DNA from: a virus | IMG/VR virus record: IMGVR_UViG_3300013772_000006 | Span: 1 to 64,000 of that record | Strand: one strand, 5' to 3' | Length of the DNA stretch: 64,000 nt | Part shown: piece after piece, positions 1 through 64,000 of the stretch | Layout of the letters: the number at the start of each line of letters is the position of its first letter | Position numbering within the stretch: position 1 is the stretch's first letter | Position numbers and translations under genes: made by a program | Notes under the pieces: generated by a model | Told to the model about the DNA's origin: nothing | Database searches by the model: none | What the model saw: only the letters and a program-made list of their open reading frames with translations

Positions 1-282
1 GGTACTAAATAGCTCTAAGTAGGCGCGACTTTGAAGGGCACGGCCCTTCACTGTCATAATTACCACGGCATCGGCTTCTGATACCGCGATAAGTAACTCA
101 TTAGTCCACCTTGCGACATGGTTAACAAACACATCCCAAGCCTGGGGATCGTTATTCCGCAGCCGCAAGCAGATCTTTTTAAACTCGGCGTCGTGGTCAA
201 TTCGCAAACGGTAGGCCGGGGGTTGCTGGCTGATCCGCGGTATCGGTCGGGTTAGCCATGGGGGTGGCTTGTGAATAGTCAT
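1..282 (-). CDS. Conserved phage protein, partial at window edge
   Basis: An open frame runs off the left edge of the window and starts at an ATG that lies inside the preceding gene in a different frame. The first 30 or so residues are rich in Pro and Arg. The rest looks helical and charged, with the stretch FKKICLRLRNNDPQAWD followed by a well-composed amphipathic segment. Codon use looks like that of a real protein rather than a shadow. It overlaps the C-terminal third of the next gene out of frame, so translation is probably coupled. The function is unknown; small proteins of this kind sit among head and tail genes in podovirus-like phages. The C-terminus is not visible. Confidence 0.6.
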   Translation of the reverse strand, partial: MTIHKPPPWLTRPIPRISQQPPAYRLRIDHDAEFKKICLRLRNNDPQAWDVFVNHVARWTNELLIAVSEADAVVIMTVKGRALQSRAYLELFST

Positions 283-409
283 TAAGGCTGTTTGAATACC
301 CGCCGGTAGCCGCACCAGGAAGATGCCGGGCAACGGCGCCCTTGCCAGCATGTTTAACGATCTTGCCGGCCCGGCCGATCGGGGTCAGGTGCTGCTTTAG
401 TATGGCCAT
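197..409 (-). CDS. Small hypothetical virion-region protein (70 aa)
   Basis: This is a 70-residue basic protein with a Gly/Ala-rich centre and a Pro/Thr-rich C-terminus. AAGG lies about seven bases before the ATG. It is one of three consecutive tiny genes transcribed leftward, and its 3' part is shared out of frame with the next gene. I recognise no domain. The position beside small virion-associated proteins suggests a particle component. Confidence 0.55.
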   Translation of the reverse strand: MAILKQHLTPIGRAGKIVKHAGKGAVARHLPGAATGGYSNSLNDYSQATPMANPTDTADQPATPGLPFAN

Positions 410-412
410 GGA

Positions 413-610
413 CTACCTTACCTGTCCTAGATTAGCGGGGTTAGCGAGCGGATTTTTGCCGTAATTCCGCATAGACGGCGCTGTTGGCTTGATCCGCGGC
501 GCCGGGTTTATGTTCATAGGGGTTGGCATAGCTGGCTGAACCCCAGCCTGGCGCAGCAGGGCGCGAGGCGTGGTCTGGATCAACGGAGGCTGTTTGCCTA
601 GGCCGGCCAT
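413..610 (-). CDS. Small hypothetical protein (65 aa), Pro/Asn-rich
   Basis: This is a 65-residue Pro-, Asn- and Arg-rich protein with low predicted order. Its ATG follows the stop of the upstream gene by one base (TGATATG), so it is probably translated by coupling, and no separate ribosome binding site is seen. The DNA around its start contains a perfect 14-base palindrome, GTACGAGCTCGTAC, that lies mostly in the upstream coding end. No family is recognised. Confidence 0.5.
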   Translation of the reverse strand: MAGLGKQPPLIQTTPRALLRQAGVQPAMPTPMNINPAPRIKPTAPSMRNYGKNPLANPANLGQVR

Positions 611-611
611 A

Positions 612-830
612 TCAGTACGAGCTCGTACGGCCCGCTACCTGACCATTGGACGGCTGAAAGCCGAACATCTTACCCTTGCCACCTTGCGCCCACTTCTGGC
701 TCAGGTTGTTCTTGGCCGTCGTATCGCGCGTGGTGCCGGGTTTCATGCGGTCGGCGGCTTGCCTGTGGAACATATGCTGTTTCCCGCCCTTGGCGAACGT
801 CACATCGTGGGATTTTTCAGTCTTAGCCAT
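612..830 (-). CDS. Small conserved virion-associated protein (72 aa)
   Basis: This 72-residue basic protein contains two similar glycine-rich motifs, VTFAKGGKQHMF near residue 10 and WAQGGKGKMFGF near residue 48. Small phage proteins with a repeated AKGG..HMF / GGKGKMFGF pattern are common among virion-region genes of podovirus-like phages, and this is the basis for the call. GGGAG precedes the ATG. It heads the group of three tiny genes that continues leftward. The function is not known; a small minor head or tail component is likely. Confidence 0.6.
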   Translation of the reverse strand: MAKTEKSHDVTFAKGGKQHMFHRQAADRMKPGTTRDTTAKNNLSQKWAQGGKGKMFGFQPSNGQVAGRTSSY

Positions 831-890
831 AGTTAAAACTCCCAGAGAGGAAATCTCTATGGGGTGATCTAACCAGATACAGGCTAATAA

Positions 891-1433
891 TTACTTAATG
901 GGCTTTATGACGACCAGGGGGAGTTGGGTAAACCATATGCTCCAACAGGCATACTCAGGGGGTATATGCTGGATGATCTCCATCGGATCACAGTTCGCCA
1001 CGTCCTCGATAATATATATACCATCTTTCGAAAGGAACGGTAGAAGAGTAACTGCGGTACCGAGTTGCTGGGCCGGCAAATGAACAGCATCATCAACAAT
1101 CATATCAAAGTCTCCCCCAAAATACAGCGCGGCATCAATCAATGATTGTGGATTATTGACATCAGCCCAAGCGGTTAGAATACCGTTCGCGGCAAACAGA
1201 AGCTTTCGATCAACATCTAATCCATAGATATTTGCCAACGGAAAGAAATTTCGCCACATGTACAGGCTGGCACCATGCTTCGACGCGCCGCCACTTAAGC
1301 CAGGACCGCCGATACCGACCTCGAGAACTCGTCGTACCCGCTTGTCTTTCAAGAGCTCATAATAGAATGGGGTATAACCCATGTCGACTTTGTTGGTGCC
1401 GTATTGAGTGGCTAGGTTACAGAGGGGGGTCAT
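891..1433 (-). CDS. SAM-dependent methyltransferase-like protein (cephalosporin-hydroxylase/TylF-like fold)
   Basis: This 180-residue protein has a class I methyltransferase core. VLEVGIGGPG (about residues 37-46) is the SAM-binding glycine loop, NIYGLDVD gives the acidic end of strand 2, and MIVDDAVHLP is the strand-4 acidic motif. This arrangement resembles methyltransferases and hydroxylase-like relatives that act on sugars or glycosides. AAGGAG precedes the ATG, and the start overlaps the stop of the upstream methyltransferase, so both are translated together. The neighbours are sugar-active enzymes, so O-methylation of a glycan is the best guess. The substrate is unknown. Confidence 0.65.
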   Translation of the reverse strand: MTPLCNLATQYGTNKVDMGYTPFYYELLKDKRVRRVLEVGIGGPGLSGGASKHGASLYMWRNFFPLANIYGLDVDRKLLFAANGILTAWADVNNPQSLIDAALYFGGDFDMIVDDAVHLPAQQLGTAVTLLPFLSKDGIYIIEDVANCDPMEIIQHIPPEYACWSIWFTQLPLVVIKPIK

Positions 1434-2122
1434 TCCGCACTCCTTAAGACACCTGTATTTTCTATGCGCTGGCGCATAGGTGCGTTCATAATGATCTCGT
1501 CATTCAATGTCTGACGGGCATACCGAACATACTCTACGGGGTCCCAATGAGGAAGCTTCTTCACGGGCTCTATATATTTGCCGAACGCAAAGGCAAATAC
1601 CACATCTGGAAGATAGGCTAGATGAACTGAAACTCCTGACCACGTAAGCATGGCCTTGATATTGAGTAAGGCATCAAAAATTAGATTTGAGTCATGGCCC
1701 GCAAAAATAAAGTCGTCCGGCATCAGGTCAGCCAAATTCAGAACATCCTGGAAGACCGCGGCATTGGTGTGCTCAGCATCTAGGAACACAAGGTTGGGGT
1801 GTACGTTATGACGCGCCGCAAACATAGCTGTATCCATATCGTAAGTATGCAGCTTTACTAGCTGGTCTAATGGAACAGTCTTCGATAGCTCGGCTATCAT
1901 CTGTGCGGCCGTAACCCCGTACTCCCAGGTACGCCCGCGTTCATCAGGCGTTGAAGCTGGCCGCAGATCGACCGAGTGAACCGCGACACACTTGGGATCG
2001 AGAAGCGCTGGCTGTAGACTACGTCCTAACTCGGACCCAACCTCAAGATACACACACGGCTCTATAGCCTGTACGATCTGGCGAAGCTTCAAGAGAGTGG
2101 CTTGATCTACATCATACGCCAT
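1430..2122 (-). CDS. Class I SAM-dependent methyltransferase (FkbM/Methyltransf_24-like)
   Basis: Translation starts at the ATG preceded by AGGAG (MAYDVDQATLLK), 20 codons inside the longest frame, giving 230 residues. CVYLEVGSELGRSL near residues 23-36 fits the SAM-binding motif I, AVHSVDLRP fits motif II, and LVFLDAEHTNAAVFQD contains the D-x-E-H motif of Methyltransf_24-type enzymes. It sits between a DUF4422-like protein and a second methyltransferase in one leftward operon with four-base-type overlaps. A sugar or glycolipid O-methyltransferase is likely; the substrate cannot be read from sequence. Confidence 0.65.
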   Translation of the reverse strand: MAYDVDQATLLKLRQIVQAIEPCVYLEVGSELGRSLQPALLDPKCVAVHSVDLRPASTPDERGRTWEYGVTAAQMIAELSKTVPLDQLVKLHTYDMDTAMFAARHNVHPNLVFLDAEHTNAAVFQDVLNLADLMPDDFIFAGHDSNLIFDALLNIKAMLTWSGVSVHLAYLPDVVFAFAFGKYIEPVKKLPHWDPVEYVRYARQTLNDEIIMNAPMRQRIENTGVLRSAE

Positions 2123-2861
2123 GTTGTAACTCCTGACAAAAAAGAAGCGGGAGCGCCTTTGTACGTAGGCCAGAGTTCGCAAGCCAGAGAGAATATATAC
2201 GCTCCGATAGAAACGCCATGCGGCGCGGTAGGTAGATATCCGGCCGGGGGCCAGGATCGGGACATGTCGCCGGTAGCGTAGCAGTTAGCTCACATACAAC
2301 CTCCCACCAGAATTTCATCCACTCATCAAATATCTTTCCAGTGCCCGTGAACACGCAATAGCTTGTTACCGTTGGAATGTCAAACTGCACTATCCCGTGC
2401 CGGCGAAGCACCCGCTCCATTTCCTGCCAGTCCGTTAGTGAAGCCGAGACAGCAAAATCCCGGCGAATGTCTCCATTATGTGTTACATCGTATGGCGGGT
2501 TAGTTAGGATATCTGTGCGGGTCAACATGGCCTCGATGTTCGGGCCGGCATGTTCCTGTTGCCAGTTCTGGTATTGGCGGAACTCAAGCGGATCAAGGGA
2601 TACCCAGTCACCCCCCACCTTACGGTCAATACGGAAATCCAGGTGCTTACGGTAGCCCTGGAACCCGATAATATCGTCATCTTTAAAGTAGCGATCAGTT
2701 ATGCCTTGCCACACGCCATATTGGGCGATCATATCCGCAAAGCTGGTCACACCGAATAAGTGGTCCCCCTTGGCAATCGGAAATACATGGACAATCCCTT
2801 CGCGCTTAGTCAGCGGCGGATTGTGGTGATCGACCGTGTAAAGGTTTATTCTTCCAGCCAT
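2112..2861 (-). CDS. DUF4422-like putative glycosyltransferase
   Basis: A protein of about 249 residues. DDDIIGFQGYRKHLDF near residues 60-76 resembles the conserved IG..QYRR segment of DUF4422 proteins, which occur in capsule and exopolysaccharide clusters and are treated as glycosyltransferases. The C-terminus PRRMAFLSERIYSLWL also fits that family, where an FLSERLF-type segment is typical. I chose the ATG giving MAGRINLY; a GTG seven codons upstream is an alternative, and neither has a strong ribosome binding site. The start overlaps the end of the epimerase gene. Its likely role is glycan assembly with its neighbours. Confidence 0.6.
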   Translation of the reverse strand: MAGRINLYTVDHHNPPLTKREGIVHVFPIAKGDHLFGVTSFADMIAQYGVWQGITDRYFKDDDIIGFQGYRKHLDFRIDRKVGGDWVSLDPLEFRQYQNWQQEHAGPNIEAMLTRTDILTNPPYDVTHNGDIRRDFAVSASLTDWQEMERVLRRHGIVQFDIPTVTSYCVFTGTGKIFDEWMKFWWEVVCELTATLPATCPDPGPRPDIYLPRRMAFLSERIYSLWLANSGLRTKALPLLFCQELQHGV

Positions 2862-3859
2862 TCGGGGTGCTTTCGGTTCCACTCTAGTGTATGTGTCAAG
2901 GACTCGTCAAAAGAAACTGGTGGCTTCCATCCGAGGCTGGCAAGCTTAGCTCCAGCAAGCCCGTAATGCCGATCATGTCCTGGCCGGGCAGAGTGAAAAT
3001 CTTGTAGCTCATATCGCAGAGGCTTACCCAAAATTTTGGCGATTTTTTGAGCCAGTTCGAGATTGCTGAGTCGGGTGTCTCCAACGATATTAAATCGATC
3101 GGGACGATCCACTTCACCGTCAGTGTGACGATGTGGGGTGACATTTCGAAGGATGAAGAGAAGCGCATCAGCGAAGTTCCGGGAATGTATATAGTAGCGC
3201 GAACCAATTGTTTTTTCGTTTCCATGGATCGTCACCGTTTCCCCTTTCAGGACTTTGCGTTGCACGATCGCGGCGAATTTCTTAGACTGCTGCATTTCAC
3301 CAAAGGCATTCATAGTATTCGTAATAATCAGGGGAACGTTGTAGCTCCTCCAGTAGCTAATTGCCACGGCCTCCTGAGCTGCTTTAGAGGCAGCATAAGG
3401 GTTGGAGGGCAGGATGGTAGACCACTCAGGGTGCTCGTCGTGCCCGCCAGATGGCCCGTATACTTCGTCGGTGGAGATTTGAATGAAGACACTTGGCCGG
3501 TACTGGCGCGCGTAGTCCAACATATTGATAACGAGCTGAACATTATTGAGGATGAAGGGTCCTGGATCTTCGATACTGGTTCCCACATCAGAGAGAGAAG
3601 CCATATTGATGATATAATCAATTGGATTAATACGACCGGAAAGCACAGAAGAAATAGGTGTCGAGAGGTCATGCGTGTAAACATAGGTTCGTGCCTTCCA
3701 TTGGGGGTGTTCTCGGAAAATTTCGGTGATGCGATCGGTCCAGCCCTTATGCCGAAACGAGTCCAAGGCCACAACTTCCCAGTCGGTGTTCTTCATCAGG
3801 TGCGCTAGTGTATGACATCCAATCGACCCGCCAGCACCGGACAAGAGAACTCGTTTCAT
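2846..3859 (-). CDS. NAD-dependent epimerase/dehydratase (extended SDR, RmlB/GalE type)
   Basis: This 337-residue extended short-chain dehydrogenase makes or interconverts nucleotide sugars. SGAGGSIG (residues 7-14) is the Rossmann GxxGxxG loop, STDEVYG (129-135) carries the active-site Thr/Asp/Glu seen in sugar-nucleotide 4,6-dehydratases, and YAASK (155-159) is the catalytic Tyr-Lys pair. The length matches the family. The start is fixed by GGAG before ATG-AAA-CGA; a longer frame upstream lacks such a site. It overlaps both neighbours by a few bases. It probably supplies a modified sugar nucleotide to the adjacent glycosyltransferases. Confidence 0.85.
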   Translation of the reverse strand: MKRVLLSGAGGSIGCHTLAHLMKNTDWEVVALDSFRHKGWTDRITEIFREHPQWKARTYVYTHDLSTPISSVLSGRINPIDYIINMASLSDVGTSIEDPGPFILNNVQLVINMLDYARQYRPSVFIQISTDEVYGPSGGHDEHPEWSTILPSNPYAASKAAQEAVAISYWRSYNVPLIITNTMNAFGEMQQSKKFAAIVQRKVLKGETVTIHGNEKTIGSRYYIHSRNFADALLFILRNVTPHRHTDGEVDRPDRFNIVGDTRLSNLELAQKIAKILGKPLRYELQDFHSARPGHDRHYGLAGAKLASLGWKPPVSFDESLTHTLEWNRKHPEWLEE

Positions 3860-4521
3860 TTGTAATTCTCCAGCATACTCGAATTGTGTCCAGCACCATA
3901 CCAGCGAATAGGTAAAATGCCTCTCGCCTCTACCATAGCCCAATAATTCACGTCCCACAAGACGTGGCCGGTTTTCACCAGGTGCTGTAACATTGCTGTC
4001 CGTACCTCGTCATGAAGTGCGGCAACCTGTGCTGCCGGGCACACAAACATGGACCCAAGAAATCTCCAACAGGGTTCAGTTTCTGGCACAGGGGCTGGTC
4101 CCCATAAGCCCGGAAAAGCGAGATCATCTGGTCGCACCCGATTAAAGAAATCGGCTACGAGTTCTTCTGTAAACCCTTCCTGATGAAAGATCCCGTAGTC
4201 CATCCACACATATGTATCTGCTGGTTCATCCTGTAACCGCGCCATCTGTAGCCACTTCGTCTTCTGGGCAAGCACCACCATGTAGTCGAGCGTATCCTTA
4301 GCTGGGTTACCTTGGGCGGATAGGGGGACGGTCGGACCCAGACCATTTTGATCGTGCACATGGTTATATAGCCAACACTTGTCCAGCGGCCACTCGGCAA
4401 AGACCGACTTCTCGACCGGGGCCTGGAGTAACCGGTTGCTGTAATTCGTGAAATCCTCCCGCGAGCGATAGAACTCGGCGGACGGTAGATGGACATGACC
4501 AGTGACTAGTCGTACCTTCAT
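3856..4521 (-). CDS. HtrL/WlaTC-like putative glycosyltransferase
   Basis: A 221-residue protein. YVWMDYGIF near residue 104, FLGSMFVCPA near 152 and the C-terminal VLWDVNYWAMV resemble HtrL/YibB/WlaTC-type proteins found in surface-glycan loci, which are regarded as glycosyltransferase relatives. GGAAAGAG precedes the ATG. It lies between the epimerase and a methyltransferase in the same operon with overlapping ends, which supports a glycan role. The family assignment is from motif shape only and could be wrong. Confidence 0.5.
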   Translation of the reverse strand: MKVRLVTGHVHLPSAEFYRSREDFTNYSNRLLQAPVEKSVFAEWPLDKCWLYNHVHDQNGLGPTVPLSAQGNPAKDTLDYMVVLAQKTKWLQMARLQDEPADTYVWMDYGIFHQEGFTEELVADFFNRVRPDDLAFPGLWGPAPVPETEPCWRFLGSMFVCPAAQVAALHDEVRTAMLQHLVKTGHVLWDVNYWAMVEARGILPIRWYGAGHNSSMLENYK

Positions 4522-5210
4522 ATCTCTTTCCGAAATAACAGGTTCATGAACGTATACTCCAGTCCAGCCCAGGCGATAATTTTTTCCTCACACCTAGTAT
4601 CCACACTCCCGCTGTCCACTCTTAGCCCGACCACGGATGCCACGTCAATGACGCGCAGGACGTCTTGGCATGAGAATATGTGGAGTGGTGCATCATGAGT
4701 TATTAAACCGAGCGTGTCAAGCTTGTCTACCCAATAATCAAAGGACACAAACAAATGGCCACCAGGCTTCAAGATGCGCGCCACTTCCGTCAAAAATACC
4801 GGTACATCCACTCCGTGTTCAATCACGCTTAAGCAGGAAATAAACTGGAATATGTCATTCGGAAACGGTGTGCTGGTGATATCCCCATAAGCGTAGCGAA
4901 TGCCATCGCGTACCCCGGCCTTATAGTCGTCATTACGGTCAAGATTGATCCCGATTAGGTTATGAAAGCCCTGAACCCGAAGACCAGGAAGGTACGCGGA
5001 CTCATCGCCGGCACCAGCATCTAAAATCGGCTCACTGAACGAACAGCGGCGCCGTGTGTGGTGCACCGCGAGAAAGCTATCCCAATTCTTATTATTATCA
5101 GGATGAAGGGGTAACTCTTTGGGGCGCATAAAATTACATGCGATCTCCACGTCGTCTTGACGTGTGAGGGCCTTATTTGTCTGGGAGTCGACCCATTCAT
5201 TTTCGGTCAT
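4518..5210 (-). CDS. SAM-dependent methyltransferase (Methyltransf_11-like)
   Basis: A 230-residue class I methyltransferase. ILDAGAGDES is motif I, NLIGINLDRND motif II, IFQFISCLSVIEHG the strand-4 motif and ILKPGGHLFVS the family-typical post-IV segment. The start chosen is the ATG that overlaps the stop of the glycosyltransferase gene as ATGA, a common coupling in this genome. A longer frame begins inside that gene and is unlikely. By context it probably methylates a sugar or glycan acceptor. The substrate is unknown. Confidence 0.75.
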   Translation of the reverse strand: MTENEWVDSQTNKALTRQDDVEIACNFMRPKELPLHPDNNKNWDSFLAVHHTRRRCSFSEPILDAGAGDESAYLPGLRVQGFHNLIGINLDRNDDYKAGVRDGIRYAYGDITSTPFPNDIFQFISCLSVIEHGVDVPVFLTEVARILKPGGHLFVSFDYWVDKLDTLGLITHDAPLHIFSCQDVLRVIDVASVVGLRVDSGSVDTRCEEKIIAWAGLEYTFMNLLFRKEI

Positions 5211-7177
5211 AGGAACATACTCATTACGTCGAGCTTGCTCACCGTTGCAAGCCACGCTTCGCAGTCCTTGATACCATAGGAGATCACCAGCTTTTCCTTT
5301 GATGGATGCCACGCCAGCCCAGCCGCGAATTCGATCTGCCGATCATGGAGAACGAATGCCTTACTGATCTGGCGTAGCACCTTGGTAATGTCCCACCATA
5401 CAAATCGATGTTGGTAGTACCGCCGATTGTCACCCGGGCGCAACTTGGACTCGTGTACGATCGCAAGCCAGCCACCATTGAATTCAATCACCTGGGAGCC
5501 ACCACTGAGGGCCTCCACTGCAAAGGGGACCGGGGAGGGTGTTTTAACGCCGTGGCTGTTAATCAGGGTGTCCAACCGGTACACGAAGTCCAACTTGTCA
5601 CCTTGTACCCACGGCATCCAATTCTTTTCGTGGGTGGGGGTCCTCTGTATCGGGCGAGCATTGATCAAGCTACCCTCATGGATGTGAGCCGTCCACTGTT
5701 CGCACCACCCGTCCGGATTTTGTTCGCGCACATTAGCAGAAATCCATGTGCCGCCTAGCCACCCGAACAGCCGCATATCTTCAAACCCAATCACCAAAGG
5801 GTAGGTCGGGGGAGGCATATTCGGGGGGGACAAGAGTTCTTCCATGTGTGTTACGCGCAACTCTGAGCTAAGCGCAAGTAAATAGTTGCGCGTACGAATT
5901 GGGTTGCTGTTGTTGGCCGGACTGTTGATGTCTATCCCTTTAATTAGATAGCGGCCCTCTTCATCCATAGTGTAGTTTACAGAACGGACCACGACATGCA
6001 ACAGGCCATCAAGATTTGCAACCGATGGGTTCGTGGCAATATAGCCGTCCCTGGGCGTGAAATCAATCCGCTTCGCCTCAAACGACGGGCAGAGCTCTTT
6101 CAAGGGCTGCAGGTAGTAGTAGAGATTACTCCGGGCCATTTCCCGGGATCCCGGATAACATTTGGGGTCGATCGCCAGATCGCTACAGACACTATAACCG
6201 CGGTTGCGATAAGAAGGGTGATAGAAAGCACAAATAGCAAACTCTTCTCGGAGGGCTGTTGCATATACATGATCCGTTACAAAGAGGACATCGGTTGGGT
6301 AGGGGATCTTCATCCCCTCTACGGAGTACAGGAGACTGGTTTTCTGCTGATCGTGTTCGCGGTAGTGTTTGGCGAGGTCATACAGGGGTTCGGCGCGGGT
6401 CGGGCGAAAGTTATACGCATTCAGCAATTCGCGTATAAATCCATCCGTGTCATCTACTGCATTGAGACAATGGGCATAATTAAGACGAGCACTCCAAACC
6501 TCTTCATCCCACCCACCGCTGTTTATACGATTTTTGTACCACTCCGCGGCCTTGTTTGGTTGCCCGGCATCGCGATAAGACTGCGCCAGATAGTACATAT
6601 ACCGGCCGTTCTCTGGCTCTTTTTTCAGTCCCGCCAGCAACATTTCAATGTCGCGAACGAATTTATCCTTACGATTTGACCCGTCGGCATGGTCAACGAA
6701 CGACACACCCTCTAGGTGGGTGCCGCCGCCTATGTCAAGGTATTCATGGGTTACGCCGATATAGTTACCCTTCTGGTCGCGACGGATTAGTCGTCGGTTA
6801 TAATAGGATGTTCCGCCAGCAGTCTGGACGATATCATATGCGATATCAGTGAGATTGTCGAAAGCCTTGGGGTCGGTTACCGTAAGGACCATATCAGCGT
6901 CGCAAAGCAAAATATAGTTAAAGCTATGAGTACAAATACGTGCCAATTTGAGCGCGTCGTTTCGGGCTTGTTCAAAGTTCGTAAAGTGTCCTTGCTCGAC
7001 AACGCCGGGTATCTTCTTCTCCGCGAAGTAAGCAGTGATGATTTTTTGCGTGCCATCTGATGATCCTGTGTCCAAAACGGCGTACGACGATATCCACGGT
7101 GCAACACTTTCAAGGCACCGAACAATTTTGTCAGCCTCATTCTTAACGATCATATTTAACATTAACTTAACCGGCAT
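5207..7177 (-). CDS. GT2 glycosyltransferase fused to TPR and beta-propeller (GH130-like) domains
   Basis: A 656-residue multidomain protein. The N-terminus is a family 2 glycosyltransferase: MIVKNEAD near residue 9, DTGSSDG at 36-42 for nucleotide binding and LLCDADMVL near 91-99 with the DxD metal motif. A TPR-like helical segment (YYLAQSYRDAGQPNKAAEWY) lies near residue 195. From about residue 330 the sequence resembles a five-bladed propeller of the GH130-like type, with FEDMRLF, NWMPW, HRFVWWD and a closing LVISYGIKDCEAWLA. GGAG precedes the chosen ATG, which overlaps the HNH gene stop. It probably transfers a hexose to a phage-encoded acceptor; neighbouring collagen-like fibres are one candidate. 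Confidence 0.8.
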   Translation of the reverse strand: MPVKLMLNMIVKNEADKIVRCLESVAPWISSYAVLDTGSSDGTQKIITAYFAEKKIPGVVEQGHFTNFEQARNDALKLARICTHSFNYILLCDADMVLTVTDPKAFDNLTDIAYDIVQTAGGTSYYNRRLIRRDQKGNYIGVTHEYLDIGGGTHLEGVSFVDHADGSNRKDKFVRDIEMLLAGLKKEPENGRYMYYLAQSYRDAGQPNKAAEWYKNRINSGGWDEEVWSARLNYAHCLNAVDDTDGFIRELLNAYNFRPTRAEPLYDLAKHYREHDQQKTSLLYSVEGMKIPYPTDVLFVTDHVYATALREEFAICAFYHPSYRNRGYSVCSDLAIDPKCYPGSREMARSNLYYYLQPLKELCPSFEAKRIDFTPRDGYIATNPSVANLDGLLHVVVRSVNYTMDEEGRYLIKGIDINSPANNSNPIRTRNYLLALSSELRVTHMEELLSPPNMPPPTYPLVIGFEDMRLFGWLGGTWISANVREQNPDGWCEQWTAHIHEGSLINARPIQRTPTHEKNWMPWVQGDKLDFVYRLDTLINSHGVKTPSPVPFAVEALSGGSQVIEFNGGWLAIVHESKLRPGDNRRYYQHRFVWWDITKVLRQISKAFVLHDRQIEFAAGLAWHPSKEKLVISYGIKDCEAWLATVSKLDVMSMFL

Positions 7178-7553
7178 TATGGTACTCCAAGTAATCAGCA
7201 AGTGCCCGTAATATAGCGGGACTATCTTTTGCCATACCTAATGCAACATTGCATTTATGACATAGAATACCACGTAATTTACCGGTTATATGATTATGAT
7301 CTGTGTTCCAGTTTTTTGCCCCCGGCTCTCTAGTCCTACAAACCGCGCAACACGAACCCTGTACAACAAAACGGTCCTCCCACTCCACAAGAGAGGTCCC
7401 ATGATTATATAAAAGATTATTATTTCTACGTTTGATCGGATGGTTTTTAACCCAATTACGGCAATCGCGCAAATGGGCATCAGGGTGACGGGCACGCCAC
7501 CGACGATTGGCAGTATTATGGGCGAGCCTACGTTGCTCTACAGAAGCAGCCAT
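7167..7553 (-). CDS. HNH homing endonuclease, endonuclease VII-like
   Basis: This 128-residue protein has a C-terminal endonuclease VII type ββα-metal fold. CAVC near residue 73, WNTDHNHITGKLRGILCHKCN and the helical tail AILRALADYLEYH match phage recombination-endonuclease-VII-like HNH proteins, with two CxxC zinc ligand pairs and the DHNH active site. The N-terminal half is basic and probably contacts DNA. It sits between collagen-like genes and the glycosyltransferase operon and overlaps the next start by 11 bases. Free-standing copies like this one are usually selfish homing endonucleases rather than resolvases. Confidence 0.75.
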   Translation of the reverse strand: MAASVEQRRLAHNTANRRWRARHPDAHLRDCRNWVKNHPIKRRNNNLLYNHGTSLVEWEDRFVVQGSCCAVCRTREPGAKNWNTDHNHITGKLRGILCHKCNVALGMAKDSPAILRALADYLEYHNAG

Positions 7554-7591
7554 GAAAAAGGCTTACCCGATCTGAATTACGATGTCAAGCC

Positions 7592-8371
7592 TCAGCCGCG
7601 GCTGATTTTTAGTGGGCCCACCATACCTACTAGTCCGGTGGAACCAGTAGTTCCACTAATGCCGACCGGATAGAACGTGCCGGTACTACCGGTCGCGCCA
7701 CCTGTTGGTCCGGGCAGGAAGTAGGTCGAATAGATAGTCATGCCAGCGTTATACACCGCACCGGAAATGTGAGGGTCGCCGACCGGCGGCATGAAGAAGG
7801 CACCCGTCATTCCGACGTAGGCGGCGGCCACGGGGCCCGCCTTACCCGGAGGCCCTATAACACCCGTCGGGCCTGTTGGCCCCGCGGGACCTGCTTTACC
7901 AGTCACACCTTGAGGGAGTGCCGAAGCGGGACCAGTCGGGCCAGTGCCAGCAGTCGGGCCAGTAACGCCACCAGCACCGATAAAGCCTGGACCAACCGGA
8001 CCAGTATAGCCTGTTGAAATACCGTGTGGTCCAGTGGCACCTGCGCCGCCTGTTGCCCCAGTGGCGGCTGTTGGGCCGAGTGGGCCACCAGGACCGACAA
8101 CACCTGGATCGTTCTGTCGGCCGGTAGGACCAACAAGCGCAATATTAGCCGGACCAGCAAGTACAGGACCGGTAGGACCAGCTACACCACCAACCAATAG
8201 AGTAGGACCGGTAGGGCCCACGCGACCAGTCGCGCCGCGGGCACCGTACATATCCGCGTCGTTGATCTGATCTACTACCTGTTTAAGGACAGTCGGTATC
8301 GAGTTATCGTCAAACGTATCCGGAAGTACCGGATCAGGTGCAATAGCGCCAGGTGGCGGAACAAAAACCAT
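7592..8371 (-). CDS. Collagen-like repeat fibre protein
   Basis: A protein of about 259 residues. After an N-terminal segment (VLKQVVDQINDADMYG, similar to the next protein upstream) it carries some 45 Gly-X-Y triplets dominated by Gly-Pro-Thr and Gly-Pro-Ala, with interruptions that look like small non-triplet inserts. Such triplets form trimeric collagen-like rods in phage fibres. The ATG follows GAGAGG with good spacing; a TTG two codons earlier is possible. Together with its neighbour it probably forms a surface fibre or decoration. Threonine in the Y position offers potential O-glycosylation sites. The C-terminus lacks a recognisable receptor-binding domain. Confidence 0.8.
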   Translation of the reverse strand: MVFVPPPGAIAPDPVLPDTFDDNSIPTVLKQVVDQINDADMYGARGATGRVGPTGPTLLVGGVAGPTGPVLAGPANIALVGPTGRQNDPGVVGPGGPLGPTAATGATGGAGATGPHGISTGYTGPVGPGFIGAGGVTGPTAGTGPTGPASALPQGVTGKAGPAGPTGPTGVIGPPGKAGPVAAAYVGMTGAFFMPPVGDPHISGAVYNAGMTIYSTYFLPGPTGGATGSTGTFYPVGISGTTGSTGLVGMVGPLKISRG

Positions 8372-8389
8372 AGTCAAGCCCTCTCGTTA

Positions 8390-8989
<600 letters not shown>

Positions 8990-9058
8990 GGCTTTCGCCC
9001 CTTCACAGGTTAATTCTCATGAACCCTACCGGACATTCGTTACTCTTTCCTTAAGCAC

Positions 9059-9931
9059 TCACCAGGTTAATAAAGCGACCCGCTGCCAAGTGTTTGTAGC
9101 CGTGCATACGTAGATATAGTTCACATCCCAGCAAATCATGCCCTGCTTACCGGGAGCCGACGAACTTGCCGGGGTAATCATGGGTGCTCTCAGTGGGGCA
9201 CCGCAAACAGAAAACTGGGTACTAAAAAAGTCTATTCCTAGAATAGACGGGCCCACACCAAAGAAATGAGCATTAATAGCCACGGTTGAGCCAGTAGCAT
9301 CAGAGCGAAAACCATCCCAATAAGCCCCAAGCGCGCCAGCATTTTGGGTACGGTTTTGAACCGCGACATAATTTACAGCAGCGCAATCAAATCCGTTATC
9401 GATATTATGAATTTCCACTGGGTTCAAAAACACGCCATTCGCGCCAGCAAAACAATCACCGTTGAATAGCGTGACAGCCGGATTGGCCCAAAACACGGAC
9501 GCCCCCGGTAAAGTCGAATTCACAGTACCCGTTGCATTAAACGCAACACAATCACCTTGGCCACTGTTCTGAACATGAATACGGGAGAAACACGCAGCAG
9601 TGCGACCCGAACTACTGTTTGTACTGTTGTTCCAGCCGGACTCGTTCAAAAAGTACGCCGCAATAGCCGATGCTTCTGGTGTATAAATATATCCCGTAGT
9701 TGGTTCCCCGAGTGTAGCCGTACCAGAAATCGTGTATGAAATAGGAAAAGTGACTTTACTCAAGTCGCCAGCAAATGCCGTTCCGATCCCATTCCAATTT
9801 CCTAATGTAGCAGGTCGAGATGAAACAATCTCTACAATTGGTTTACCAGGAGGACCCCACGGGCCTGTCGGACCCACAATAGACTGCATGAGCTGCTGGT
9901 CGTTGGCAACTTGTTGAACCAAACTTGTCAT
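9059..9931 (-). CDS. Putative virion protein with short collagen motif
   Basis: A 290-residue protein. Near residue 18 it has IVGPTGPWGPPGKP, a brief collagen-like stretch, followed by about 260 residues rich in Thr, Ser, Asn and Ala with beta-strand character and many NxS/T combinations, typical of phage fibre heads. I see no catalytic motif. No clear ribosome binding site precedes the ATG. It lies between the small gene after the portal and the collagen-like proteins, so a fibre or decoration protein is likely. Confidence 0.6.
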   Translation of the reverse strand: MTSLVQQVANDQQLMQSIVGPTGPWGPPGKPIVEIVSSRPATLGNWNGIGTAFAGDLSKVTFPISYTISGTATLGEPTTGYIYTPEASAIAAYFLNESGWNNSTNSSSGRTAACFSRIHVQNSGQGDCVAFNATGTVNSTLPGASVFWANPAVTLFNGDCFAGANGVFLNPVEIHNIDNGFDCAAVNYVAVQNRTQNAGALGAYWDGFRSDATGSTVAINAHFFGVGPSILGIDFFSTQFSVCGAPLRAPMITPASSSAPGKQGMICWDVNYIYVCTATNTWQRVALLTW

Positions 9932-9986
9932 ATATGATCAACTATTAAGCGGTTGACTAGATAATTTTCTCATTGTAAGCGGTGCA

Positions 9987-10199
9987 TTAACCGTATCCGA
10001 AAACGGAATATCGGCCACGAAGATCCTCACCCGCTGTAGATATAGACGGAGCCGCAACGACAACCTTTTCCGTAGAAAACCGGGCAAAGTCCTGGTTCAA
10101 TGTCGCAAAGGTATGCGTTGTGTCACCTGGCAGAACCACGTTCACTGTAGGAACAGGTGCCACACTACCTGGTGGCAAAATGAGAAGTGGGCGGCTCAT
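9987..10199 (-). CDS. Small hypothetical protein after portal (70 aa)
   Basis: A 70-residue protein whose ATG overlaps the portal stop as TAATG, so it is translated with the portal. The N-terminus MSRPLLILPPGSVAPVPT is hydrophobic and proline-rich, and the rest is polar. No family is recognised. By position it could be a minor head or connector component. Confidence 0.55.
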   Translation of the reverse strand: MSRPLLILPPGSVAPVPTVNVVLPGDTTHTFATLNQDFARFSTEKVVVAAPSISTAGEDLRGRYSVFGYG

Positions 10200-12442
10200 T
10201 ATCCGACTCCACCTGTTACGGGCATGGCCCCTGAACCTGGTTGATTACCGACGACCGCGGTCTGCGGTCCCATTGAATTCGAAGTCTGCCCCGCCTGATT
10301 ACCTTGGCCCTGCGCGGCTAGTTGCGCCATGCCGGGCTCCGTACCGATATGGACCGGCGGACCTTCGGGCAGGCGAGCCCGAGTGGCCAGTACGCCAGCC
10401 GTGAGTTCTGTAGCGATCCGTTGAACGCCCATACCAACGCCCTTCTGGATGCCTTCTTCGACCCGCTGCTCGAGGGCCTGCTGGTTCCCCTGTGTTTTGG
10501 CTTGATCCTCCTGTTTGACCATCTGGTCAATCTCTTGTTCGGACGGAATGATCTCTTCGCCATCTAACCCCACCACATTGGACACCGCACGAAGCAGGTT
10601 GGCACGGCCCTTGATGCCCATGATCTTCTGGTCGACCGGGTTCATCGTGTGCTGCAGCAACTCGATCTGGCGCTGGCGCATGGTTTCTTTCTGGATCGCG
10701 ACGTTGACACCTTGGACACTAACTTCTTCTTCACCGGTCAACAAGCCAGAGGTATCCGTCAGCAAGATCATATCAAACAATTGCAGAAGGGACTGCTCGA
10801 GAACCTCACGATCGATATTCGCGCTCACGGTTTGCAAGATCTTGGAGGCATTGCCCATCAGCATTGCCAGGCCCGAAGCGGTGCGCCCAGCACCACCCCC
10901 AGCTTGACCACCAACGTACTTGGGAATTGCTGACACGTCGTCCGCAATATCGACAAACTTTTGGAAGACCGCCATCAACGGTTCGGCGTTCGACGTCGGC
11001 ATGAAGAACTTGATCGGGTCGCCAGTGTTGGCGCCCATTGGGTTGTCTACGACGTGCCAGCGTTTCCATGCGTACAGATCCTCTCCATTCTCTTCTGGTG
11101 CTAGGCGGCTGTCGTTAACCACCACTTGAGGACCGGATGCGATCGACATGTTGTTAACCAACGAACGGAGAGTGGCATTGGCCACTTCTTGGAGGTCGGC
11201 CAATAGATCCGAGAGGCCGTTCCCAACAGGTGTACCTGGTACTTTTTCAAATGACGTAATGAAATAAGGGTGGCGCTGGCGAGGGCTAGGTGATAAATGA
11301 GCTTTGATGACGTGACTACCAACCACCCATGCTTGGATATTATAATCGCGGAGTTCATCGGGCACAGCCAAACCGTAGTCTTGGAGGGTACGCCCTTGGA
11401 CATTGCCGTTGAACTCCATCATGCTGATCAAGCCGGAACGGTTCCAAGCTGGATTCTCCCGGCTTTCGAGCACCGCCCGTTCAGCATCTGTCATATCCCA
11501 GTTATCATATAGCCCACCACGGCCGTACTCGTCAAGACACGCCCTAATCTCGTCATGGTTGTATCCGGGCAAGTCGAGAAGATCGTTGAGCTCCGCACGC
11601 GACAGGCGAAGCTTCTCAATCATATTGGCATTGGCTACGTCTGACACACCTGGGGTCCACCACAGATCAAACGGCGATACCCGGTTCCAGGTGAGGAGGG
11701 GGGTCTGCTGTATCGTTGGGGCACCACCACCGTCGGGCCAGGTGACCTTCGGCATAATCTTAACCACAGGGCCCTTGATGCAAGCAAACACGAAGATCGG
11801 TAGATCAACCAGAAACTCCGCGAGGGCGTGGTAATATCCGCCATCCCGCAGCAGTTGTTCAATCTTGTCTTCTGAGTCCCGGGCCTGCTGGCTGGCCTTC
11901 TTTTTGGCCGCATCCTTGGCCGCCTCCAAGAGGGCGGTCTTGCGCTGTTCAAGCTGGTCCGGCGGGATTTGCTGGCCCTGCTGTTGCCCCATTTGGACCT
12001 CAGATTGAACCAATTTGTCCACGGATTGTAGGATATTTGGGGGTACCTTGGGGTCTTTCGGTGGGCGCAGGCCCCAAGCCTGGTCCTGGCCTAGGTAAAT
12101 ATCTCGCAGAAGAGAGCTTGCTGCCCGGCATTTTTGCGCCGTTATGCGTGCATAAACGGCACTCCCGCCAAACTTTTTTATTTCGGCTAGTTTGGATGGG
12201 GAGTACTGACCATTGAACACCCGAAGGGCCTCGATCAGTCGATTGGACCACCCAGATTGGGTGTTTCTGTGGTTCCGGAAGATCTCGTACTGACCACGAA
12301 TATAGCTGGCCAAGGACGATATATCGGGTGCTGGCGGCGCGTTGGCCGTAGCTTTATCCTGCGCTCGCTGCTGAAGCTGTTGCTCGAGGGCGGCGGGGGG
12401 TATAACTTGAAGGACGCCTTCGGAACCTAATGATTGGGCCAT
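10199..12442 (-). CDS. Portal protein (podovirus-like head-tail connector)
   Basis: A 747-residue portal forming the dodecameric DNA entry channel. Early residues (IRGQYEIFRNHRNTQSGW, then ALRVFNGQYSP) match large podovirus portals, the middle carries the stem/clip-like helices, and the C-terminus is a Gln-rich coiled region (EEGIQKGVGMGVQ) as in barrel-bearing portals. The length suits this class. GAGG precedes the ATG. It is divergent from the packaging genes across an 84-base promoter gap. The call rests on overall pattern and context rather than a single motif. Confidence 0.8.
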   Translation of the reverse strand: MAQSLGSEGVLQVIPPAALEQQLQQRAQDKATANAPPAPDISSLASYIRGQYEIFRNHRNTQSGWSNRLIEALRVFNGQYSPSKLAEIKKFGGSAVYARITAQKCRAASSLLRDIYLGQDQAWGLRPPKDPKVPPNILQSVDKLVQSEVQMGQQQGQQIPPDQLEQRKTALLEAAKDAAKKKASQQARDSEDKIEQLLRDGGYYHALAEFLVDLPIFVFACIKGPVVKIMPKVTWPDGGGAPTIQQTPLLTWNRVSPFDLWWTPGVSDVANANMIEKLRLSRAELNDLLDLPGYNHDEIRACLDEYGRGGLYDNWDMTDAERAVLESRENPAWNRSGLISMMEFNGNVQGRTLQDYGLAVPDELRDYNIQAWVVGSHVIKAHLSPSPRQRHPYFITSFEKVPGTPVGNGLSDLLADLQEVANATLRSLVNNMSIASGPQVVVNDSRLAPEENGEDLYAWKRWHVVDNPMGANTGDPIKFFMPTSNAEPLMAVFQKFVDIADDVSAIPKYVGGQAGGGAGRTASGLAMLMGNASKILQTVSANIDREVLEQSLLQLFDMILLTDTSGLLTGEEEVSVQGVNVAIQKETMRQRQIELLQHTMNPVDQKIMGIKGRANLLRAVSNVVGLDGEEIIPSEQEIDQMVKQEDQAKTQGNQQALEQRVEEGIQKGVGMGVQRIATELTAGVLATRARLPEGPPVHIGTEPGMAQLAAQGQGNQAGQTSNSMGPQTAVVGNQPGSGAMPVTGGVG

Positions 12443-12526
12443 GCTGCCTCGACTGGAAAACTCGCTTGACGACGATACCGTCTAGATGCTAAGGATTTCT
12501 TAACGTGTGTTCGGCATCATAAACTC
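12443..12526. promoter_or_regulatory. Divergent intergenic region between portal and packaging genes
   Basis: An 84-base gap separates the leftward portal gene and the rightward small-terminase candidate, so promoters for both late units must lie here or further upstream. On the plus strand TTGACG occurs near 12463 and CATAAA near 12516, but I could not assign a convincing -35/-10 pair with standard spacing. This is stated from gene direction rather than a firm motif. Confidence 0.35.
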
Positions 12527-13060
12527 ATGAGTAAGAAGTCAAAAACGGTACCCGCAACCGTGATACTTCCGCCGTTGCCGGTCCACCTACCAGAGGGAAT
12601 TAACCTCACCCCCACAGGGCTCGCGGCACTGGCGCGCGAGGTAGCCATCGATATTAAAGAACTGCCTGACATACTAAGGCTGTACAAACTCACGGAAAGC
12701 GAGTATAAGCGTATCTGTGAGCTACCGTTCTACTCGAAAGCCCTGGCAGCGGCCACGATCGAGTGGCAAAGTGCCGAGGGCACCCACACACGTATAAAAC
12801 TGGAAGCGGCGGCGATCATGGAAGATGCAATGCCAGGGTTAGCCGCTCGCATGAAGAGCCGCGACGAAGCCTTTCCAGCAGCAATAGAAGCGGGGAAACT
12901 GTTCGCGAAACTGGCCGGACTTGACACAGCGGCAAAAACAAGCGAAGGGGCGAGTGAAAAATTTGTAATCAAAATCGACCTCGGTGCCGACCGGCAACTG
13001 AAGTTCGAGAAGGATATTACACCTATCCTCCCCGTAATAGAACAAGAGCCCCAGAAATGA
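12527..13060 (+). CDS. Putative small terminase subunit
   Basis: A 177-residue protein. A helical N-terminal half (LAREVAIDIKELPDILRLY, then LTESEYKRICELP) looks like a DNA-binding domain. A second helical region (IKLEAAAIMEDAMPGLAARM) could oligomerise, and the C-terminus (KFVIKIDLGADRQLKFEKD) may contact the large subunit. The position before the large terminase, with only mobile-type and exonuclease genes between, supports TerS. No sequence motif proves it. Its stop overlaps the LAGLIDADG gene start as ATGA. No strong ribosome binding site is visible. Confidence 0.6.
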   Translation: MSKKSKTVPATVILPPLPVHLPEGINLTPTGLAALAREVAIDIKELPDILRLYKLTESEYKRICELPFYSKALAAATIEWQSAEGTHTRIKLEAAAIMEDAMPGLAARMKSRDEAFPAAIEAGKLFAKLAGLDTAAKTSEGASEKFVIKIDLGADRQLKFEKDITPILPVIEQEPQK

Positions 13061-13590
13061 GCGAAATAGAGTTAGCTTGGGCGGCGGGATTCTTTGATGG
13101 AGAGGGAAATAGTAATTCCTCTGGGAGAACCTTTGCAATGCGGATATCCCAGGTCCATAGAGAAGTCCTCGACCGATTCTGTGCTGCGGTGGGGGCTGGT
13201 AAAGTATATGGCCCCTATCCAGCCAAACAGGAAAACCGACAACCACAATACCGGTATGAAGTGGCGGGCCTATCGGCCCGCCAGGTTTACGAAAAACTTA
13301 GGCCATTTCTCGGCACAGTGAAAAAAGAACAGGCCGATAAAGCAGCAGCTTGGTATGATGCCACTATAACGAGACACTGTATACCACCCAATACTCGGGT
13401 CGAAATCCAGCAACTATATGAACAACACACCGACCCGCTTATCGGGGCGAAACGGCGTGGTGGAAAAATTCACTCAAAGGCGATATCCTTCTGTAAAAAA
13501 TTTCCTACCCGGTGGAATATCACACCAGGTGGCCTCTATCAGCTTGTTAAAAAAATGGATAAAGGTACCCCATGCCAACCCCCTCTGTAA
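13057..13590 (+). CDS. LAGLIDADG-type homing endonuclease
   Basis: A 177-residue protein starting with WAAGFFDGEGN at about residues 8-18, which is one LAGLIDADG helix with the catalytic Asp/Glu. The single motif implies that it acts as a homodimer. Residues up to 110 follow the ββαββ pattern (MRISQV, RYEVAGL), and the C-terminal 60 residues look like a helix-turn-helix. It is inserted between the TerS candidate and an exonuclease gene and overlaps both by a few bases. It is probably a free-standing selfish homing gene. Confidence 0.8.
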   Translation: MSEIELAWAAGFFDGEGNSNSSGRTFAMRISQVHREVLDRFCAAVGAGKVYGPYPAKQENRQPQYRYEVAGLSARQVYEKLRPFLGTVKKEQADKAAAWYDATITRHCIPPNTRVEIQQLYEQHTDPLIGAKRRGGKIHSKAISFCKKFPTRWNITPGGLYQLVKKMDKGTPCQPPL

Positions 13591-14342
13591 TTTTTATAGA
13601 TATCGAGACAGCCCCTTCCCTCGGTTATTTCTGGGGTAAACTTTATGACACAAACATCATAGAGGTTTCAGTACCGTGGCGGATGTTGTCTTTTGCCTTC
13701 AAACGCCAAGACGAAGACAAGATACATTGCCGCGCATTGCCAGACTATAAAACATTTAAACACGATAAAGAAGACGACAAAGAACTAATTGAAGATCTAC
13801 ACGATCTCTTTGATGAAGCGGATATACTGATCGCCCATAACGGTGACCGATTTGACATCCGAAAAACAAACGCGCGTTTTATCATGCAGGGGTTGCGGCC
13901 ACCCTCGCCATATAAAACAATCGACACCTTAAAAGCCGCCCGACGATTTTTTCTCTTTGAAAGTAATCGCCTTGACTCTCTTGGGCAATATCTTGGCGTT
14001 GGGCGCAAGCTGCCCCATACTGGGTTTGATTTGTGGAAGCGGTGTATGACAGGAGAAAAAAAGGCCTGGGACACCATGCGGGCGTATAACAAACACGACA
14101 TAGTCCTACTAGAAAATGTATACGAAAAGCTGAAACCGTGGATGAGTAATCATCCTGACTTGACGATCTATACTGACCAGCCGGGCTGCCCAACGTGCAG
14201 ATCGACAAAAGTCCATCGTCGCGGGTTCGCCGTCAGCCGCAAGCGCAAGTATCGTCGCTACCACTGTGGCACCTGTGGGTCGTGGTTCCAAGGCGCGGTG
14301 ATCAAGGCAGGCGAGAAAGTACCGGATAATCATGGGCACTAA
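13572..14342 (+). CDS. DEDD-family 3'-5' exonuclease-like protein with zinc ribbon
   Basis: A 256-residue RNase H-like exonuclease. FIDIETAP (8-15) is Exo I with D and E, IAHNGDRFDIRKTNARF near 95-111 is Exo II, and YNKHDIVLLENVY near 176 is Exo III of the DEDDy type. The C-terminal about 50 residues add a zinc ribbon, CPTC ... CGTC, with a very basic linker. The fold matches the exonuclease part of family B polymerases but there is no polymerase domain. It sits inside the terminase locus and overlaps the upstream homing gene. A role in DNA processing or a mobile-type nuclease is possible. Confidence 0.7.
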   Translation: MPTPSVIFIDIETAPSLGYFWGKLYDTNIIEVSVPWRMLSFAFKRQDEDKIHCRALPDYKTFKHDKEDDKELIEDLHDLFDEADILIAHNGDRFDIRKTNARFIMQGLRPPSPYKTIDTLKAARRFFLFESNRLDSLGQYLGVGRKLPHTGFDLWKRCMTGEKKAWDTMRAYNKHDIVLLENVYEKLKPWMSNHPDLTIYTDQPGCPTCRSTKVHRRGFAVSRKRKYRRYHCGTCGSWFQGAVIKAGEKVPDNHGH

Positions 14343-14784
14343 ACTAACAGCCGAAGAGCGCCATCAGCACAAACTTGACAACCACAATAGGTGGCAGACG
14401 AGAAACCCTACATACAACAAAAATTATTATATGAAAAATAGAGAAAGACAATTAACCCGCAGCAAACAAAATAGAAAAAACCTCAGTCCAGAAGTTCTAA
14501 AATATCGCATGCGAGAAATGACTCTTCGGCGACACGGGACGACAGATATAGAATACCAGACAAGACTGGCGGCACAACAGGGCCATTGCGTCTTCTGTAA
14601 TGTAACGCCAGCCCAGTGCCGACATGGGGTCCTTCATATAGACCACGATCCTACCAAGAAAAAGGGTGAGCCAGGATATATTAGAGGCTTACTATGCGTT
14701 GGACACAACACGGCGCTCGGAAAACTCGGTGACAACGAAGCGGGCCTACTTAAAGCACTCGCTTATATACGGGGAGAATTATAG
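14332..14784 (+). CDS. HNH homing endonuclease, endonuclease VII-like
   Basis: A 150-residue protein. The basic N-terminus (HKLDNHNRWQTRNPTYNKNYY) precedes an HNH core: CVFC near residue 84, LHIDHDP near 102, YIRGLLCVGHNTALGKL and a closing helix. The second cysteine pair is reduced to a single Cys (LLCVGHN), so zinc binding may differ from the paralogue near the glycan operon. It overlaps the exonuclease stop and the GTG of the large terminase. A selfish homing gene inside the packaging locus is likely. Confidence 0.75.
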   Translation: MGTKLTAEERHQHKLDNHNRWQTRNPTYNKNYYMKNRERQLTRSKQNRKNLSPEVLKYRMREMTLRRHGTTDIEYQTRLAAQQGHCVFCNVTPAQCRHGVLHIDHDPTKKKGEPGYIRGLLCVGHNTALGKLGDNEAGLLKALAYIRGEL

Positions 14785-16238
14785 TGTCAATAAGTTTTAC
14801 GGCTCCGAAAACTTGTGCGACATTCATGAAATCCGATGCCTTTGGCCGGATTATCGCGGGTCCGGTTGGCTCAGGAAAAACTACATCCTGTATTATGGAA
14901 TTATTTCGGCGAGCCATGGAGCAAAACCCCGGCAAGAACGGATTACGACACACGCGCTTTGCAATTGTCCGCCAAACCTTAAAGCAACTTCGGGATACCG
15001 TGCTCCTCGATATACAAGGCCGACTGGGAGAGGTCGGACGTTGGATGGTGAGTACATATACGTTCCATTTAGAATTCGGCGATGTCCGGAGTGAGTGGCT
15101 TTTCGTGCCACTCGAAAATGCCGAAGATCAAGCCCGGCTCCTAAGTATGCAATTGACGGGGGCCTTTTTATCGGAAGCAATTGAAATGAACCTCGATGTA
15201 ATAGCGCCGCTCAGCGGTCGGCTGGGCCGATTTCCGGCGGGCGACCAAGGAAATTGCACATGGCACGGGTGGATAGCTGATACCAATATGCCAGTAGAAC
15301 TTTCGCCGTGGCACCAGTTCATGACCGATCCGCCACCCAACGTTCAGGTATTTATACAGCCGTCCGGCTTAAGCCCTCTCGCGGAAAATCTAAATTTTCT
15401 ATTACAGACCGACGAAACTATGGCACTACCGTTTGACCACCCCGACCGAGTAGCACAGGGGCGAAAATACTACGAGCGCTTCGTAGAACAATATGGAGAG
15501 AACAGCACGTGGGTAAAGAGATACGTGTTCGCAGAGTTCGGCGACGACCCATCTGGCATGGCGGTGTTTCGGGAAACATTCAGAAGCGATTTTCACGTCG
15601 CTCCAACTACAGAGCTTATACCAGGATATCCGCTTATCATTGGACAAGATTTCGGCCGTAACCCGTGGTCATTGATCGCACAGTTCGATCACATGGGAAG
15701 ACTACTCGTCCACGAAGAAGTACCCGCACAAAACATGGGGCTTGAGAAACATGTCCAAGAAAACCTTCGCCCTCGTCTACTTAGCGATAAGTATCTGGGT
15801 TATCGAGTTGCCGTTGTCGGTGATCCGTCGGGCATTAATAAAGGCCAGACTACGGAAGAGTCGTGCTTCGACCTACTCAAACGCCTTGGCATCCCTGCCT
15901 TTCCCGCGGTTACTAATGACATTGAACCGCGCCTACGTGCTGTCGAAGCTCTACTTGGAAGACAGGTACAAGGAAAAGCGGCGCTACTGATCAATGCCGA
16001 AGGGTGCCCCAAGCTAATCCGAGGACTGGCCGGCGGCTACCGGTTCACCCGTACGCGCGACGGCAAGATGAAGCCACAGCCCGAGAAGAACGATAAAGAC
16101 GGGTTCTCGCACGGACAGGACACGCTGCAGTACGTCTGTCTGGTGGTGAACGGCGGGTTGGTGCCGGTGATCTCAAAGCTGCTATACCCAAAACCAAAAG
16201 TAGTGCGGCCCAAGTTCACGTCAGAGGCGTGGACTTAG
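14784..16238 (+). CDS. terL: Terminase large subunit
   Basis: A 484-residue packaging motor ATPase/nuclease. IIAGPVGSGKTTS has the Walker A at 26-33, LTGAFLSEAIEM near 130 is the Walker B/catalytic Glu region, and IIGQDFGR near 282 starts the RNase H-like nuclease with its first Asp. Near the C-terminus, KNDKDGFSHGQDTLQY matches terminases of podovirus-like phages. It uses a GTG start, placed at GGGGAG and overlapping the upstream TAG. It converges with a tiny minus-strand gene at its stop codon. It cuts and pumps genome DNA into the prohead through the portal. Confidence 0.9.
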   Translation: MSISFTAPKTCATFMKSDAFGRIIAGPVGSGKTTSCIMELFRRAMEQNPGKNGLRHTRFAIVRQTLKQLRDTVLLDIQGRLGEVGRWMVSTYTFHLEFGDVRSEWLFVPLENAEDQARLLSMQLTGAFLSEAIEMNLDVIAPLSGRLGRFPAGDQGNCTWHGWIADTNMPVELSPWHQFMTDPPPNVQVFIQPSGLSPLAENLNFLLQTDETMALPFDHPDRVAQGRKYYERFVEQYGENSTWVKRYVFAEFGDDPSGMAVFRETFRSDFHVAPTTELIPGYPLIIGQDFGRNPWSLIAQFDHMGRLLVHEEVPAQNMGLEKHVQENLRPRLLSDKYLGYRVAVVGDPSGINKGQTTEESCFDLLKRLGIPAFPAVTNDIEPRLRAVEALLGRQVQGKAALLINAEGCPKLIRGLAGGYRFTRTRDGKMKPQPEKNDKDGFSHGQDTLQYVCLVVNGGLVPVISKLLYPKPKVVRPKFTSEAWT

Positions 16239-16372
16239 TACCCGTAAAAATCCTTCACTATACGCATATGCTTAGCCCACTTCCAGTCGGGCTCATTTAA
16301 CAGCGCATGCAATATTCGGTGACGAGCGATCGCGCACTCGCGCATGATATGCCATATTCCTGCTGGTGTCAT
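16235..16372 (-). CDS. Hypothetical microprotein (45 aa)
   Basis: A 45-residue basic protein (MTPAGIWHIMRECAIARHR ... KDFYGY) whose ATG overlaps the stop of the upstream coiled-coil gene as ATGA. Its own TAA overlaps the TerL stop on the other strand, so two converging genes share bases. The composition (Trp, His, Arg) and tight coupling suggest that it is real. The function is unknown. Confidence 0.5.
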   Translation of the reverse strand: MTPAGIWHIMRECAIARHRILHALLNEPDWKWAKHMRIVKDFYGY

Positions 16373-16992
16373 TTCACTAGCGGCCCTAGATAAGTATGTC
16401 CTAGTGACAAAAGATAAAATACCATGGTACCCCCAGTCACAATCCAGGCAAATAGTTCGCGCTTACCCAAGCCCTCGCCCGTCGCTTGGCTTGTCGCTAT
16501 TTTTAACCCAGCAACGCTCTGGGCCATAGCTTCGAGCGCGGCCGCGGTCTTTTGACCAAAAGCATCGAGAGCCTTGGTAAAATCACTGCGGGTAACGATC
16601 TGTTCGGACGCGAGACTAGCCAGCGCCGACGCTAGAGCTGGATCAGCCACACTAGACCGGCCAATCTGGGTCAAGCGGAACTCTTCCAATTTTGCCACGC
16701 GGATATCAAAACTGGTTTGAATTTGAACAAGCTGGGAGTACACAAGATCAGACTTTTCCTTCACGGCACCCGAAAGAATGGCCGATACCTGGTTCTCAGA
16801 TGCCTGTCGTGTATCGGCTAATTGGGTGTCATAATACCGGCGGAGCTCGGCCAATTGGTCAAGACGGATCGTCTCAGCATCCCGCATAGCGTCTTGGTGA
16901 CGACTCTCGGCCGCCACCAACTCCGCCACATTTTGCGTTGGGTCCCCACCAAATGTGGAAATCCTACGTTTCGGGTCTTGTACAATAGGCAT
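16369..16992 (-). CDS. Coiled-coil protein with C-terminal membrane anchor
   Basis: A 207-residue protein beginning MPIVQDPK behind GGGAG. Residues about 20-100 form a long charged coiled coil (ELVAAESRHQDAMRDAETI and onward), followed by an Ala-rich helical part. The C-terminus ends in one hydrophobic segment (WIVTGGTMVFYLLSLG) that would anchor it in the inner membrane. It is the next-to-last gene of a leftward accessory operon. It could be a spanin- or holin-like lysis helper or a membrane-bound virion assembly factor; nothing decides between these. Confidence 0.6.
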   Translation of the reverse strand: MPIVQDPKRRISTFGGDPTQNVAELVAAESRHQDAMRDAETIRLDQLAELRRYYDTQLADTRQASENQVSAILSGAVKEKSDLVYSQLVQIQTSFDIRVAKLEEFRLTQIGRSSVADPALASALASLASEQIVTRSDFTKALDAFGQKTAAALEAMAQSVAGLKIATSQATGEGLGKRELFAWIVTGGTMVFYLLSLGHTYLGPLVK

Positions 16993-17055
16993 TAAAAATC
17001 GCTCCCGCCACCCTACCATCCCCCGCCGTTATATTCGGGCAGGGGCTCGACCCTA

Positions 17056-17097
17056 AGCTAGGTGATTATGATTAAAAAGGCATTAATCCACCTAGCT
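17056..17097 (-). terminator. Hairpin at end of minus-strand gene, possible terminator
   Basis: AGCTAGGTG (17056-17064) and CACCTAGCT (17089-17097) form a perfect 9-base stem around a loop containing a second short GATTA/TAATC pairing. It covers the stop codon of the gene that ends at 17092. No T-run follows on the minus strand, so it could instead protect the mRNA 3' end. Confidence 0.4.
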
Positions 17098-17457
17098 AAC
17101 CTTGTCCTCAGAGGTCGGGCAGGAAGCAACCAGCTGCACCTGTTTTAGCAGGCCCAGACGCTCAATCTCACCAAAACCAATCAACTGTACCTTTGCCTCG
17201 GCCAGACGCTCAGCGGTCAGCTTTTGTGCCTTCTCTAGATCAATCAGCCGGGAAATAACCTGAAGCTGACTAAGATAAACATTAAAGGAAATCGCCGAGG
17301 TGAGCAGTCGGGCAAATGGCTCCCTCATAATCTTCCGATCAAAGCCATCGAGAACCGCCATGGCGGCACCGGCTTGCAATTGGTCAATAGTAGTAGATGC
17401 ACATGGGATAGACAAGGAAGCAAGCAGATAGCCCTCATCAATTTGGGGGTCAGCCAT
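17092..17457 (-). CDS. Hypothetical protein (121 aa)
   Basis: A 121-residue, mostly helical protein starting MADPQIDEGYLLA behind GGAGGG. It contains a conserved-looking stretch LLTSAISFNVYLSQLQVISRLIDLEKAQKL and a Cys near each end. Its ATG overlaps the stop of the winged-helix regulator gene, so the two are co-translated. It could partner that regulator or belong to the following membrane protein. No domain is recognised. Confidence 0.55.
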   Translation of the reverse strand: MADPQIDEGYLLASLSIPCASTTIDQLQAGAAMAVLDGFDRKIMREPFARLLTSAISFNVYLSQLQVISRLIDLEKAQKLTAERLAEAKVQLIGFGEIERLGLLKQVQLVASCPTSEDKVS

Positions 17458-18043
17458 TCTCACCCTCCGGTGCATTGAGGCGAGTGACAAAATTATCCAG
17501 CAGTAGGGTAGCCTTTTTCCGCATGTCCGGGGTCATATAGTAGCCCGACGCCCACTGTGTCTCGATCTCTATGCCGAACGGGACCAGACGCTTCCGTAAA
17601 TGGCAAACAACCACGTCGACCATCTTGGGGTCGGTTTCTTCCTTGTTTGGCTTGCGCCGGCCCTCTATGACTTGGTGGAGGGTGTTCTTGATCACCTCGG
17701 TGCGCTTGATCAGGACGGCAAAGAGAGCGGCCTGCAGCTTTGTCACCTTGAACAAACGGGCAATATTGAAGATGGTCTTCTCTTCATCCAGCTTGGGCTT
17801 ACCCAAGGCGTCGGGTATCCGGTGGTCACGTAGTACATTAACCGGCCAGTCGTCCCGTGGCATGCAGACGATCTGCCCACAGTCGATCGCTAAATGGAGG
17901 GCATCCCGGACATCCTCGGATGCATGTTTGATCGCTCGAGCGATCGCTCGTACTGGGACACCTTCGTCAGCTAAGCGTACGGCAATGGAAGCGACTACCG
18001 GGTTAAGAGGTTCCTCGGTATTAGGGATCGATGGGGTAGGCAT
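17450..18043 (-). CDS. CtrA/OmpR-like winged-helix DNA-binding protein
   Basis: A 197-residue putative regulator with two DNA-binding modules. Residues about 15-60 (VRLADEGVPVRAIARAIKHA ... ALHLAIDCGQIV) look like a helix-turn-helix. Residues about 85-175 resemble the C-terminal winged helix of OmpR-family response regulators: VTKLQAALFAVLIKR, then DPKMVDVVVCHLRKRL as the recognition-helix region and IEIETQWASGYYM as the wing. The last two segments are close to the CtrA versions (IIDVFICKLRKKL, IETVWGRGYVL). There is no receiver domain. AAGGA precedes the ATG, and a CtrA-type box lies about 45 bases upstream. It may imitate or oppose host CtrA or autoregulate. Confidence 0.65.
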   Translation of the reverse strand: MPTPSIPNTEEPLNPVVASIAVRLADEGVPVRAIARAIKHASEDVRDALHLAIDCGQIVCMPRDDWPVNVLRDHRIPDALGKPKLDEEKTIFNIARLFKVTKLQAALFAVLIKRTEVIKNTLHQVIEGRRKPNKEETDPKMVDVVVCHLRKRLVPFGIEIETQWASGYYMTPDMRKKATLLLDNFVTRLNAPEGENG

Positions 18044-18083
18044 TAAGCGGTCCTTTGCAAAAGCCACCCACCGTAGTTCCCCG

Positions 18084-18109
18084 CTGGTTAATAATTAGTT
18101 AATAACCAG
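18084..18109. promoter_or_regulatory. Inverted repeat with CtrA-type box upstream of regulator gene
   Basis: CTGGTTA (18084-18090) and TAACCAG (18103-18109) form a dyad. Read on the minus strand it contains TTAA-CTAATTA-TTAACC, which fits the CtrA recognition sequence TTAA-N7-TTAAC. It lies about 45 bases before the start of the winged-helix gene, between it and the upstream gene. It is a candidate operator for the phage protein or host CtrA; binding is inferred. Confidence 0.5.
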
Positions 18110-18115
18110 TTTACT

Positions 18116-18286
18116 TCAAAACGGTGGCGACGGATATGCTGTTGGTACCCCGCCAACTAATACGGTCGGCGGATCGGTATTCGGGTCTGGCCCATTTACA
18201 ATCGGCGTAACCACTACCGCAATATGCCTGGCGTGCCCCGCGGCTCGCTTGGCATCTTTTGCAGCTTGATCAGTAGCGAGTGACAT
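18116..18286 (-). CDS. Hypothetical small protein (56 aa)
   Basis: A 56-residue protein beginning MSLATDQAAKDAKRAAGHARH behind a strong GGAGG. The N-terminal half is an Ala/Lys/Arg helix. The second half is Pro/Thr-rich with a possible beta segment. It lies upstream of the regulator gene and downstream of a hairpin terminator candidate. No family is recognised. Confidence 0.6.
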   Translation of the reverse strand: MSLATDQAAKDAKRAAGHARHIAVVVTPIVNGPDPNTDPPTVLVGGVPTAYPSPPF

Positions 18287-18430
18287 TTTATCCTCCATTA
18301 CCCTCGTGCATCGAAACCCCCAAGTAGGTCCAGCAGGGCGCATCCCCCATTGGCCAAGCCGCTAGTGCGGCGCCGGATGGCCCCGCCAGACCCGGTTTGA
18401 CCATGACAGAGATATATTACCAAAATATGA

Positions 18431-18460
18431 AGGGGTTGGCAAGTTAATGCCAACCCCCTT
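18431..18460 (-). terminator. Intergenic hairpin, probable terminator
   Basis: GGGGTTGGCA (18432-18441) and TGCCAACCCC (18448-18457) form a perfect 10-base GC-rich stem with the six-base loop AGTTAA. It follows the leftward gene ending at 18488. On the minus strand it is followed by TCATATTTTGG, a weak T-rich tail. This suits an intrinsic terminator that insulates the next gene. Confidence 0.55.
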
Positions 18461-18487
18461 GGTTTCGACTTGCGGGCGACCCGCGGT

Positions 18488-18895
18488 TTACAAGCCGTAC
18501 AGGTCGATAGTGCCAGTCGTACCAGTCGCACCAGTTACAACAGGAGCGATGGTCGATTTATGAACCTGCGCGTCCGCCGACTGGATAGCCGCATTCTGCA
18601 CCGCCCGCTGAGTGGCATCAATATTCTCGGGCTTGTTAGCTTCCTGAGCAGCGAGCGCAACAGCACCAGTTGCACCACTTACAGCATGGTCGATTACTGA
18701 TTGGCGGGCCTGAACATCCGCCACATTCTGCGTGGCACGCTGAGTGGCATCAATTGCCTCAGGCGTATAAGGACCAGTAACCCCATAGGGCTGCACGGGC
18801 GGGTTAGTACGATATTGGCCAGTAAGCCCCTGTGACGTAGCCGCGTACTCCGCGGCGCGACGGTTAGCCTGATCTTGATCATCTTTTAACGACAT
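18488..18895 (-). CDS. Hypothetical repeat-containing protein (135 aa)
   Basis: A 135-residue protein with a twice-repeated segment. IDATQRATQNVADVQARQSV followed by SGATGA occurs near residue 48, and IDATQRAVQNAAIQSADAQV followed by TGATGT near residue 92. The repeats read as amphipathic helices joined to Gly-Ala-Thr-Gly turns, which recall the collagen-like genes. AGGAG precedes the ATG, and a sigma70-like promoter lies about 65 bases upstream. The function is unknown; a small virion or scaffold-like protein is possible. Confidence 0.6.
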   Translation of the reverse strand: MSLKDDQDQANRRAAEYAATSQGLTGQYRTNPPVQPYGVTGPYTPEAIDATQRATQNVADVQARQSVIDHAVSGATGAVALAAQEANKPENIDATQRAVQNAAIQSADAQVHKSTIAPVVTGATGTTGTIDLYGL

Positions 18896-18958
18896 AGAAC
18901 TCTCCTGTTAAGGAGGAGCCACCGGCCCGTAAGGGACCGGTTGCGCCGGTGAACCAGC

Positions 18959-18987
18959 ACCATACCATATCCCGGTTAATAAATCAA
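18959..18987 (-). promoter_or_regulatory. Sigma70-like promoter for the repeat-protein gene
   Basis: On the minus strand TTGATT (18987-18982), a 17-base spacer and TATGGT (18964-18959) match a host sigma70 promoter. It lies in the 99-base gap upstream of the gene starting at 18895. Motif match only. Confidence 0.45.
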
Positions 18988-18994
18988 GTACAGA

Positions 18995-19519
18995 TTAGGG
19001 TAGGTTTTCCAGGTACTCGTGCAGCAAGCCACGGAGTGCTAGGCGACTAAGACCCGTCACATAGAACGGATAGTCCTCGCTATCGTCCTGTTTGAACTCG
19101 ATCATGCCGATAAACATGGATACCGGCTTAACCTTTCCTTGTTCGATGTCCTTAATTAAACCTTTGAGCATATTAAGCGGCGTATCTTCGTCCGGCGGAA
19201 TAGGGGCCCCTTTTAAGTCGGCATAGAGCAGGGTGGTGGTTTTCTCGTCCAAGTACGTCCGTAGGGAAATAACCTCTTCATCGGTCAATTTATACTCGAT
19301 CACTCCGGTAGACGACAGCGGTGCCCAACCGGGGCCAACGGTAGCCGCCCCCGTCGGGCGCTTACCAAAACTGGCGTTGGAACCCTGCGCGACATTCGGC
19401 GGTACGTTACTGGCCGGTAAAGGGGGAAACGGGAGCACCTTGGGGGGCGCCTTACCAAAATCCTGCGGCAGGGGGAGGATGTCGCCGAGATCAATTGGTT
19501 CATTAGGATCTTTGATCAT
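18995..19519 (-). CDS. Hypothetical protein (174 aa)
   Basis: A 174-residue protein. Residues 1-65 are Pro-, Gly- and Ala-rich and probably disordered (LPLPQDFGKAPPKVLPFPPL). Residues 75-174 look folded and helical, with YKLTDEEVISLRTYLDEKTT and FYVTGLSRLALRGLLHEYL. Its ATG overlaps the stop of the tandem-repeat gene upstream. No known domain is recognised. Confidence 0.55.
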   Translation of the reverse strand: MIKDPNEPIDLGDILPLPQDFGKAPPKVLPFPPLPASNVPPNVAQGSNASFGKRPTGAATVGPGWAPLSSTGVIEYKLTDEEVISLRTYLDEKTTTLLYADLKGAPIPPDEDTPLNMLKGLIKDIEQGKVKPVSMFIGMIEFKQDDSEDYPFYVTGLSRLALRGLLHEYLENLP

Positions 19520-19740
19520 GTGGCCTGAGCCTTTACCAGCTTGGCAATATAGGCCGCGTCGGCCTTCTTGCGGTCATTGCGGCGCTTGGTCCGGGCCTGA
19601 GCCTTTACCAGCTTGGCAATATAGGCCGCGTCGGCCTTCTTGCGGTCATTGCGGCGCTTGGTCCGGGCCGGGTCATCGGACTTATTGACATAGGTGTACA
19701 AGCCCTTTTGTATCTTTATAAGATGACATTGTTGGCGCAT
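19516..19740 (-). CDS. Small basic protein with exact internal duplication (74 aa)
   Basis: A 74-residue, very basic protein. A 24-residue unit with the core RTKRRNDRKKADAAYIAKLV occurs twice in tandem because the DNA is duplicated. AGGT precedes the ATG. The positively charged helix could bind nucleic acid or membranes; one copy may be the ancestral form. No family is recognised. It is coupled to the next gene by overlap. Confidence 0.55.
   Translation of the reverse strand: MRQQCHLIKIQKGLYTYVNKSDDPARTKRRNDRKKADAAYIAKLVKAQARTKRRNDRKKADAAYIAKLVKAQAT
19522..19667. repeat. 72-bp tandem duplication inside a small gene
   Basis: Two essentially identical 72-base units lie side by side (about 19522-19593 and 19594-19665), followed by the first bases of a third. 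The unit length is a multiple of three, so the reading frame is kept. The near-perfect identity implies a recent duplication or a site prone to copy-number change. Confidence 0.85.
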
Positions 19741-19748
19741 TTGTCTAC

Positions 19749-19943
19749 CTATAAGTCGTATTCGTCAGTCGTCGTCCAGGCATAGAGTTCGAGCTCGGTC
19801 CGCAGCTTGTACACGCCAATTGTAACGACTTCGTTAACCTCGGCATGGCAACTGGTATCCTCGTTGGCGATAAAATAGGTGTCATCACCGTCGACATCAC
19901 GTTTCACATATAGTGTCTTCGGGAACTTTTCGTCTTTGGACAT
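19749..19943 (-). CDS. Hypothetical small protein (64 aa)
   Basis: A 64-residue acidic protein (MSKDEKFPKTLYVKRDVDG ... TTDEYDL) with alternating strands suggesting a small beta fold: TLYVKRD, TYFIANE and VVTIGVYKL. GGAGGA precedes the chosen ATG; a longer in-frame ATG upstream has no such site. A sigma70-like promoter lies just upstream. Small acidic early phage proteins often inhibit host factors, but nothing specific is recognised here. Confidence 0.6.
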   Translation of the reverse strand: MSKDEKFPKTLYVKRDVDGDDTYFIANEDTSCHAEVNEVVTIGVYKLRTELELYAWTTTDEYDL

Positions 19944-19967
19944 GGGGGTGTCCTCCTGTTTAGAAGA

Positions 19968-19996
19968 CCAATAGCAAAACCGTGTTACCGTGTCAA
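19968..19996 (-). promoter_or_regulatory. Sigma70-like promoter
   Basis: On the minus strand TTGACA (19996-19991), a 17-base spacer and TATTGG (19973-19968) lie about 25 bases before the start of the 64-residue protein gene. The perfect -35 and correct spacing make this one of the better promoter candidates in the accessory block. Confidence 0.55.
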
Positions 19997-20042
19997 GCAG
20001 GTCCCCCACCCGTTTGCAAGCAGTGACGAGGGGGGCTTAGCT

Positions 20043-20183
20043 TCAAGGAGCGGGCCCAGACCCAACGCCGGCAAAATAGAGGCCGGCGGCAATGATAGCG
20101 AGCACTACGAGAATTGCTACGCCTTTAGGGTCGACCGCCGTCTTTGACGGGCGTTTTGGCCGTTTTATAGGTCGTTTCCCCAT
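20043..20183 (-). CDS. Single-pass membrane microprotein (46 aa)
   Basis: A 46-residue protein starting MGKRPIKRPKRPSKTAVDPK, a strongly positive N-terminus, followed by one transmembrane helix (VAILVVLAIIAAGLYFAGV) and a short Pro-rich tail. By the positive-inside rule the N-terminus stays cytoplasmic. Its ATG follows the TAA of the upstream membrane-protein gene by three bases, so the two are coupled. It could modify the membrane or act in superinfection exclusion; the function is unknown. Confidence 0.6.
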   Translation of the reverse strand: MGKRPIKRPKRPSKTAVDPKGVAILVVLAIIAAGLYFAGVGSGPAP

Positions 20184-20186
20184 GGC

Positions 20187-20420
20187 TTAGCCCGGTGGCG
20201 GATTACGGGGTGGGAACCAAGTGAACCCGGAAAAGGCGGGATAGAGCAGCCTTACCAGGATCAAGATTGCCACCAATGTTAGAATCGCCAGGAGTATCTG
20301 GACAACGTGTGGCGGCAGGGCAATCCCCAGAACTCCTAGGAACCACACGATAACAAAGAACGCCAGTACCAGAAAGCCCAGGTAGATCAGGGCTCGGATT
20401 ACGGCTTCGAAGAGGTTCAT
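20187..20420 (-). CDS. Small two-pass membrane protein (77 aa)
   Basis: A 77-residue hydrophobic protein with two predicted transmembrane helices, LIYLGFLVLAFFVIVWFLGV and VVQILLAILTLVAILILVRL, joined by a short turn (ALPPH), and a Pro-rich polar C-terminus. AGGTG precedes the ATG. It is paired with a second tiny membrane protein. It could be holin-like or an exclusion protein; it is far from the main lysis cassette. Confidence 0.6.
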   Translation of the reverse strand: MNLFEAVIRALIYLGFLVLAFFVIVWFLGVLGIALPPHVVQILLAILTLVAILILVRLLYPAFSGFTWFPPRNPPPG

Positions 20421-20461
20421 GTTACACCTGTTGTAAACGGGAGGCTACTATGCCTCCAGCT

Positions 20462-20815
20462 TTATGTATTTTTACTTAATTGTGGGTATCGCTTGGCCAT
20501 CGCCGTCGCCTTAAGCCGCTTGGCCTCAGCCTCGAGTTCATCGATTGTTTGTGTCAATTTTATTTGCACCGCGGCATCCGTCGACCATATATCTAATTGC
20601 TCGTCCGTCATTTCAAGCCGGTCATTGGGAATTGACATCCAGCAATATTTAAGCTTGGGTACCCCCGGATAGGTAAAGGCCATTTTGAACCAAGTACCCG
20701 TATACCCTTCGGGACTACTATTCGTAATATCGTGTAGGGAGGCATCGGCCGTCGCGAAATAGGCCGGCAGCTTGGCGTCGATCGCCTTTTGGATCTGTAG
20801 GGCGGTTATTTTCAT
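20462..20815 (-). CDS. Hypothetical protein (117 aa)
   Basis: A 117-residue protein with an early helix (ITALQIQKAIDAKLPAYF), a central beta region with TWFKMAFTYPGVPKLKYCW, and a C-terminal coiled helix (IDELEAEAKRLKATAMAKR). Its start overlaps the stop of the 57-residue gene as ATGA, and it closes a three-gene unit that begins with the Acb2-like gene. No family is recognised. Confidence 0.55.
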   Translation of the reverse strand: MKITALQIQKAIDAKLPAYFATADASLHDITNSSPEGYTGTWFKMAFTYPGVPKLKYCWMSIPNDRLEMTDEQLDIWSTDAAVQIKLTQTIDELEAEAKRLKATAMAKRYPQLSKNT

Positions 20816-20985
20816 GGCCGAAGCATCAGGTGCTGTTTAATATATTTAAGTGCTTCCTCTATCGTAGTGCAGGCAAATACGGGATGCTCGGTACAAAACT
20901 GGTGATCAGAGGCACCGGATATGGTATAGCCACCGTCGGATAGAGCGGTTATAATAAAGCGCCAAGAGGTTGCGATCGGGGTCAT
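20812..20985 (-). CDS. Hypothetical small protein (57 aa), partner of Acb2-like gene
   Basis: A 57-residue protein (MTPIATSWRFIITALSDGGY ... EEALKYIKQHL) that overlaps its upstream and downstream genes as ATGA at both ends. It reads as two beta strands followed by a C-terminal helix, and the composition is that of a compact domain. Tight coupling to the Acb2/Tad1-like gene makes it a candidate anti-defence accessory. The function is unknown. Confidence 0.55.
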   Translation of the reverse strand: MTPIATSWRFIITALSDGGYTISGASDHQFCTEHPVFACTTIEEALKYIKQHLMLRP

Positions 20986-21203
20986 TGCCGGGGAGCTCCG
21001 TCAGGTTGCCGGGTTATAGCCACATTTATCCACATGGCCAGAGAGCGCAGCTCCCGCAGGATGAAGGTCTTATCGGGACTGTCGGGTAATTCAAGTTCCA
21101 ACAGCCGACAGTAGTCCCCGTTAGCCTTGTGGAACGTGGCCATCTGTAGGATCTGGGCGGGGGTGGGCTTGAGATATTCGAACGTCGTGGGGTGTAGGGG
21201 CAT
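20982..21203 (-). CDS. Acb2/Tad1-hairpin-domain-like protein, anti-CBASS candidate
   Basis: A 73-residue protein. FEYLKPTPAQILQMATFHKA followed by LPDSPDKTFILRELRSLAMW and INVAITRQ closely follows the pattern of phage Acb2/Tad1 hairpin-domain proteins: an N-terminal strand, a helix, a PDS..K motif and a helix ending in a W.N.AI.R-type pattern. Acb2 proteins sequester cyclic oligonucleotide signals and so block CBASS immunity. AAGG lies five bases before the ATG. The gene heads a three-gene unit. The family call is from remembered motif pattern, so it needs profile confirmation. Confidence 0.6.
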   Translation of the reverse strand: MPLHPTTFEYLKPTPAQILQMATFHKANGDYCRLLELELPDSPDKTFILRELRSLAMWINVAITRQPDGAPRQ

Positions 21204-21221
21204 GACCTTGTTACCTTTTTG

Positions 21222-21521
21222 TCAGAGTGGTGGCAAAGTTGGAATATCCGCGTATGGGTCAACCGTATAGACCTTAATCTTTCGAACAGCGTTGTCAAGC
21301 CAGTCGTCCATATCCTTGCCGGTAAGCCGGCTCACAAAGTAGAAAAAGTGCCGGCGCGGCTCGCGGCCGGTGGCTATCATGACCTTGAAGATCCGCTCCG
21401 TGCCCTTTGGGGTGTCAACCAGCTCGATCTTGGGCGGGTTCGGGAACTGGAACTTAGGCCCTAATTTGACCTGGAGGACCTTGGCTATCGTGTCGGGGGT
21501 CAGGTTTTCATAGAGGGCCAT
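21222..21521 (-). CDS. Hypothetical protein (99 aa), start uncertain
   Basis: The part from MALYENLTPDTIAKVLQ reads as a compact alpha/beta domain with RHFFYFVSRLTGKDMDDWL and an acidic Pro-rich end. The open frame extends about 60 codons further upstream to a GTG, but that section looks less protein-like and the sigma70-like promoter beyond it would make it a leader. No start has a good ribosome binding site, so the true N-terminus is open. No family is recognised. Confidence 0.5.
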   Translation of the reverse strand: MALYENLTPDTIAKVLQVKLGPKFQFPNPPKIELVDTPKGTERIFKVMIATGREPRRHFFYFVSRLTGKDMDDWLDNAVRKIKVYTVDPYADIPTLPPL

Positions 21522-21716
21522 ATTGAAAAATACCCGTTTTCTGTCGCTTTTTGAGTATGTGACAAGGTAGCACGCTGGGTTCCGGTGATCAGCACGGTCC
21601 AATAGGTGCCACCTTGCTGGAGTCCGAGTCATCAGGTCCAAATCCATGGCTGAGTGCGAACTCTCATTTACCCGCTGCCTGCATGCCAAGGAACGGGGAC
21701 CACGGACCACGGGAAC

Positions 21717-21745
21717 TTTGTATCCCCCTTATATCAGGATGTCAA
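21717..21745 (-). promoter_or_regulatory. Sigma70-like promoter
   Basis: On the minus strand TTGACA (21745-21740), 17 bases, then TACAAA (21722-21717). It would give a leader of about 190 bases before the ATG at 21521, or start near the first in-frame GTG. It is one of a series of similar promoters in this block. Confidence 0.5.
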
Positions 21746-21916
21746 GGGTGCCTTTGCTTTCCAGTAATATTCCCGGCTTTGGCGCCGTCGGTGTGCCAGG
21801 TTGGCCCACCTATAGGCGGCATTGATGGCCTTTTTACAGGGGGTACAATAACAGATATCGACCCCATATCGCGGGCCCCTACATCGGGGGCACCGGTTTA
21901 GTTTACGCGCGGTCAT
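21734..21916 (-). CDS. Small zinc-finger-like protein (60 aa)
   Basis: A 60-residue basic protein with CPRC near residue 9 and CYCTPC near 22, which together can bind one zinc ion, followed by a basic aromatic helix (AAYRWANLAHRRRQSREYYW). This shape resembles small phage zinc-finger proteins and also the N-terminal parts of HNH homing endonucleases, of which it could be a remnant. A sigma70-like promoter precedes it. The function is unknown. Confidence 0.55.
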   Translation of the reverse strand: MTARKLNRCPRCRGPRYGVDICYCTPCKKAINAAYRWANLAHRRRQSREYYWKAKAPLTS

Positions 21917-21923
21917 GGGTTAA

Positions 21924-21952
21924 GGGTTACACCTTGGGCCCTTAGGTGTCAA
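21924..21952 (-). promoter_or_regulatory. Sigma70-like promoter
   Basis: On the minus strand TTGACA (21952-21947), 17 bases, TAACCC (21929-21924), lying just before the zinc-finger gene. The -35 overlaps the last codons of the cytosine methyltransferase gene. Confidence 0.45.
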
Positions 21953-22805
21953 GGTAGGCGCCTATGAACCGCGCCGCGGGCCGCGGGTCGATGGCGTTCC
22001 CAAATCCGCGCAATTTACCCACTCTATTGGGTACCCCATGAGCCAGCAGACGAACTCCGGGTTTAACGCGCCGGGCTTTTCCGTCGGCTCCGAGGACCCA
22101 TTCATAACCTGCAGACTGAGAGCTGTTAGAGCCACTCCCAGCTTGGCTCCATTCGCTACCGCCTTCCTTTTTCGCTGAAGGAATTGCTCTGGTGTCCCAC
22201 CTGCAGGGCGCGCGACCGGAGTTGCCCAAACTGTCCTCCCCAGCAACCCGTTCACCGGTACGTTCGGGCAATATGGGCCGTCCTTGTGGTCCCGCTGGGT
22301 TGCCGTCGGCCACAAACCAGTATCGGTCCCTGAGGTGGTCCGCCCCCGCGCTCGCGGCCTGGATAGGCATTGCCCCCACGGCGTAGCCCATGGTTTCCAG
22401 GTCACTTCGCACAAGTCCGAGCCATTTAGCCGCTGACGCAACCTGCTCTCCAAAGACGACTGGAGGGCGTCCGACCTCGATGAGGGCCTTGAAATAGGGC
22501 CATAGGTGGCGTTCATCCTTGAATCCTCCTTGTTTTCCGGCAAGGGAGAATGGCTGGCACGGGCAACTGCCGGTCCATACAGGTCGATCGTCAGGCCATC
22601 CGGCCAGACGGAGGGCATAGCTCCAGCCCCCGATACCGGCGAAAAAGTGGCATTGGGTGAAGGTTTTAAGGTCATCCGGGGGTACCTCCGTTATGGATCG
22701 GTCATCCACCTCGCCGTCAGCAATAAGCCCCCTGAATATCAGGGCTTCGAGCCAGCGTACGGCGAAAGGGTCGTTTTCGTTATAATATGTGTATGGTTTA
22801 GGCAT
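21942..22805 (-). CDS. DNA C5-cytosine methyltransferase (Dcm family)
   Basis: A 287-residue enzyme that transfers a methyl group from SAM to cytosine C5. FFAGIGG (54-60) is motif I, GSCPCQPFS has the catalytic Pro-Cys (82-84 PCQ), VVFGEQV (about 117-123) replaces the usual ENV of motif VI, LRDRYWFVA near 158 is motif VIII, and RGFGNAIDPRPAARF near the C-terminus is motif X. It is short for the family and the target recognition region is small. A solitary phage methyltransferase of this kind probably protects phage DNA from host restriction. AAGG before the ATG and a sigma70-like promoter are visible. A second protein may be encoded within it. Confidence 0.85.
   Translation of the reverse strand: MPKPYTYYNENDPFAVRWLEALIFRGLIADGEVDDRSITEVPPDDLKTFTQCHFFAGIGGWSYALRLAGWPDDRPVWTGSCPCQPFSLAGKQGGFKDERHLWPYFKALIEVGRPPVVFGEQVASAAKWLGLVRSDLETMGYAVGAMPIQAASAGADHLRDRYWFVADGNPAGPQGRPILPERTGERVAGEDSLGNSGRAPCRWDTRAIPSAKKEGGSEWSQAGSGSNSSQSAGYEWVLGADGKARRVKPGVRLLAHGVPNRVGKLRGFGNAIDPRPAARFIGAYLDT
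21962..22675 (-). CDS. Overprinted protein inside the cytosine methyltransferase gene
   Basis: A 237-codon open frame on the same strand, one frame shifted, lying wholly inside the methyltransferase gene. It contains segments I recognise from hypothetical proteins of proteobacterial phages: SSLESRLRQRLNGSD, EVTWKPWATPWGQCLSRPRA, GLWPTATQRDHKDGP, GGTPEQFLQRKRKA, then GALNPEFVCWLMGYPIEW. In those phages the same protein is also encoded out of frame within the methyltransferase gene. This argues for a real overlapping gene. The start may be the first ATG or one further in (MNATYGPIS). The function is unknown. Confidence 0.5.
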   Translation of the reverse strand: MTLKPSPNATFSPVSGAGAMPSVWPDGLTIDLYGPAVARASHSPLPENKEDSRMNATYGPISRPSSRSDALQSSLESRLRQRLNGSDLCEVTWKPWATPWGQCLSRPRARGRTTSGTDTGLWPTATQRDHKDGPYCPNVPVNGLLGRTVWATPVARPAGGTPEQFLQRKRKAVANGAKLGVALTALSLQVMNGSSEPTEKPGALNPEFVCWLMGYPIEWVNCADLGTPSTRGPRRGS

Positions 22806-22811
22806 GAGCGG

Positions 22812-22840
22812 GTGGTACCTTATGTCAGTGGGGGTGTCAA
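22812..22840 (-). promoter_or_regulatory. Sigma70-like promoter for the methyltransferase gene
   Basis: On the minus strand TTGACA (22840-22835), 17 bases, then TACCAC (22817-22812). The -10 match is weak and overlaps the region just before the ATG, where AAGG is also the likely ribosome binding site, so the leader would be very short or the start leaderless. Confidence 0.4.
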
Positions 22841-23241
22841 GCCTCAGCCACCCTTTTTAATCGGCGCGATCGCCTATATGCTGCACCGCATGGCTTACAG
22901 TAGGTCTGGTAGCTATCCTTTGATCCGCTGCATATAGGGCAGGTAATCCCATATCCCCGCGGGCGCCGGCCAGACTGGGTTAAAAGCACAGTGGTTTTGT
23001 CATAGTTGTGAAGGGGGTTCTCGTCGAGTAGGGCACTCGCTTCGGCCTTGCGTGCGGTATGCCAGTCCGGAAACCACTCAATCCTGGCCGTGGCGATATC
23101 TCGAGCCCACGATTTTGTACCGTGGCTCTGTAGGCGGGTGGCGAAGGGATTTTGAGACATCCCGATATATAACAGCTTGTCTTTGATGTCGAATAGCCTA
23201 TATATAGCATGTGGCAAGGTGGCGCGGTCTTTATGGGTCAT
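22837..23241 (-). CDS. GIY-YIG nuclease-like protein with zinc finger
   Basis: A 134-residue protein starting at ATG behind GGAGG. AIYRLFDIKDKLLYIGMSQN (about residues 12-31) carries the two strands of a GIY-YIG domain, TRLQSHG and EWFPDWHTARKAEASALLDE provide the Arg and Glu of the active site, and NPLHNYDK closes it. The C-terminal part adds CPIC ... YCKPCG, a zinc finger, and a basic tail. It is probably a free-standing homing-type nuclease, or possibly a restriction-like early enzyme. It is the first gene of the leftward accessory block beside the control region. Confidence 0.7.
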   Translation of the reverse strand: MTHKDRATLPHAIYRLFDIKDKLLYIGMSQNPFATRLQSHGTKSWARDIATARIEWFPDWHTARKAEASALLDENPLHNYDKTTVLLTQSGRRPRGYGITCPICSGSKDSYQTYCKPCGAAYRRSRRLKRVAEA

Positions 23242-23264
23242 CGGTACCTCCATTGGTTGGGTAT

Positions 23265-23293
23265 ACCTTACCACCTTGACATAAGTGTGTCAA
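23265..23293 (-). promoter_or_regulatory. Sigma70-like promoter for the leftward accessory block
   Basis: On the minus strand TTGACA (23293-23288), 17 bases, TAAGGT (23270-23265), about 25 bases before the GIY-YIG gene. A second TTGACA (23302-23297) overlaps it, so two registers are possible. This is the leftmost signal of the divergent control region. Confidence 0.5.
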
Positions 23294-23664
23294 GAGTGTC
23301 AACATTGCCTTTTTCTTTGCTATATATACCAAGGTGCCTCTATAAGACGCGCGAGGGGCGGGCCTTGGCCAGCCTCCCGGTGGGGTGAATCCATCGGTGC
23401 CAAGGTAACATGGTTGTACCATACATCAATAAGTTGCGTGTTATTTATGCGCTTTGCCTATCTCAGCGTGTATATGCTATGCGTTGTATGCATAGCACGT
23501 GTTAACCATGCTAGTTGCGAATGACTCTCATGAGGGCACATACGAAGCTGTGATACCAGTGACTTCTCGCATTGTCACATAGTTCCATAATCAAGTGCAT
23601 GGTTAACAAGGTGGCAAATAAACACCGTTTCACCTTGTAATGGTGTCGTGAGCCATGCAATAAT

Positions 23665-23749
23665 GCATAATATGCATAATATGCAAGCATAATATGCAAG
23701 GTTACATATTTAAAAAAGTCAATAACGGCGGGTTTAAATCGCATAATAT
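23665..23749. repeat. Iteron-like GCATAATAT repeats
   Basis: The nonamer GCATAATAT occurs at 23665-23673, 23674-23682, 23687-23695 and 23741-23749, with further TAATATGCA variants around it. The first two copies abut. Short AT-rich direct repeats like these commonly bind replication initiators or repressors. The surrounding DNA is non-coding. Confidence 0.65.
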
Positions 23750-23930
23750 GTAATATGCAAAAGGAAAACGGCAAAAACCTGTGGGAGAATTGGAGCGTGA
23801 CACCTTGTGACCTTTTGCCGGCTCGCCGCCAAGGACGGCAGCGAAGCAAAAAAATGCAGACAGCCTCTATTCTACTATATATAGAGTTATTATCATAATT
23901 ACACTACTAATAGACAGTTATTGTACACTC

Positions 23931-24140
23931 AAGGTTGCAAGGTGTCGCGATTACGTTTTTTCCCGGTTTCTCCCCGGGGATTTCACGAAAATGGCTTGCA
24001 TATTAGCATATTAAGACCATTGTTTAATGATATCAATAGGTTCGAAATATGTGCTATAGCATAATTCGAAGGTTATTTCATATATTTCTGATATCATTGA
24101 ACAATTTGCCATTCAGCGTGGCATAAGGTTGCAAGGTATC
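23931..24140. repeat. Direct repeat pair AAGGTTGCAAGGT
   Basis: AAGGTTGCAAGGTGTC at 23931-23946 and AAGGTTGCAAGGTATC at 24125-24140 differ at one base and flank the large dyad. They look like binding sites bracketing the dyad. Confidence 0.6.
24020..24104. repeat. 85-bp inverted repeat, origin or operator candidate
   Basis: TTGTTTAATGATATCA (24020-24035) and TGATATCATTGAACAA (24089-24104) are reverse complements with one mismatch. Inside lie two TTCGAA sites (24041 and 24065) and the palindrome GCTATAGC, giving a nested dyad. Its place in the divergent intergenic region fits an origin or bidirectional operator. Confidence 0.6.
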
Positions 24141-24223
24141 AATATATCGCGTATTTGGTTGAGTGACAAAAATGCCACATTAACTCGATAGTCATCATAA
24201 CGTAGGATCATAGTCGAATTTAA

Positions 24224-24251
24224 TTGACAGCGCCACTGGTCGTATTAGATT
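24224..24251 (+). promoter_or_regulatory. Sigma70-like promoter for the rightward early block
   Basis: TTGACA (24224-24229), a 16-base spacer and TAGATT (24246-24251) precede the first rightward gene by about 100 bases. It is divergent from the promoter near 23280. Confidence 0.5.
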
Positions 24252-24352
24252 GTGCGGAGTGGCCAACCCCATGCGCTCAAAGTCGGCCGCTACCCCGCAA
24301 AAAGCATAGGACAAGCGGGTACACTATCACTTGAACCAGTGGAGTACATCAC

Positions 24353-24664
24353 ATGACCGATAAACCCGATATCGATTATGCGCGCAAGCGTGGTTGGGCA
24401 CCGCAATTGCTGATCGATGAGCTTCCAGCGGCCGACAAGCCCGCGACCACGTTGCAATCGAACCTAACATCCGAGCAAGCTTATGCCCTTGAAGCGCTGA
24501 TTGACCAAGCGGGAATTGAGCTTGTCCTTATGGCGCTCAGCGAGATATGTGGCGCTAAGGCAGAACACATCGCCAGCAATTGGCAGGATACGCGGCTGGC
24601 GAAGCGGTGGGCCACGTTAGCAGGCGCGATCGGATGTATCGTTCCCAAGGCGACCGGGCTTTGA
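24353..24664 (+). CDS. Hypothetical early protein (103 aa)
   Basis: A 103-residue mainly helical protein. The first 35 residues are polar; then SNLTSEQAYALEALIDQAGI and ELVLMALSEICGAKAEHIAS form a helical core. The latter resembles small phage proteins with an L..ISEICG.KAEHI motif that occur in early regions, with no assigned function. GGAG lies ten bases before the ATG. It is the first gene after the rightward promoter. Confidence 0.6.
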   Translation: MTDKPDIDYARKRGWAPQLLIDELPAADKPATTLQSNLTSEQAYALEALIDQAGIELVLMALSEICGAKAEHIASNWQDTRLAKRWATLAGAIGCIVPKATGL

Positions 24665-24676
24665 TTTGTTAAGCTT

Positions 24677-24697
24677 TGCATCCCTATATGGGATGCA
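24677..24697. terminator. Intergenic hairpin
   Basis: TGCATCCC (24677-24684) and GGGATGCA (24690-24697) form an 8-base perfect stem with loop TATAT shortly after the first early gene. No U-tract follows, so it may be an mRNA processing or stability element rather than a terminator. Confidence 0.35.
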
Positions 24698-24732
24698 TTG
24701 CCTAGCATTTCGCTAGATAGGAGAGAACGACC

Positions 24733-24921
24733 ATGACAAAACGCCACCACGACCCACGTTTAACGGAGCTCAGCGCCCTAGCTACTAAGCTCATTCATGC
24801 CCCGTTGCCGTTTCATGCGGTACCGCTCGCACCCAACGCAGACGATTATCTCATCCCTGCCTCGCGGCAAGAGGACTACATCGGCCGCGTCCTTCACCTG
24901 ACGCCATTCACGCCCAAATAA
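24733..24921 (+). CDS. Hypothetical small protein (62 aa)
   Basis: A 62-residue protein with a helical N-terminus (RLTELSALATKLIHAPLPFH) and a polar C-terminus. AGGAGAG precedes the ATG with good spacing. It lies in the run of small early genes before the replication functions. No family is recognised. Confidence 0.55.
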   Translation: MTKRHHDPRLTELSALATKLIHAPLPFHAVPLAPNADDYLIPASRQEDYIGRVLHLTPFTPK

Positions 24922-24951
24922 GGTAACAAGGTAACAAGGTAACAAGGTAAC
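24920..24951. repeat. Four tandem AAGGTAAC octamers
   Basis: The 8-base unit AAGGTAAC is repeated four times without interruption directly after the stop of the previous gene and before the next ribosome binding site. A related AAGGTAACAAGGT sequence occurs on the minus strand before the Acb2-like gene. It may be a protein-binding array or a translation enhancer. Confidence 0.75.
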
Positions 24952-24968
24952 AACAAAGGAGCCTAGCT

Positions 24969-25124
24969 ATGACACATCGTGAACTAGTTCAGCAAATCGC
25001 CCGCATGACCCGCTATTCAATCGACAGTAGCGACGATATGCTAGACGATTGCGTGGCAACCATGAACCGCCTTATTCAAGAGGCAAAGCTTATTGTATCA
25101 CGGGAAACCGACTCCCAGTCTTAA
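24969..25124 (+). CDS. Hypothetical microprotein (51 aa)
   Basis: A 51-residue helical protein (MTHRELVQQIARMTRYSIDS ... DSQS) with AGGAG eight bases before the ATG. It overlaps the next gene by about 30 bases in another frame. The acidic central helix SSDDMLDDCVATMNRLIQEA looks genuine. No function is recognised. Confidence 0.6.
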   Translation: MTHRELVQQIARMTRYSIDSSDDMLDDCVATMNRLIQEAKLIVSRETDSQS

Positions 25125-25329
25125 TTCTGCCATAATCAACGCGGATAATCCCCGGGTCAACCCAAACCAAGGAAACACGGCCATTGGCACACATGGCCCC
25201 TGCAGACGCCGCTATACAATCGAAGCGCCAACCCGCGACGATGTTAACCAATTGGCGATCGCCGCCGCGTATGCCGGGGGCGGAATAGAGCATGTTAAAG
25301 TAGTGCAAGTCAGGGAATTAACCCCATGA
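25093..25329 (+). CDS. Hypothetical small protein (78 aa), TTG start
   Basis: The frame starts at TTG behind AGAGG within the end of the previous gene. The N-terminal 30 residues are Asn/Pro-rich and could be non-native if translation starts later. YTIEAPTRDDVNQLAIAAAY and IEHVKVVQVREL form a plausible small alpha/beta domain. Its stop overlaps the DUF2958 gene start as ATGA. No function is recognised. Confidence 0.5.
   Translation: MYHGKPTPSLNSAIINADNPRVNPNQGNTAIGTHGPCRRRYTIEAPTRDDVNQLAIAAAYAGGGIEHVKVVQVRELTP
25123..25137 (+). promoter_or_regulatory. Conserved intergenic element AATTCTGCCATAATC (copy 1)
   Basis: This is the first of three similar elements in the early block, consensus AATTYBGCCAYAATM. 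It starts at the stop codon of the 51-residue gene. It may be a promoter or operator; its spacing does not fit a normal -35. Confidence 0.4.
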
Positions 25330-25661
25330 AACTCTTAACAGCGTCAATCGAGCGTAAACTACGCGCCAATAGCAAGCTGCCCGATAGCAGGAAAGCGGAT
25401 CTTAAGCCGGTCCTTAAGCTATTCAATCCGACCGGTGCCGCGACTTGGCTCATAACTGAGCTCGACGCGGACAATATCCTATTCGGGCTATGCGACTTGG
25501 GGCTAGGGTGCGCGGAACTAGGCAGCGTCTCATTGCTCGAGCTCGAGCAATTTCGCGGTCGCATGGGGCTAGGTATAGAACGCGATCGGTGGTTTACTGC
25601 GGATAAGTCACTGGCCGCTTATGCCGACGCGGCGCGCCTCGAGGGGAGAATAGTAGCATAA
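25326..25661 (+). CDS. DUF2958 protein
   Basis: A 111-residue protein. KLFNPTGAATWLITELDADN, LFGLCDLGLGCAELGSVSL, then GLGIERDRWFTADKSLAAYA match DUF2958 over nearly its full length. The family occurs on plasmids and phages, and its biochemical role is not established. It is coupled to the upstream gene by ATGA. Expression from the early block suggests a role soon after infection. Confidence 0.8.
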   Translation: MKLLTASIERKLRANSKLPDSRKADLKPVLKLFNPTGAATWLITELDADNILFGLCDLGLGCAELGSVSLLELEQFRGRMGLGIERDRWFTADKSLAAYADAARLEGRIVA

Positions 25662-25674
25662 TTTCGCCACAATC
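25660..25674 (+). promoter_or_regulatory. Conserved intergenic element AATTTCGCCACAATC (copy 2)
   Basis: The second copy of the early-block element begins at the stop of the DUF2958 gene. It is followed by GCGATTATGCTACT and then GGAGCAACCCACATG, the latter shared with copy 3. Confidence 0.45.
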
Positions 25675-25710
25675 GGCGATTATGCTACTAGCTTAATCGG
25701 AGCAACCCAC

Positions 25711-25926
25711 ATGAACGGCAAATCAACTCTCTACATAGAGCAATACGGCGACAAGCTTTGGGCTCACACCATTAAGGAATTGCGGGAAAAAGCGGGCGGC
25801 GGTCGCGTATTCAAAATATACGTTGACAAGATCGGCGGCCAGCATGCCGGCCATTCATGCCATATTGGCTATGGTATTGGTCGCCGTTGGTTCCATGCGT
25901 ACATTCCGTTTGAGGTGCCCGCATGA
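25711..25926 (+). CDS. Hypothetical small protein (71 aa)
   Basis: A 71-residue protein with early strands (STLYIEQYGDKLWAHTIKEL), a basic centre (RVFKIYVDKIGG) and a His/Cys-rich stretch (QHAGHSCHIGYGIGRRWFHA) that might bind metal. GGAG precedes the ATG within the conserved GGAGCAACNCACATG context. It is coupled to the GP88-like gene by ATGA. No family is recognised. Confidence 0.6.
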   Translation: MNGKSTLYIEQYGDKLWAHTIKELREKAGGGRVFKIYVDKIGGQHAGHSCHIGYGIGRRWFHAYIPFEVPA

Positions 25927-26576
25927 ACGCACTGAAAGCGGTCAATACTCTCACACTGAAAGCGGCCCGCGAAATAGCGGGCTCGCTCGGATATCCCTCT
26001 AAGATGCCGGGGACGTCCTATGGTATCAGCGCGTTTAAATGTAAAACCGGTGGCAAGCTTGCCAAGGTTCCTGGGTCTGTATGCTATGGCTGCTACGCCA
26101 TGAAAGGCAATTACATATATCAATCGGTCGCCATTGCTCATATGCGCCGCTTGGCTGGCATAGCATCGCCCCTATGGGCATTAGCGCTCGCAACGCAAAT
26201 CAAGTTGAGCGGCACTAAATGGCACCGCTGGCATGACAGTGGTGACCTGCAGGACGTTGCGCACTTGGCTAAGATTTGCCGTGTCGCCGAGCTCACGCCA
26301 AAGGTCAAGCATTGGCTACCGACACGCGAGTTTAAGATCCTGCAGGACTATATCGCCGGCGGCGGCGTTATTCCGCGGAACCTTACTATCCGCGTCAGTG
26401 GCACAATGGTTGACGGGCCGGCAACTAAGCAATGGCCTATTACGTCTACCGTTCACACTGTAACCGTGCCGGCCGGCGCCCGTGAATGCCCGGCGCCAAA
26501 GCAAGGCAATGAATGTGGATCGTGCCGCGCATGCTGGAACCCTAATGTCGCCCAAGTGAGCTACCATAAACACTAA
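25923..26576 (+). CDS. Gene product 88-like (GP88) phage protein
   Basis: A 217-residue protein. GYPSKMPGTSYGISAFKC, then VPGSVCYGCYAMKGNY near residues 50-65 and KWHRWHDSGDLQD near 98 follow the pattern of phage GP88-domain proteins, with a conserved CxxCYA cysteine motif. A second Cys cluster, CPAPKQGNECGSCRACW, lies at the C-terminus and probably binds a metal or Fe-S cluster. The function of the family is unknown. It sits in the middle of the early small-gene run. Confidence 0.7.
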   Translation: MNALKAVNTLTLKAAREIAGSLGYPSKMPGTSYGISAFKCKTGGKLAKVPGSVCYGCYAMKGNYIYQSVAIAHMRRLAGIASPLWALALATQIKLSGTKWHRWHDSGDLQDVAHLAKICRVAELTPKVKHWLPTREFKILQDYIAGGGVIPRNLTIRVSGTMVDGPATKQWPITSTVHTVTVPAGARECPAPKQGNECGSCRACWNPNVAQVSYHKH

Positions 26577-26851
26577 TGAGCAAACGCCACCCTAACGCTA
26601 GGGCACTACAAGACAGGCTATTCCGGCAACGCATCAAGCCGGGGCGTAAACTTAACAGAGAGGGGATTGATATGCGGGAGTTGTATATGCAGGCGCATGA
26701 AGAGCTCATGGAGCTCTATCTCGAACGCCATCCGGAAGCAACGGAAGCGGAAGCGTATGACAAGTGCGCCGATGGCGCCTATGATCGCATGCGCGACCGG
26801 CTATGCGACCATGCCGACTATCTACGCAAGGCAAAACGGGAGAATGGTTAA
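26576..26851 (+). CDS. Hypothetical protein (91 aa)
   Basis: A 91-residue, strongly charged helical protein (LYMQAHEELMELYLERHPEA, then RDRLCDHADYLRKAKRENG). Its ATG overlaps the GP88-like stop as TAATG. It reads as two or three amphipathic helices with a possible dimer interface. No family is recognised. Confidence 0.55.
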   Translation: MSKRHPNARALQDRLFRQRIKPGRKLNREGIDMRELYMQAHEELMELYLERHPEATEAEAYDKCADGAYDRMRDRLCDHADYLRKAKRENG

Positions 26852-27073
26852 ATGAGTTGGAAATGGGAAATGAATGACGGCGGGTGCTGGATTTCTAATG
26901 GCTTGCGCTTCGCCACAAAGGAAGAGGCGGAAGCGTATGGCGATAATCTCGCTATGCGTTGGTTTACACGGATCTCGGACCCGGCCAATTGCCGCGCGGT
27001 GGAAAGCGATGACCCGGTGACCGAAGGCAATGCGGAAGCATTCAAGCCCGCGGGCCATCGCGTCACTATCTAA
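26852..27073 (+). CDS. Conserved hypothetical protein (73 aa)
   Basis: A 73-residue protein. WISNGLRFATKEEAEAYG followed by a helix and RAVESDDPVTEGNAEAF is a pattern shared by small proteins in alphaproteobacterial phages and genomes; the family has no assigned role that I know. It starts immediately after the previous stop. It looks like a single compact beta-alpha domain. Confidence 0.6.
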   Translation: MSWKWEMNDGGCWISNGLRFATKEEAEAYGDNLAMRWFTRISDPANCRAVESDDPVTEGNAEAFKPAGHRVTI

Positions 27074-27081
27074 CGCGCCTT

Positions 27082-27096
27082 AATTCGGCCACAATA
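27082..27096 (+). promoter_or_regulatory. Conserved intergenic element AATTCGGCCACAATA (copy 3)
   Basis: The third copy of the early-block element lies nine bases after the previous stop and is followed by GGAGCAACGCACATG, as at copy 2. This suggests a duplicated promoter or leader module. Confidence 0.45.
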
Positions 27097-27132
27097 GGGG
27101 AGTAGGCTTCAATCTTCATTGGAGCAACGCAC

Positions 27133-27444
27133 ATGCACATGGAATGCAAGATTGACCACACACTTGATGGTGTGATACCGGCCGTCCTTTGCCGGCGCTG
27201 TAATCCGCACGATGGGCCGCGGGTACGTTTTGAAACAAGTCACGCAGCGCCAGTGGCGCCGGCTGCCACTGACGCGCAAACGGAACGCTATGACCGCAAG
27301 ATAAAACGCCGCTTGCGTGCTGAGGTCAAAGCTTGGCGCGAACGGGTCGCGGCGATTGAACGTTATACGATGACCGGTCCCGCCCTTGAGCGGGCGCGCG
27401 ACACACTGCGCAAGGCTGAAACTGATCTGTACATGGTGGCCTAA
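27133..27444 (+). CDS. Hypothetical protein (103 aa) with N-terminal cysteines
   Basis: A 103-residue protein. An N-terminal part with CKIDHTLDG and LCRRCNPHDG may bind zinc. A disordered Ala/Pro linker follows, then a long charged helix (RYDRKIKRRLRAEVKAWRER). GGAG precedes the ATG. No domain is recognised. Confidence 0.55.
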   Translation: MHMECKIDHTLDGVIPAVLCRRCNPHDGPRVRFETSHAAPVAPAATDAQTERYDRKIKRRLRAEVKAWRERVAAIERYTMTGPALERARDTLRKAETDLYMVA

Positions 27445-27445
27445 T

Positions 27446-27592
27446 ATGGGTATTGCATCCGGTTCACTAGGCCCACTACGTAAGGCGCTATTAGAAGCGT
27501 TCATGGCGGGTGACATGGCCGCGTATGAAGCGGCGAACAAGGCGCTCCGCGACTGGCTAGTTCACAATCCGCCACACAAGGTGACAAGATGA
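27446..27592 (+). CDS. Hypothetical microprotein (48 aa)
   Basis: A 48-residue protein (MGIASGSLGPLRKALLEAFM ... PPHKVTR) starting one base after the previous stop, so translation is coupled. It is helical, with an Ala-rich centre (AGDMAAYEAANKALRDWL). It overlaps the next start as ATGA. No family is recognised. Confidence 0.5.
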   Translation: MGIASGSLGPLRKALLEAFMAGDMAAYEAANKALRDWLVHNPPHKVTR

Positions 27593-27804
27593 AACCCGAT
27601 CCGAAGCCCGATAGAACACTTGGCCGCATGGCACCGCGAATAACGTGGGATGATACTTCGGCTCGTATCAATGCGGAGGCCCGTGCCCGTAAACGGGTAA
27701 CCAGCCGCGATGACCTATCGACGCCCGGCCTGGTGCTGGCGCCGCATGATGAAACGCTGGCCGAGATCGCTGATCGGCTCAAATCAAAGATGGTGATCAA
27801 ATGA
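27589..27804 (+). CDS. Hypothetical small protein (71 aa)
   Basis: A 71-residue, strongly basic and polar protein (MKPDPKPDRTLGRMAPRITW) with a helical C-terminus (DETLAEIADRLKSKMVIK). It overlaps both neighbours as ATGA. It could bind nucleic acid, but there is no specific motif. Confidence 0.5.
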   Translation: MKPDPKPDRTLGRMAPRITWDDTSARINAEARARKRVTSRDDLSTPGLVLAPHDETLAEIADRLKSKMVIK

Positions 27805-27923
27805 TCGTTATCTATTATGCAAACAAGTTTGCTGACTGGCCTCTTATGTGTCTACATATGTTGCATGTTTTTTTATGCAATGAAAATCAGTGGATTGTGC
27901 CTGGAACGGTGGAGCTCGACTAA
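27801..27923 (+). CDS. Hypothetical microprotein (40 aa)
   Basis: A 40-residue frame whose ATG overlaps the previous stop as ATGA and which is followed by TAATATG. The sequence is rich in Tyr, Cys, His and hydrophobic residues (MIVIYYANKFADWPLMCLHM). The coupling pattern is the main evidence. An alternative frame beginning at 27817 covers the same DNA and reads into the next membrane protein. Confidence 0.35.
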   Translation: MIVIYYANKFADWPLMCLHMLHVFLCNENQWIVPGTVELD

Positions 27924-27924
27924 T

Positions 27925-28017
27925 ATGACGTATTGGGTCCACTTTTGGTTTCAAGCCGCACTGTGGCTTAGCATTGGATTTATGTGGGGTGTGTGGATGG
28001 GGCACTATTTCACATGA
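27925..28017 (+). CDS. Small membrane protein (30 aa or N-terminally longer)
   Basis: A hydrophobic protein with one transmembrane segment (FQAALWLSIGFMWGVWMGHY). The short form starts at the ATG two bases after the previous stop (TAATATG). A longer in-frame form from 27817 adds a second hydrophobic helix (LLTGLLCVYICCMFFYAM). Which start is used cannot be decided. The stop overlaps the next start as ATGA. Confidence 0.45.
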   Translation: MTYWVHFWFQAALWLSIGFMWGVWMGHYFT

Positions 28018-28289
28018 GCACATCCTCGCCCGGCGCCGCGGTTACCAAATCCGGCCCGCAGAAGGCTAAAAAGTCAAAGGCGAAAGGTCGCAAGATCGGA
28101 CGCAACAAGCTGCGCTGCGACCGCTATCGGCTTGGCCACTATTACGAGCTCAACAAATGCCGGCGCCTTCGCAAGGTGCTAAAACGTAACCCAAACGACA
28201 TTAATGCTTTGGGATCACTGCGGTTCAACGCACAAGTGTTGTCCGGGCGCCAACGCGAAGCGCTTTGCATAGAGGAGTACATGGAATGA
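28014..28289 (+). CDS. Hypothetical basic protein (91 aa)
   Basis: A 91-residue protein. The N-terminus is Ser/Lys-rich and very basic (SGPQKAKKSKAKGRKIGRNK), followed by helical sequence with RRLRKVLKRNPNDINALGSL. It probably binds nucleic acid. It overlaps its neighbours as ATGA at both ends, and its last 29 bases recur near 28501 in front of a second gene. Confidence 0.55.
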   Translation: MSTSSPGAAVTKSGPQKAKKSKAKGRKIGRNKLRCDRYRLGHYYELNKCRRLRKVLKRNPNDINALGSLRFNAQVLSGRQREALCIEEYME

Positions 28290-28529
28290 GTGATAGATGG
28301 CAACCGATTAAAACCGCTCCCACGGATGGTAAGCAAATTCTTACCGGCTTTCAGGGGCGGTTTGACTGGCGCTATTTTATTGACCCGGCGCACGGCGACG
28401 ATACTGGAATAAATCAACCGCATGCGCGCCCCACCCATTTGGTACCCGTTACCCCCAGCACCGGGCTATGTGGTGTACATGGACTAACGCCCGCGTGCGG
28501 CGCTTTGCCTAGAGGAGTATATTGAATGA
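28261..28529. repeat. 29-bp direct repeat carrying two gene starts
   Basis: The sequences at 28261-28289 and 28501-28529, exactly 240 bases apart, are 29-base copies with three mismatches. Each contains AGAGGAG and the following ATGA. This looks like a duplication of a translation-initiation module. Confidence 0.7.
28286..28525 (+). CDS. DUF551-like protein, apparent C-terminal frameshift
   Basis: A 79-residue product as it stands. DRWQPIKTAPTDGKQILTGF is the diagnostic DUF551 start. The family normally ends in PTHWMPLP-like sequence. Here the frame reads PTHLVPVTP, but deleting one T from 28438-28440 gives PTHWYPLPPAPGYVVYMD and a stop at 28487, matching the family. The present C-terminus from residue 52 is therefore probably a frameshift product, either a mutation or a sequence error. 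It overlaps the upstream gene as ATGA. The family function is unknown. Confidence 0.6.
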   Translation: MSDRWQPIKTAPTDGKQILTGFQGRFDWRYFIDPAHGDDTGINQPHARPTHLVPVTPSTGLCGVHGLTPACGALPRGVY

Positions 28530-28780
28530 TAACCATCGAGAAGATAGTCGAAGCTAAAAAAGACAAATTAGCAGCTTATAGGAGTATAGGTATGACCGCG
28601 CCAGTATCAATTGGCCGCTACATCATTGTGTGTGGGGATCCTGAGAATGGGTTCTGGTACATGGGACCATTCCCGTCGCATGAACGCGCTCGCCAACATG
28701 CGATCGCTCATATGCGTAAAGAAAATACCTGGTGGGTAGCGGAAATGTTGACACCGGACAAAAACGAAGGTAGGATCTGA
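28526..28780 (+). CDS. Hypothetical protein (84 aa), alternative start at 28592
   Basis: An 84-residue protein from ATG right after the previous stop, preceded by AGAGGAG. A second start candidate, ATG at 28592 (MTAPVSIGRYIIV), has TAGGAG upstream and begins the better-composed domain: strands YIIVCGDPENGFWYMGPF, then a helix with HERARQHAIAHMRKE. No family is recognised. Confidence 0.55.
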   Translation: MITIEKIVEAKKDKLAAYRSIGMTAPVSIGRYIIVCGDPENGFWYMGPFPSHERARQHAIAHMRKENTWWVAEMLTPDKNEGRI

Positions 28781-29054
28781 GCTTGGGGTTGCGCGCCAAA
28801 CTACATGCTGATAGGGTCCACAACAGTGGGCTATGCCCGATCAGGATAACATGGATAGGTGCTTGCGACCCTGGCGGGCTAGTAGGTGCGCTCCTCCCTG
28901 CTAGTCCGCCCCAAGTTTCGAACGGCCGGGTGGTTTCCGGTCGGCAAGTGTGGTTGTCGGCTTACAGAAAGGTTACCTGCGTCCCGGCCCCCTAGCTGTG
29001 AGGGTTTCATGCGTTCAAGGTAATTGGACCACACACTAATTTTTGGAGGGTACC
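28781..29054 (+). ncRNA. Intergenic region with stable hairpins, structured RNA candidate
   Basis: A 274-base gap without a convincing gene. A 14-base stem pairs 28873-28886 (GGCGGGCTAGTAGG) with 28897-28910 (CCTGCTAGTCCGCC) using two G-U pairs that work only in plus-strand RNA. A second hairpin, GGCCGG/CCGGTC, follows near 28923-28940. No U-tract follows either. A leader, regulatory RNA or processing site is possible; the sequence resembles no family I know, and it is not a tRNA. Confidence 0.4.
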
Positions 29055-29354
29055 ATGCACAGTATACAAGCTGAAATCAAGGTTGAGGTGCTGGGTTCCG
29101 GTGGCAAGGAATATGGTTATCCGGTGCTCGAGATCACGTATAGCTATACGCCCGGTTGTCGTGCGCGCGTCAACTACGATGAGAATGACTATCCGGCGGA
29201 GAGCGCCGAGGTCGAGGTTATGGACGTGACCCTGATCGAGGACGGTGGCCTAGATCCGATCGCTAGCCAACTGATGCAATGGGCCGAGGATTATATCCAG
29301 GGCGACGGGTATTACCGGGCCTGCGAAGAGGCGGAAGCGGACTATGGGGATTAA
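29055..29354 (+). CDS. Hypothetical acidic protein (99 aa)
   Basis: A 99-residue acidic protein behind a strong GGAGGG. It is beta-rich at the start (IQAEIKVEVLGSGGKEYGYP, VLEITYSYTPGCRARV), then VEVMDVTLIEDGG and a C-terminal acidic helix. The first part resembles a small beta-barrel. No family is recognised. The overlap with the next gene suggests co-translation. Confidence 0.6.
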   Translation: MHSIQAEIKVEVLGSGGKEYGYPVLEITYSYTPGCRARVNYDENDYPAESAEVEVMDVTLIEDGGLDPIASQLMQWAEDYIQGDGYYRACEEAEADYGD

Positions 29355-29529
29355 TCAGGCGCAATGGAACCGAATAATGGGGGACGCCATTCGTCAGGTT
29401 ACGGCGGACGCTGTGACCCGGGAACGAGAGGCCTGTGCTATGATTGTAGAGCGCTATGCGATAAATGCGGGACATATAGCGCTTATCATCGCTGCCGAGA
29501 TAAGGCAACGCCGGTGTCGAGGTGATTAA
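29344..29529 (+). CDS. Hypothetical helical protein (61 aa)
   Basis: A 61-residue, mostly helical protein (WNRIMGDAIRQVTADAVTRE, REACAMIVERYAINAG, LIIAAEIRQRR). Small phage proteins with an ERE-C-A-I helix and IR.R ending are common, with unknown role. It overlaps the previous gene by 11 bases and the HNH-like gene by one base. Confidence 0.55.
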   Translation: MGINQAQWNRIMGDAIRQVTADAVTREREACAMIVERYAINAGHIALIIAAEIRQRRCRGD

Positions 29530-29969
29530 TGGCCTACCCTGATATTTGGCAGGATGCGAACGGTAAGCGATGCACATCGCCAGAATATCGTGCATGGCAG
29601 GCAGTAAAGAACCGCTGTCTAAATCCACGAGGACAGGATTGGAAATATTATGGGGGGCGAGGTATTACATTTGAGCCACGTTGGGTTGACTTTGCTGCAT
29701 TTCTTAAAGATATGGGGCGTAAGCCCAGACCAGAGCTAACATTAGAACGAATAAATGGAAATAAGGCTTACTGCAAGGCTAATTGCACGTGGGCTACACG
29801 ACAGGTACAGGCACGTAACCGCGCATACGTGAAACTGTCTTTAACGAAGGTGGCCCAGATACGCCAAGCTAGCGGATATCAAAAAGATATTGCGCGACGG
29901 TTTGGTGTATCCCAAGGCCATATTTCGCAACTGCGTTTGGGCCGGGGATGGGGGGTGGAACATGGGTGA
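29529..29969 (+). CDS. Homing-type endonuclease of the HNH/AP2-like YYGGRG family
   Basis: A 146-residue protein. YRAWQAVKNRCLNPRG, KYYGGRGITFEPRWVDFAAF, LTLERINGNKAYCKANCTWA, then TRQVQARNR follows phage HNH/AP2-like homing-type proteins with the YYGGRG and NCxWAT motifs. The C-terminal 40 residues form a helix-turn-helix (QKDIARRFGVSQGHISQL). It is inserted directly in front of the DNA polymerase gene and overlaps it. Two relatives occur in this block. Confidence 0.65.
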   Translation: MAYPDIWQDANGKRCTSPEYRAWQAVKNRCLNPRGQDWKYYGGRGITFEPRWVDFAAFLKDMGRKPRPELTLERINGNKAYCKANCTWATRQVQARNRAYVKLSLTKVAQIRQASGYQKDIARRFGVSQGHISQLRLGRGWGVEHG

Positions 29970-31879
29970 ACGCCTTTTGTTCTTGGATTTTCGAAACGTA
30001 CTTTGATGATGAGTATTCCCTGCGTAAGATGCCGACGCCTAACTATATCTTCGACAAGCGCTGGGAAATGATCTGTTGCGCGGTTAAAGAGGACCTGGGC
30101 CGGCCAACTGTAATTGATGGCCCGGACTTTCCGGCGTTCATTAAAGGCTTTGATCCCGCCCACACGACAACGGTCACCTTCAATTCGCTCTTTGACAACT
30201 CGATCTTGGCATGGCGCTATGGCTTTGTGCCACACCGCATGATCGACAGCATGGGCATGGCGCGAACCCTGCGCGGTCACCTGTTGCCCCGTGCTGATCT
30301 TGGCACGGTGGCAAAGCACCTGGGCCTAGGGGACAAGGGTAACACGCTGCTCAAGGTCAAAGGGATGCACCGCGCCCAGATGATTGGGCATCAATATCAT
30401 ATCGAAGGAACCGGCAACGCTGGCCCACCTGGCGAGCTCTGGGACGAGTTCAAGCGTTACGCCATACAAGACGTTGAACTGTGCGCCGGTATATTCTATA
30501 AGCTGTGGCCTGAGTTTCCCGCTGCCGAAGCCAAGATCATGGATCTGGTGCTGCGCTGCACGATCGAACCGCGGTTCGCGGTCAATATGAAGATGCTCAC
30601 CGAACACCTGGCGGACGTACGCGCCGATAAGAAAGACTTGCTCGCCGCCAGCGGTGTATCGCGCGAGGATCTTATGTCTGGTCCAAAGTTTCAGAAGGTG
30701 CTCGAGAGCCTAGGCGTCGAGGTTGAAATGAAGCCCTCACCCAAAGAGGGGCGGCCGGACCTCCCCGCGATCGCCAAGTCTGATGGCTTCATGGCTGAGT
30801 TGCTCGAGCACGAGGATGAACGGGTGCGGGCCGCGGCCGAAGCGCGGCTTGGGTTCAAGTCGACGCTCGAGGAAACTCGTGCAGCTAAGCTGTTGAGCAT
30901 TGGGCTCTTACCGTGGCCGAACGGTGGCCCAATGCCGGTCCCATTACGATATGGCGGTGCCCATACGCATCGCCTGAGCGGCGAATGGGGCATGAATATG
31001 CAGAACCTTCCCACGGCCCGTGGCAGCAAAGGCAAATCCAAGCTACGCAGTGCCTTGATAGCGCCGTCGGGCCACGTTGTGTGTGCCGCGGACCTAGGAC
31101 AGATTGAAGCACGGCTAACCGCGTGGATCTGTGGCGATACAGAGCTATTGAAACAATTCGCGGATAACCTTGACCCCTATGCGATTCTGGCCGGTCAGAT
31201 CTTCGGTTATAAGGTCGATCCCAAGGTTCACAAGGCCGAACGGTTCATCGGCAAGACCGGGGTTTTAGGCCTTGGTTATGGTGCTGGCGTCCCCAAATTC
31301 CACAATATGGTTATCGCTGACTCCCGTAAATATGATATAGACCTCAAAGGCATGTGGACCTATGAGCTCGCCGAGCGTACGGTGGCCACCTACCGCAAGG
31401 CCCGCCGTGCCATTGTACATAACGGCTGGTATAAGCTGGACCGGATCATCGCCAGTGCATGGGTTGGCAAGTCGGGCCCGGTCAAGTTTGGCCCCTGTGT
31501 GATCAGCTATGGTACGATTTCCCTACCCAACGGGCTCTCGCTTAACTATGCCGATCCGCACTGGGATGCGGATACCCAAGAGTTCTGGTACCGATATGGC
31601 CGACGCCGGCACAAGATCTATGGTGCCAAGGCGCTCGAGAATATCGTGCAGGGCCTGTCCCGTATCGTGGTGATGAACGACGCGCTACGTATTAACGAAA
31701 AGGGTTACCGGTTTTGTTTACAGGGTCATGACGAGCTTGTCTTCCTGATCCCGGACGCCGAGCTTGACAAGGCCAAGCAAATTATACATACTGAAATGGT
31801 CAGAAGACCCTCCTGGGCCCCGGGCTTACCACTTAAGGCTGAGGTAGGTTCGGGGCCTTCATATGGAGAAGCGAAATGA
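29948..31879 (+). CDS. polA: DNA polymerase, family A, frameshift near start
   Basis: A family A replicative polymerase with 3'-5' exonuclease. The exonuclease part has FNSLFDNSIL (Exo II) and YAIQDVELC (Exo III). The polymerase part has DLGQIEARL (motif A), RFIGKTGVLGLGYG (motif B) and QGHDELVF (motif C). The first Exo motif is broken: ATG at 29962 reads MGERLLFLDF and then stops, while one base out of frame FETYFDDEYSL continues. Removing one T from 29988-29991 joins them as LFLDFETYFDD. As written, the frame from 29948 lacks the first catalytic Asp. A homing-type gene lies immediately upstream. Confidence 0.85.
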   Translation: MGGGTWVNAFCSWIFETYFDDEYSLRKMPTPNYIFDKRWEMICCAVKEDLGRPTVIDGPDFPAFIKGFDPAHTTTVTFNSLFDNSILAWRYGFVPHRMIDSMGMARTLRGHLLPRADLGTVAKHLGLGDKGNTLLKVKGMHRAQMIGHQYHIEGTGNAGPPGELWDEFKRYAIQDVELCAGIFYKLWPEFPAAEAKIMDLVLRCTIEPRFAVNMKMLTEHLADVRADKKDLLAASGVSREDLMSGPKFQKVLESLGVEVEMKPSPKEGRPDLPAIAKSDGFMAELLEHEDERVRAAAEARLGFKSTLEETRAAKLLSIGLLPWPNGGPMPVPLRYGGAHTHRLSGEWGMNMQNLPTARGSKGKSKLRSALIAPSGHVVCAADLGQIEARLTAWICGDTELLKQFADNLDPYAILAGQIFGYKVDPKVHKAERFIGKTGVLGLGYGAGVPKFHNMVIADSRKYDIDLKGMWTYELAERTVATYRKARRAIVHNGWYKLDRIIASAWVGKSGPVKFGPCVISYGTISLPNGLSLNYADPHWDADTQEFWYRYGRRRHKIYGAKALENIVQGLSRIVVMNDALRINEKGYRFCLQGHDELVFLIPDAELDKAKQIIHTEMVRRPSWAPGLPLKAEVGSGPSYGEAK

Positions 31880-31980
31880 GTGATTTCCTAGGTGCTTTGT
31901 TAATTTGCGTGGGAATTATTATTATAACGTTGGCAACGGGTGTGTCAGCGGCTTGGTTATTGCACGCGGGTATCTCATGA
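31876..31980 (+). CDS. Single-pass membrane microprotein (34 aa)
   Basis: A 34-residue protein (MSDFLGALLICVGIIIITLA ... GIS) with one transmembrane helix. It overlaps the polymerase stop as ATGA and the DUF4406 start as ATGA. The reading frame is fixed by both couplings. The function is unknown; it could attach replication proteins to the membrane or simply be a membrane modifier. Confidence 0.5.
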   Translation: MSDFLGALLICVGIIIITLATGVSAAWLLHAGIS

Positions 31981-32303
31981 AGGTATACCTCGCCGGCCCG
32001 ATGCGCGGGATCCCCAAGTTTAACAAGCCGCTCTTTCGGCGCGGCGAGAAGATGCTTAAGAAACAAGGTTACACGGTCTTCAATCCGGCCGCTAAAGGGA
32101 TTGAAAAGAAATTAGGGAAGGCACCTGATCTACAGGAGAACCTGGCCTTCCGCCGCAAAGTGTTCGCGCTTGATTGCGCGTGGATCTGTCAACACGCCGA
32201 TGCGGTGGCTCTGCTACCAGGTTGGCGAAAGAGTTTAGGCGCCAAAGCCGAACGGGCTTTGGCTAAAGCAATAGGGTTGGAGGTTTTTAATGTCGAAATA
32301 TGA
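31977..32303 (+). CDS. DUF4406 / nucleoside 2-deoxyribosyltransferase-like protein
   Basis: A 108-residue protein. MKVYLAGPMRGIPKFNKPLF, YTVFNPAAK, then ADAVALLPGWRKSLGAKAER follow DUF4406, a relative of nucleoside 2-deoxyribosyltransferases with the same Rossmann-like fold. Such proteins may cleave or exchange nucleobases, and some relatives act in nucleotide signalling. It starts at an ATG overlapping the membrane microprotein. Its location next to polymerase and the nucleotide hydrolase suggests nucleotide-pool work. Confidence 0.8.
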   Translation: MKVYLAGPMRGIPKFNKPLFRRGEKMLKKQGYTVFNPAAKGIEKKLGKAPDLQENLAFRRKVFALDCAWICQHADAVALLPGWRKSLGAKAERALAKAIGLEVFNVEI

Positions 32304-32808
32304 TTATGATCTAGGATGCGGTAAGGCCGACAACCAACGGACCAGTGCCGATGTGGGGCCAACCTCTTTTCTGCCATCCGATGCCAGCGCCCGGAAAGCC
32401 ATCCCTGTTGCTACGGGATGCCTAGATTACTTTCCCACGGCCCTTGCCGCGGTGGCGGAGGTGTCGCGTGTTGGTAATGACCAACATAATCCAGGAAAGC
32501 CGCTACATTGGGACCGCGCAAAGTCCACCGACGAGGCCGATTGCCTCATACGGCATTTCCTGGAGCGCGGTACTATCGATACGGATGGCGTGCGCCACAG
32601 TGCCAAGGTGGCATGGCGGGCCCTTGCGTTGCTCGAGAAGGAAATCGAGGCCGAGCTGTTGGTGCCAATAGAAGGGAAACCGGGCGGCCAGCTCGAAACT
32701 GTGCGTCGCGAATTTGCTCGGGATCGCGCTCGTCCTATTAGCACGATGACCGAAGACGAGCTATTGGAGGCTCTTACGCCCGAAGAGCGGGATCGGAACA
32801 CGGCTTAA
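32290..32808 (+). CDS. dATP/dGTP diphosphohydrolase-like protein (DUF5664, MazZ-type)
   Basis: A 172-residue protein. ARKAIPVATGCLDYFPTALA, VGNDQHNPGKPLHWDRAKST, DEADCLIRHFLERGTIDTDG, then RHSAKVAWRALALLEKEI match the phage DUF5664/dGTP_diPhyd_N family. MazZ in 2-aminoadenine (Z-DNA) phages belongs to this type and hydrolyses dATP or dGTP to the monophosphate. Most carriers lack PurZ, and none is visible here. The C-terminal 55 residues are polar helical. It is likely to adjust deoxynucleotide pools for phage replication. Confidence 0.75.
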   Translation: MSKYDYDLGCGKADNQRTSADVGPTSFLPSDASARKAIPVATGCLDYFPTALAAVAEVSRVGNDQHNPGKPLHWDRAKSTDEADCLIRHFLERGTIDTDGVRHSAKVAWRALALLEKEIEAELLVPIEGKPGGQLETVRREFARDRARPISTMTEDELLEALTPEERDRNTA

Positions 32809-32809
32809 C

Positions 32810-33505
32810 ATGGGCATGACGACTAACCATATAAAAAAGGCGTTCGCGTGGAGCTACAGCGGGCTAAAGGCGTACGAAACCTGTCCTCTGCAGTGGCAGC
32901 AGGTTCAGCTACTCAAGAACTTCAAGGGTACCGAGGGCCCCGAGTTACTGTGGGGTAACCGTGTCCACCATGCCATGCATAAGACGCTTAAGAGCGACGG
33001 TAAGGTACCGCTCCCCGATGAAATGCTTACCTATCAGGGATGGGTTGATAGCCTACTCGCGTTACCGGGTCACCATTACGTGGAGCAGAAATATGCGATC
33101 ACTAAGGACTTTGCCCCGTGCGAGTATTTCGCACATAATGTGTGGTACCGCGGGATTGGTGATTTTGTTGTTGTGGACGGTACTAACGCTCTTGTACTAG
33201 ACTGGAAAACGGGTAAGGTGCTTGACGACCATGTGCAACTCATGCTAATGGCCCAGCTGATCTTCTCGCACTTTTCTAAGGTGCAAAGTGTCCAGGCGCA
33301 GTTCGTGTGGCTCAAGTTCGACACGACAAGCGAGCGCGAGGTTACGCGCCAGGACATCGCGGACAACTGGATCGGACTGATGGATCGGGTTCATTCGATG
33401 CAAGAGGCCTACGAGACGGACGTGTTCATACCGCAGCCAAGTGGTCTGTGCCGCAAGCATTGCCCAGTGCAATCGTGCCAGTATTGGGGCAAGGGAGCGT
33501 ACTAA
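32810..33505 (+). CDS. PD-(D/E)XK exonuclease, Cas4/RecB-like
   Basis: A 231-residue nuclease. SYSGLKAYETCPLQWQ begins the domain, with one Cys. LLWGNRVHHAMH supplies the His, YRGIGDFVVVDGTNALVLDW the Asp, and DWKTGK the D-x-K end of the active site. C-terminal CRKHCPVQSCQYWG gives three more cysteines, so an Fe-S cluster of Cas4 type is likely. Such enzymes resect DNA ends in phage recombination. It lies among replication genes. The ATG follows the previous stop by one base; a second ATG two codons later is possible. Confidence 0.8.
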   Translation: MGMTTNHIKKAFAWSYSGLKAYETCPLQWQQVQLLKNFKGTEGPELLWGNRVHHAMHKTLKSDGKVPLPDEMLTYQGWVDSLLALPGHHYVEQKYAITKDFAPCEYFAHNVWYRGIGDFVVVDGTNALVLDWKTGKVLDDHVQLMLMAQLIFSHFSKVQSVQAQFVWLKFDTTSEREVTRQDIADNWIGLMDRVHSMQEAYETDVFIPQPSGLCRKHCPVQSCQYWGKGAY

Positions 33506-33618
33506 TGTATAGCCAGGTCACGGTCACAGTGTTGGTTTTAGCGGTCATCGCCCTTGGCTGTGTTGGCTTGGCGATCGTTTTCAATGGTGCAACCGATGAG
33601 GATGATTACACGCTATGA
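33505..33618 (+). CDS. Single-pass membrane microprotein (37 aa)
   Basis: A 37-residue protein with one transmembrane helix (VTVLVLAVIALGCVGLAIVF) and an acidic tail (ATDEDDYTL). The ATG overlaps the upstream TAA, and the TGA overlaps the next ATG. The function is unknown. It is paired with the following 58-residue membrane protein. Confidence 0.5.
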   Translation: MYSQVTVTVLVLAVIALGCVGLAIVFNGATDEDDYTL

Positions 33619-33791
33619 CAACAGCGCTGTTTTGGTCGTTCTATCTCGCGGTCGGGGTGATCACCCTGGTCTTCGCGTTGTTCAGCTACGAGTTCCTCGA
33701 GGGAACCAGCTGGTGGCGTAAGGTGTTAGCTGTTGTATTTGCGGTCATATTGTGGCCGGTCTTGCTGGTTATACTGATATTCTTCTCATGA
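33615..33791 (+). CDS. Two-pass membrane protein (58 aa)
   Basis: A 58-residue protein with two hydrophobic helices (FYLAVGVITLVFALFSY and VLAVVFAVILWPVLLVILI) linked by a polar loop (EFLEGTSWWRK). Overlapping ATGA junctions at both ends fix its frame. It could be a membrane-modifying early protein or a holin-like product; there is no further evidence. Confidence 0.5.
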   Translation: MTTALFWSFYLAVGVITLVFALFSYEFLEGTSWWRKVLAVVFAVILWPVLLVILIFFS

Positions 33792-34237
33792 CACCCAAAC
33801 AACGAGCAAAATGGCTGGCTGGTCGAACTACCCACGGCGCTTATGCCGGGGGGAAAGAAACTACCGAACACGCGATTTGGCGTGGTATGCTTGCGCGTTG
33901 TACTAATGAAAATTGTAAATCTTATCCTTATTATGGCGGTCTGGGGGTGCAGGTTTGTGTGCGATGGCTCGCGTTTGAAAACTTTTTAGCCGATATGGGG
34001 TCGCGCCCGCCTGGATTACAAATTGATCGGTATCCGGACGTGTTTGGTAATTATGAGCCTGCCAATTGTAGGTGGACCACACATAGTGAACAGCAGCGCC
34101 ACAAACGTACTACCCGGCTGCATGCTTGGGAGGAGGACAATATTTGTTTGGTGGAGTGGGCTCGCCGGGCTGGAATAAGTAAAGAGTTAGCTTGGTACCG
34201 GCTCAAGCAAGTTGAGGGTGCTTATGCCAACTCCTGA
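33788..34237 (+). CDS. Homing-type endonuclease of the HNH/AP2-like YYGG family
   Basis: A 149-residue paralogue of the gene before the polymerase. EHAIWRGMLARCTNENCKSY, YYGGLGVQVCVRWLAFENFL, LQIDRYPDVFGNYEPANCRW, then EQQRHK carry the family motifs. The C-terminal part, CLVEWARRAGISKELAWYRL, looks like a NUMOD-type helix-turn-helix. It starts with MTPKQRAKW at an ATG overlapping the membrane-protein stop. It is probably a selfish element inserted in the replication block. Confidence 0.65.
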   Translation: MTPKQRAKWLAGRTTHGAYAGGKETTEHAIWRGMLARCTNENCKSYPYYGGLGVQVCVRWLAFENFLADMGSRPPGLQIDRYPDVFGNYEPANCRWTTHSEQQRHKRTTRLHAWEEDNICLVEWARRAGISKELAWYRLKQVEGAYANS

Positions 34238-34520
34238 AAATAAGATCAAGGCGCGGCTGAAACGGGCCCTTGTTCCGTTTGGGGCAAAGATATATCAATT
34301 CTGGCCAGTGCAAACCGGGTATGGGAAGAAGACCCTAGACTGCTTGCTATGTGTCCACGGCCAGTTTATCGCGATCGAGACAAAGGCGCCGGGTAAAACG
34401 ATGACGGCGCTCCAAGTGGAAACCGCTTGCCAGATCATAGTTGCGGGTGGTAAGGTGTTCCTAGTCGACGGTCCCGATGGGATCGACCGTGTAGTTGGAT
34501 ACATCCTTAGCCTAATATGA
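34224..34520 (+). CDS. VRR-NUC domain nuclease
   Basis: A 98-residue nuclease. GKKTLDCLLCVHGQFIAIET followed by KAPGKTMTALQVE contains the D and E-x-K of the PD-(D/E)XK-type VRR-NUC active site, and AGGKVFLVDG completes the core. Such phage proteins are thought to resolve or trim branched DNA. GAGGG precedes the chosen ATG. It overlaps the helicase start as ATGA, so nuclease and helicase are likely partners. Confidence 0.8.
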   Translation: MPTPENKIKARLKRALVPFGAKIYQFWPVQTGYGKKTLDCLLCVHGQFIAIETKAPGKTMTALQVETACQIIVAGGKVFLVDGPDGIDRVVGYILSLI

Positions 34521-36088
34521 CAGTCATTAGATCGAAGGCAAACAAGGCCGTTCTCGTGTCGGCCACGACGGCGACCTGTAACCTTTTTCCAGAGGCGCCA
34601 CGGATACATGTAGATACGGCGTTTCGGACGGTGAGTGACTACCATCTGGCGCTGCCTCACGATCTCGATACGGCTGCAAAGCTTTCCGCCATAGGTATAA
34701 GGATCCCACACCCGATGCTGACCCACTATGATTGGCCCGGTTCGAAAAAGCCGTTCAAGGTGCAACGAACGACCTGTGCCATGGCGACGTCGCATCCACG
34801 CTCCTATATTCTCAATGATATGGGTACCGGCAAGACGCTGGCGGTTCTATGGGCATGGGATTATTTGCGCCGCGAAGGCTTGGCCAATAAGCTGCTGGTG
34901 GTCTGCAAGCTGTCTAATATGTCGTTCACCTGGCGTCGCGAGGCGTTCGCCGCGTTGCCCAAGGTCAAGGTGGCAATCTTGCACGGCTCGAGGGCTACCC
35001 GTCTGGCGCGGTTGAACGATCCCGAGGCCCAGATCTTCGTGGTCAATCACGATGGCCTGCGGGTGATCGAGAAAGAGCTCGCCGCTCGCACCGATATAGA
35101 CGCGATGGCGATCGATGAACTCGCCGCCTACCGCAATCAATCCCTGCGATCGAAGAGCATGCGCAAGTTCGCCGAGCGGTTCAAGTACGTGTGGGGTATG
35201 ACCGGCCGCCCCATGCCGAACTCGCCGACTGACGTGTGGGGTCAATGTAAGATCGTGACCCCTACCACCGTGCCGAAATATTTCAATCAGGCGCGTGATA
35301 TGTTGATGATCCGCAAGAGCCAATTCGTGTGGGTACCCAAACATAACGCGATCGAGACGGCGTTCAACATGATGCGGCCACAGACCCGGTTTAGCCTTGA
35401 CGAGGTCACCGAGTTGCCGGACGTTATCTACCGCACATTGGATGTAGCCCTCAGCACTGAGCAGGATCAAGTGTACAAGAAGATGGTGCGCGAGTTTCGC
35501 GTGATGGTGCAGGAGAAGGTGATAACCGCGGTCAATGCCGGCGCTGCCATGCAGAAGCTTTTGCAGGTATCGTGTGGTTACGTGTACACGACCAACCCGG
35601 ATCATGTGGTGCTGGACAGTAAGCCGCGCAAAGACGTGCTCCTCGAGCTCATTGAAGAGACAGAACGCAAGCTGCTGGTCTTCGTGCCGTTCCGCCATGC
35701 GCTAGCCGGGTTATCAGAGTTGCTAACCTTGGAGAAGGTTGACCATGCTCAAGTACACGGCGGCACGACGGATCGCGATCAAATCTTTAACCTATTCCAA
35801 AACACTGATAAATATAAGGTTTTGCTCGCTCATCCCCAATGTTTGGCCCACGGTTTAACGTTAACAGCAGCGAACACCATCATCTGGTATTGCCCCACAG
35901 CCTCACTTGAGCTATATGAACAAGCGAACGCCCGTATTCGCCGCGTAGGCCAGGAACACAAGCAACAGGTGCTGCATTTGCAGGGGACACCGATTGAGAA
36001 GCGTATATATCAATTGTTGCAGAGGAAGCAGAAAGTACAGGATCAATTTCTTAAGATGCTCGAGAATGCCACACAAGGAGTAGTATGA
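34517..36088 (+). CDS. SNF2-family DNA helicase
   Basis: A 523-residue ATP-driven DNA translocase of superfamily 2. NDMGTGKTLAVLWAW (Walker A at 102-107), LLVVCKLSNMSFTWRREAF (Ia region), MAIDELAAY as the Walker B with DELA in place of DEAH, WGMTGRPMPNSP (motif III) and a C-terminal half with QVHGGT, HPQCLAHGLTLTAANTIIWY (V) and EQANARIRRVGQ (VI). Phages carry these next to VRR-NUC nucleases; they probably remodel stalled forks or recombination intermediates. Length and motif order are normal. Confidence 0.9.
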   Translation: MTVIRSKANKAVLVSATTATCNLFPEAPRIHVDTAFRTVSDYHLALPHDLDTAAKLSAIGIRIPHPMLTHYDWPGSKKPFKVQRTTCAMATSHPRSYILNDMGTGKTLAVLWAWDYLRREGLANKLLVVCKLSNMSFTWRREAFAALPKVKVAILHGSRATRLARLNDPEAQIFVVNHDGLRVIEKELAARTDIDAMAIDELAAYRNQSLRSKSMRKFAERFKYVWGMTGRPMPNSPTDVWGQCKIVTPTTVPKYFNQARDMLMIRKSQFVWVPKHNAIETAFNMMRPQTRFSLDEVTELPDVIYRTLDVALSTEQDQVYKKMVREFRVMVQEKVITAVNAGAAMQKLLQVSCGYVYTTNPDHVVLDSKPRKDVLLELIEETERKLLVFVPFRHALAGLSELLTLEKVDHAQVHGGTTDRDQIFNLFQNTDKYKVLLAHPQCLAHGLTLTAANTIIWYCPTASLELYEQANARIRRVGQEHKQQVLHLQGTPIEKRIYQLLQRKQKVQDQFLKMLENATQGVV

Positions 36089-36089
36089 C

Positions 36090-36503
36090 ATGACACAAGA
36101 CATACAAGCTAAGGTACCAGTGAAGGTAGACAAGTACGTCCAGATGTACGTCGCCCTCCGTGATAAGATAAAATTAATGGATGACGAGTACAAAGCCGGG
36201 AAGAAAGAGTTCACCGATCAGATGGATCAGATCGAGGGTGTGCTACAAGCCGCACTCGAGAAGACTGGTAGCGAAGGTATCAAGACGAAATTCGGCTCGG
36301 TGTACCTATCTACCAAGGTCACCGCGGCCCTTGCCGACCCCGAGGCGTTTATGGACTTTGTTATCAAGAATGAACTGTTCGAATTGCTTGACAGAAGGGC
36401 TAGTTCTGTGGCATGTAGAGACTATGCCGAAGAGCACAAAGCACCGCCCCCGGGCTGTAATCTCAATTCGTTCACGTCCGTGAACGTTCGCCGCCCAACG
36501 TAG
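36090..36503 (+). CDS. Hypothetical replication-region protein (137 aa)
   Basis: A 137-residue protein. A helical first half (KYVQMYVALRDKIKLMDDEY) is followed by FGSVYLSTKVTAALADPEAF, and near the end by PPPGCNLNSFTSVNVRRP. This pattern is common to small phage proteins preceding SSB-like genes, comparable to Gp157-type helical proteins, but I assign no family. AAGGAG precedes the ATG. It is placed between helicase and SSB-like gene. Confidence 0.6.
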   Translation: MTQDIQAKVPVKVDKYVQMYVALRDKIKLMDDEYKAGKKEFTDQMDQIEGVLQAALEKTGSEGIKTKFGSVYLSTKVTAALADPEAFMDFVIKNELFELLDRRASSVACRDYAEEHKAPPPGCNLNSFTSVNVRRPT

Positions 36504-36512
36504 GAGGGCCTA

Positions 36513-37676
36513 ATGGCTCAAGAGCTCGAAACCTTTAAATCATCTAAACCCGCCGCGGCGTTCGCCTCGTTGGGTGGTGAAAAGCATGAAAGCCTTGCCG
36601 ATGGTATCGGCCAGGGATACGCTGTTATCGGGTACAAGGGAAAAAACTGGACCATCCGTCACGATGGCGAGTCCTACCCGTTCACCCGCACTATCGAAAA
36701 CGATGATGGTGAAAAGGAAGTCACGCCGATGAGCTACATCGACGTTATCATTCTTCGGTCGGCCCCGTCCAAGTCCAAATCGTTCTATCCTAAAAAGGAA
36801 GAGGGCGGTGGCTACGATCCGGAGTCGTCCGCCGGCCGGCGCCCGGACTGTGCATCATTGGACGGGATCCTACCGGACGATGACGTACCGAAGAAACAGG
36901 CCGAGTCGTGTGGGGTGTGTCCGCGCAACGTCTGGAAGACCATGCCGAACGGTAAGAAGGGTCAGGACTGCACCGACTACAAGCGGCTCGCCGTCTGTGT
37001 CTTGCCGTCTCTAGCCGCGCGTATCATGGGTCACCCGTTTCAGGAGCCCGCGTTCCTGCGGATACCGCCAGCATCGTTAGGTGGCCTCGCCAAGTTCGGT
37101 GAACGTATGGATGGGATGGGGTTCCACTACTCGACCTTCGTCACCCGGATCAGCTTCGATCCGGATGAACCACATCCGAAATTCATCTACACCGAACGGG
37201 TGAAGCTGACGGATAAGGAAGCCCCGTTCGTCCTTGAAATGCGGGAGAGTGCGATCGCTCGCCGCATTACGGGTGAAGATAGCCACACCGGTGCAGTCGC
37301 GAGGCTGGCACAGGCACAACGCCTTTTAGCACTTGCCTCGCCTGCGGAAAAACAGGAGGCCATCCAAGAGCCGGCCCGCCCAGAGCCGCTTTTGGCCGCC
37401 CGTACCCCGCCGAACACCCAAACAACAAACTTCCCGGATACTGCGACTACTGCATCCCCTTCTAAAAAGCCGAAGAAGAAACCGGTGGAGGATGAAGAGG
37501 CAGCCACCGGGTTCACGGTGCTCGAGAGTGTTAGCACGGCCGAAGACCTTACGGTTGCCGCGGTACCGTCGAAGGCTGCGGTGACCCAGACCGCCGAGGA
37601 TACCGGCGAGGTTGTCGAGGCTGACGCCGAACTGGAGAAAAAGGTCAACGCGCTGTTGGCTAAAAATAAAAAGTAA
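36513..37676 (+). CDS. SSB-like candidate of the phage replication block
   Basis: A 387-residue protein. Residues 40-125 have beta-rich sequence (GYAVIGYKGKNWTIRHDGES, SYIDVIILRSAPSKSKSFY). A cysteine-bearing insert (SCGVCPRNVWKTMPNGKKGQ, then DCTDYKRLAVC) probably binds zinc. From about residue 275 the protein is disordered, Pro/Lys-rich and then acidic near the end. The long acidic disordered tail and the place between helicase and primase suit a single-strand DNA binding role. No OB-fold motif is proven. AGGAGG precedes the ATG. Confidence 0.45.
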   Translation: MAQELETFKSSKPAAAFASLGGEKHESLADGIGQGYAVIGYKGKNWTIRHDGESYPFTRTIENDDGEKEVTPMSYIDVIILRSAPSKSKSFYPKKEEGGGYDPESSAGRRPDCASLDGILPDDDVPKKQAESCGVCPRNVWKTMPNGKKGQDCTDYKRLAVCVLPSLAARIMGHPFQEPAFLRIPPASLGGLAKFGERMDGMGFHYSTFVTRISFDPDEPHPKFIYTERVKLTDKEAPFVLEMRESAIARRITGEDSHTGAVARLAQAQRLLALASPAEKQEAIQEPARPEPLLAARTPPNTQTTNFPDTATTASPSKKPKKKPVEDEEAATGFTVLESVSTAEDLTVAAVPSKAAVTQTAEDTGEVVEADAELEKKVNALLAKNKK

Positions 37677-37687
37677 AGTGTAGCTAG

Positions 37688-38116
37688 ATGAACCCCGGCC
37701 CTGCATGGTGTAAATATCATGGCATAGATCCGCGCTTATACTGGGCCTGGAGTACTATGCGGCGACGCTGTCTTGATCCCGCGAACCATCATTATAAATG
37801 GTATGGTGGACGCGGGATAAAGATATGCCCGCGGTGGGTTCGCTTTGCGGCGTTTGCCGAGGATATGGGTCCGCATCCAGGAAAGGGGTGGACGCTAGAT
37901 CGAAAAAAGACTAGTAGAGGGTATTTTAAGGCAAACTGTCGGTGGGCCACAATGGCAACCCAAAACCGTAATAAAACCAACAATAAGCTTACCGTCGCTG
38001 CGGTTCAGGATATTCGATCACGATTTAAAAAAGGTCTAGGGCCGACGCTAGCAAAAGAATTTAATGTAAGTAAAGTACTTATTTATATGGTGGTTCATGG
38101 GGCGGTTTGGAAATGA
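37688..38116 (+). CDS. Homing-type endonuclease of the HNH/AP2-like YYGGRG family
   Basis: A 142-residue paralogue. LYWAWSTMRRRCLDPANHHY, WYGGRGIKICPRWVRFAAFA, TLDRKKTSRGYFKANCRWAT and QNRNKTNNK follow the family, though the expected acidic position after LDR is Lys (LDRKKTSRGY), which may weaken catalysis. The C-terminal helix-turn-helix is LAKEFNVSKVLIYMVVHG. It overlaps the primase-helicase start as ATGA. It is probably a selfish insertion in front of the primase gene. Confidence 0.65.
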   Translation: MNPGPAWCKYHGIDPRLYWAWSTMRRRCLDPANHHYKWYGGRGIKICPRWVRFAAFAEDMGPHPGKGWTLDRKKTSRGYFKANCRWATMATQNRNKTNNKLTVAAVQDIRSRFKKGLGPTLAKEFNVSKVLIYMVVHGAVWK

Positions 38117-41115
38117 CCAAACTACGCGACTTTTTTTCTACCATTGTGCCTTGGCCGGAACCCGGCCAGCCGGGCTATATCAATCTACATTACACGATGA
38201 CGCGCCCCGGTGTTGCGGGTAAGCCATTTTGGAGCGGCCTGCCTACGCGAACGGTTGACGACTTTCTTTCTCGAGCTGCCTGGGCCGTTAAGCAAGATTT
38301 CATAAAGGATATTTACTATCGCCTGTCCTTGCAATCCGAAAAGAGAACTGATAAAAAAGGCAAGGATAAACCGGTTCGACTACAGAAGAATGTCCTTTCA
38401 CTCAAAGCGGTGTGGATCGATGTTGACGTCAAAGAGGAACCCAAGGGATATGCAACCATCGAGGCAGCGCTCGATGCGGTCGCCGCATTTGTTGAAGCGG
38501 CCGGCCTACCACCGCCTACTGCATTGGTTGGCTCTGGCGGCGGCTTACATATTTATTGGCGGAGCGCTCGTCCACTTTCACTAGAGGAATGGCAGCCGTA
38601 TGCGGAAGGTATTAAAACTGCTGCTTTGGCTTTTGGTCTTCGATGTGATGCTGGATGTACTGTCGATAGTGCCCGTGTACTTCGCGTTCCAGGTACCTTC
38701 AATCGCAAGATTGATCCGCCCCGCCCTGTGCGGCTTTTAGGGCTCCAGGAGAATGATTATGACTTCGAAACTGAACTTGCGGGAATTAAAGTTATTCGCC
38801 CTCATAGCCCTCACGGGGGACTGGGTTCTAGCGATGCGATACTTACAGGCACCCCGGCTGCCACTTTTGCCGGTCTTAAACAAGAAAGCCTTGCGGCTGG
38901 CCTCACGTCGCCAGAAACGCCGCTCGACCCGAAACCCATAATGATGGGCTGCGCGTTCCTACGGGACGCGCTTCTCACCGGAGGAAAAGATTATGACCAG
39001 CCCATGTGGAACCTTACAACTCTTGCTGCCACTTTCCTCGATGATGGGCAGGCGCTTGCTCATAAAATGGGGGCAGGGCATATCGAGTACACCGAGACTT
39101 CCACCGATGAGCTCTGGGCTCGAAAACTTCGCGAGCGCACGGATCGAGGTTTGGGATGGCCCAGTTGTCAAGCGATACAAGCTGCGGGAAGTAAAGTCTG
39201 CGCCACGTGCCCGCACTTCAAAGAAAAAAAGTCACCGCTCCACCTCACGCTCGTTGCCACACATACCCCCTCTACCCTATTGGCTAACAGTGCCAACATT
39301 GGACAACAAATAGAATCCCTGTCTTTGCCTGACGGCTTTGAAGTACACGACGGTTATATATGCAAGATGTTCATGAAAGAGTCGAAGGAAGAGGATCAGC
39401 CCCCGATTGCTGTTCCTCTAAAGCTGTTTCTGCGCCAGCTTTCCATGCCATTGGCCCATAAAGACGGTACTACCCATACCCTGAGTTTTACCACCTCCCT
39501 TGACAAAGGCTATACAGGTCGTGTATCTGTAGACCTTGAAACACTTATGGGCGGTGGTGTTGACCTGTTAAAGACAATAGGTCGCCTCGGGGTAATGACC
39601 TACCCGCCTAACGAACGCTATATTAAGGAGTTTTTCATGTCCTGGTTATCAAAATTGAACGAGGCCAACGCGGCTACCAAATCCGTGCCGTTCGGTTGGT
39701 GGGTGGAAAATGGTCAGCGCCACGGCTTCGTGTATGGTGGCCTTATTGTAAAGGATGGGGGTCGGCCGCCAGCGCCCGCGGGCATGGGGGATGCGAATAC
39801 CAGGGACATTTACCAACCAACGGGAGAAATACAGCCATGGATCGACGCCTGCAAGCTGGTGACCGATCAGCAGCGGCCCGAGTTAGATGCTATTATTGCG
39901 GCCTCGTTCGCTGCGCCGCTCATGGTCAGCCCCGCCGAATACTCTGCACTGTTAAGCGCGTGGGGCGCCACTGGGGTTGGAAAGTCTACTGCTATAAAAG
40001 TCGGACAGGCAGTGTGGGCACATCCAAAAAAGGCAAAAGAGGTCACACGGTCGACCGCTAACTCGGTGATCCACAAGATGGGTCAGCTGCGCAACCTGCC
40101 CGTCTATTGGGACGAGATCAAAAACAAGAAGGCCCAAGGGCAAGTCTTTGAAACATTCTTCGCCGGCAGTGACGGCATCGGTCCGGGGCGGCTGACGTCC
40201 AATATCGAGCAGCGGGCGCGTGATGACTGGCAGACGATGCTGATTATCGCCGCCAATCTTAGCTTTGTTGACCATGTTGTATCCGAACAAAAGACCACCG
40301 CGGCCGGTATCTACCGGGTGTTCGAGTACCATATTCCGTCGGTTCTCCCGGATGCACCGGGGCAGATGAACTCGGCCGACGCCAGTCGAATCACCCAGGA
40401 GCTCGAGAATAACTTTGGGCAGGTCGGTATGCAGTATGCCAAGCTGCTCGGGTCGGATCCCAAAGCCGCGGACGCGTACACCATGGCGATCTATCATGGA
40501 TTTTATAAGCGGGTGAAAGCAAACAAGGAAGAACGGTTTTGGTCATCGATCTGTGGCTGTTTAATCGCCGGTGCATGCTACGCGAATATGTTCGGTGCCC
40601 AGATTAATGTCGAGCGATTGACGGAGTTTTTAATCGAGGCATATGAGAAAAACCGCCAGCGTTTGACCGAGGAAGCCACCGAGGGCGGCACGGTAATAAA
40701 CACCACCGAGGCGCTGACTGGCTTCCTTAAAGCGCACGTCGAGAACACGCTGTACACGGATACCTTTCCGGTTGGGAAGGGTAAGCCAAAACCCGTCGCG
40801 TGTATATTTGGCCCCGACCCCAATCGGCCGAAGCCAATTTATGTCCAGTGGGCTACCGAGGCGCGTAAGCTCCGGATCGCCCGTCCGCGCTTCGCCAAAT
40901 ATATGCACGAGAATAATATCTCGCACCAGCAAATACTTAATGGCTTGAAGGACTATTTTGGGGCCATATCAAGCTATGCTGTCCTAGGTGCTGGAACGGT
41001 CCACACGTCCGGTCAAGAGCACATTATCACTATTCCGATACCAGAAGGGTCACCGTTCGAGGCCCAGATGCTCGCTCATGAACCGAAGGATATTGAGCAG
41101 GGGGATACCCTATGA
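38113..41115 (+). CDS. Primase-helicase (AEP-type primase with helicase ATPase)
   Basis: A 1000-residue replication protein. The N-terminal primase-polymerase part has VWIDVDVK near residue 97 (DxD), GSGGGLHIYW near 137 (sxH-type motif) and ARVLRVPGTFNRK. The C-terminal helicase part has AWGATGVGKST near residue 617 (Walker A), PVYWDEIKNKK (Walker B with DE) and a sensor-like MLIIAANLS. The Walker segment and surrounding helices resemble DUF927-type helicases. It primes and unwinds DNA for the family A polymerase. It starts at an ATG overlapping the upstream stop. Confidence 0.85.
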   Translation: MTKLRDFFSTIVPWPEPGQPGYINLHYTMTRPGVAGKPFWSGLPTRTVDDFLSRAAWAVKQDFIKDIYYRLSLQSEKRTDKKGKDKPVRLQKNVLSLKAVWIDVDVKEEPKGYATIEAALDAVAAFVEAAGLPPPTALVGSGGGLHIYWRSARPLSLEEWQPYAEGIKTAALAFGLRCDAGCTVDSARVLRVPGTFNRKIDPPRPVRLLGLQENDYDFETELAGIKVIRPHSPHGGLGSSDAILTGTPAATFAGLKQESLAAGLTSPETPLDPKPIMMGCAFLRDALLTGGKDYDQPMWNLTTLAATFLDDGQALAHKMGAGHIEYTETSTDELWARKLRERTDRGLGWPSCQAIQAAGSKVCATCPHFKEKKSPLHLTLVATHTPSTLLANSANIGQQIESLSLPDGFEVHDGYICKMFMKESKEEDQPPIAVPLKLFLRQLSMPLAHKDGTTHTLSFTTSLDKGYTGRVSVDLETLMGGGVDLLKTIGRLGVMTYPPNERYIKEFFMSWLSKLNEANAATKSVPFGWWVENGQRHGFVYGGLIVKDGGRPPAPAGMGDANTRDIYQPTGEIQPWIDACKLVTDQQRPELDAIIAASFAAPLMVSPAEYSALLSAWGATGVGKSTAIKVGQAVWAHPKKAKEVTRSTANSVIHKMGQLRNLPVYWDEIKNKKAQGQVFETFFAGSDGIGPGRLTSNIEQRARDDWQTMLIIAANLSFVDHVVSEQKTTAAGIYRVFEYHIPSVLPDAPGQMNSADASRITQELENNFGQVGMQYAKLLGSDPKAADAYTMAIYHGFYKRVKANKEERFWSSICGCLIAGACYANMFGAQINVERLTEFLIEAYEKNRQRLTEEATEGGTVINTTEALTGFLKAHVENTLYTDTFPVGKGKPKPVACIFGPDPNRPKPIYVQWATEARKLRIARPRFAKYMHENNISHQQILNGLKDYFGAISSYAVLGAGTVHTSGQEHIITIPIPEGSPFEAQMLAHEPKDIEQGDTL

Positions 41116-41309
41116 GCATCGATGGTATGCATCCGGGTGTTGTCGGCGGTAAGCGTGTGTTTCCGCGGTCCAATACCTGCGCCAACAGTTCCTTGCACAA
41201 GCGGTTGAACCGTGCTAAGGCAGGCATCGAGAAACACCTCGAGGCGCACCCTAAGGACGGGCGCAGTTCGACCCGACTAGCGGATATAAATCGGATCCTC
41301 AAAGGATGA
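41112..41309 (+). CDS. Hypothetical basic protein (65 aa)
   Basis: A 65-residue basic protein (VFPRSNTCANSSLHKRLNRA, KAGIEKHLEAHPKDGRSSTR). Overlap with the primase-helicase stop as ATGA shows co-translation. It is helical and positively charged, so nucleic acid contact is possible. No family is recognised. Confidence 0.6.
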   Translation: MSIDGMHPGVVGGKRVFPRSNTCANSSLHKRLNRAKAGIEKHLEAHPKDGRSSTRLADINRILKG

Positions 41310-41315
41310 TGGAGC

Positions 41316-41753
41316 ATGACGACGATTTGTTTTCGGGCGGGTGTGCTGGCCGGGGATGGCCGGGAGACTATCCTCGAGGACCGGGAGAGCTCGTACATCG
41401 ACAACGACACGAGCATCAAAGTCTTCAAGCTGAAAGATGGAAGGCTTTTCGGCGCCAGCAAAACGTCCGAAGCGTGTCTACGTCTGCACGAGTCCCTCAT
41501 AAAAGGCCATCCGGCCCCGAAGCTTGAGGATATCAACGGGCTGCTAATTGACCGGCGCGGCCGTATTTGGTTTTTTGAAGGTACAATGTGGTACCGGATC
41601 AAACACAAATACTTTGCAATTGGCTCCGGTGCCCGTTTTGCTTTGCCGGCCATGGACGCCGGGGCCACCGCGATCGAAGCTTGCAAGATCGGGATCAAGC
41701 GGGATCCCTACTCGGGGGGCCAAGTTACATCAGTGAGGCTTGGACGGAAATGA
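41316..41753 (+). CDS. Proteasome-like (Ntn-hydrolase) phage protein
   Basis: A 145-residue protein. MTTICFRAGVLAGDGRETIL at the start and FAIGSGARFALPAMDAGATA followed by EACKIGIKRDPYSGGQV at the end match the N- and C-terminal halves of phage proteasome/HslV-like proteins. In active members a Thr near the start is the nucleophile after Met removal; here Thr2 and Thr3 are available. The role in phages is unknown, possibly virion-protein processing or an anti-host function. It lies after the replication genes. Confidence 0.7.
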   Translation: MTTICFRAGVLAGDGRETILEDRESSYIDNDTSIKVFKLKDGRLFGASKTSEACLRLHESLIKGHPAPKLEDINGLLIDRRGRIWFFEGTMWYRIKHKYFAIGSGARFALPAMDAGATAIEACKIGIKRDPYSGGQVTSVRLGRK

Positions 41754-41833
41754 TCGCCCATGATGCCGGTGAGCAGGAGGTTCGTCATCTCAGCTGGATT
41801 GTCCAGCATGCTTGTAACAAAAGACTGGACTAA
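41750..41833 (+). CDS. Possible microprotein (27 aa) linking two genes
   Basis: A 27-codon frame (MIAHDAGEQEVRHLSWIVQH ...) whose ATG overlaps the proteasome-like stop as ATGA and whose TAA lies one base before the next ATG. GAGGCTTGG precedes it, and the same string recurs before the gene at 42856. The coupling is suggestive, but so short a frame may be only a leader. Confidence 0.25.
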   Translation: MIAHDAGEQEVRHLSWIVQHACNKRLD

Positions 41834-41834
41834 A

Positions 41835-42842
41835 ATGAATAGCACCATCACCCCCCAGCAATTCGATCCGCTCGCCGGGTCGCTTCATTATGACAGTACA
41901 GCAGCCATCACTACGGCTATTGCATCGACACCAGCCGGTGGTAAACTAACATTACCAGGCACTGAGAGCGGCTATTTGGTTTCTAATGGGTTCACCATCA
42001 CGCGACCCATCAACATCGTAGGCGACGGTGATGCAACCTCATTTACCGGTTCGCTGCCGGTGAACACCGACCTTTTCCATGTCACGCTTCCGGCCGGGGC
42101 TGTGATGCGTGATTTCTCGTTCACCGATATGAAGCTGTTGGTGACCGGCGCTAGAAGCTGGTTTCATATTGATACAACCGCGGCGGCTAACACGTATTTG
42201 CCGGGACTGAGGATAGCGGACATTCTCGCGCCGGTCAGTCCGCTGCTCTATGGCATCTGGGCAGACGGGCTGGCGAACGGTGCTGGTCTATCACAAGCCG
42301 AGTTTGAGCGTTGTCAATTAACCGTCGATGGTCATAGCCCGAACGCCTGCATCATGTTGCAGAATGTCGGCGATAGTATACGTGTCAAGGGTGGCTTGAT
42401 GACCGGTACCGCTTATGGGTTATATTTGGCACAAGTTTCCGGTGCTGGCAGTTTCATTCTTGATGGTACTAACATTACATCTTCTGGTGGACTCGTCGTG
42501 CAAAATGCCACAAAGCCGATATTCAGGGACTTCGAGATTGAGTTGTCTAATTTTGACATGCTTAAGCTGACTACTAATCCTGGCTTCGTCTCTTCGGGGG
42601 CCGCGATCTACATTGAAGCTGCTGACGGGGCCACCATCGGTCCGGGCCAAATACAGGCTATTGCCGGTTCCGTCAATTTCAATGAGGCGATTTATCTAGG
42701 GGCCGTGGCAAACGTGTCTATTGATGATATGCGTTTTGCCAGTACCGTGGGTGGGATTGGCATAAACCGGGGTGCCGGGGCCAGTGGTACTAACATTGGT
42801 ACAAAAAATACCTTCAACGGTTTTATTATTAATGTCACATGA
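41835..42842 (+). CDS. Beta-helix (pectate-lyase-fold) tailspike-like protein
   Basis: A 335-residue protein. FDPLAGSLHYDSTAAITTAI with GGKLTLPGTESGYLVSNGF and INIVGDGD is the standard entry into a phage right-handed beta-helix, followed by repetitive short strands and turns (NGFTITRP, LDGTNITSSGG). I chose MNSTITPQQ; longer starts read into the preceding gene region. It is unusual to find it at the end of the rightward replication block rather than with the leftward tail genes. It could be a receptor-binding spike or depolymerase; no catalytic residues are identified. Confidence 0.65.
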   Translation: MNSTITPQQFDPLAGSLHYDSTAAITTAIASTPAGGKLTLPGTESGYLVSNGFTITRPINIVGDGDATSFTGSLPVNTDLFHVTLPAGAVMRDFSFTDMKLLVTGARSWFHIDTTAAANTYLPGLRIADILAPVSPLLYGIWADGLANGAGLSQAEFERCQLTVDGHSPNACIMLQNVGDSIRVKGGLMTGTAYGLYLAQVSGAGSFILDGTNITSSGGLVVQNATKPIFRDFEIELSNFDMLKLTTNPGFVSSGAAIYIEAADGATIGPGQIQAIAGSVNFNEAIYLGAVANVSIDDMRFASTVGGIGINRGAGASGTNIGTKNTFNGFIINVT

Positions 42843-42855
42843 GGCTTGGACGCCA

Positions 42856-43008
42856 ATGACTTTGGAATACAGGTGCTCGAAGTGTGGGACATTATTAGAC
42901 ACCAGTAATGCGGATGAACTAATTAATCACTATCTGGTTGTACCCTATCCGCGTAAACGACGTATAATGGATATCCTGTTATCGATTAAGCAATGGTGGC
43001 AAAAATGA
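42856..43008 (+). CDS. Hypothetical zinc-knuckle microprotein (50 aa)
   Basis: A 50-residue protein (MTLEYRCSKCGTLLDTSNAD) with one CxxC pair near the start, suggesting half of a zinc site, and a basic C-terminal helix (RKRRIMDILLSIKQWWQK). GAGG lies upstream. It overlaps the next gene as ATGA. No family is recognised. Confidence 0.5.
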   Translation: MTLEYRCSKCGTLLDTSNADELINHYLVVPYPRKRRIMDILLSIKQWWQK

Positions 43009-43181
43009 GCACTTCCTTTATTGAAGATATGGAAAATCTCGCGGCCATGATTGAATGGCTGCAACATGAGCTAAAAGAAATTGAGCTATATGCCGATGCG
43101 TCATGCGAAGGCGCAGGCGAGCCGGAGTTTAGCCAGTTCAGTTGGATTGCGGCGCGGGCTCGTAGGGCAAGGGTACAATGA
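43005..43181 (+). CDS. Hypothetical small protein (58 aa)
   Basis: A 58-residue helical protein (FIEDMENLAAMIEWLQHELK). A negatively charged first half precedes an Arg-rich end. It overlaps both neighbours as ATGA. No family is recognised. Confidence 0.55.
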   Translation: MSTSFIEDMENLAAMIEWLQHELKEIELYADASCEGAGEPEFSQFSWIAARARRARVQ

Positions 43182-43318
43182 GTGTCTGGCTGCTCCTAAT
43201 CACGACCGCTTGTTATATCGGTGCCGCCCTAGCCGAGGCGCGCAACGGCCATTATCCTATGGCTCTAGTGTTTACCGGGTATACGATCGCCAACTTTGGC
43301 CTTATAGCCGCGCTTTAA
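43178..43318 (+). CDS. Small membrane protein (46 aa), last rightward gene
   Basis: A 46-residue protein with two hydrophobic stretches (VWLLLITTACYIGAALA and PMALVFTGYTIANFGLIAAL) around a polar loop (EARNGHY). Its stop overlaps the stop of a minus-strand virion gene, so the two blocks converge without a spacer. The function is unknown. Confidence 0.5.
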   Translation: MSVWLLLITTACYIGAALAEARNGHYPMALVFTGYTIANFGLIAAL

Positions 43319-43644
43319 CCCTTGATCTGTTTCTTGGTGTTCGGCGGCGTATTGGGCTTTGTGGAGCCTTTTTCATAGTCGTCATCGTCGTCGTCTCTGC
43401 CCTCATCCTTATCGCGGAACTCGACTTCCTCTTTCAGGAATTGCCGGGTGCGACCTAGCACGGGTCCGCCGGCGGCGTAACCCGCGTCTCGAGGTTTCAT
43501 TCCCTTACTGAGCATGGCTGAGCCTTTGTCTGCTTTGTTAAACTCTTTGGCGACCTTAACAGAGGGGCCGCCGCCCCCTGGCATTTTCCACCCGTGGCTA
43601 ATTGCCGCCATGAGCCTAGCCTGTGGAGGTGTTGTACTTGGCAT
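43315..43644 (-). CDS. Small virion-region protein (109 aa), acidic-basic
   Basis: A 109-residue protein. KMPGGGGPSVKVAKEFNKAD is a motif shared with small proteins near phage structural genes. AAGGPVLGRTRQFL also recurs in form in the next virion proteins. A run of six Asp lies at about residues 86-91 in a highly charged C-terminus. AAAGG precedes the ATG. It ends the leftward structural operon and converges with the rightward block. The function is unknown; a minor virion or assembly protein is likely. Confidence 0.6.
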   Translation of the reverse strand: MPSTTPPQARLMAAISHGWKMPGGGGPSVKVAKEFNKADKGSAMLSKGMKPRDAGYAAGGPVLGRTRQFLKEEVEFRDKDEGRDDDDDDYEKGSTKPNTPPNTKKQIKG

Positions 43645-43668
43645 TGATGAAGCCTTTCTTAATGTTGG

Positions 43669-46600
43669 CTATTGACGCCGGGCAATATCCCGGTTTTCAG
43701 CGTTTGTTTTTGCCCGCCAATCGCGGGTCTGGTACTTGCGTTGCTGTGCATCGTAGCGGGCCTTGTCCGCTTCTTGCGGCGGCGCTGTTCTAAGTGCGAA
43801 GAACCGGTCTATCAGGGTCAGGTTCGAACCACGAACCGGTGGTGTGTACATATTTTTAAGCGAGATCGGCGACATGTTTGTTAGTGCGTGTTGGGCGAAC
43901 TGCGCGACTTGCGTCAACGGGTTCTCTCGTTTATCATAGATCACCTTGTTCCGCCAGTCTTCATTCATAAGCGCTTCCACGACCAGTTTCACCGGTGCTG
44001 ATAGTTTGGCATAGACTTCCTTCGTGGGGCTGTTGTACCAGCCGACAATTTCCTTCTGGTAGCCTGGGAGCAGGGCGCGTTCCGGTTGGCCCGATGGCAG
44101 TGTGCCGCCGGTCTGTGGGAACATGACATCCAGGCTTTGGGTTGGCACCAAGCCAGTTTTGATATATTGATAGGCACTATTTATCAGCGGAATACCGATA
44201 TAAAATCCCAACGCATAAGATGCATTTGGATCCCAATTTTTTCCGGCCGGGTTCATCCGCCCTTGCAGCAGGCTCTTGGTGCCGCCGCCAAGTGCTCGGA
44301 CGGTGCCGAGGAACCATGAAGGCGCGTATATGAAGGTCTGGGCGAGCTGCTTGAAGGTCTTGTTCCAGTGGATGTTATCATAGTTCATTTCGCCCATCAC
44401 GTTATCAGAGGCGTCACCAATCCTTGCAGCCATTTCACTGATCTGCGGGTAGGTAGCGTCTGGATGCGCGCCCATCCAGGTTTTCATTGCCTCCATTGAT
44501 GCGCCGGTTTTCACACGCGGAATATAATAGTCAAAGAGGGGCGAGGCAATTGTTTGAACGACACGGCCGAGGCCGCTCATCACTTCTTTTCCCGCTTGCA
44601 GGGCTTGTCCGGCTAAACCCTGTTGTTCCATCACGTTGTTGATGGCATCTTTAAACTCACTCCCCAAGCTTCCACGCTGATATGCTGTAGCGAGAGTGGA
44701 CTTCGCGGTAAATTTATAGGATGGGTCCGGATTTTTTATGATTGGCGCGTTCGCCTCTGTCAGTGCCTTCATGACGGCTTGAATTTCCGGCGGTGAGGAC
44801 TCCGGATTTAGGTACCACTGTTGTCCCAGTTTGCCCTGTTGGTAGCGGTGATAAGGTGCCAAAGGGGATTGCGCGATCTTGGAGAGGGCTGCTTTGGGAT
44901 CGGTGAATAACTTCGAAGCACCGAGGCCGAGGTCATATAGAAAACTCTCGTTGGTTATGGTAACACCGTGGAACATGTTGAACCCGAACAAAAGGCCGGT
45001 GGTGGCATTTGATATACGCTGGGCTGCATTTGCAATGGTCTGTGCCTCCGCGTTTCCCTTCCAGGGAGAGCTGATATGATTATTGTAGAGAGCCGCTACC
45101 TCTTTCGGTGCATACAGTTGGCCGTCTGGACGGCCAGCACGCCCAAGTATTGGATCCCATCCAGGCGGCACAGAAGTCGGAGGTTCAGGATGCCCTGACG
45201 CAGCTCCGCCGCCAGTGCTTTCAACATACTTCATCATCCCTTGCATAATGGATTGATCACGAATTTGCGAGGTAGCAATGAAGTCTCTCATACTCTCGGT
45301 ATACCGGGCTCCTCCCTCGATCATATCGTTCGTGTCTAGTTCGAGCCCGGCTTTTAGGCCATCTGGAATAGTTGGATAGGCTCGGTGATGCATGCTCGAG
45401 GCGGACCCCTGTTTTTCGAACCACTGCGCTGTAAACTCATCAGCCGCTTCCTTATTCTTCCAGTACTGTGGGAAGGACTTCTGTAAGAACTCCTGTTGCT
45501 CCATCCCATTTAGGGTCTTAAGGTCGTTCTCCACAGCCTTATAGTTCGCCCACCAACCGGTAACGAGCTCACGGAGGTCGGGCCGCACCATATTCAGGTT
45601 GCCGGTATTGGCACCAATCATGGCATTGATCTTATCCTGTTCGGGCGCGGCGTTCAGGATAGGCCGGAACGGCTCCATGGCCGAGTAGAACGCCTGCTTC
45701 GCTTGCCCCTGGATACCGATGAATTTACGCATCATCAGGTCCATCTGTCGTGCCAACGGTGTGACTGTGTTGGGACTAATGATGCGCCCCAATAGGTTAT
45801 TACGTAGCGACAGGGGGGCCTTTGGCGCTTGGCTGGAGGCGATTGCAGCTTGTGTAGCCGCTGGCGGTCCCGCAGGTGGTTCGGGTGCGGTCTCCGGCGT
45901 CTGCGGTTTCTGAAACGTACTCGAGTAGGAGGCTGGGTCATTTAGGTCAAATGGCACTTGCCCATACTCAGGCTTTGGATTAAGTAGCGCGGCTGTCCGT
46001 GCGGTGTCCGCCTTTTCTTTAGCGGCCGCCATCATTGTGTCAGTAGGAGCAGGTTCTCCTTCTGCTGGCGGATGCGCAAACGTGGCCGGGTTATTTGGAT
46101 CATAGGCCGCGGGCGGGTAGTCGGGTTGTGGATTAAGCAGCTTTGCAGTCTGTTCCGTGGCCGCTTTTTCTCTCGCCGCCTGCATCATATCCGGCTGTTC
46201 GCCCGGCCGGGTATTAGCATAGGAGGCCGGATCATTTGGGTCAAACGGTACAGTCGTGTCTGGCTTCGGATTAAGTAGCGATGTGGATCGTTCCGTGGCC
46301 GCTTTTTCACGCGCCGCGGCCATCATCGGGCTCTGGTCTAATGCGGCCGCAAGAGTTGGATCAGTTACGCCTTCCGACATAAGGGACGTTGTTGGTACCG
46401 CATTATCCTTCGGTGCTGTTACGGTCGGCCGCGGGCCACCGGGAGGTTGCGGATGATCAACAGCTACTCCCGCTGCATCCGAGGCAATAGGTACCCGTTG
46501 ACCCGGACTATCGAACGACGGATCTGATTTGTTGCCACCAATAGTTACCGTGCCACTTGGATCATAGTCAGGTTTTGGATTAAGGAGCGCCGCGGTGCGC

Positions 46601-47637
46601 TCTGTTGCTGCTTTTTCCCTAGCAGCCTGCATCATTTTCTCTTCGGGGTTAGCTGCCCCATACTCTTCGTCGGTCATTTCGTGACCTGGGAGCGGCTCTT
46701 CTTCTCCCCGCATCCCAGAGTATTCCTCTGGCAGATCAGGGTTGTATCCCGTTGCAGGCGCGCCTGTTTGCCGTTCGTCTGCTGCTTGTGCTTCCTGCGC
46801 GGCCGCGTCCCCCGCTGCTGCTTCGCCCCGGGCTTTAAGCCCACGACCGATCGCACCAACCCCTGCATGGCCGGCCATTAGTATACCTGTCAGCGCGGCG
46901 TTTTGCGCGCCAGCCGCTAGTATACCTTCGGTGACGTCGTCGCCTCGTGCTATGTTCTTACCGGCTTGTTCAGCCGTTCCGATCCCGCCTTGGAGCCCTG
47001 CTTGCGTGAAGATATGCATTAATATAGGTGCCGCTGCCTTAATTGGAAACGCTGCCCACGATACCGTGGAACCACCAGCGGTTATCGAGGCGGTCTTCAT
47101 TGCTTCTGTAAACGCTTTATCCTTGTCCCCATCAAATTTTTGCAGGCCACTCTGATATTCATCGTAGAGGTCTTGAATACCACTGATGGCGCCATAGCCA
47201 AGGGAGCCACTTGCCAGGCCTCCCGGGCCAGAGACAAGAGTGCCGGCTGAGCCGGCACCTAGACCGGCAATCAGGGCGGGTATTGATTTGAATATCCCGT
47301 GGGTGATCTGCGCCGCTTCGCCAGTGAACTGTTCAGGTGCTTCCTGGGCTACGTCTTGGCCGCCGAGTAATTGGGCACCGCCGGCCAGGCTCTTGAAGCC
47401 TGCGGCTATACCACTTGGGATTGCGCCTAGGATACCCGTTTTCTCTGGCGGGGTGGCGGAATAGTCGCCGCTATTTGCGTCGGCAGCACTGATAACCCGA
47501 GCTGGCGGGGTCGCCGAATAGTCACCGCTATTCGCCTCATCCGCCGATATGGTTTGCGGTGGTGGCGCGGCTGAATAGTCGCCGCTATTAGCTTCGTCCG
47601 TACTTACAGTCGGGAGTTCGTCTTGCTGGTCTGCCAC
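43669..47637 (-). CDS. Large internal virion protein (1322 aa)
   Basis: A 1322-residue protein, the largest in the window, starting at GTG behind AAGGTG. The first 60 residues contain three copies of an ANSGDYSA.PP motif. Residues 330-560 contain five copies of a MMQAAREKAATERTAALLNP-type module separated by Asp-Pro-rich linkers. From about residue 600 the protein is large, helical and globular. It follows two other internal-virion-type proteins in the operon. It is probably ejected with DNA into the host, as in other podovirus-like phages. No lysozyme or protease motif was found. Confidence 0.6.
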   Translation of the reverse strand: MADQQDELPTVSTDEANSGDYSAAPPPQTISADEANSGDYSATPPARVISAADANSGDYSATPPEKTGILGAIPSGIAAGFKSLAGGAQLLGGQDVAQEAPEQFTGEAAQITHGIFKSIPALIAGLGAGSAGTLVSGPGGLASGSLGYGAISGIQDLYDEYQSGLQKFDGDKDKAFTEAMKTASITAGGSTVSWAAFPIKAAAPILMHIFTQAGLQGGIGTAEQAGKNIARGDDVTEGILAAGAQNAALTGILMAGHAGVGAIGRGLKARGEAAAGDAAAQEAQAADERQTGAPATGYNPDLPEEYSGMRGEEEPLPGHEMTDEEYGAANPEEKMMQAAREKAATERTAALLNPKPDYDPSGTVTIGGNKSDPSFDSPGQRVPIASDAAGVAVDHPQPPGGPRPTVTAPKDNAVPTTSLMSEGVTDPTLAAALDQSPMMAAAREKAATERSTSLLNPKPDTTVPFDPNDPASYANTRPGEQPDMMQAAREKAATEQTAKLLNPQPDYPPAAYDPNNPATFAHPPAEGEPAPTDTMMAAAKEKADTARTAALLNPKPEYGQVPFDLNDPASYSSTFQKPQTPETAPEPPAGPPAATQAAIASSQAPKAPLSLRNNLLGRIISPNTVTPLARQMDLMMRKFIGIQGQAKQAFYSAMEPFRPILNAAPEQDKINAMIGANTGNLNMVRPDLRELVTGWWANYKAVENDLKTLNGMEQQEFLQKSFPQYWKNKEAADEFTAQWFEKQGSASSMHHRAYPTIPDGLKAGLELDTNDMIEGGARYTESMRDFIATSQIRDQSIMQGMMKYVESTGGGAASGHPEPPTSVPPGWDPILGRAGRPDGQLYAPKEVAALYNNHISSPWKGNAEAQTIANAAQRISNATTGLLFGFNMFHGVTITNESFLYDLGLGASKLFTDPKAALSKIAQSPLAPYHRYQQGKLGQQWYLNPESSPPEIQAVMKALTEANAPIIKNPDPSYKFTAKSTLATAYQRGSLGSEFKDAINNVMEQQGLAGQALQAGKEVMSGLGRVVQTIASPLFDYYIPRVKTGASMEAMKTWMGAHPDATYPQISEMAARIGDASDNVMGEMNYDNIHWNKTFKQLAQTFIYAPSWFLGTVRALGGGTKSLLQGRMNPAGKNWDPNASYALGFYIGIPLINSAYQYIKTGLVPTQSLDVMFPQTGGTLPSGQPERALLPGYQKEIVGWYNSPTKEVYAKLSAPVKLVVEALMNEDWRNKVIYDKRENPLTQVAQFAQHALTNMSPISLKNMYTPPVRGSNLTLIDRFFALRTAPPQEADKARYDAQQRKYQTRDWRAKTNAENRDIARRQ

Positions 47638-47649
47638 ATGATCACCTTA

Positions 47650-49578
47650 TTATTGGCCGACGATGTGTGGCTGTCCCTGTTTGTCATATACCGTTTGCCC
47701 AGGTCTAAATTCTCCATCTGCCGGTGCATTGGTCTTAGGGTTTATACCCCGTGTTGGAGCAGGTGCTGTTGGTTGCCTGGTTGGTGCCGGCGCAGCCTGT
47801 TGACCATTTGGCGCTGGTGCGGGTTGATATGTCTGATCACCACCTTGTTGTTGGCCACCGTTAAATTTGGCCATAATCGCCGCACCCGCTTGCATTAAAG
47901 CTGGATTGGACTTATCACCCGCCAGCTGAGCCGCATCGTACATTCTTATGATATCTCCTTGTTGGGCGGTCATGCCTAACCGTTTCATATTGTCATAACG
48001 GAATTTGTTGAGAGCATTTGATGCCTCACGTTTTTGATCAACAGTATTTTGGTTGTTGGCCACTCGTGCGCCCGCCTGAATACCTGCGACTTCTTTTCGT
48101 CCCTCCATACCTGCTTGTGCTTTCGCGAGTTCGTTCTCGGCTCCTACCCGTGCCGTGCGGCGTTTGTCTAGGAAATCGATGTCCGATTGCCCTGCGCCAC
48201 TTAGCGGCTGCATGGACGGCATGCCAAACGCATTCAACTTACTCGCGGCTAACTCGGCTAGTTCGCCCTTTGTATAGCGACCAGGTACGGGTCCATTGGG
48301 GGATAATTCATTGGTTCCAAGTGACTTATCGGGCACTTTGGGCGACGGCACCGGGGTGCCAGCCGTTTTTGACAACGCATCCAAGGTACCAATCACACCA
48401 TTCTCGTGCATTGTATCAAACTGTCCGGCCTTTCCGATATTGGCCAGATCATGTTGCTGGTCCAGGTTCAACGTAAACGAAGCCGGTCCGGGACCTTGTC
48501 CAGGCGTGGCATGGCCATCAGGACCAAATTGCAGGGGGGCGTGTCCACCTCGAACATCAAATCTCAATAGGCCATTCCCGACGTCTTTTACCTTTACCGT
48601 TGAGCCATCGGTATTATAGGATAGCATTTTTTCGAACCCGTCGGCGATTTTTCCTGTATCCCGTTCACCCTCGGGCTTGGTGATAAGCAGACGGACCTGA
48701 TTTGCTTCATGGTCTGACTGCTTCGCCATATGTTGAACGCCGTTAAACTGCATATCTTTTCCCGGCAGACTGAGGATCGTCTGATGATTAATGAATGATG
48801 GGCTCTTATCTGGATATTTTTCTTCTTGTGCGCTGTGAGCCCTGTTCCATTTTTCGTTGGACATTGCATCACTACGTGATAGATATGCCTGCATATTGGA
48901 GTCAGTGGCCATCCCCTGGCCCTCGTTAGGATCCATCTGTGGGGTCGGCGCCGGGGCACCAGTTGGTAGTGCTGGCGTATCTGACTGGGACGGCGGAAAC
49001 AACCGGTTTTTTAAGGTATCATCTGGAGTATACTGAGTGGCCGCAGGAGCGCTACCCATTGCACCCTCAGCCGAGGCAAGTGATGGCACACTACCGGTTT
49101 GATCACCATCATCTGGTACTTCAGGTACAGGGTCGCCATCTTCGAACCGGAGGACAGGTCCACCGCGAGCGAGGCTGTTTGGATCGGGTGGATAGGTAAC
49201 CTGTGACCGAGGAACTGTTGGCGTAGGAGCCCGGCCTGTGGCTACACGGTAGGCCACTCCGGCACCACCCGCTAATTCTGCAATCGGACGCGAGATAAGG
49301 GGGGCACCACCAATCCCTCTCACCATATCCTCTGTCGTTTGTGGTTGCCCGCTGGTGACATTCTTCATCATATTGGTAAAGTTGGGTGTAAACGCAGATG
49401 TGTGTGGCGCTGCCTGTGCTACCTGTTGGTTCGGTATTGCACCTTGCTGGTCGTCTGTCGGTAGGCCATACTTCGCTCGGCCGTGTTGTAGAGCGGCGTC
49501 AATTACATCCACAGCGTTGTCCTGTGGCTCACTGGTATCGAGAGCCGGCGAGGTATCAGTGTCGTCTTCGGTAACCAT
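47650..49578 (-). CDS. Internal virion protein (642 aa)
   Basis: A 642-residue protein, disordered and acidic at the N-terminus (TEDDTDTSPALDTSEPQDNA), then NSLARGGPVLRFEDGDPVP near residue 150, a motif shared with its neighbours. A central beta-containing part and a long Gln/Pro/Ala-rich C-terminus follow. GGGAG precedes the ATG, which overlaps the upstream TAA. The arrangement of three large low-complexity proteins in one operon resembles the internal core of podovirus-like particles. Confidence 0.55.
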   Translation of the reverse strand: MVTEDDTDTSPALDTSEPQDNAVDVIDAALQHGRAKYGLPTDDQQGAIPNQQVAQAAPHTSAFTPNFTNMMKNVTSGQPQTTEDMVRGIGGAPLISRPIAELAGGAGVAYRVATGRAPTPTVPRSQVTYPPDPNSLARGGPVLRFEDGDPVPEVPDDGDQTGSVPSLASAEGAMGSAPAATQYTPDDTLKNRLFPPSQSDTPALPTGAPAPTPQMDPNEGQGMATDSNMQAYLSRSDAMSNEKWNRAHSAQEEKYPDKSPSFINHQTILSLPGKDMQFNGVQHMAKQSDHEANQVRLLITKPEGERDTGKIADGFEKMLSYNTDGSTVKVKDVGNGLLRFDVRGGHAPLQFGPDGHATPGQGPGPASFTLNLDQQHDLANIGKAGQFDTMHENGVIGTLDALSKTAGTPVPSPKVPDKSLGTNELSPNGPVPGRYTKGELAELAASKLNAFGMPSMQPLSGAGQSDIDFLDKRRTARVGAENELAKAQAGMEGRKEVAGIQAGARVANNQNTVDQKREASNALNKFRYDNMKRLGMTAQQGDIIRMYDAAQLAGDKSNPALMQAGAAIMAKFNGGQQQGGDQTYQPAPAPNGQQAAPAPTRQPTAPAPTRGINPKTNAPADGEFRPGQTVYDKQGQPHIVGQ

Positions 49579-51023
49579 TACTTACTCCCGGGCGGTTTAT
49601 GGGTACCAGTCTGGTACTCTAGACGGGTTTTGCGGGCCGACTCCATAAGCTTGTAAAAGTGTTCATGACCTTTAAAGATGGCCACGTCTTTTGGAATGAC
49701 GAACTCGTGGGCGTTGACCTTGGCGTCGATGTCATCGGTTTTCGCGCCGCGGCTTGGGCTTGCTTTCACGGGTGCCGGCCCTCCTGGTTGAAGATTAATC
49801 GCGCCGCCCGGAGCATATCTCTTTGCATAATTGTTCGCCCGCAAGGCCATCGCATGCTGGATATTAATCGCGTGTGGGGAATAGATAGCAGGGATCGCTC
49901 CACTAGCCTGTAGCACGCTGCCGCCACTATCATAGCCTATAACGGGCCCACCCGCGGCAAGATCGTCTGGTGCAAAGTTGTCACCGCTGCCATTATCAAC
50001 AGGTACTGTATCTCCGGCCCCGTTGTTCCAGTCGTCCCATGTCTGGGTACTAGGTTGATCATAGATTTGGTTTGGGCCACTGCTAAACCCGCTGCTATCT
50101 TGGTAGCCTGTACCGCTATCAAAATAACCGCCGCCGTTGGTGTTGTTCGGATCATTAAATCCACCATAAAGGTTGGCGTATGGGTCAGCTTGCCCCCCAT
50201 AAATATACGGGCTGGTAGATGAATAATCCGTGATCGCTGGACCAGATAGATTATCCGATGTACCGCTATTAACGCCTTGTCCAATAGGCCCATCGCCGGG
50301 TGATCCCATATTTGATCCAGGCATAATAATAGCGCCACCTGGGCCACCTCCGCTCCCGTTCCCAGATTGGTATCCAGGGCCACCCCCACTATCGTTCCCA
50401 CTTCCTTGATTAGAGTTTGAGGGTGATTTTGGTTGCTGTGGCTGTGGCCCTTGTGTGTGGCTCTGACTTTGGTTCGATTGGGTCTGCTGGCGGTTATCCC
50501 CAAGCGGGGGGTATTTCAGGCCCATGGCTGTATTATGCATAGACGCGGCCCGCGCCGCATTTGCCTGTTCATTGGCAATCGCCTGGTTTTGGTCGGCACG
50601 CCCCTCGTTTCTGGCGGTTAGCATGGCTTCATTGGCCGCCCCGGCTTCCGTTGCCGCCGTTTTACCTCGTTCCGCGGTATCAAGGGCATAGCGCCGGCCC
50701 ACATTAGACGGATCACCTACCCCAAATGATTGGAGATCTCGTAGGGCACCTTGGCGGGCCTGTTCGCCGAGCTGTCCCGCGCCGGCGATCGCTTGCCCGG
50801 CTTTTTGCTGTTGGTAACCCGGCGATAGTTCCTGATTGCCCCGATTGATAAGTCCCTGCTGTAGTGGCTGAAAGGTGTTATCATACTGCGCGAATGTTTT
50901 GTCAGCATAATCCGAGATATGCCCCGCCAATGCCTGTAAAAAGGACGCCTGAGGGTAATCGGGGATAAAGGACTTACCCGTGGATTGGCCGCTACCAGAA
51001 CTAACTGTGTTGCTTATCGTCAT
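49578..51023 (-). CDS. Internal virion protein (481 aa)
   Basis: A 481-residue protein. The first 170 residues form a helical domain (SFLQALAGHISDYADKTFAQ, FQPLQQGLINRGNQELSPGY) of a type common in phage internal core proteins. The middle is a Gly/Asn/Ser-rich low-complexity region, and the C-terminus has DDLAAGGPVIGYDSGG and KVNAHEFVIPKDVAIF, a segment often found at the ends of tail or internal proteins. GAGG precedes the ATG. A structural or ejected role is likely. Confidence 0.6.
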   Translation of the reverse strand: MTISNTVSSGSGQSTGKSFIPDYPQASFLQALAGHISDYADKTFAQYDNTFQPLQQGLINRGNQELSPGYQQQKAGQAIAGAGQLGEQARQGALRDLQSFGVGDPSNVGRRYALDTAERGKTAATEAGAANEAMLTARNEGRADQNQAIANEQANAARAASMHNTAMGLKYPPLGDNRQQTQSNQSQSHTQGPQPQQPKSPSNSNQGSGNDSGGGPGYQSGNGSGGGPGGAIIMPGSNMGSPGDGPIGQGVNSGTSDNLSGPAITDYSSTSPYIYGGQADPYANLYGGFNDPNNTNGGGYFDSGTGYQDSSGFSSGPNQIYDQPSTQTWDDWNNGAGDTVPVDNGSGDNFAPDDLAAGGPVIGYDSGGSVLQASGAIPAIYSPHAINIQHAMALRANNYAKRYAPGGAINLQPGGPAPVKASPSRGAKTDDIDAKVNAHEFVIPKDVAIFKGHEHFYKLMESARKTRLEYQTGTHKPPGSK

Positions 51024-51085
51024 GCAGCGGTCCTCAAGGGTAAACGCTTGCCTACTATTAGGTAATTAGGGTAAAGATTGGGTTA

Positions 51086-51883
51086 CTAGGCTTTTGACAC
51101 AAAATAGGACCGGGTCAGGCCATTTTGGACCGCGGACATGGTCGCGGGCTTCTTTGGGTTAAGGGAGACAATGTCTTGGGTTAACTGGATGGTGTTATCA
51201 AAGCCCGAGAACGTCACCGAAAACGCTGGTTTTGTGGATACGTGTGGCACTTTAATCTTTATCATGACCCGTTCGCGCTGGACATGGTCACATATCGAGG
51301 AGGCGGTTGCCCCATTTGATCCTGGTATCTCCGGATTTGGATACCCCTCATTTAAAAAGTTGCTATAGTCTTGGGCAATTGAGGCGGCCGCCGTTGTCCC
51401 GCGAAAGCTGCCGCTAAACCCGCCGTGTGGCACCCATGCCCCCCATTGCCGTGTGGGGGGTGTACCGCCTGGGCCAACTAGCCAAAAGTTACTCAAGAGG
51501 CCCGCATTCTTAAATACGTACCCCGTTGTAAACAACGAAAGACCGCCTGTGAGATTTAGCAGGGCGTTTTTGAAGGTGGTAAAGCCTCCGGGTCCAATGA
51601 AGCCAAATGCCCCGTGGATCGTTTGGAACGGGTAGTAGACAACCCACTGTGTTTGGTTATCGAGTAAATCGGATACTGTGGTATTTTGCAGTAGGGTAGT
51701 TGTTTTATCCAGGATATTTGGTACCGCGGTAAAGGTACTGTTTAGGGTTACGTCACGAGTAAATGTCACCGTCACCGTGCCGCCCGGCGACCCGAAATTT
51801 AAATCAGTTATGGTATCGAGCCACCCGCCGGCGCTATCGTCGGTTGTTTTGTCATCGACTTGTATAATGATATCACTGGCCAC
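51086..51883 (-). CDS. Structural protein candidate (265 aa)
   Basis: A 265-residue beta-rich protein. IIIQVDDKTTDDSAGGWLDT at the start and VSVTFSGFDNTIQLTQDIVS-like strands near the end suggest a jelly-roll or tail-associated fold, with many Gly/Pro loops in between. It starts at GTG and overlaps the previous gene's end. It lies between internal virion and tail tube genes. The exact function is unknown. Confidence 0.5.
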   Translation of the reverse strand: MASDIIIQVDDKTTDDSAGGWLDTITDLNFGSPGGTVTVTFTRDVTLNSTFTAVPNILDKTTTLLQNTTVSDLLDNQTQWVVYYPFQTIHGAFGFIGPGGFTTFKNALLNLTGGLSLFTTGYVFKNAGLLSNFWLVGPGGTPPTRQWGAWVPHGGFSGSFRGTTAAASIAQDYSNFLNEGYPNPEIPGSNGATASSICDHVQRERVMIKIKVPHVSTKPAFSVTFSGFDNTIQLTQDIVSLNPKKPATMSAVQNGLTRSYFVSKA

Positions 51884-52220
51884 GTTGCCATACCCACAAT
51901 TCGCCGGTTACCGTGTCTTTAAATGTCATACCGTTGATCTGCTTGAACTCGATAAAGGTGGTCGGGTCTTGCTTGCTGAATACCTTTACTTTTGCGGTGA
52001 GCCGTTTTGCTTTTTGTTCTTCGTACCGCGGTTTCTTTTTAGTAGGTGAACGTTTAAACGCCGCACCACGCAGCATATTATAACCATGAATGAGCTGTGC
52101 CAGAGCCGGCAATACGCCGCTCATATCAGTCGGGACCGCAACCGACGGCGTAAGGGTACTTGTGTCGGGCTGCGAAATTATTTCGTCAGTTGACTGAAAA
52201 CAAACCGGGCATACGGGCAT
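51873..52220 (-). CDS. Small structural-region protein (115 aa)
   Basis: A 115-residue protein. CPVCFQ at the start, then a basic stretch (KRSPTKKKPRYEEQKAKRLT), and FIEFKQINGMTFKDTVTGEL near the end, which looks like a beta-hairpin. GGGAG precedes the ATG, which overlaps the stop of the tail tube gene (TAATG). It is a possible tail completion or adaptor protein; no family is recognised. Confidence 0.5.
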   Translation of the reverse strand: MPVCPVCFQSTDEIISQPDTSTLTPSVAVPTDMSGVLPALAQLIHGYNMLRGAAFKRSPTKKKPRYEEQKAKRLTAKVKVFSKQDPTTFIEFKQINGMTFKDTVTGELWVWQRGQ

Positions 52221-54922
52221 TAGACGCTCCCGAGTTCACGAGCATTTGTGGCCACTTGAAAATTACTGACCTGCACTCTGCCTTCAATTTCCCACTGCCA
52301 AACCTCTGTCTTGAACCCCGATAGGACTCGCAAGAGCTCACCACTATTCTGGAACTCGCGGGTAGTGACCAGATTGTTATCAGCGTAGACACGTATGATC
52401 CCATACTGATTGGCCCCGAGCGTAAGCCAACTCGCATCATTGGTCGCCGCCTGGTTACGGGCACCAGGGGTTGGCGAGCCAGCTGGTATATCGAAGAAGA
52501 TCTTCATGGCTTCGAAGTTCTTTTTCGAAGGCTGCTGGTATTTCTTCGAACGCCACTTGTATGTGGTAATGGTGGGGCTGGGATCAGAGAAGTCATAATA
52601 GTAGAGGCCACCGTTCGTAAGCAACATACCGATGCCAGTCCACGGGTCGTTCAGCACATTGAAAATATCGGTGCTAGCTGGCGACGTCAGCTTGTTAAAG
52701 CCAAGTCGGTGGCCACCCGGCTGTGGCCAGATTGAAAAGCTAGCCGCATCAGGGAGCATTTCAATAGTGAACCCAATTTGGGCATAAGTATGATCACCGT
52801 TATCGACCACGCCGAAGGCGAAATAGCAGCCAGCAAGGGAGATGGCATGGATGCCGTGGGGTGGCGTTAAGGCGCGCCATTTATCTCGAGTGATCCACGA
52901 CTCGGTTATATTGGTGCCAAGGCCATTTCCCGTAACCGCTATAAGACCATTAGGGCTGGCATAATAGACCGCCGCTAACGAACTTACGACCGATCCGCGT
53001 GAGGTACACGGTTCGGGGATCAACACTTTTAAGAGGCTCATGCTACTGGGGTTTAGGCCGGTAGCGATATAAGGCGTTGCGCTAGTGGCCGCGACCACGG
53101 AGTTACCGGTCACGCCGATCCCCACGATCGGGAATTCGGTGGTTATAACGTTGCCCGGGGGCCATGCATGGGGGCGATATGGTTCGCAGAACCACAACTC
53201 GTTCCCTTTGAACCCGACGATCATGCCGTTTGGCATACTGGCGATGCCCTCGAGGCCTTCAGGCGGCGGGAACCACTCAGCGCTGGGCAGAATGGTATTT
53301 CCGGCAATGACGTCATCCAGCACGGTATCGACATATGTAGCCAGTTGGACATCCAGATCTCCGGCCGGGGTGTCGGCGGTTCCGCCATTAACAGCGCCGG
53401 TTGGAGTGACCAGGAAGTAATCAGTTTGTCCCCCCACGGCACTGATGGTGCGGTACAAGCGTTTCTTAGTAATGTTCCGCAAGACACCTGTGTCATCAGG
53501 CGGAGGTGCGAATAGGCTAACTGTCCATGTCCCATTGTTCCATCCTGTTACAATAGTCGGCGGGCTCGGCGGGCTCTCCTCGCCGTAGGCGGTGACCCAT
53601 GTATACACATAGGCCCTGGTCTCCAATACCGCGGTAGACCCAACAGAAGCAAACATAGCGAGCGACGGTTGCCCTGTAGTCATCGCTGGTGCTGTTGCAG
53701 GTGGGCCGTTCGAATATGTAGAGGGAGCGGTGAACCCGGCTGTACCATGTGGATTAGACTGATCAAAGTTAATTGAGGTATCCACCGTGAACCCGATCCA
53801 ATAGGGGGTATTGGCTAGAACAGCAACGGGGTTCAAAAAGACCATGGTCAATAAACCACCGGCCGAACAACCAGTAACTTGTGGCGTGACACCTAAACGG
53901 GCCCCGGGTGCACCGGCATTGTCCGCATAGAGAACACCGGTAAAGTTAGGGGTTAGACTCGTATCAAGCGTGATACAATCGATATCGATTATACTTGTCG
54001 CGCCAGTTGGTGTAACTTTGGCTAAATAAAGCGTGTTTGCGCCTACCATAAACGCGCCGCCGCCAGCGGTACTAATGCCAATTTGTCCAGTATTATCACC
54101 TCCGCCGGTGATTGTAACGCCAGGAGCGCAACCCGGCGCATTTAGGCCCAGCAGCCATGGGGGCGAGTTTGCGGCGATGCGATCGGACGTATTATATTGC
54201 GGGGGCTGGCTCGGGCTCACGAAATAAACACGATTGAATTTATCGTCCACAACCGGTGACCGTACGACATCGGTATAAGGATCGACAAACTCCAGCCACG
54301 TTGCGGCACCAGTGATGGACGTGTCAACAGTTGGATTGGTACCGCCGGTAAAGGTCCCAGAGGACCACGCCATTCTGACTCCGGCGGTAGACTCAGTGAC
54401 TACCACGGTATTATATGCCGCACCAAAGTCGAGCGCCTTCACCGTGAGAACACTACCAGCAATGGTATTATCACCGGCGGTGAGCGAAACAATCGGGTTG
54501 ACTTCCGTGCCAGCAAAGAACAGCACGCCCACATTCGCCGCGTCATTGGCGGCGTTTATACCGATATTCACCGCGGCGAGGAGGGCAGTAGACGAGGAGG
54601 AAAGGGCGAGATCATATGGTGCTGCCATTACCGTGCGCCAGGTATAGATTGCCTCACCGATTTTAACGCTGTCCCCGTTGTTCAGGCCAGCAAGAAAGGT
54701 TAGCGACGCCGAGGCCTGCGCTCGGGTAAGCGTCGGGATCCGGAAGGCCGTGGTGGCATTAGGGTTGGTCAGCGGACGCAATAGTTTCGGGGCTCGCCAG
54801 CCCGTTAACGCGCCGGAGAATAGGTAGCAATTTTGGGCGCTTTCAGATTGGTTTGCAGGCAGTAGAGCCGGGTCCCAGGCAGGGAGCATCCCCCCGAATT
54901 GCTGGATTTTTAACGCAGACAT
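52220..54922 (-). CDS. Tail tube/nozzle-type protein (900 aa)
   Basis: A 900-residue protein. It opens with IQQFGGMLPAWDPALLPANQ and NCYLFSGALTGWRAPKLL, typical of podovirus tail tubular B/nozzle proteins. It has an inserted domain with NGDSVKIGEAIYTW, then propeller-like strands including GMIVGFKGNELWFCEPYRPH and VVAATSATPYIATG. The C-terminal region (WRSKKYQQPSKKNFEAMKIF) is also common to this class. It forms part of the short tail with the adaptor encoded further right. A perfect hairpin covers its ribosome binding region. Confidence 0.7.
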   Translation of the reverse strand: MSALKIQQFGGMLPAWDPALLPANQSESAQNCYLFSGALTGWRAPKLLRPLTNPNATTAFRIPTLTRAQASASLTFLAGLNNGDSVKIGEAIYTWRTVMAAPYDLALSSSSTALLAAVNIGINAANDAANVGVLFFAGTEVNPIVSLTAGDNTIAGSVLTVKALDFGAAYNTVVVTESTAGVRMAWSSGTFTGGTNPTVDTSITGAATWLEFVDPYTDVVRSPVVDDKFNRVYFVSPSQPPQYNTSDRIAANSPPWLLGLNAPGCAPGVTITGGGDNTGQIGISTAGGGAFMVGANTLYLAKVTPTGATSIIDIDCITLDTSLTPNFTGVLYADNAGAPGARLGVTPQVTGCSAGGLLTMVFLNPVAVLANTPYWIGFTVDTSINFDQSNPHGTAGFTAPSTYSNGPPATAPAMTTGQPSLAMFASVGSTAVLETRAYVYTWVTAYGEESPPSPPTIVTGWNNGTWTVSLFAPPPDDTGVLRNITKKRLYRTISAVGGQTDYFLVTPTGAVNGGTADTPAGDLDVQLATYVDTVLDDVIAGNTILPSAEWFPPPEGLEGIASMPNGMIVGFKGNELWFCEPYRPHAWPPGNVITTEFPIVGIGVTGNSVVAATSATPYIATGLNPSSMSLLKVLIPEPCTSRGSVVSSLAAVYYASPNGLIAVTGNGLGTNITESWITRDKWRALTPPHGIHAISLAGCYFAFGVVDNGDHTYAQIGFTIEMLPDAASFSIWPQPGGHRLGFNKLTSPASTDIFNVLNDPWTGIGMLLTNGGLYYYDFSDPSPTITTYKWRSKKYQQPSKKNFEAMKIFFDIPAGSPTPGARNQAATNDASWLTLGANQYGIIRVYADNNLVTTREFQNSGELLRVLSGFKTEVWQWEIEGRVQVSNFQVATNARELGSV

Positions 54923-54952
54923 AGGGTGGCACCTTTGTTAGGTGCCACCCTA
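54922..54952 (-). promoter_or_regulatory. Perfect hairpin over the tail-tube gene start
   Basis: TAGGGTGGCACC (54922-54933) and GGTGCCACCCTA (54941-54952) form a 12-base perfect stem with a 7-base loop. The stem reaches the A of the ATG, and the AAAGG ribosome binding sequence lies in the loop and stem. There is no T-run on either side. It may control translation or protect a 5' end; a terminator is less likely. Confidence 0.55.
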
Positions 54953-54970
54953 CTGTTGATCGGTTAGCAA

Positions 54971-55555
54971 TTACTTAAGGTTTCCAAACGGGGACGGCGG
55001 CTTCCCCGTGGCCGGATCCGTCGAGTTCATGTCTGGAACATGGTCCGCTGGCCGAAAAACCGGGGTGTTTTTTGGCTCGTTCGGGTCAGGCGGGATCTGC
55101 TGGCGAAGCTTTTCTTGTGTTTCAAAATGAGCTACCCGGCGCTGCCCGGCGGCCATTTCCGCGTCGATCGTGGCCTGTTGCCGTTCGGTCGGTTTCGGCG
55201 GGATGTATTCTTTCGCGTTATCTTTAGCGGCTTGTCGCGCGGTGAGGATCTGTTCCTCGATTTCGCCCCACGTTCCCGGCTTGCGGACTTGGACGTTTTG
55301 CGGGGCTTCGTCTTTCGCCGCCTCTGCCTCGTCGTATGCCTTTGCGAGGGCTGCTGCCTTGGCAACTGCATCGATGCGCGGATCTGGTTCAGTGCCCAAA
55401 GCGGGATGATCATCAGGAATGTCGACTGGCTTGTCATCCGCTGGCTTTTTCTTGGGCCTGTTTGGAGCCCTTGGCTTGCGCGGTTTCTTGGCCACTGGCT
55501 TGGCCGGCGCTGGACCCGCGTCCTGCTCGTCCTGTAGTTCGTTTTCGTCCTGCAT
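54971..55555 (-). CDS. Disordered charged protein (194 aa), scaffold-like
   Basis: A 194-residue protein starting MQDENELQDEQD behind AAAGGTG. The first half is a Lys/Pro-rich, Ala-rich disordered region (KPVAKKPRKPRAPNRPKKKP). The middle has a helical segment (AKAAALAKAYDEAEAAKDEA) and the rest is charged with ERQQATIDAEMAAGQRRVAH. It resembles a scaffold or virion-associated charged protein. It lies downstream of the lysis cassette. The longer in-frame start lacks a ribosome binding site. Confidence 0.55.
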   Translation of the reverse strand: MQDENELQDEQDAGPAPAKPVAKKPRKPRAPNRPKKKPADDKPVDIPDDHPALGTEPDPRIDAVAKAAALAKAYDEAEAAKDEAPQNVQVRKPGTWGEIEEQILTARQAAKDNAKEYIPPKPTERQQATIDAEMAAGQRRVAHFETQEKLRQQIPPDPNEPKNTPVFRPADHVPDMNSTDPATGKPPSPFGNLK

Positions 55556-55630
55556 CTGCGTCACCTTTCCATAGTTTTGACTCTGTACCCCAGCCGTCGT
55601 TGCCGGTACCAAGGTCTGTGGCTTTTGAAC

Positions 55631-56056
55631 TCATTCGCCTGTCTTATCACGGCCAAAATAGAGCCGACCAATACCCATAACGGTGGCTGATCCAAATAGG
55701 AACCCGATAATGGTCGTCATCCACTCTGCGACTTGCCCATGTATAGCATCGGTGTTGCCGTTTGTCCAGGATGCCAGGACAACGTCATAAATAATCACCT
55801 TCCATTCATATATCATAATAGGTGTCGCAAACCCAATGAGCATAAGGGTAAGGACTTTGCTCCCGGACATGATTGACAGGCGGCTGGTATTCTCATGATC
55901 CGCCGCGGCCGCGCCTTGGACCAACTTCGTGGCCATGGCGGTGTCGCCACCGATCCGGGCCTTAACCAGTTGCACCTTGGCGTTAAAGTACGCCGTTGTT
56001 ATGCTGGTAACGAGGGTACTAAGGCCAGGGATCAGGGCGAGGATGGCCATAAACAT
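55631..56056 (-). CDS. Holin candidate (three-transmembrane, GTA-holin-like)
   Basis: A 141-residue protein with an N-terminal hydrophobic segment (MAILALIPGLSTLVTSITTA), an amphipathic cytosolic stretch, two more membrane helices (VLTLMLIGFATPIMIYEWKV and MTTIIGFLFGSATVMGIGRL) and a charged end. This pattern fits the three-pass holins of gene-transfer-agent type. It lies just after the endolysin in the same operon, with overlap to the upstream gene. It probably forms the membrane lesions that release or activate the endolysin. Confidence 0.6.
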   Translation of the reverse strand: MFMAILALIPGLSTLVTSITTAYFNAKVQLVKARIGGDTAMATKLVQGAAAADHENTSRLSIMSGSKVLTLMLIGFATPIMIYEWKVIIYDVVLASWTNGNTDAIHGQVAEWMTTIIGFLFGSATVMGIGRLYFGRDKTGE

Positions 56057-56337
56057 CAGGGTTTGCCTACATCCAGGTGATCATCTTTAATATCGCGCGG
56101 GGCATCCAGGTCGGTAGCCCGGTTACGCCGGGCCCACTCACTAACTGACCCATCGACGACGAGATAGGCAATAAAGACCTTGATCGCCGCTTGCACCCGG
56201 GGGCTGTCGGTAACCAAACTCGCGAGATCAATACCGCTCATTTGCATTGCCGTAAACGCAATGCCGATGAACATCTTGATGCGGGCGATCAGGATGGTTT
56301 CGGAGTCGTGAAAGGATGCCGCGAATTTAGCCCACAT
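56056..56337 (-). CDS. Small lysis-region membrane protein (93 aa)
   Basis: A 93-residue protein. One or two hydrophobic helices (IARIKMFIGIAFTAMQMSGI and AIKVFIAYLVVDGSVSEWAR) are followed by a charged tail. It sits between endolysin and the holin candidate and overlaps the latter. It could be a second holin/antiholin. No family is recognised with certainty. Confidence 0.55.
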   Translation of the reverse strand: MWAKFAASFHDSETILIARIKMFIGIAFTAMQMSGIDLASLVTDSPRVQAAIKVFIAYLVVDGSVSEWARRNRATDLDAPRDIKDDHLDVGKP

Positions 56338-56338
56338 A

Positions 56339-57262
56339 TCAGGCCCTTACTGGTTGGGGAGGTATGGTAGGAGTAGGAGTAGGAGTAGGAGTAGGAGTAG
56401 GAGTAGGAGTAGTAGGTAGTTCAACAGTGCTGGCTCGTACCGGTTGGGGCGGTATGGTAGTAGGTAGTACAACCGTATTGTTTGCTGTGGTATTTTTACC
56501 ATTCCGGTAGGAAATATACACTACTCCGGCGCCAATTACAATACCTACCACTAAACCAACAGCCCAAAGTGGAACACCAGCCGCGTGGGCGCCCGCGGCC
56601 GCCGCCGCACCACCCGCAACCGTACCCTTCGTTGCTGTCGAGACCCCGTGCGGACTATAGTGGCGTGCCTTCGTGGCCCGTGCTCTAGGCCATACCGGTG
56701 GCGGTATATTCCGTGGCACGCGGCCGGCAGCAAGCGCTTCGCTATAAGTCTGGAGATCCGCTACCCGAGCTCCCCAACCGCTCCCAAAACTGTTCCATGC
56801 CGACCCGCCCCGGATCTGGTGCATGAAATGAAGGCGTTCGGTGCAGACAGCATCAATGAACCATTTTGCGTCGGCCTTGTTGATCGCCGCCACCACGTCT
56901 GGTGTCATGACGCCACTGGCCGGCAATTTAAGGAGAGCGCGAGCCACCCTGATAGGGCGCGAGTTCCCGGAGTTGATCCCGTAGTCGAGTAGCACACTGT
57001 CACAGCCGGGATTGAGATAGTTGAACTGTATCCCAGCGGCATATTTAGCCCGATAGATATCCCCGGCTTCGTAGCGCTGCATCGCCTTGACAAGTGGTGC
57101 CCACGTCGCCATGGAGGACATAGTCTGTCCACGGTGCTCCGCTAAGTCATAACAGGTAATACCATACTTCGTCGGGCCGCCGGGGTCATTCTTGTCCCAC
57201 CCGTAGTCGCCTTCGTAGCGATCGATCACCCGGTCGATGAACGGCTGATAATCGGCTTCCAT
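56339..57262 (-). CDS. Endolysin: GH108-type muramidase with C-terminal membrane segment
   Basis: A 307-residue lysis enzyme. RYEGDYGWDKNDPGGPTKYG near residues 15-34 is the GH108 signature with catalytic Glu in EG, followed by the PG_binding_3-like region (SVLLDYGINSGNSRPIRVAR, LHFMHQIRGGSAWNSFGSGW). Beyond residue 200 an Ala-rich linker leads to one transmembrane helix (LWAVGLVVGIVIGAGVVYIS). A Pro-Thr repeat tail follows, ending in a duplicated IPPQPVRA. AAAGG precedes the chosen ATG. A C-terminal anchor is unusual for an endolysin; it may tether the enzyme until the holin triggers. Confidence 0.8.
   Translation of the reverse strand: MEADYQPFIDRVIDRYEGDYGWDKNDPGGPTKYGITCYDLAEHRGQTMSSMATWAPLVKAMQRYEAGDIYRAKYAAGIQFNYLNPGCDSVLLDYGINSGNSRPIRVARALLKLPASGVMTPDVVAAINKADAKWFIDAVCTERLHFMHQIRGGSAWNSFGSGWGARVADLQTYSEALAAGRVPRNIPPPVWPRARATKARHYSPHGVSTATKGTVAGGAAAAAGAHAAGVPLWAVGLVVGIVIGAGVVYISYRNGKNTTANNTVVLPTTIPPQPVRASTVELPTTPTPTPTPTPTPTPTIPPQPVRA
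56368..56412. repeat. TAGGAG hexanucleotide microsatellite in the endolysin tail
   Basis: Seven near-perfect TAGGAG units encode the Pro-Thr repeats. Slippage by whole units would lengthen or shorten the tail without a frameshift. Confidence 0.85.
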
Positions 57263-57263
57263 T

Positions 57264-57455
57264 TCAGACCTTTGGGGGTCGGCCAACCGTCGATGTAGCT
57301 TTTAGCTTTGCCACCGTCGCTGCTTCGGCCCTGTCAAGCTGTGCCCGGAGCTCAGCGGGAACGCCAGTGATAAGGTCCTTGATCTTTTGGCTGAATGCCA
57401 CACCGGCACCGAGGGATAGCACCGCCAGGGCGAATTCGATTAGAATACGCGTCAT
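57264..57455 (-). CDS. Small lysis-region protein with N-terminal membrane segment (63 aa)
   Basis: A 63-residue protein with an N-terminal hydrophobic helix (LIEFALAVLSLGAGVAF) and a charged helical remainder (AELRAQLDRAEAATVAKLKA). It lies one base before the endolysin start and overlaps the upstream gene as ATGA. An inner-membrane spanin-like or chaperone-like function is possible but unproven. Confidence 0.5.
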   Translation of the reverse strand: MTRILIEFALAVLSLGAGVAFSQKIKDLITGVPAELRAQLDRAEAATVAKLKATSTVGRPPKV

Positions 57456-57694
57456 ATTGAGTTATCCTTCTTGTTTTCAATGAGAGCACGGAGTTTATCA
57501 GCGTCTTCACGGGTGGCGCATTTCGAGTCCCCGACTTTTAGGTTGGCCTCTTTATTACTCTCGTCAATCGCGGCAACGACCGTTGGCCGCGCGGCTTCAC
57601 ATGCCTCTAGGGTCGGGTACGAGGCCTGATTATATTCACCAATGACAGCAGGTTTGCCGGCGAGATTGACCAGGATGACGAGAATTACAAACAT
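57452..57694 (-). CDS. Small lysis-region protein with signal-like N-terminus (80 aa)
   Basis: An 80-residue protein. FVILVILVNLAGKPAVIG is a short hydrophobic leader, and the rest is polar with two Cys (EACEAARPTV, SKCATREDADKL) that could form a disulphide outside the membrane. It is the first gene of the lysis cassette, starting after a CtrA-type box. A periplasmic lysis accessory is the best guess. Confidence 0.5.
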   Translation of the reverse strand: MFVILVILVNLAGKPAVIGEYNQASYPTLEACEAARPTVVAAIDESNKEANLKVGDSKCATREDADKLRALIENKKDNSI

Positions 57695-57745
57695 GGAACC
57701 TTCCTATGGAAAAAACCTAGTAAGGGAAACCCTATGTTTTTGGAG

Positions 57746-57761
57746 TTAACATTTCGTTAAC
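57746..57761. promoter_or_regulatory. CtrA-type box upstream of the lysis cassette
   Basis: TTAA-CATTTCG-TTAAC fits the CtrA recognition sequence exactly, and because the halves are GTTAAC palindromes it also matches on the minus strand. It is in the 74-base gap just upstream of the first lysis gene. Its function is inferred. Confidence 0.5.
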
Positions 57762-57768
57762 AACGGTT

Positions 57769-58047
57769 TTACGGCGAAACAACGAAAAAATCAATCGTGT
57801 CCCACTTGATCTCGCCGTTACTGCATGTGATCGATAGGGTCACAACTGGCGCATCGTTCAATGTACCGTTGTTGATAAAGAAGACTACGGTCGTTGTGGT
57901 GTTGGACACCGTATCCACAGTTGCGGTGCCACCGGCAATGGTGGCGGTAGCAGCGGTGATGGTGATGCCCACCGAAAGCCATTGCGAGTAGTCGACGATA
58001 TACTTTCGTCTATTGCCGACCGTTTGTGGTTTTCGATCTAGGGTCAT
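57769..58047 (-). CDS. Stand-alone fibre-adaptor-like protein (92 aa)
   Basis: A 92-residue protein. LDRKPQTVGNRRKYIVDYSQ and WLSVGITITAATATIAGGT, with FFINNGTLNDAPVVTLS and WDTIDFFV, match the N-terminal about 100 residues of the next two fibre proteins, but it has no collagen shaft. It looks like the phage fibre-tail adaptor fold on its own. It may cap the same attachment site or be a decayed fibre. Confidence 0.6.
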   Translation of the reverse strand: MTLDRKPQTVGNRRKYIVDYSQWLSVGITITAATATIAGGTATVDTVSNTTTTVVFFINNGTLNDAPVVTLSITCSNGEIKWDTIDFFVVSP

Positions 58048-58058
58048 ATTACTCTCCT

Positions 58059-59243
58059 TTATCCGAGTTTCACGATACGTAAGGCGGAAACAAAGTAGTT
58101 GGCGCGAGAACGTGTAACAATGGTACCTTGCTGCAAGACGTGAACTTCAACATAATCCGTGATCCCATTTAAGAACGCCACCGTAGACAAGTTAAGATAG
58201 ACCTGTCCGTTCTGTTGCAGTGAAAACACGGCCACGTCATTACCGCTCACGTCAATAAAGGAAACGGCAAAACCTGAAACCGTGTTATTACAAATGACAA
58301 CAGCATATATTTCGTAGGTTCCAGACTGCGTCGGGGTATACCGGTGGGTCGTTATATTAAACGCGCTCTGCGTATCCGTAACAATCGTGTCTATGGCTAA
58401 CGTAGTGTCGGTCAAGGTCACAACAGTTTGGTCCACGCTTTGATAGGCATCCAAGACGATCACGGCATGACTTGCCGGCCCTTGAGCTCCATTTGGGCCC
58501 GTATAACCAGTTGAACCCGTGGGTCCCGTCACGCCCTGTATGCCTTGCGCCCCGGTAGGACCAGTGGGGCCCGTATAACCAGTTGAACCCGTGGGTCCCG
58601 TCACGCCCTGTATGCCTTGCGAGCCCTGTGGCCCAGTCGGTGCTGTAGGACCCGTGGGTCCCGTCGCGCCCTGTATGCCTTGCGAGCCCTGTGGCCCAGT
58701 CGGTGCTGTAGGACCCGTGGGTCCCGTCGCGCCCTGTATGCCTTGCGCCCCGGTAGGACCAGTGGGGCCTGTGGGTCCGCCGCCTGCTGGACCAGTCGGA
58801 CCAAGCCCTCCGGAGCCGGTTGGTCCAGTAGTTCCACCGCCGGTGGGGCCTGTTGGCCCAGTTCCGCCTAACGTTCCATTAAATCCGGTAGGGCCTGGTG
58901 GCCCTAGGATCGACAGTAGCAATGCCGCGTTCGTATCCGATGCGAACACAGGGCCACCATTCGTGCCGATGAAAAACTCCATGTGGTCGTAGCGGCGCTG
59001 GCCGATCGACGTGTCCTGTTCGATGATCACATTGAACTGATCGTTCAACGTGCCACCGTTTAAATAGAAGCTGTAGGATGTACCATTGGCCGCGATGACA
59101 ATCGTGTCAGTCGTCGCGGTGCCGGCATCAACCGTGCAGGTGATCCCGGTAATTGTCTCACCGGTCAATAACCAAGGCGTGCAGTCAATGACATACTGCG
59201 TCCGGTTCCCGACGAGCTGTTGTTTGCGGCCGAGGACGGTCAT
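58059..59243 (-). CDS. Fibre protein: adaptor domain, collagen-like shaft, C-terminal head
   Basis: A 394-residue fibre. Residues 1-100 form an adaptor-like domain ([36 protein letters not shown]). About residues 105-245 are Gly-X-Y triplets, many of them GPTGPTG with GAQGIQG insertions, including exact DNA-level repeats. The final 145 residues are a beta-rich C1q/TNF-like head ([36 protein letters not shown]). GAGGTG precedes the ATG, which overlaps the upstream stop. It is a likely receptor-binding or decoration fibre. Confidence 0.75.
58500..58760. repeat. Tandem DNA repeats in a collagen shaft
   Basis: A unit starting GTATAACCAG at 58501 recurs at 58573 (period 72), and a unit starting GAGCCCTGTG at 58621 recurs at 58684 (period 63). 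Copies are virtually identical. Both periods are multiples of nine, so whole collagen triplets are gained or lost in frame. Confidence 0.75.
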
Positions 59244-60352
59244 TAGTTCACCTCAAAGAGAACACAGTTCAGATTATTCAATAGGCTACTGTTGGCGGTT
59301 GTAATTGCTTCAACCTGTAAATCAGTCCAAATGGCGGTATGGAGAGCTAAGCCGGTGATGAGCGCGGAAATGGAAAATGGAATCTTTAAGTCTGCAATAG
59401 CCGTTAGTGTCGTGCCCGTATCATATTGTTGGACCATTCCAACGACCTTTCCGGTCGCGGCAGCCCCCCTAGCGGGGGCTGCCCCCGTGCCAAATGCAAT
59501 TCTATATTGGATTCCGACGTTCGCGGTTGTCACGCTGGCGGTGATATATCCAGAAATATTACATATTACCGTTCCAGTAACGACAGGTGTAATAGCGTCT
59601 TTCAGTCCCATCATGGTAAAGACAGCCGTACCAGTGGCACCAGTCGGGCCTAACCCAGTTGTGCCACTTACTGCCCCGTGCAGGGCGGGACCAGTTGGAC
59701 CAGTCGGACCCCCAGATGGGGGCCCAGTAACACCTGTGGGCCCAGTCGGCCCAGTCGGCCCAGTCGGCCCAGTCACGCCCTGGCCGCCTGCGCTGCCTTG
59801 CGCACCAGTCGGGCCTGTCGGGCCAGTGACGCCCTGGATGCCCTGGCCGCCTGCGTTGCCTTGCGCACCAGTCGGGCCTGTCGGGCCAGTAGAACCCGTT
59901 GCCGCGGTAGGCCCTTGTGGTCCGGTAGTCCCCGCACCAGAGGGACCAGTAGGACCCGTTCCACCAAGTGTCCCATTAAACCCGGTAGGACCAGTCACAC
60001 CTGGTGTACCGGCACCAGTGGGACCTACGATCGACAGCATCAATGCGCCGTTGGGCGAGAGGAAATTGGGGCCCCCGTTTGTCTCGACGAAGATTTCAAA
60101 ATGATCATAGCGGATCTGGGTGAGCGACGTCGTGGCCTGCACGATGACGTTGAAGTTGTCACCCAGCGTACCGTTGTTAAGATAGAAACTGGCCGTTGAG
60201 GAGGTGAATGTAATGGTGTCAGTCGTCGCGGTGCCACTATCAATAATGATAGCAATAGCCGTGATCACCTCACCGGCAGCGAGCCAGGGCGCGTAGTTGA
60301 TATTATAAAGCCGGCGATCACCGACGATTTGGAGTTTGCGCCCTAGGTGCAT
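59243..60352 (-). CDS. Fibre protein: adaptor domain, collagen-like shaft, C-terminal head
   Basis: A 369-residue paralogue. Residues 1-103 ([36 protein letters not shown]) are the shared adaptor. Residues about 108-230 are collagen triplets with NAGGQGIQG and SAGGQG inserts, and the C-terminal 140 residues form a different beta head ([20 protein letters not shown]). It thus keeps the anchor and changes the tip relative to its neighbour. Its ATG overlaps the stop of the 39-residue gene as TAATG. Confidence 0.75.
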
Positions 60353-60471
60353 TACACCCTCTCGTCGACTAGAAGGGTGTTCTCCTGGTCTGGTACAAAG
60401 ATAACGTTGTCCTCTACAGGGACAACTACGTTGTGATCATCCGCGGGGACCATAATGGTTTCGTTTTCCAC
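60352..60471 (-). CDS. Hypothetical acidic microprotein (39 aa), GTG start
   Basis: A 39-residue acidic protein ([20 protein letters not shown] ... DERV) of short strands. GTG start behind GGGAGG, one base after the upstream stop; its own TAA overlaps the fibre ATG. The repeated V-P-x-D/E motif ([22 protein letters not shown]) looks like three copies of one strand. It may be a small virion or fibre-assembly factor. Confidence 0.55.
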
Positions 60472-60472
60472 A

Positions 60473-61126
60473 TCAGCCTCCCTGGAAATACCCGGCGGAT
60501 ATAGGGTGTGGAATGGGGCCGGCTAAAATTTCCACCTGGAAGTCATCGTGCGCCGAAGCATTCGCCTGGTTATATGAAATCGCTGGGGTGGTACCCGGTG
60601 AGGCCATCGCAATACTGGCCAAGAGTAGCGAATTGACAGGGCCAGCTACCGCGGTATACCCAGCTGGTGTGGCTAGTGTTCCTGAATTGGACCCTTCCAT
60701 ATCCAGCACAAGACTGTTAACACCGGCAGTACTCAGGGAACCGCCGCTAAATATAGATGACGCACCGTTGTCCGAGTTGGTCTTATTGAAATTACCAATT
60801 GGGTTTGAAGTAGATACGCTTTGCACTTGAACCAGCTGACCCTGACAGCTAGTACTAGTGACATAGGACACATTCGGTGCTGCGTTGCTTGCTACCACGC
60901 GGTACCAAGCCCACGAGCAGCTTAGATCATTAGCGGTTGCTGTATTAAACTTATCTATTTCCGTCCAACCAGCGGGCCAAGTAAACGTAAGGCCATTCTG
61001 CGCGCTATAGATAAAGCCAACAATGATATTACCGGCAACGAGAGAGCCAGGTAAAGTCAATGTTAGATTGGTCGCAAGGGCGGTGTGCGTATTTGCGCCA
61101 ATAGATGCAACAGTAGGGCCAGCCAT
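60473..61126 (-). CDS. Beta-rich virion protein (217 aa)
   Basis: A 217-residue protein. VASIGANTHTALATNLTLTL, IIVGFIYSAQNGLTFTWPAG and DFQVEILAGP make a beta sandwich of a kind frequently found in phage tail or fibre genes. AAGGTAAA precedes the ATG. It lies between two collagen-like fibre genes, so a fibre-associated or decoration protein is likely. Confidence 0.6.
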   Translation of the reverse strand: MAGPTVASIGANTHTALATNLTLTLPGSLVAGNIIVGFIYSAQNGLTFTWPAGWTEIDKFNTATANDLSCSWAWYRVVASNAAPNVSYVTSTSCQGQLVQVQSVSTSNPIGNFNKTNSDNGASSIFSGGSLSTAGVNSLVLDMEGSNSGTLATPAGYTAVAGPVNSLLLASIAMASPGTTPAISYNQANASAHDDFQVEILAGPIPHPISAGYFQGG

Positions 61127-61127
61127 T

Positions 61128-62114
61128 TTACCTTGCGACCTTTAATGCCAGGGTCAACCGTTGACAGGTAGTGTCACTGTCCACATTGAACCCGAGCACC
61201 GTGCCCGCGGCCAGAGCGGTTGACCAACTAGTGAGTGTGCTATCTTGCGCCTTTGTTGCCGCTGTAATAGTAGGCGGCGTCGTCGATGTAATCTTATCCG
61301 CCGCAACGGGGTGTGTCGCGCCACTATCAAACTGGGCGTACGTACAGGCCCAGATATTGACAATGGCTGAGCCCGTTTGATCGGCAAGCAACGTGGCTTG
61401 CTTGATTGTGCAAGCGAAGTCAATGAACAGATACCCCTTGAAGCCAGCAACTATCGTGGATCCACTACCGTCGATCACGAACGTAATATCGGATATCGAT
61501 GGACCGGTGGCACCCGTTGGCCCAAGCGACCCCGTAGGGCCCGTCAGTCCAGCAGTGCCACCAGTTGGCCCGAGCGACCCCGTGGGGCCAGTTGGGCCAG
61601 TTAGTCCGGCGGTTCCGCCGGTTGGACCTTGAACGCCTGTTGGCCCTAAGCCAGTCGCACCGGTTGGCCCCTGGTTACCAGTCGGGCCACCAGATGGTGG
61701 GCCAGTTACACCCGTGGGCCCGCTTGCACCGGTTGGGCCTTGATTACCTACAGGGCCACTTGCACCAACGGGGCCTGTTGCACCGGTTGGACCAACCGCG
61801 GTTGGACCTGTCGGGCCTGTTACACCACGTGGACCCGTTGGCGCCGTGGGACCTGTCGGGCCAGTTGGACCCGTACCGCCTGTCGGGCCAGTTGGACCGG
61901 TTACGCCAATAGGACCAGTGGGGCCTGTCGGCGCGGTTGGACCAGTAGGTCCTTGTGGACCTGTCGCCGCGGTCGGGCCTTGCGGACCTGTAGGTCCAGA
62001 GAGGCCACCTTGTTGTAATGCAATGACCGCACCGACAACGTTGTCCAGCATACGGTCATAGGTTTGCCGATCATAATGCAGAGAAGTGTAAAGACCCGTC
62101 GGACCTGTGCTCAT
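61128..62114 (-). CDS. Collagen-like fibre protein (328 aa)
   Basis: A 328-residue protein. [20 protein letters not shown] forms a short N-terminal helix distinct from the adaptor domain of the neighbours. About residues 36-205 are collagen triplets dominated by Gly-Pro-Thr, with [10 protein letters not shown]-like inserts. The C-terminal 120 residues are a beta head ([39 protein letters not shown]), a type found on other phage fibres. It overlaps the tail adaptor's stop. Likely a surface fibre. Confidence 0.75.
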
Positions 62115-62773
62115 ACTGTAAACACCGTATCGCTACCGATCGATACGCCTCCGCGCTGTCCGCTAGTGCGGAATTGTTGTGGGTAGACCCATGCCTGTGT
62201 ACCCATAGCATTGTTACGCAGGGCGGCAACGCGGGCCTGATTGATGACACCGTCGAACCGCTTTAGGTGGTAGATGGACGTCGTTTGGCTTGAGTAACTC
62301 TTGTTCGGTTGTGAGTACATTCGCCCCAAGAGGCCATCTAGAATACCGGTGCTGTAGATTGATAGCGCCCAGTCGGACGTGATTGGGAACCCATTCTTGT
62401 CGGCGGGCAAACTTACGTTCAGCGCCACCGTGACGTGGTACGTTGCGGCTTGGCCGGGGATTTCTGAAAGCACCACTTGCCCGAAGTTAGGCATAGTGCC
62501 GCCCCGAAGATTAGCAGGCGTAAGTGGATTAGTAGGATCAACTTGCACAATACCCATAATACGGATAGCTTGGCCGTTAGTCGGGACAAGGTCATATACC
62601 ACAACGTTTGGGATAACGTTGATCGTAAGCGACTCGAGCCACGAAGAGCTCCGATCATAAAACTCCTGCATGACATCGAAGAGTTCACCTTTCAGCGCGG
62701 CATCGGAAGCCCCGGTCAATTTGACCCGGGCCTGGTTCATTATACGTGTCCACTCGGCTACAGAGGCGCTCAT
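62111..62773 (-). CDS. Tail tubular A/adaptor-like protein (220 aa)
   Basis: A 220-residue protein, helical at the start ([35 protein letters not shown]), with central strands and ending in a helical bundle ([20 protein letters not shown]). This overall plan is that of podovirus head-to-tail adaptor (gp11/gp4-like) proteins. It would seat the tail nozzle below the portal. Start and stop overlap its neighbours by four bases. Confidence 0.55.
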
Positions 62774-63204
62774 TGTGGTGGTCCTATCGGCGTACCGGCT
62801 GCGCTAGGCGCAGGGGCGGCACCACGGCCAGCTTGTATACCCGGCATGCGACCACCGGTAAGGATGGAGTTGAAAAGGGCCATGAAGGTAGTAGCCCGGG
62901 CGTCCTGAACATCGTCCTGGTCGCGAGCTAGGGCGTGGGCAACAGTACCGAAGACAATCGCTAGCCGGAAGGGCTGCTCGAGCGGTACCGGGGTGCTATC
63001 ATTAGTGGCATAATACGGCACGTGGCCGGTACCCGTAGTATCGGCATAGACAAACAGGTCCGCGCGGATACGGCGAGCCTCGATAAGGGCGACGTTGAAC
63101 GCTATGAGGAGGGATGGGTCATCGTAACGGTACGGCGCGATCGTATCGAGTAAAATCGTACGGACATCCGCAAGATAATCCTGGACGGCATCGAGAGTGG
63201 CCAT
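62770..63204 (-). CDS. Structural-region helical protein (144 aa)
   Basis: A 144-residue protein. LADVRTILLDTIAPYRYDDP, SLLIAFNVALIEARRIRADL, and FRLAIVFGTVAHALARDQDD form helices; the C-terminus is Gly/Ala/Pro-rich. The pattern occurs in small proteins near phage adaptor genes. It overlaps the adaptor gene. A minor connector component is possible. Confidence 0.55.
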   Translation of the reverse strand: MATLDAVQDYLADVRTILLDTIAPYRYDDPSLLIAFNVALIEARRIRADLFVYADTTGTGHVPYYATNDSTPVPLEQPFRLAIVFGTVAHALARDQDDVQDARATTFMALFNSILTGGRMPGIQAGRGAAPAPSAAGTPIGPPQ

Positions 63205-63259
63205 ATCGGTGAACCCCTAGAATAGGGGTCCACCGTACGTCTAAGTGGTTAGGGGTTCG

Positions 63260-63481
63260 TTAATGAAATGAGCCACGGTGCTCAACGCCTGTTGCACAGT
63301 AGGGGCATATAATACTGTGGTTTCCGGTTTCTGGATCAATTGCTACTACCATCCAGTCGTCGGCCTTCCCGGCGATCACCCGTTTTTTAAGGGTCGCCCG
63401 TTTCATCCATATTAATTTGTCGCCTTTATGGACTTGGCAATTCGCCTGTAGCCAATCTTGTTCGTCTTGGGGAAGGCTCAT
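63260..63481 (-). CDS. Hypothetical protein (73 aa) with C-terminal CxxC
   Basis: A 73-residue protein. VHKGDKLIWMKRATLKKRVI and WMVVAIDPETGNH read as a small beta domain, and ICPYCATGVEH near the end could bind zinc together with another Cys. Its start overlaps the stop of the HNH-like gene as ATGA. No family is recognised. Confidence 0.5.
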   Translation of the reverse strand: MSLPQDEQDWLQANCQVHKGDKLIWMKRATLKKRVIAGKADDWMVVAIDPETGNHSIICPYCATGVEHRGSFH

Positions 63482-63981
63482 TGAGTAGGTTCCTTTATGT
63501 GATCCAGCAGCGCCTGCATAATCTGGCGAAAACTTTCGTCGGTTAAATCCATTTTACCCGAGTTAATACAATGTAAGACAAACCGGCAATTGCCAGGTGT
63601 ATATCCAAGAGAAGGAATAATCCGGTCAATACTAGGCGAGTAGGCACTAGGCCCACGGCGATTTCCGGTGCGTGTAGCCAAAACAAACTGAATACCAGTC
63701 AATGCACAGAACCCAGTATAGGTGGCGGCGCCCCACGCTTCAGTTAGCTCGTGTAGGACACCTTTTTTCCTTGCACGAAACGCCGCAGCACTAATTAGTG
63801 ACACCCACGGCTTTTTTGCGTGGCTGTTGAGGTACGCCTGTCGTTGCTTTTCTGGGTAAGCCTTACGCCGGACCCGGCACTCCAGGTTGCCTTTTGCTTT
63901 AAAAACAGGGTCAGTTGCGCGGCGCTCTCGTATCCAGTCACGCATATACTGGCGTTTACGTTCGGGATCTTTCCAGGGCAT
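63478..63981 (-). CDS. HNH-like homing-type endonuclease (167 aa)
   Basis: A 167-residue protein. The basic N-terminus (ERKRQYMRDWIRERRATDPV, RRKAYPEKQRQAYLNSHAKK) probably contacts DNA. FCALTGIQFVL gives one Cys position, and AYSPSIDRIIPSLGYTPGNC followed by RFVLHCIN is the HNH-like core with Asp-Arg. This arrangement is typical of phage homing-type HNH proteins. AGGAGG precedes the ATG. It is the rightmost gene of the window. Confidence 0.65.
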   Translation of the reverse strand: MPWKDPERKRQYMRDWIRERRATDPVFKAKGNLECRVRRKAYPEKQRQAYLNSHAKKPWVSLISAAAFRARKKGVLHELTEAWGAATYTGFCALTGIQFVLATRTGNRRGPSAYSPSIDRIIPSLGYTPGNCRFVLHCINSGKMDLTDESFRQIMQALLDHIKEPTQ

Positions 63982-64000
63982 TGAAACCTCCTATGGTTGG

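Follow-up and report, generated by a model that had tools for sequence, protein, structure and literature searches.

A divergent Acb2/Tad1-type hairpin protein of soil phages, a putative cyclic-nucleotide sponge with an altered ligand pocket

Acb2 of T4 (Vs.4; PDB 7uq2) and of PaP2 (p26; PDB 8h2j and 8h2x) are short stand-alone proteins of family PF24729 with a three-helix layout. T4 Vs.4, which belongs to PHROG 717, forms a hexamer with three ligands; its Kd for cGAMP is close to 30 nM, it contacts cGAMP through Y8, H11, K23, R79, and F82, and its T12 serves as a helix cap (PMC10097602). Acb2 binds trinucleotides at another, separate site, and Tad1 (PDB 7uav, 8kbe, and others), which has the hairpin domain of PF24729, binds gcADPR and carries an N-terminal beta sheet (PMC12043709). 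A further solved protein, "Acb2 homolog 43" (PDB 9ptq), is a 76-aa stand-alone hairpin with six chains in the entry. Acb2 genes have already been named by annotators in cultured actinobacterial phages (PMC13348362, PMC11953737). The kind of protein that we describe here is thus already known, and the new part is a soil branch of the family and its altered pocket.

The window analyzed (64,000 nucleotides, positions 1 to 64,000 of IMG/VR virus record IMGVR_UViG_3300013772_000006) covers all but a small part of a virus record of 66,595 bases. The genes under study are as follows.

21222..21710, minus strand: 162-aa ORF of the same strand block, directly upstream of acb2 and separated from it by 18 bases
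20982..21203, minus strand: acb2, 73-aa Acb2/Tad1-type helical hairpin protein and putative cyclic-nucleotide sponge, assigned by PF24729, fold, and a chain of profiles
20812..20985, minus strand: 57-aa ORF overlapping acb2 by ATGA, with weak codon-usage support and without relatives
20462..20815, minus strand: 117-aa ORF overlapping the 57-aa ORF by ATGA, with one relative (in locus L001)

The first-pass annotation had described three overlapping genes at 20462-21203, and all three were recovered on the minus strand as claimed, with 4-base ATGA overlaps at both junctions (73/57-aa and 57/117-aa). For each ORF, the annotated frame had the highest codon-usage score (0.05, 0.03, and 0.16 for the 73-, 57-, and 117-aa ORFs, versus -0.15, -0.05, and -0.15 in the best other frame), and codon-usage support for the 57-aa ORF as a gene is thin. 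The 73-aa ORF is preceded by a Shine-Dalgarno-like stretch (AAAGGTAACAAGGTC-ATG) and no other in-frame start codon lies between it and the nearest stop on its upstream side. Full-length matches to its product, at 48 to 67% identity, occur in many other virus contigs, a degree of conservation that places this ORF far beyond chance.

Scored alone against PF24729, the 73-aa protein reached 14.3 bits, under the Pfam curated cut-off of 27, whereas several close relatives scored 30.8 to 38.5 bits and all 24 aligned family members matched (E values up to 1; best, 1.4e-9). The profile check that had been suggested for this gene gives matches across the family, with the single protein itself under the cut-off. 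A genome search with PF24729 found six soil-phage records over the curated cut-off (the positive control, T4, scored 70 bits). A PF24729 search of the window's own genome gave no match, because the 73-aa protein is too divergent. NCBIfam gave no match, and T4 Vs.4 is likewise unmatched there. The soil branch also matched two phage families without assigned function, PHROG 1454 (24 of 24 aligned members) and PHROG 31113 (23 of 24). A viral-contig scan with the 73-aa protein as the query returned 27 relatives, and a scan with an alignment of relatives returned 209 encoding stretches in IMG/VR, 80 of which were retained as the locus set used below.

The soil branch could be linked by sequence to a solved Acb2 through intermediates. 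PDB sequence searches with the 73-aa protein, two relatives (L012 and L088), and two soil-family profiles found no sponge, and up to an E value of 10 neither the 73-aa protein nor those profiles matched 9ptq directly. The cultured-phage collection likewise held no match to the 73-aa protein itself; searched with the relative L012, it yielded proteins in Gordonia, Mycobacterium, Lactococcus, and other phages, and four of these cultured-phage relatives, each taken alone, scored 49 to 78 bits against PF24729. A profile of the cultured-phage proteins (A6), built without any soil sequence, aligned with the soil-family profile (A3) in hhalign at 98.3% probability (E = 1.7e-14 over 65 columns), and the same A6 profile matched 9ptq in the PDB at an E value of 4.7e-5. 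The chain from the soil family (A3) through A6 to 9ptq thus establishes the link, and the gap between the soil branch and the PDB sponges is bridged by the cultured-phage relatives only. Compared directly with T4-type Acb2 alone, the soil profile gave a weak result; a combined T4 and PaP2 profile scored above all 100 column shuffles against the soil profile, both locally and globally. A comparison of the soil profile with another alignment (A5) was set aside as circular, the T4 and PaP2 matches of A5 being there by construction.

The AlphaFold2 single-chain model of the 73-aa protein (pLDDT, 94) has helices at residues 5 to 8, 15 to 38, and 43 to 64, that is, a short helix followed by two long antiparallel helices, the same layout that is described for Acb2 (PMC10419184, PMC12043709). 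The strand-helix-PDS..K-helix pattern noted in the first-pass annotation stands in part: the PDS..K turn is found at P40-D41-S42-P43-D44-K45, but the first element is predicted as the short helix rather than a strand. Foldseek placed 7uq2 (T4 Vs.4 with cGAMP) at rank 1 in the PDB, with a weak score (E = 2.0), and a second aligner gave 7uq2 (Z = 6.9) and 8h2x Acb2 (Z = 6.4) as its top two, against a helical-bundle background at a Z of ~13. Absolute scores are weak, as expected for a small hairpin, and the rankings are therefore taken as supporting evidence only. Compared with T4 Acb2, the 73-aa protein has a shorter turn between the helices and ~18% identity in the alignment; the short PEGREK turn of 9ptq resembles the PDG/S-PDK turn of the soil branch. 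The N-terminal beta sheet of Tad1 is absent from the model. By the first-pass annotation's own terms, the lack of both a profile match and a hairpin fold would have spoken against the assignment; the outcome was the opposite, with the profile match above the cut-off in relatives, and the assignment is backed by the family profile, the intermediates to a solved homologue, and the fold. We conclude that the 73-aa protein genuinely belongs to the Acb2/Tad1 hairpin family PF24729, as a divergent member.

Several relatives lie in settings worth recording on their own account. One relative is found in a bacterial (Rhizobiales) contig, L037, and scores 38.5 bits to PF24729. This contig has terminase- and portal-like genes downstream, as judged by eye, and is read as a prophage for that reason; a search of its genome for SMODS-type CD-NTases, which covered one CD-NTase family, found none. 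A second bacterial-contig match is L038. One viral contig (IMGVR_UViG_3300027903_000003) has matches at both of its ends (L013 and L026), which suggests that the genome is circular or permuted and was cut within the acb2 relative. The cultured Rhizobium phage RHph_Y2_17_1 encodes a PF24729 protein (L157:1399-1731; 58.7 bits) that is annotated merely as hypothetical, and this gene overlaps a gene for a putative HslV-family peptidase by four bases.

To compare the ligand pocket, residues of T4 Vs.4 were mapped onto the window protein with the Pfam end points and an N-terminal alignment that is nearly free of gaps. T4 Y8 corresponds to Y10, with Tyr in 65 of the 67 distinct relatives and Phe in the other 2. 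T4 K23 corresponds to position 25; 66 of the 67 have Arg there, and the window protein and one relative have His. The spacing seen in T4 Vs.4 (Tyr-x14-Lys) is thus retained. A Tyr and, 15 positions after it, a basic residue are features in common with Acb2, as is a C-terminal QPD/QPE stretch past the last helix. T4 T12 corresponds to T14. The contacts H11, R79, and F82 are not kept, falling on P13, V61, and T64, and with these three replaced, the 73-aa protein does not keep an intact dinucleotide pocket of the T4 type. The window protein also has Ser at position 42, where its relatives have Gly. In the soil branch, R50, R53, N60, R65, D68, G69, and R72 are invariant, and a D-G-x-P-R tail is likewise fixed. 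Acb2 homologues themselves keep the T4-type contacts only in part, as PaP2 illustrates. On these residues, we read the 73-aa protein as a putative sponge with an altered site.

The altered site also invites the reading that this is a member of the hairpin fold with another job, for example, a helical adaptor associated with packaging or replication, that binds no immune signal. Helical hairpins are common folds, the new invariant residues could serve a different interaction, and several relatives' genes lie near packaging or replication genes, all of which would fit such a role as well as the loss of R79 and F82 does. On the other hand, no neighbor occurs in more than 9 of the 80 loci, which is unlike part of a fixed machine. 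The cultured-phage relatives with a match to the solved Acb2 homolog 43 lack equivalents of R79 and F82 as well, and the absence of these residues is therefore normal in this branch. We consider a role outside immune-signal binding unlikely.

In our preferred reading, the 73-aa protein, as a divergent hairpin of the Acb2 type, is very likely homologous to the known sponges and is probably a sponge itself. By analogy with characterized homologues, this stand-alone protein would most likely assemble into a hexamer, which would bind and sequester a cyclic oligonucleotide from a CBASS-like or similar nucleotide-signal defense of the host. With its signal sequestered, the defense effector would stay off, which would amount to CBASS inhibition.

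Within the sponge reading, the signal may be something other than a CBASS dinucleotide, such as a cyclic trinucleotide or the gcADPR of Thoeris. The separate trinucleotide site of Acb2 and the gcADPR binding of Tad1 (PMC12043709) provide precedents, the branch lacks R79 and F82 of the T4 dinucleotide site, and one cultured-phage relative, gp46 of the Gordonia phage Anon, weakly matches Tad1 chains (E = 0.013). Against this, the 73-aa protein has no Tad1-type N-terminal beta sheet, and the ligand is not readable from sequence here. We regard such a signal as possible, if on balance not the expected outcome. Somewhat more tentatively still, we speculate that the soil branch may form a separate subfamily of sponges, whose own pocket captures a signal that T4 Acb2 does not bind. 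That pocket, on the same tentative footing, might comprise Tyr10, Arg25, Arg50, Arg53, Asn60, Arg65, and the conserved PDG-x-PR tail, and the signal could possibly be an as yet undescribed one of soil bacteria.

The gene neighborhood bears on the proposal, made in the first-pass annotation, that the two overlapping genes are anti-defense partners of acb2. On this reading, the three genes would be one anti-defense operon, with the 57- and 117-aa proteins acting as added inhibitors. The ATGA overlaps are in keeping with it, and a C5-cytosine methylase gene lies ~0.7 kb upstream on the same strand. The arrangement is partly repeated in L001, where the 117-aa ORF has its single relative (56% identical across the aligned positions), which starts inside the acb2 stop codon with the same 4-base overlap and with no 57-aa ORF in between. 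A relative of the 162-aa ORF likewise lies upstream of acb2 in L001, which has several further neighbors in common with the window; this is a related phage rather than an independent one, and its synteny therefore carries little weight.

Across the locus set, the partners are not retained. A relative of the 117-aa protein is found in only 1 of the 80 loci, on the L001 contig itself, and further searches gave nothing credible beyond it; the 57-aa ORF has no relative in the 80 loci or in further searches. In 21 of the 80 loci, acb2 shares four bases with an ORF downstream; the partner proteins vary, so that the overlap reflects compact phage gene packing, and the gene after acb2 differs from phage to phage with or without it. 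The commonest neighbor gene cluster occurs in only nine loci; the larger neighbors seen most often, none in more than 9 of 80, resemble genes for recombination, replication, and packaging when judged by eye. Such a wide spread with changing neighbors, in tightly packed phage genomes, is what an accessory gene would show. The partner proposal thus finds no support here, and we find a three-gene anti-defense operon quite improbable; the 57- and 117-aa ORFs are most likely unrelated small phage genes that are co-transcribed by position. The AlphaFold2 model of the 117-aa protein (pLDDT, 82) has a helix, three beta strands, and a long helix. Fold searches with it gave no confident match; there was a weak resemblance to T7 Gp1.2, a dGTPase inhibitor (E = 0.19), and several BFVD matches were unnamed podophage proteins, which is a lead toward a possible host-takeover protein.

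Other features of the window were recorded in passing. Upstream of acb2 on the same strand, 21942-23274 holds the C5-cytosine methylase gene (PF00145) and a gene resembling those for GIY-YIG nucleases; the methylase could be an anti-restriction gene. A 74-aa ORF contains, at 19522-19669, an exact tandem duplication of 72 bases (2.1 copies, 100% identical) that produces a repeated lysine/arginine-rich segment and may be a recent event or an assembly effect. Methyltransferase-, sugar epimerase-, and glycosyltransferase-like genes were seen by eye beside collagen-like (GPTG repeat) proteins at 891-7201, 7592-8989, and 58059-62114, perhaps reflecting tail-fiber modification.

Overall, a 4-base overlap with an acb2-type gene is poor evidence for a common anti-defense role, and the copy in RHph_Y2_17_1 offers a cultivable test case for PF24729 proteins. 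The membership of the 73-aa protein ties a large, unnamed soil-phage group (more than 200 encoding stretches; PHROG 1454 and PHROG 31113) to a known class of immune-signal sponges, and through this tie, the function of the group becomes testable. If the soil branch binds a different signal, it would point to an undescribed nucleotide defense in soil bacteria.

Follow-up and report, generated by a model that had tools for sequence, protein, structure and literature searches.

Does the long open reading frame within a phage cytosine methyltransferase gene encode a second protein, and if so, what does this protein do? The gene in question lies in a 64,000-nucleotide stretch of DNA (the window), which is part of a 66.6-kb IMG/VR virus record and belongs to a tailed phage encoding a DNA polymerase and the large subunit of a terminase. 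The methyltransferase frame, here called alpha, matches PF00145 (E 2.8e-12) and phrog_363 (E 3.4e-68). It entirely encloses a second ORF, beta, which is read from the same minus strand in the +1 frame and matches phrog_1008 (E 8.7e-24), while Pfam and NCBIfam yielded no model for it. The original prediction had described a 237-codon ORF in a shifted frame of the methyltransferase gene; both ORFs are indeed present at this place on the same strand, and the peptides quoted from the alternate frame, WKPWATPWGQCLSRPRA, GLWPTATQRDHKDGP, and ALNPEFVCWLMGYP, are encoded in beta. The coordinates of all features are summarized in Table 1.

Table 1. Features of the alpha and beta reading frames (positions refer to the window)
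Feature	Position	Strand	Basis or remark
Alpha, C5-cytosine DNA methyltransferase, large catalytic domain, 287 aa	21942..22805	minus	phrog_363; PF00145
Alpha motif I (HFFAGIGGW)	22623..22649	minus	
Alpha motif IV with catalytic PCQ (TGSCPCQPFS)	22545..22574	minus	
Alpha motif VI (GEQV)	22440..22451	minus	
Alpha motif VIII (RDRYWFVAD)	22305..22331	minus	
Alpha motif X (GFGNAIDP)	21984..22007	minus	Last helix pLDDT about 90-95
Beta, nested ORF, 237 aa, +1 relative to alpha	21962..22675	minus	phrog_1008
Shine-Dalgarno GGAGGT, 8 nt ahead of beta ATG at 22675	22684..22689	minus	Sequence and family test
Shine-Dalgarno AAGGAGG, 8 nt ahead of internal beta ATG at 22516 (residue 54)	22525..22531	minus	Sequence
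Constrained beta core, residues 54-237; equals the product if the internal ATG is used	21962..22516	minus	Constraint rise; residues 1-60 predicted unstructured
Beta residues 54-118, helix and beta-hairpin domain over alpha motifs V-VIII	22322..22516	minus	pLDDT ~90 at 71-110; third-position identity 0.64
Beta residues 119-200, variable W-x-T-P region, proposed target recognition; alpha reading is a low-complexity linker	22076..22321	minus	
Beta motif IX, GALNPEFVCWLMGYPIEW	22019..22072	minus	z = 102 given alpha; fourfold-site identity 0.81; hhalign to single-chain enzymes

The genes flanking the methyltransferase (22837-23274 and 21734-21916, minus strand) both encode a similar zinc-ribbon-like stretch (Cys-x2-Cys ... 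Cys-x2-Cys) with an arginine-rich tail, and one of them matches phage endonuclease families. No restriction enzyme gene was recognized among the neighbors of the methyltransferase. Farther away, long collagen-like GPTGPTG repeats characterize several proteins encoded on the minus strand at 7592-8989 and 58059-62114, which probably belong to the tail or fibers; one antisense strand carries long proline-rich ORFs. One end of the window (1-7201) holds a block of sugar or cell-surface genes, which by eye from the translations resemble methyltransferases, nucleotide-sugar epimerases, and glycosyltransferases.

We checked homologous methyltransferase genes for disruption of the alternate frame. Relatives were gathered by the alpha frame alone, and the best 80 viral and the best 80 genome loci gave 146 distinct genes. 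This sample is not perfectly neutral, since it comprises the best 80 matches per collection and one of the two search patterns falls in DNA that also codes for beta. Among these alpha-selected best matches, the +1 frame was intact throughout the region from motif I to motif X in 144 of 146 genes (about 236 codons on average). None of the 146 has an open +2 frame, in which about nine stops occur per gene, and the antisense frames are open in 11, 0, and 0 of them. From synonymous-codon nulls, only 12.6 (within-gene permutation) or 1.2 (codon usage outside the overlap) open +1 frames would be expected among the 146, and for the window gene itself the probability of an open +1 frame is 0.003 under two such nulls. 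The two exceptions contain one stop each, located in the weakly conserved start of beta upstream of its core. A protein-level search with the alternate frame (tblastn) detected beta in 218 phage records, 187 of which match over at least 80% of its length; plasmid matches were restricted to 10 records, judged to be probable phage-plasmids. Nested betas are also present under much more divergent alphas (hhalign to the window family, E 3.9e-21). Two loci were conspicuous in other respects. At locus L023 (around 1225-2174), alpha is apparently split over two frames near motif IV and beta is open, which may reflect a sequencing error or a degrading alpha. At locus L009 (1396-2952), no stop interrupts the beta frame for 778 nt after alpha has ended, as though beta were fused to a protein encoded downstream.

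Selection in the two frames was assessed by a pair of converse tests. In one, the alpha protein was kept fixed, synonymous codons were redrawn, and the conservation of beta was scored; in the other, beta was kept fixed. Given alpha, beta is more conserved than the null across the entire overlap: z is about 50 at beta residues 70-110 and 102 at motif IX, compared with 4-8 upstream, where beta does not code. The conservation of alpha given beta is likewise above the null throughout. The check for a dual-frame selection signal thus revealed a signal in both frames and for all parts of the overlap. In fourfold-degenerate codons of alpha, the third-base identity between pairs is 32% ahead of the overlap, 38% over about the first 50 beta residues, 64% in the beta core, 47% in its variable region, and 81% over its motif IX. 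Together, the z and identity profiles place the onset of constraint in beta near alpha codon 98-104 and indicate that its first ∼55 residues are nearly free. The AlphaFold2 prediction agrees with this constraint profile: beta residues 1-60 are unstructured, and residues 71-110 reach a pLDDT of about 90. These results confirm that two distinct proteins are encoded by overlapping frames of the same phage DNA and that selection keeps both, and the proposal of a genuine overlapping-gene pair is very strongly supported by frame conservation and selection in both frames. To our knowledge, with about 236 codons open in 144 of 146 genes and selection on either frame, it is among the best-supported long same-strand gene overlaps.

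The initiation signals of beta were analyzed across the same family. A beta-frame ATG preceded by a Shine-Dalgarno sequence of at least four bases is found in the upstream start zone of 82% of the relatives, compared to 33% (sd 4%) in a null with redrawn alpha codons, and 0% have this combination in the +2 frame. In this phage, the internal ATG at 22516 had the appearance of the true beta start, though it showed no conservation across the family.

What do the two frames contribute? The methyltransferase frame had been described as containing all core motifs. The hallmarks of a C5-cytosine methyltransferase, the PCQ of motif IV and the SAM motif I, are both present in alpha, and motifs I-VIII and X are all located in this large subunit. 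Motif IX, however, was not recognized in alpha and sits in the beta frame. The alignment of alpha with M.HhaI comprises the large domain only. In the AlphaFold2 model, pLDDT exceeds 90 for most of residues 11-165 and 270-287 and is poor at residues about 171-230 and 251-270; for the alpha segment over 22076..22321 it amounts to 43-60. A Foldseek comparison of this model with M.HhaI resulted in a best E value of 5.7e-9 over 167-193 columns of the 327-residue chain. Based on this alignment and the extent of the AlphaFold2 and Foldseek matches, alpha looks like a catalytic domain plus motif X that lacks a small domain. Order-promoting residues make up 17% of alpha in the variable region versus 35% in its catalytic core.

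The C-terminal end of beta carries LNPEFVCWLMGYPIEW, which fits motif IX (compare LHPRECARVMGYPDSY of M.HhaI), so that this motif is held by the small subunit. In the variable region of beta, W-x-T-P motifs occur 0.90 times per gene, an 11-fold excess over the 0.08 expected from alpha coding. The recurrent motif of alpha in this region, observed at 0.60, is predicted at 0.595 by beta coding alone. Because of the WxTP excess, the explanation of the alpha motif by beta, and the low content of order-promoting residues, beta appears to be the selected protein in the recognition region and alpha largely a passenger linker. This points to a target-recognition-like region that belongs to beta, with the center of alpha predicted to be disordered and a by-product of beta coding. 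Only two parts of beta are clearly homologous to single-chain enzymes by direct comparison, namely motif IX (hhalign E 1e-4, probability of 55%) and the segment W..G-WPTP (E 5e-7, probability of 93%), and the remainder is linked to them by PHROG clustering. AlphaFold2 modeling of beta alone was poor overall (pLDDT 64, pTM 0.31). A Foldseek search with this model gave no usable fold match in the PDB and solely other phage beta-like proteins in BFVD at E <0.001, and PDB sequence searches with beta or its profile returned no match.

The same module occurs in other phage methyltransferases. The segment LSPRFVEWMMGLPEGWVT...LRALGNGVVPQQA, searched with a consensus query, is present in a single frame in 556 actinophage records. 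Aggie gp53 and MelBins gp5 are single-chain enzymes in which one and the same frame covers motifs I-VIII, then LPTP repeats, and finally motifs IX and X; as a negative control, single-chain actinophage enzymes contain 10-11 stops in the +1 frame. In Abidatro, the enzyme is divided between the tandem genes gp40 and gp41, and in Dylan, the two genes gp7 and gp6 share 209 nt, their frames being offset by +1 just as in the window pair, with motif X remaining in gp6. These single-chain and split enzymes share motifs I-VIII, the LPTP/WPTP region, and motif IX with the window pair, but they read motif X after motif IX without a change of frame, and no second frame overlaps their recognition half. Besides the window beta and the nested betas of Salmonella phage S9-5, Paenibacillus phage Arcticfreeze, and phage C72C1, phrog_1008 also includes Abidatro gp41 (3.4e-61) and Dylan gp6 (1.1e-59). 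In phrog_116, a single-chain family of 779 residues, the window alpha matches positions 273-391, and gp41 and gp6 match positions 418-490. From this membership and these match positions, we conclude that the two frames correspond to two halves of one known enzyme. The overlap in Mycobacterium phage Dylan (705-1656 of its locus) is a possible intermediate between single-chain and nested enzymes. The m5C enzymes of about 700 aa with relaxed specificity from Paracoccus and Sinorhizobium prophages were also considered and apparently represent a different, larger class.

Two-polypeptide m5C methyltransferases have precedents. Lee, Kam and Shaw reportedly found in 1995 that the beta gene of the E. 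coli enzyme M.EcoHK31I lies wholly within its alpha gene in another frame, and the window pair resembles this arrangement in that the small-subunit ORF is nested in the large-subunit gene in the other frame. The function of the pair, initially regarded as unknown, can be narrowed down in two ways: beta matches the C-terminal half of m5C methyltransferases, which comprises motif IX and the recognition region, and M.EcoHK31I has a corresponding arrangement of two polypeptides (PMC3404938). This enzyme recognizes YGGCCR; its larger polypeptide contains motifs I-VIII and X and a predicted TRD, and its smaller one motif IX (PMC3404938). Compared by published description, the likeness lies in the two polypeptides, with motifs I-VIII and X in the larger and IX in the smaller, whereas the difference concerns the predicted TRD, which is placed in the larger subunit there (PMC3404938) and, as a recognition-like region, in beta here, judging from sequence. 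M.AquI (CYCGRG) is a naturally bisected m5C methyltransferase (PMC3404938) that is likewise split into alpha and beta with motif IX in the smaller chain. Its motif X, however, is in the smaller subunit, whereas that of the window (GNAIDP) is in alpha and the window genes overlap almost completely. An M.AquI-type split with motifs IX and X both in the small subunit was therefore rejected, because motif X is read in the alpha frame. We read the window pair as belonging to the two-polypeptide M.EcoHK31I kind, which is already known. The breadth of its occurrence (218 phage records), quantitative evidence for dual coding, recognition in beta, and the Dylan intermediate were not found in the literature searched.

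Existing annotations contain both proteins in places. In Escherichia phage K1G, a nested phrog_363/phrog_1008 pair is annotated as 'C-specific methylase' and 'Mte8-like protein', and the record of Paenibacillus phage Arcticfreeze likewise annotates both nested ORFs, but neither proposes a subunit relationship. Only one of the two proteins is annotated in epsilon15, N15, and most other phage records examined. A literature search for 'Mte8' retrieved one paper, which gives no explanation of the name. The partnership of alpha and beta is hidden because PHROGs names both families simply 'DNA methyltransferase'.

The interpretation that we regard as highly likely is a heterodimeric m5C methyltransferase produced from overlapping frames, in which alpha would catalyze the reaction and beta would supply the small domain. 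Its basis is the overlap and its conservation, dual selection, initiation signals, and the homology of beta to the C-terminal half of such enzymes; from these we infer a translated beta that associates with alpha, is required for enzyme activity, and determines the specificity. Alpha, read in frame 0, would provide the large catalytic domain with motifs I-VIII, a disordered linker, and motif X. Translation of beta in the +1 frame would start from its own ribosome-binding site inside alpha and deliver the small domain with its helix-hairpin module, variable WxTP-rich recognition region, and motif IX. Alpha and beta would then join into one enzyme that binds DNA via beta and transfers the methyl group via alpha. 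Beta is very probably the DNA-recognition partner of alpha, and the enzyme probably serves to shield the phage genome from host restriction.

Other explanations dispense with a second protein altogether. High GC content and a conserved host frame lengthen alternate ORFs, and the open frame could be a mere by-product of methyltransferase conservation and codon bias. Yet 1-13 of 146 frames would be expected open by chance and 144 are, the +2 and antisense frames are broken, the fourfold-site identity climbs from 0.32 to 0.81 exactly over the beta motifs, and single-chain relatives have a broken +1 frame, which makes this explanation extremely improbable. We give just as little credence to an RNA structure or another nucleotide signal as the source of the synonymous constraint. 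Third-position conservation by itself would look identical in this case, but such a signal would not hold a frame open for 236 codons through variable indels, yield recurrent WxTP motifs in the beta frame, or produce a family of proteins that can be aligned between phages with alphas of ∼30% identity.

If beta is a real protein, it might still act outside the methyltransferase, for example in anti-restriction or regulation, and merely share its DNA. The end of beta is indeed matched by two PHROG families, 26627 and 27243, that have no known function. We nevertheless consider such a role unlikely, as beta carries the motif IX that is unrecognized in alpha, every beta relative examined at its locus sits within a methyltransferase gene, and phrog_1008 holds split C-terminal methyltransferase subunits, too. 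Programmed +1 ribosomal frameshifting into one alpha-beta fusion chain would fit the +1 position of beta relative to alpha and the same order of parts in single-chain relatives. Both frames, however, are constrained from alpha codon ∼104 to the end, and therefore no single shift point retains motifs VI-VIII together with the beta core. Moreover, motif X and its frame are conserved in alpha downstream of the recognition region, and beta has its own Shine-Dalgarno sequence and ATG, so that we regard a fusion as very unlikely.

The heterodimer could have originated from a single-chain enzyme by a +1 shift after motif VIII. The recognition half would then have been translated separately from a start inside the first half, as in the Dylan type, before the first ORF was extended, without changing frame, across the recognition DNA and recovered motif X, as in the window type. 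The chances seem about even that the nested pair is ancient and stable across many phage and prophage lineages and arose from a single-chain enzyme by +1 frameshift, with a Dylan-type intermediate and motif X later read in alpha, and that the whole recognition half (TRD and motif IX) lies in the alternate frame, so that specificity would evolve in beta and the DNA would encode merely a linker for alpha. If the recognition half lies wholly in beta, the published view of a TRD in the large subunit would be corrected. If beta carries the specificity, cloning or codon-optimizing the alpha ORF only would lose or alter activity. The Dylan-type overlap suggests concretely how a single-chain enzyme could turn into a nested one that uses two frames.
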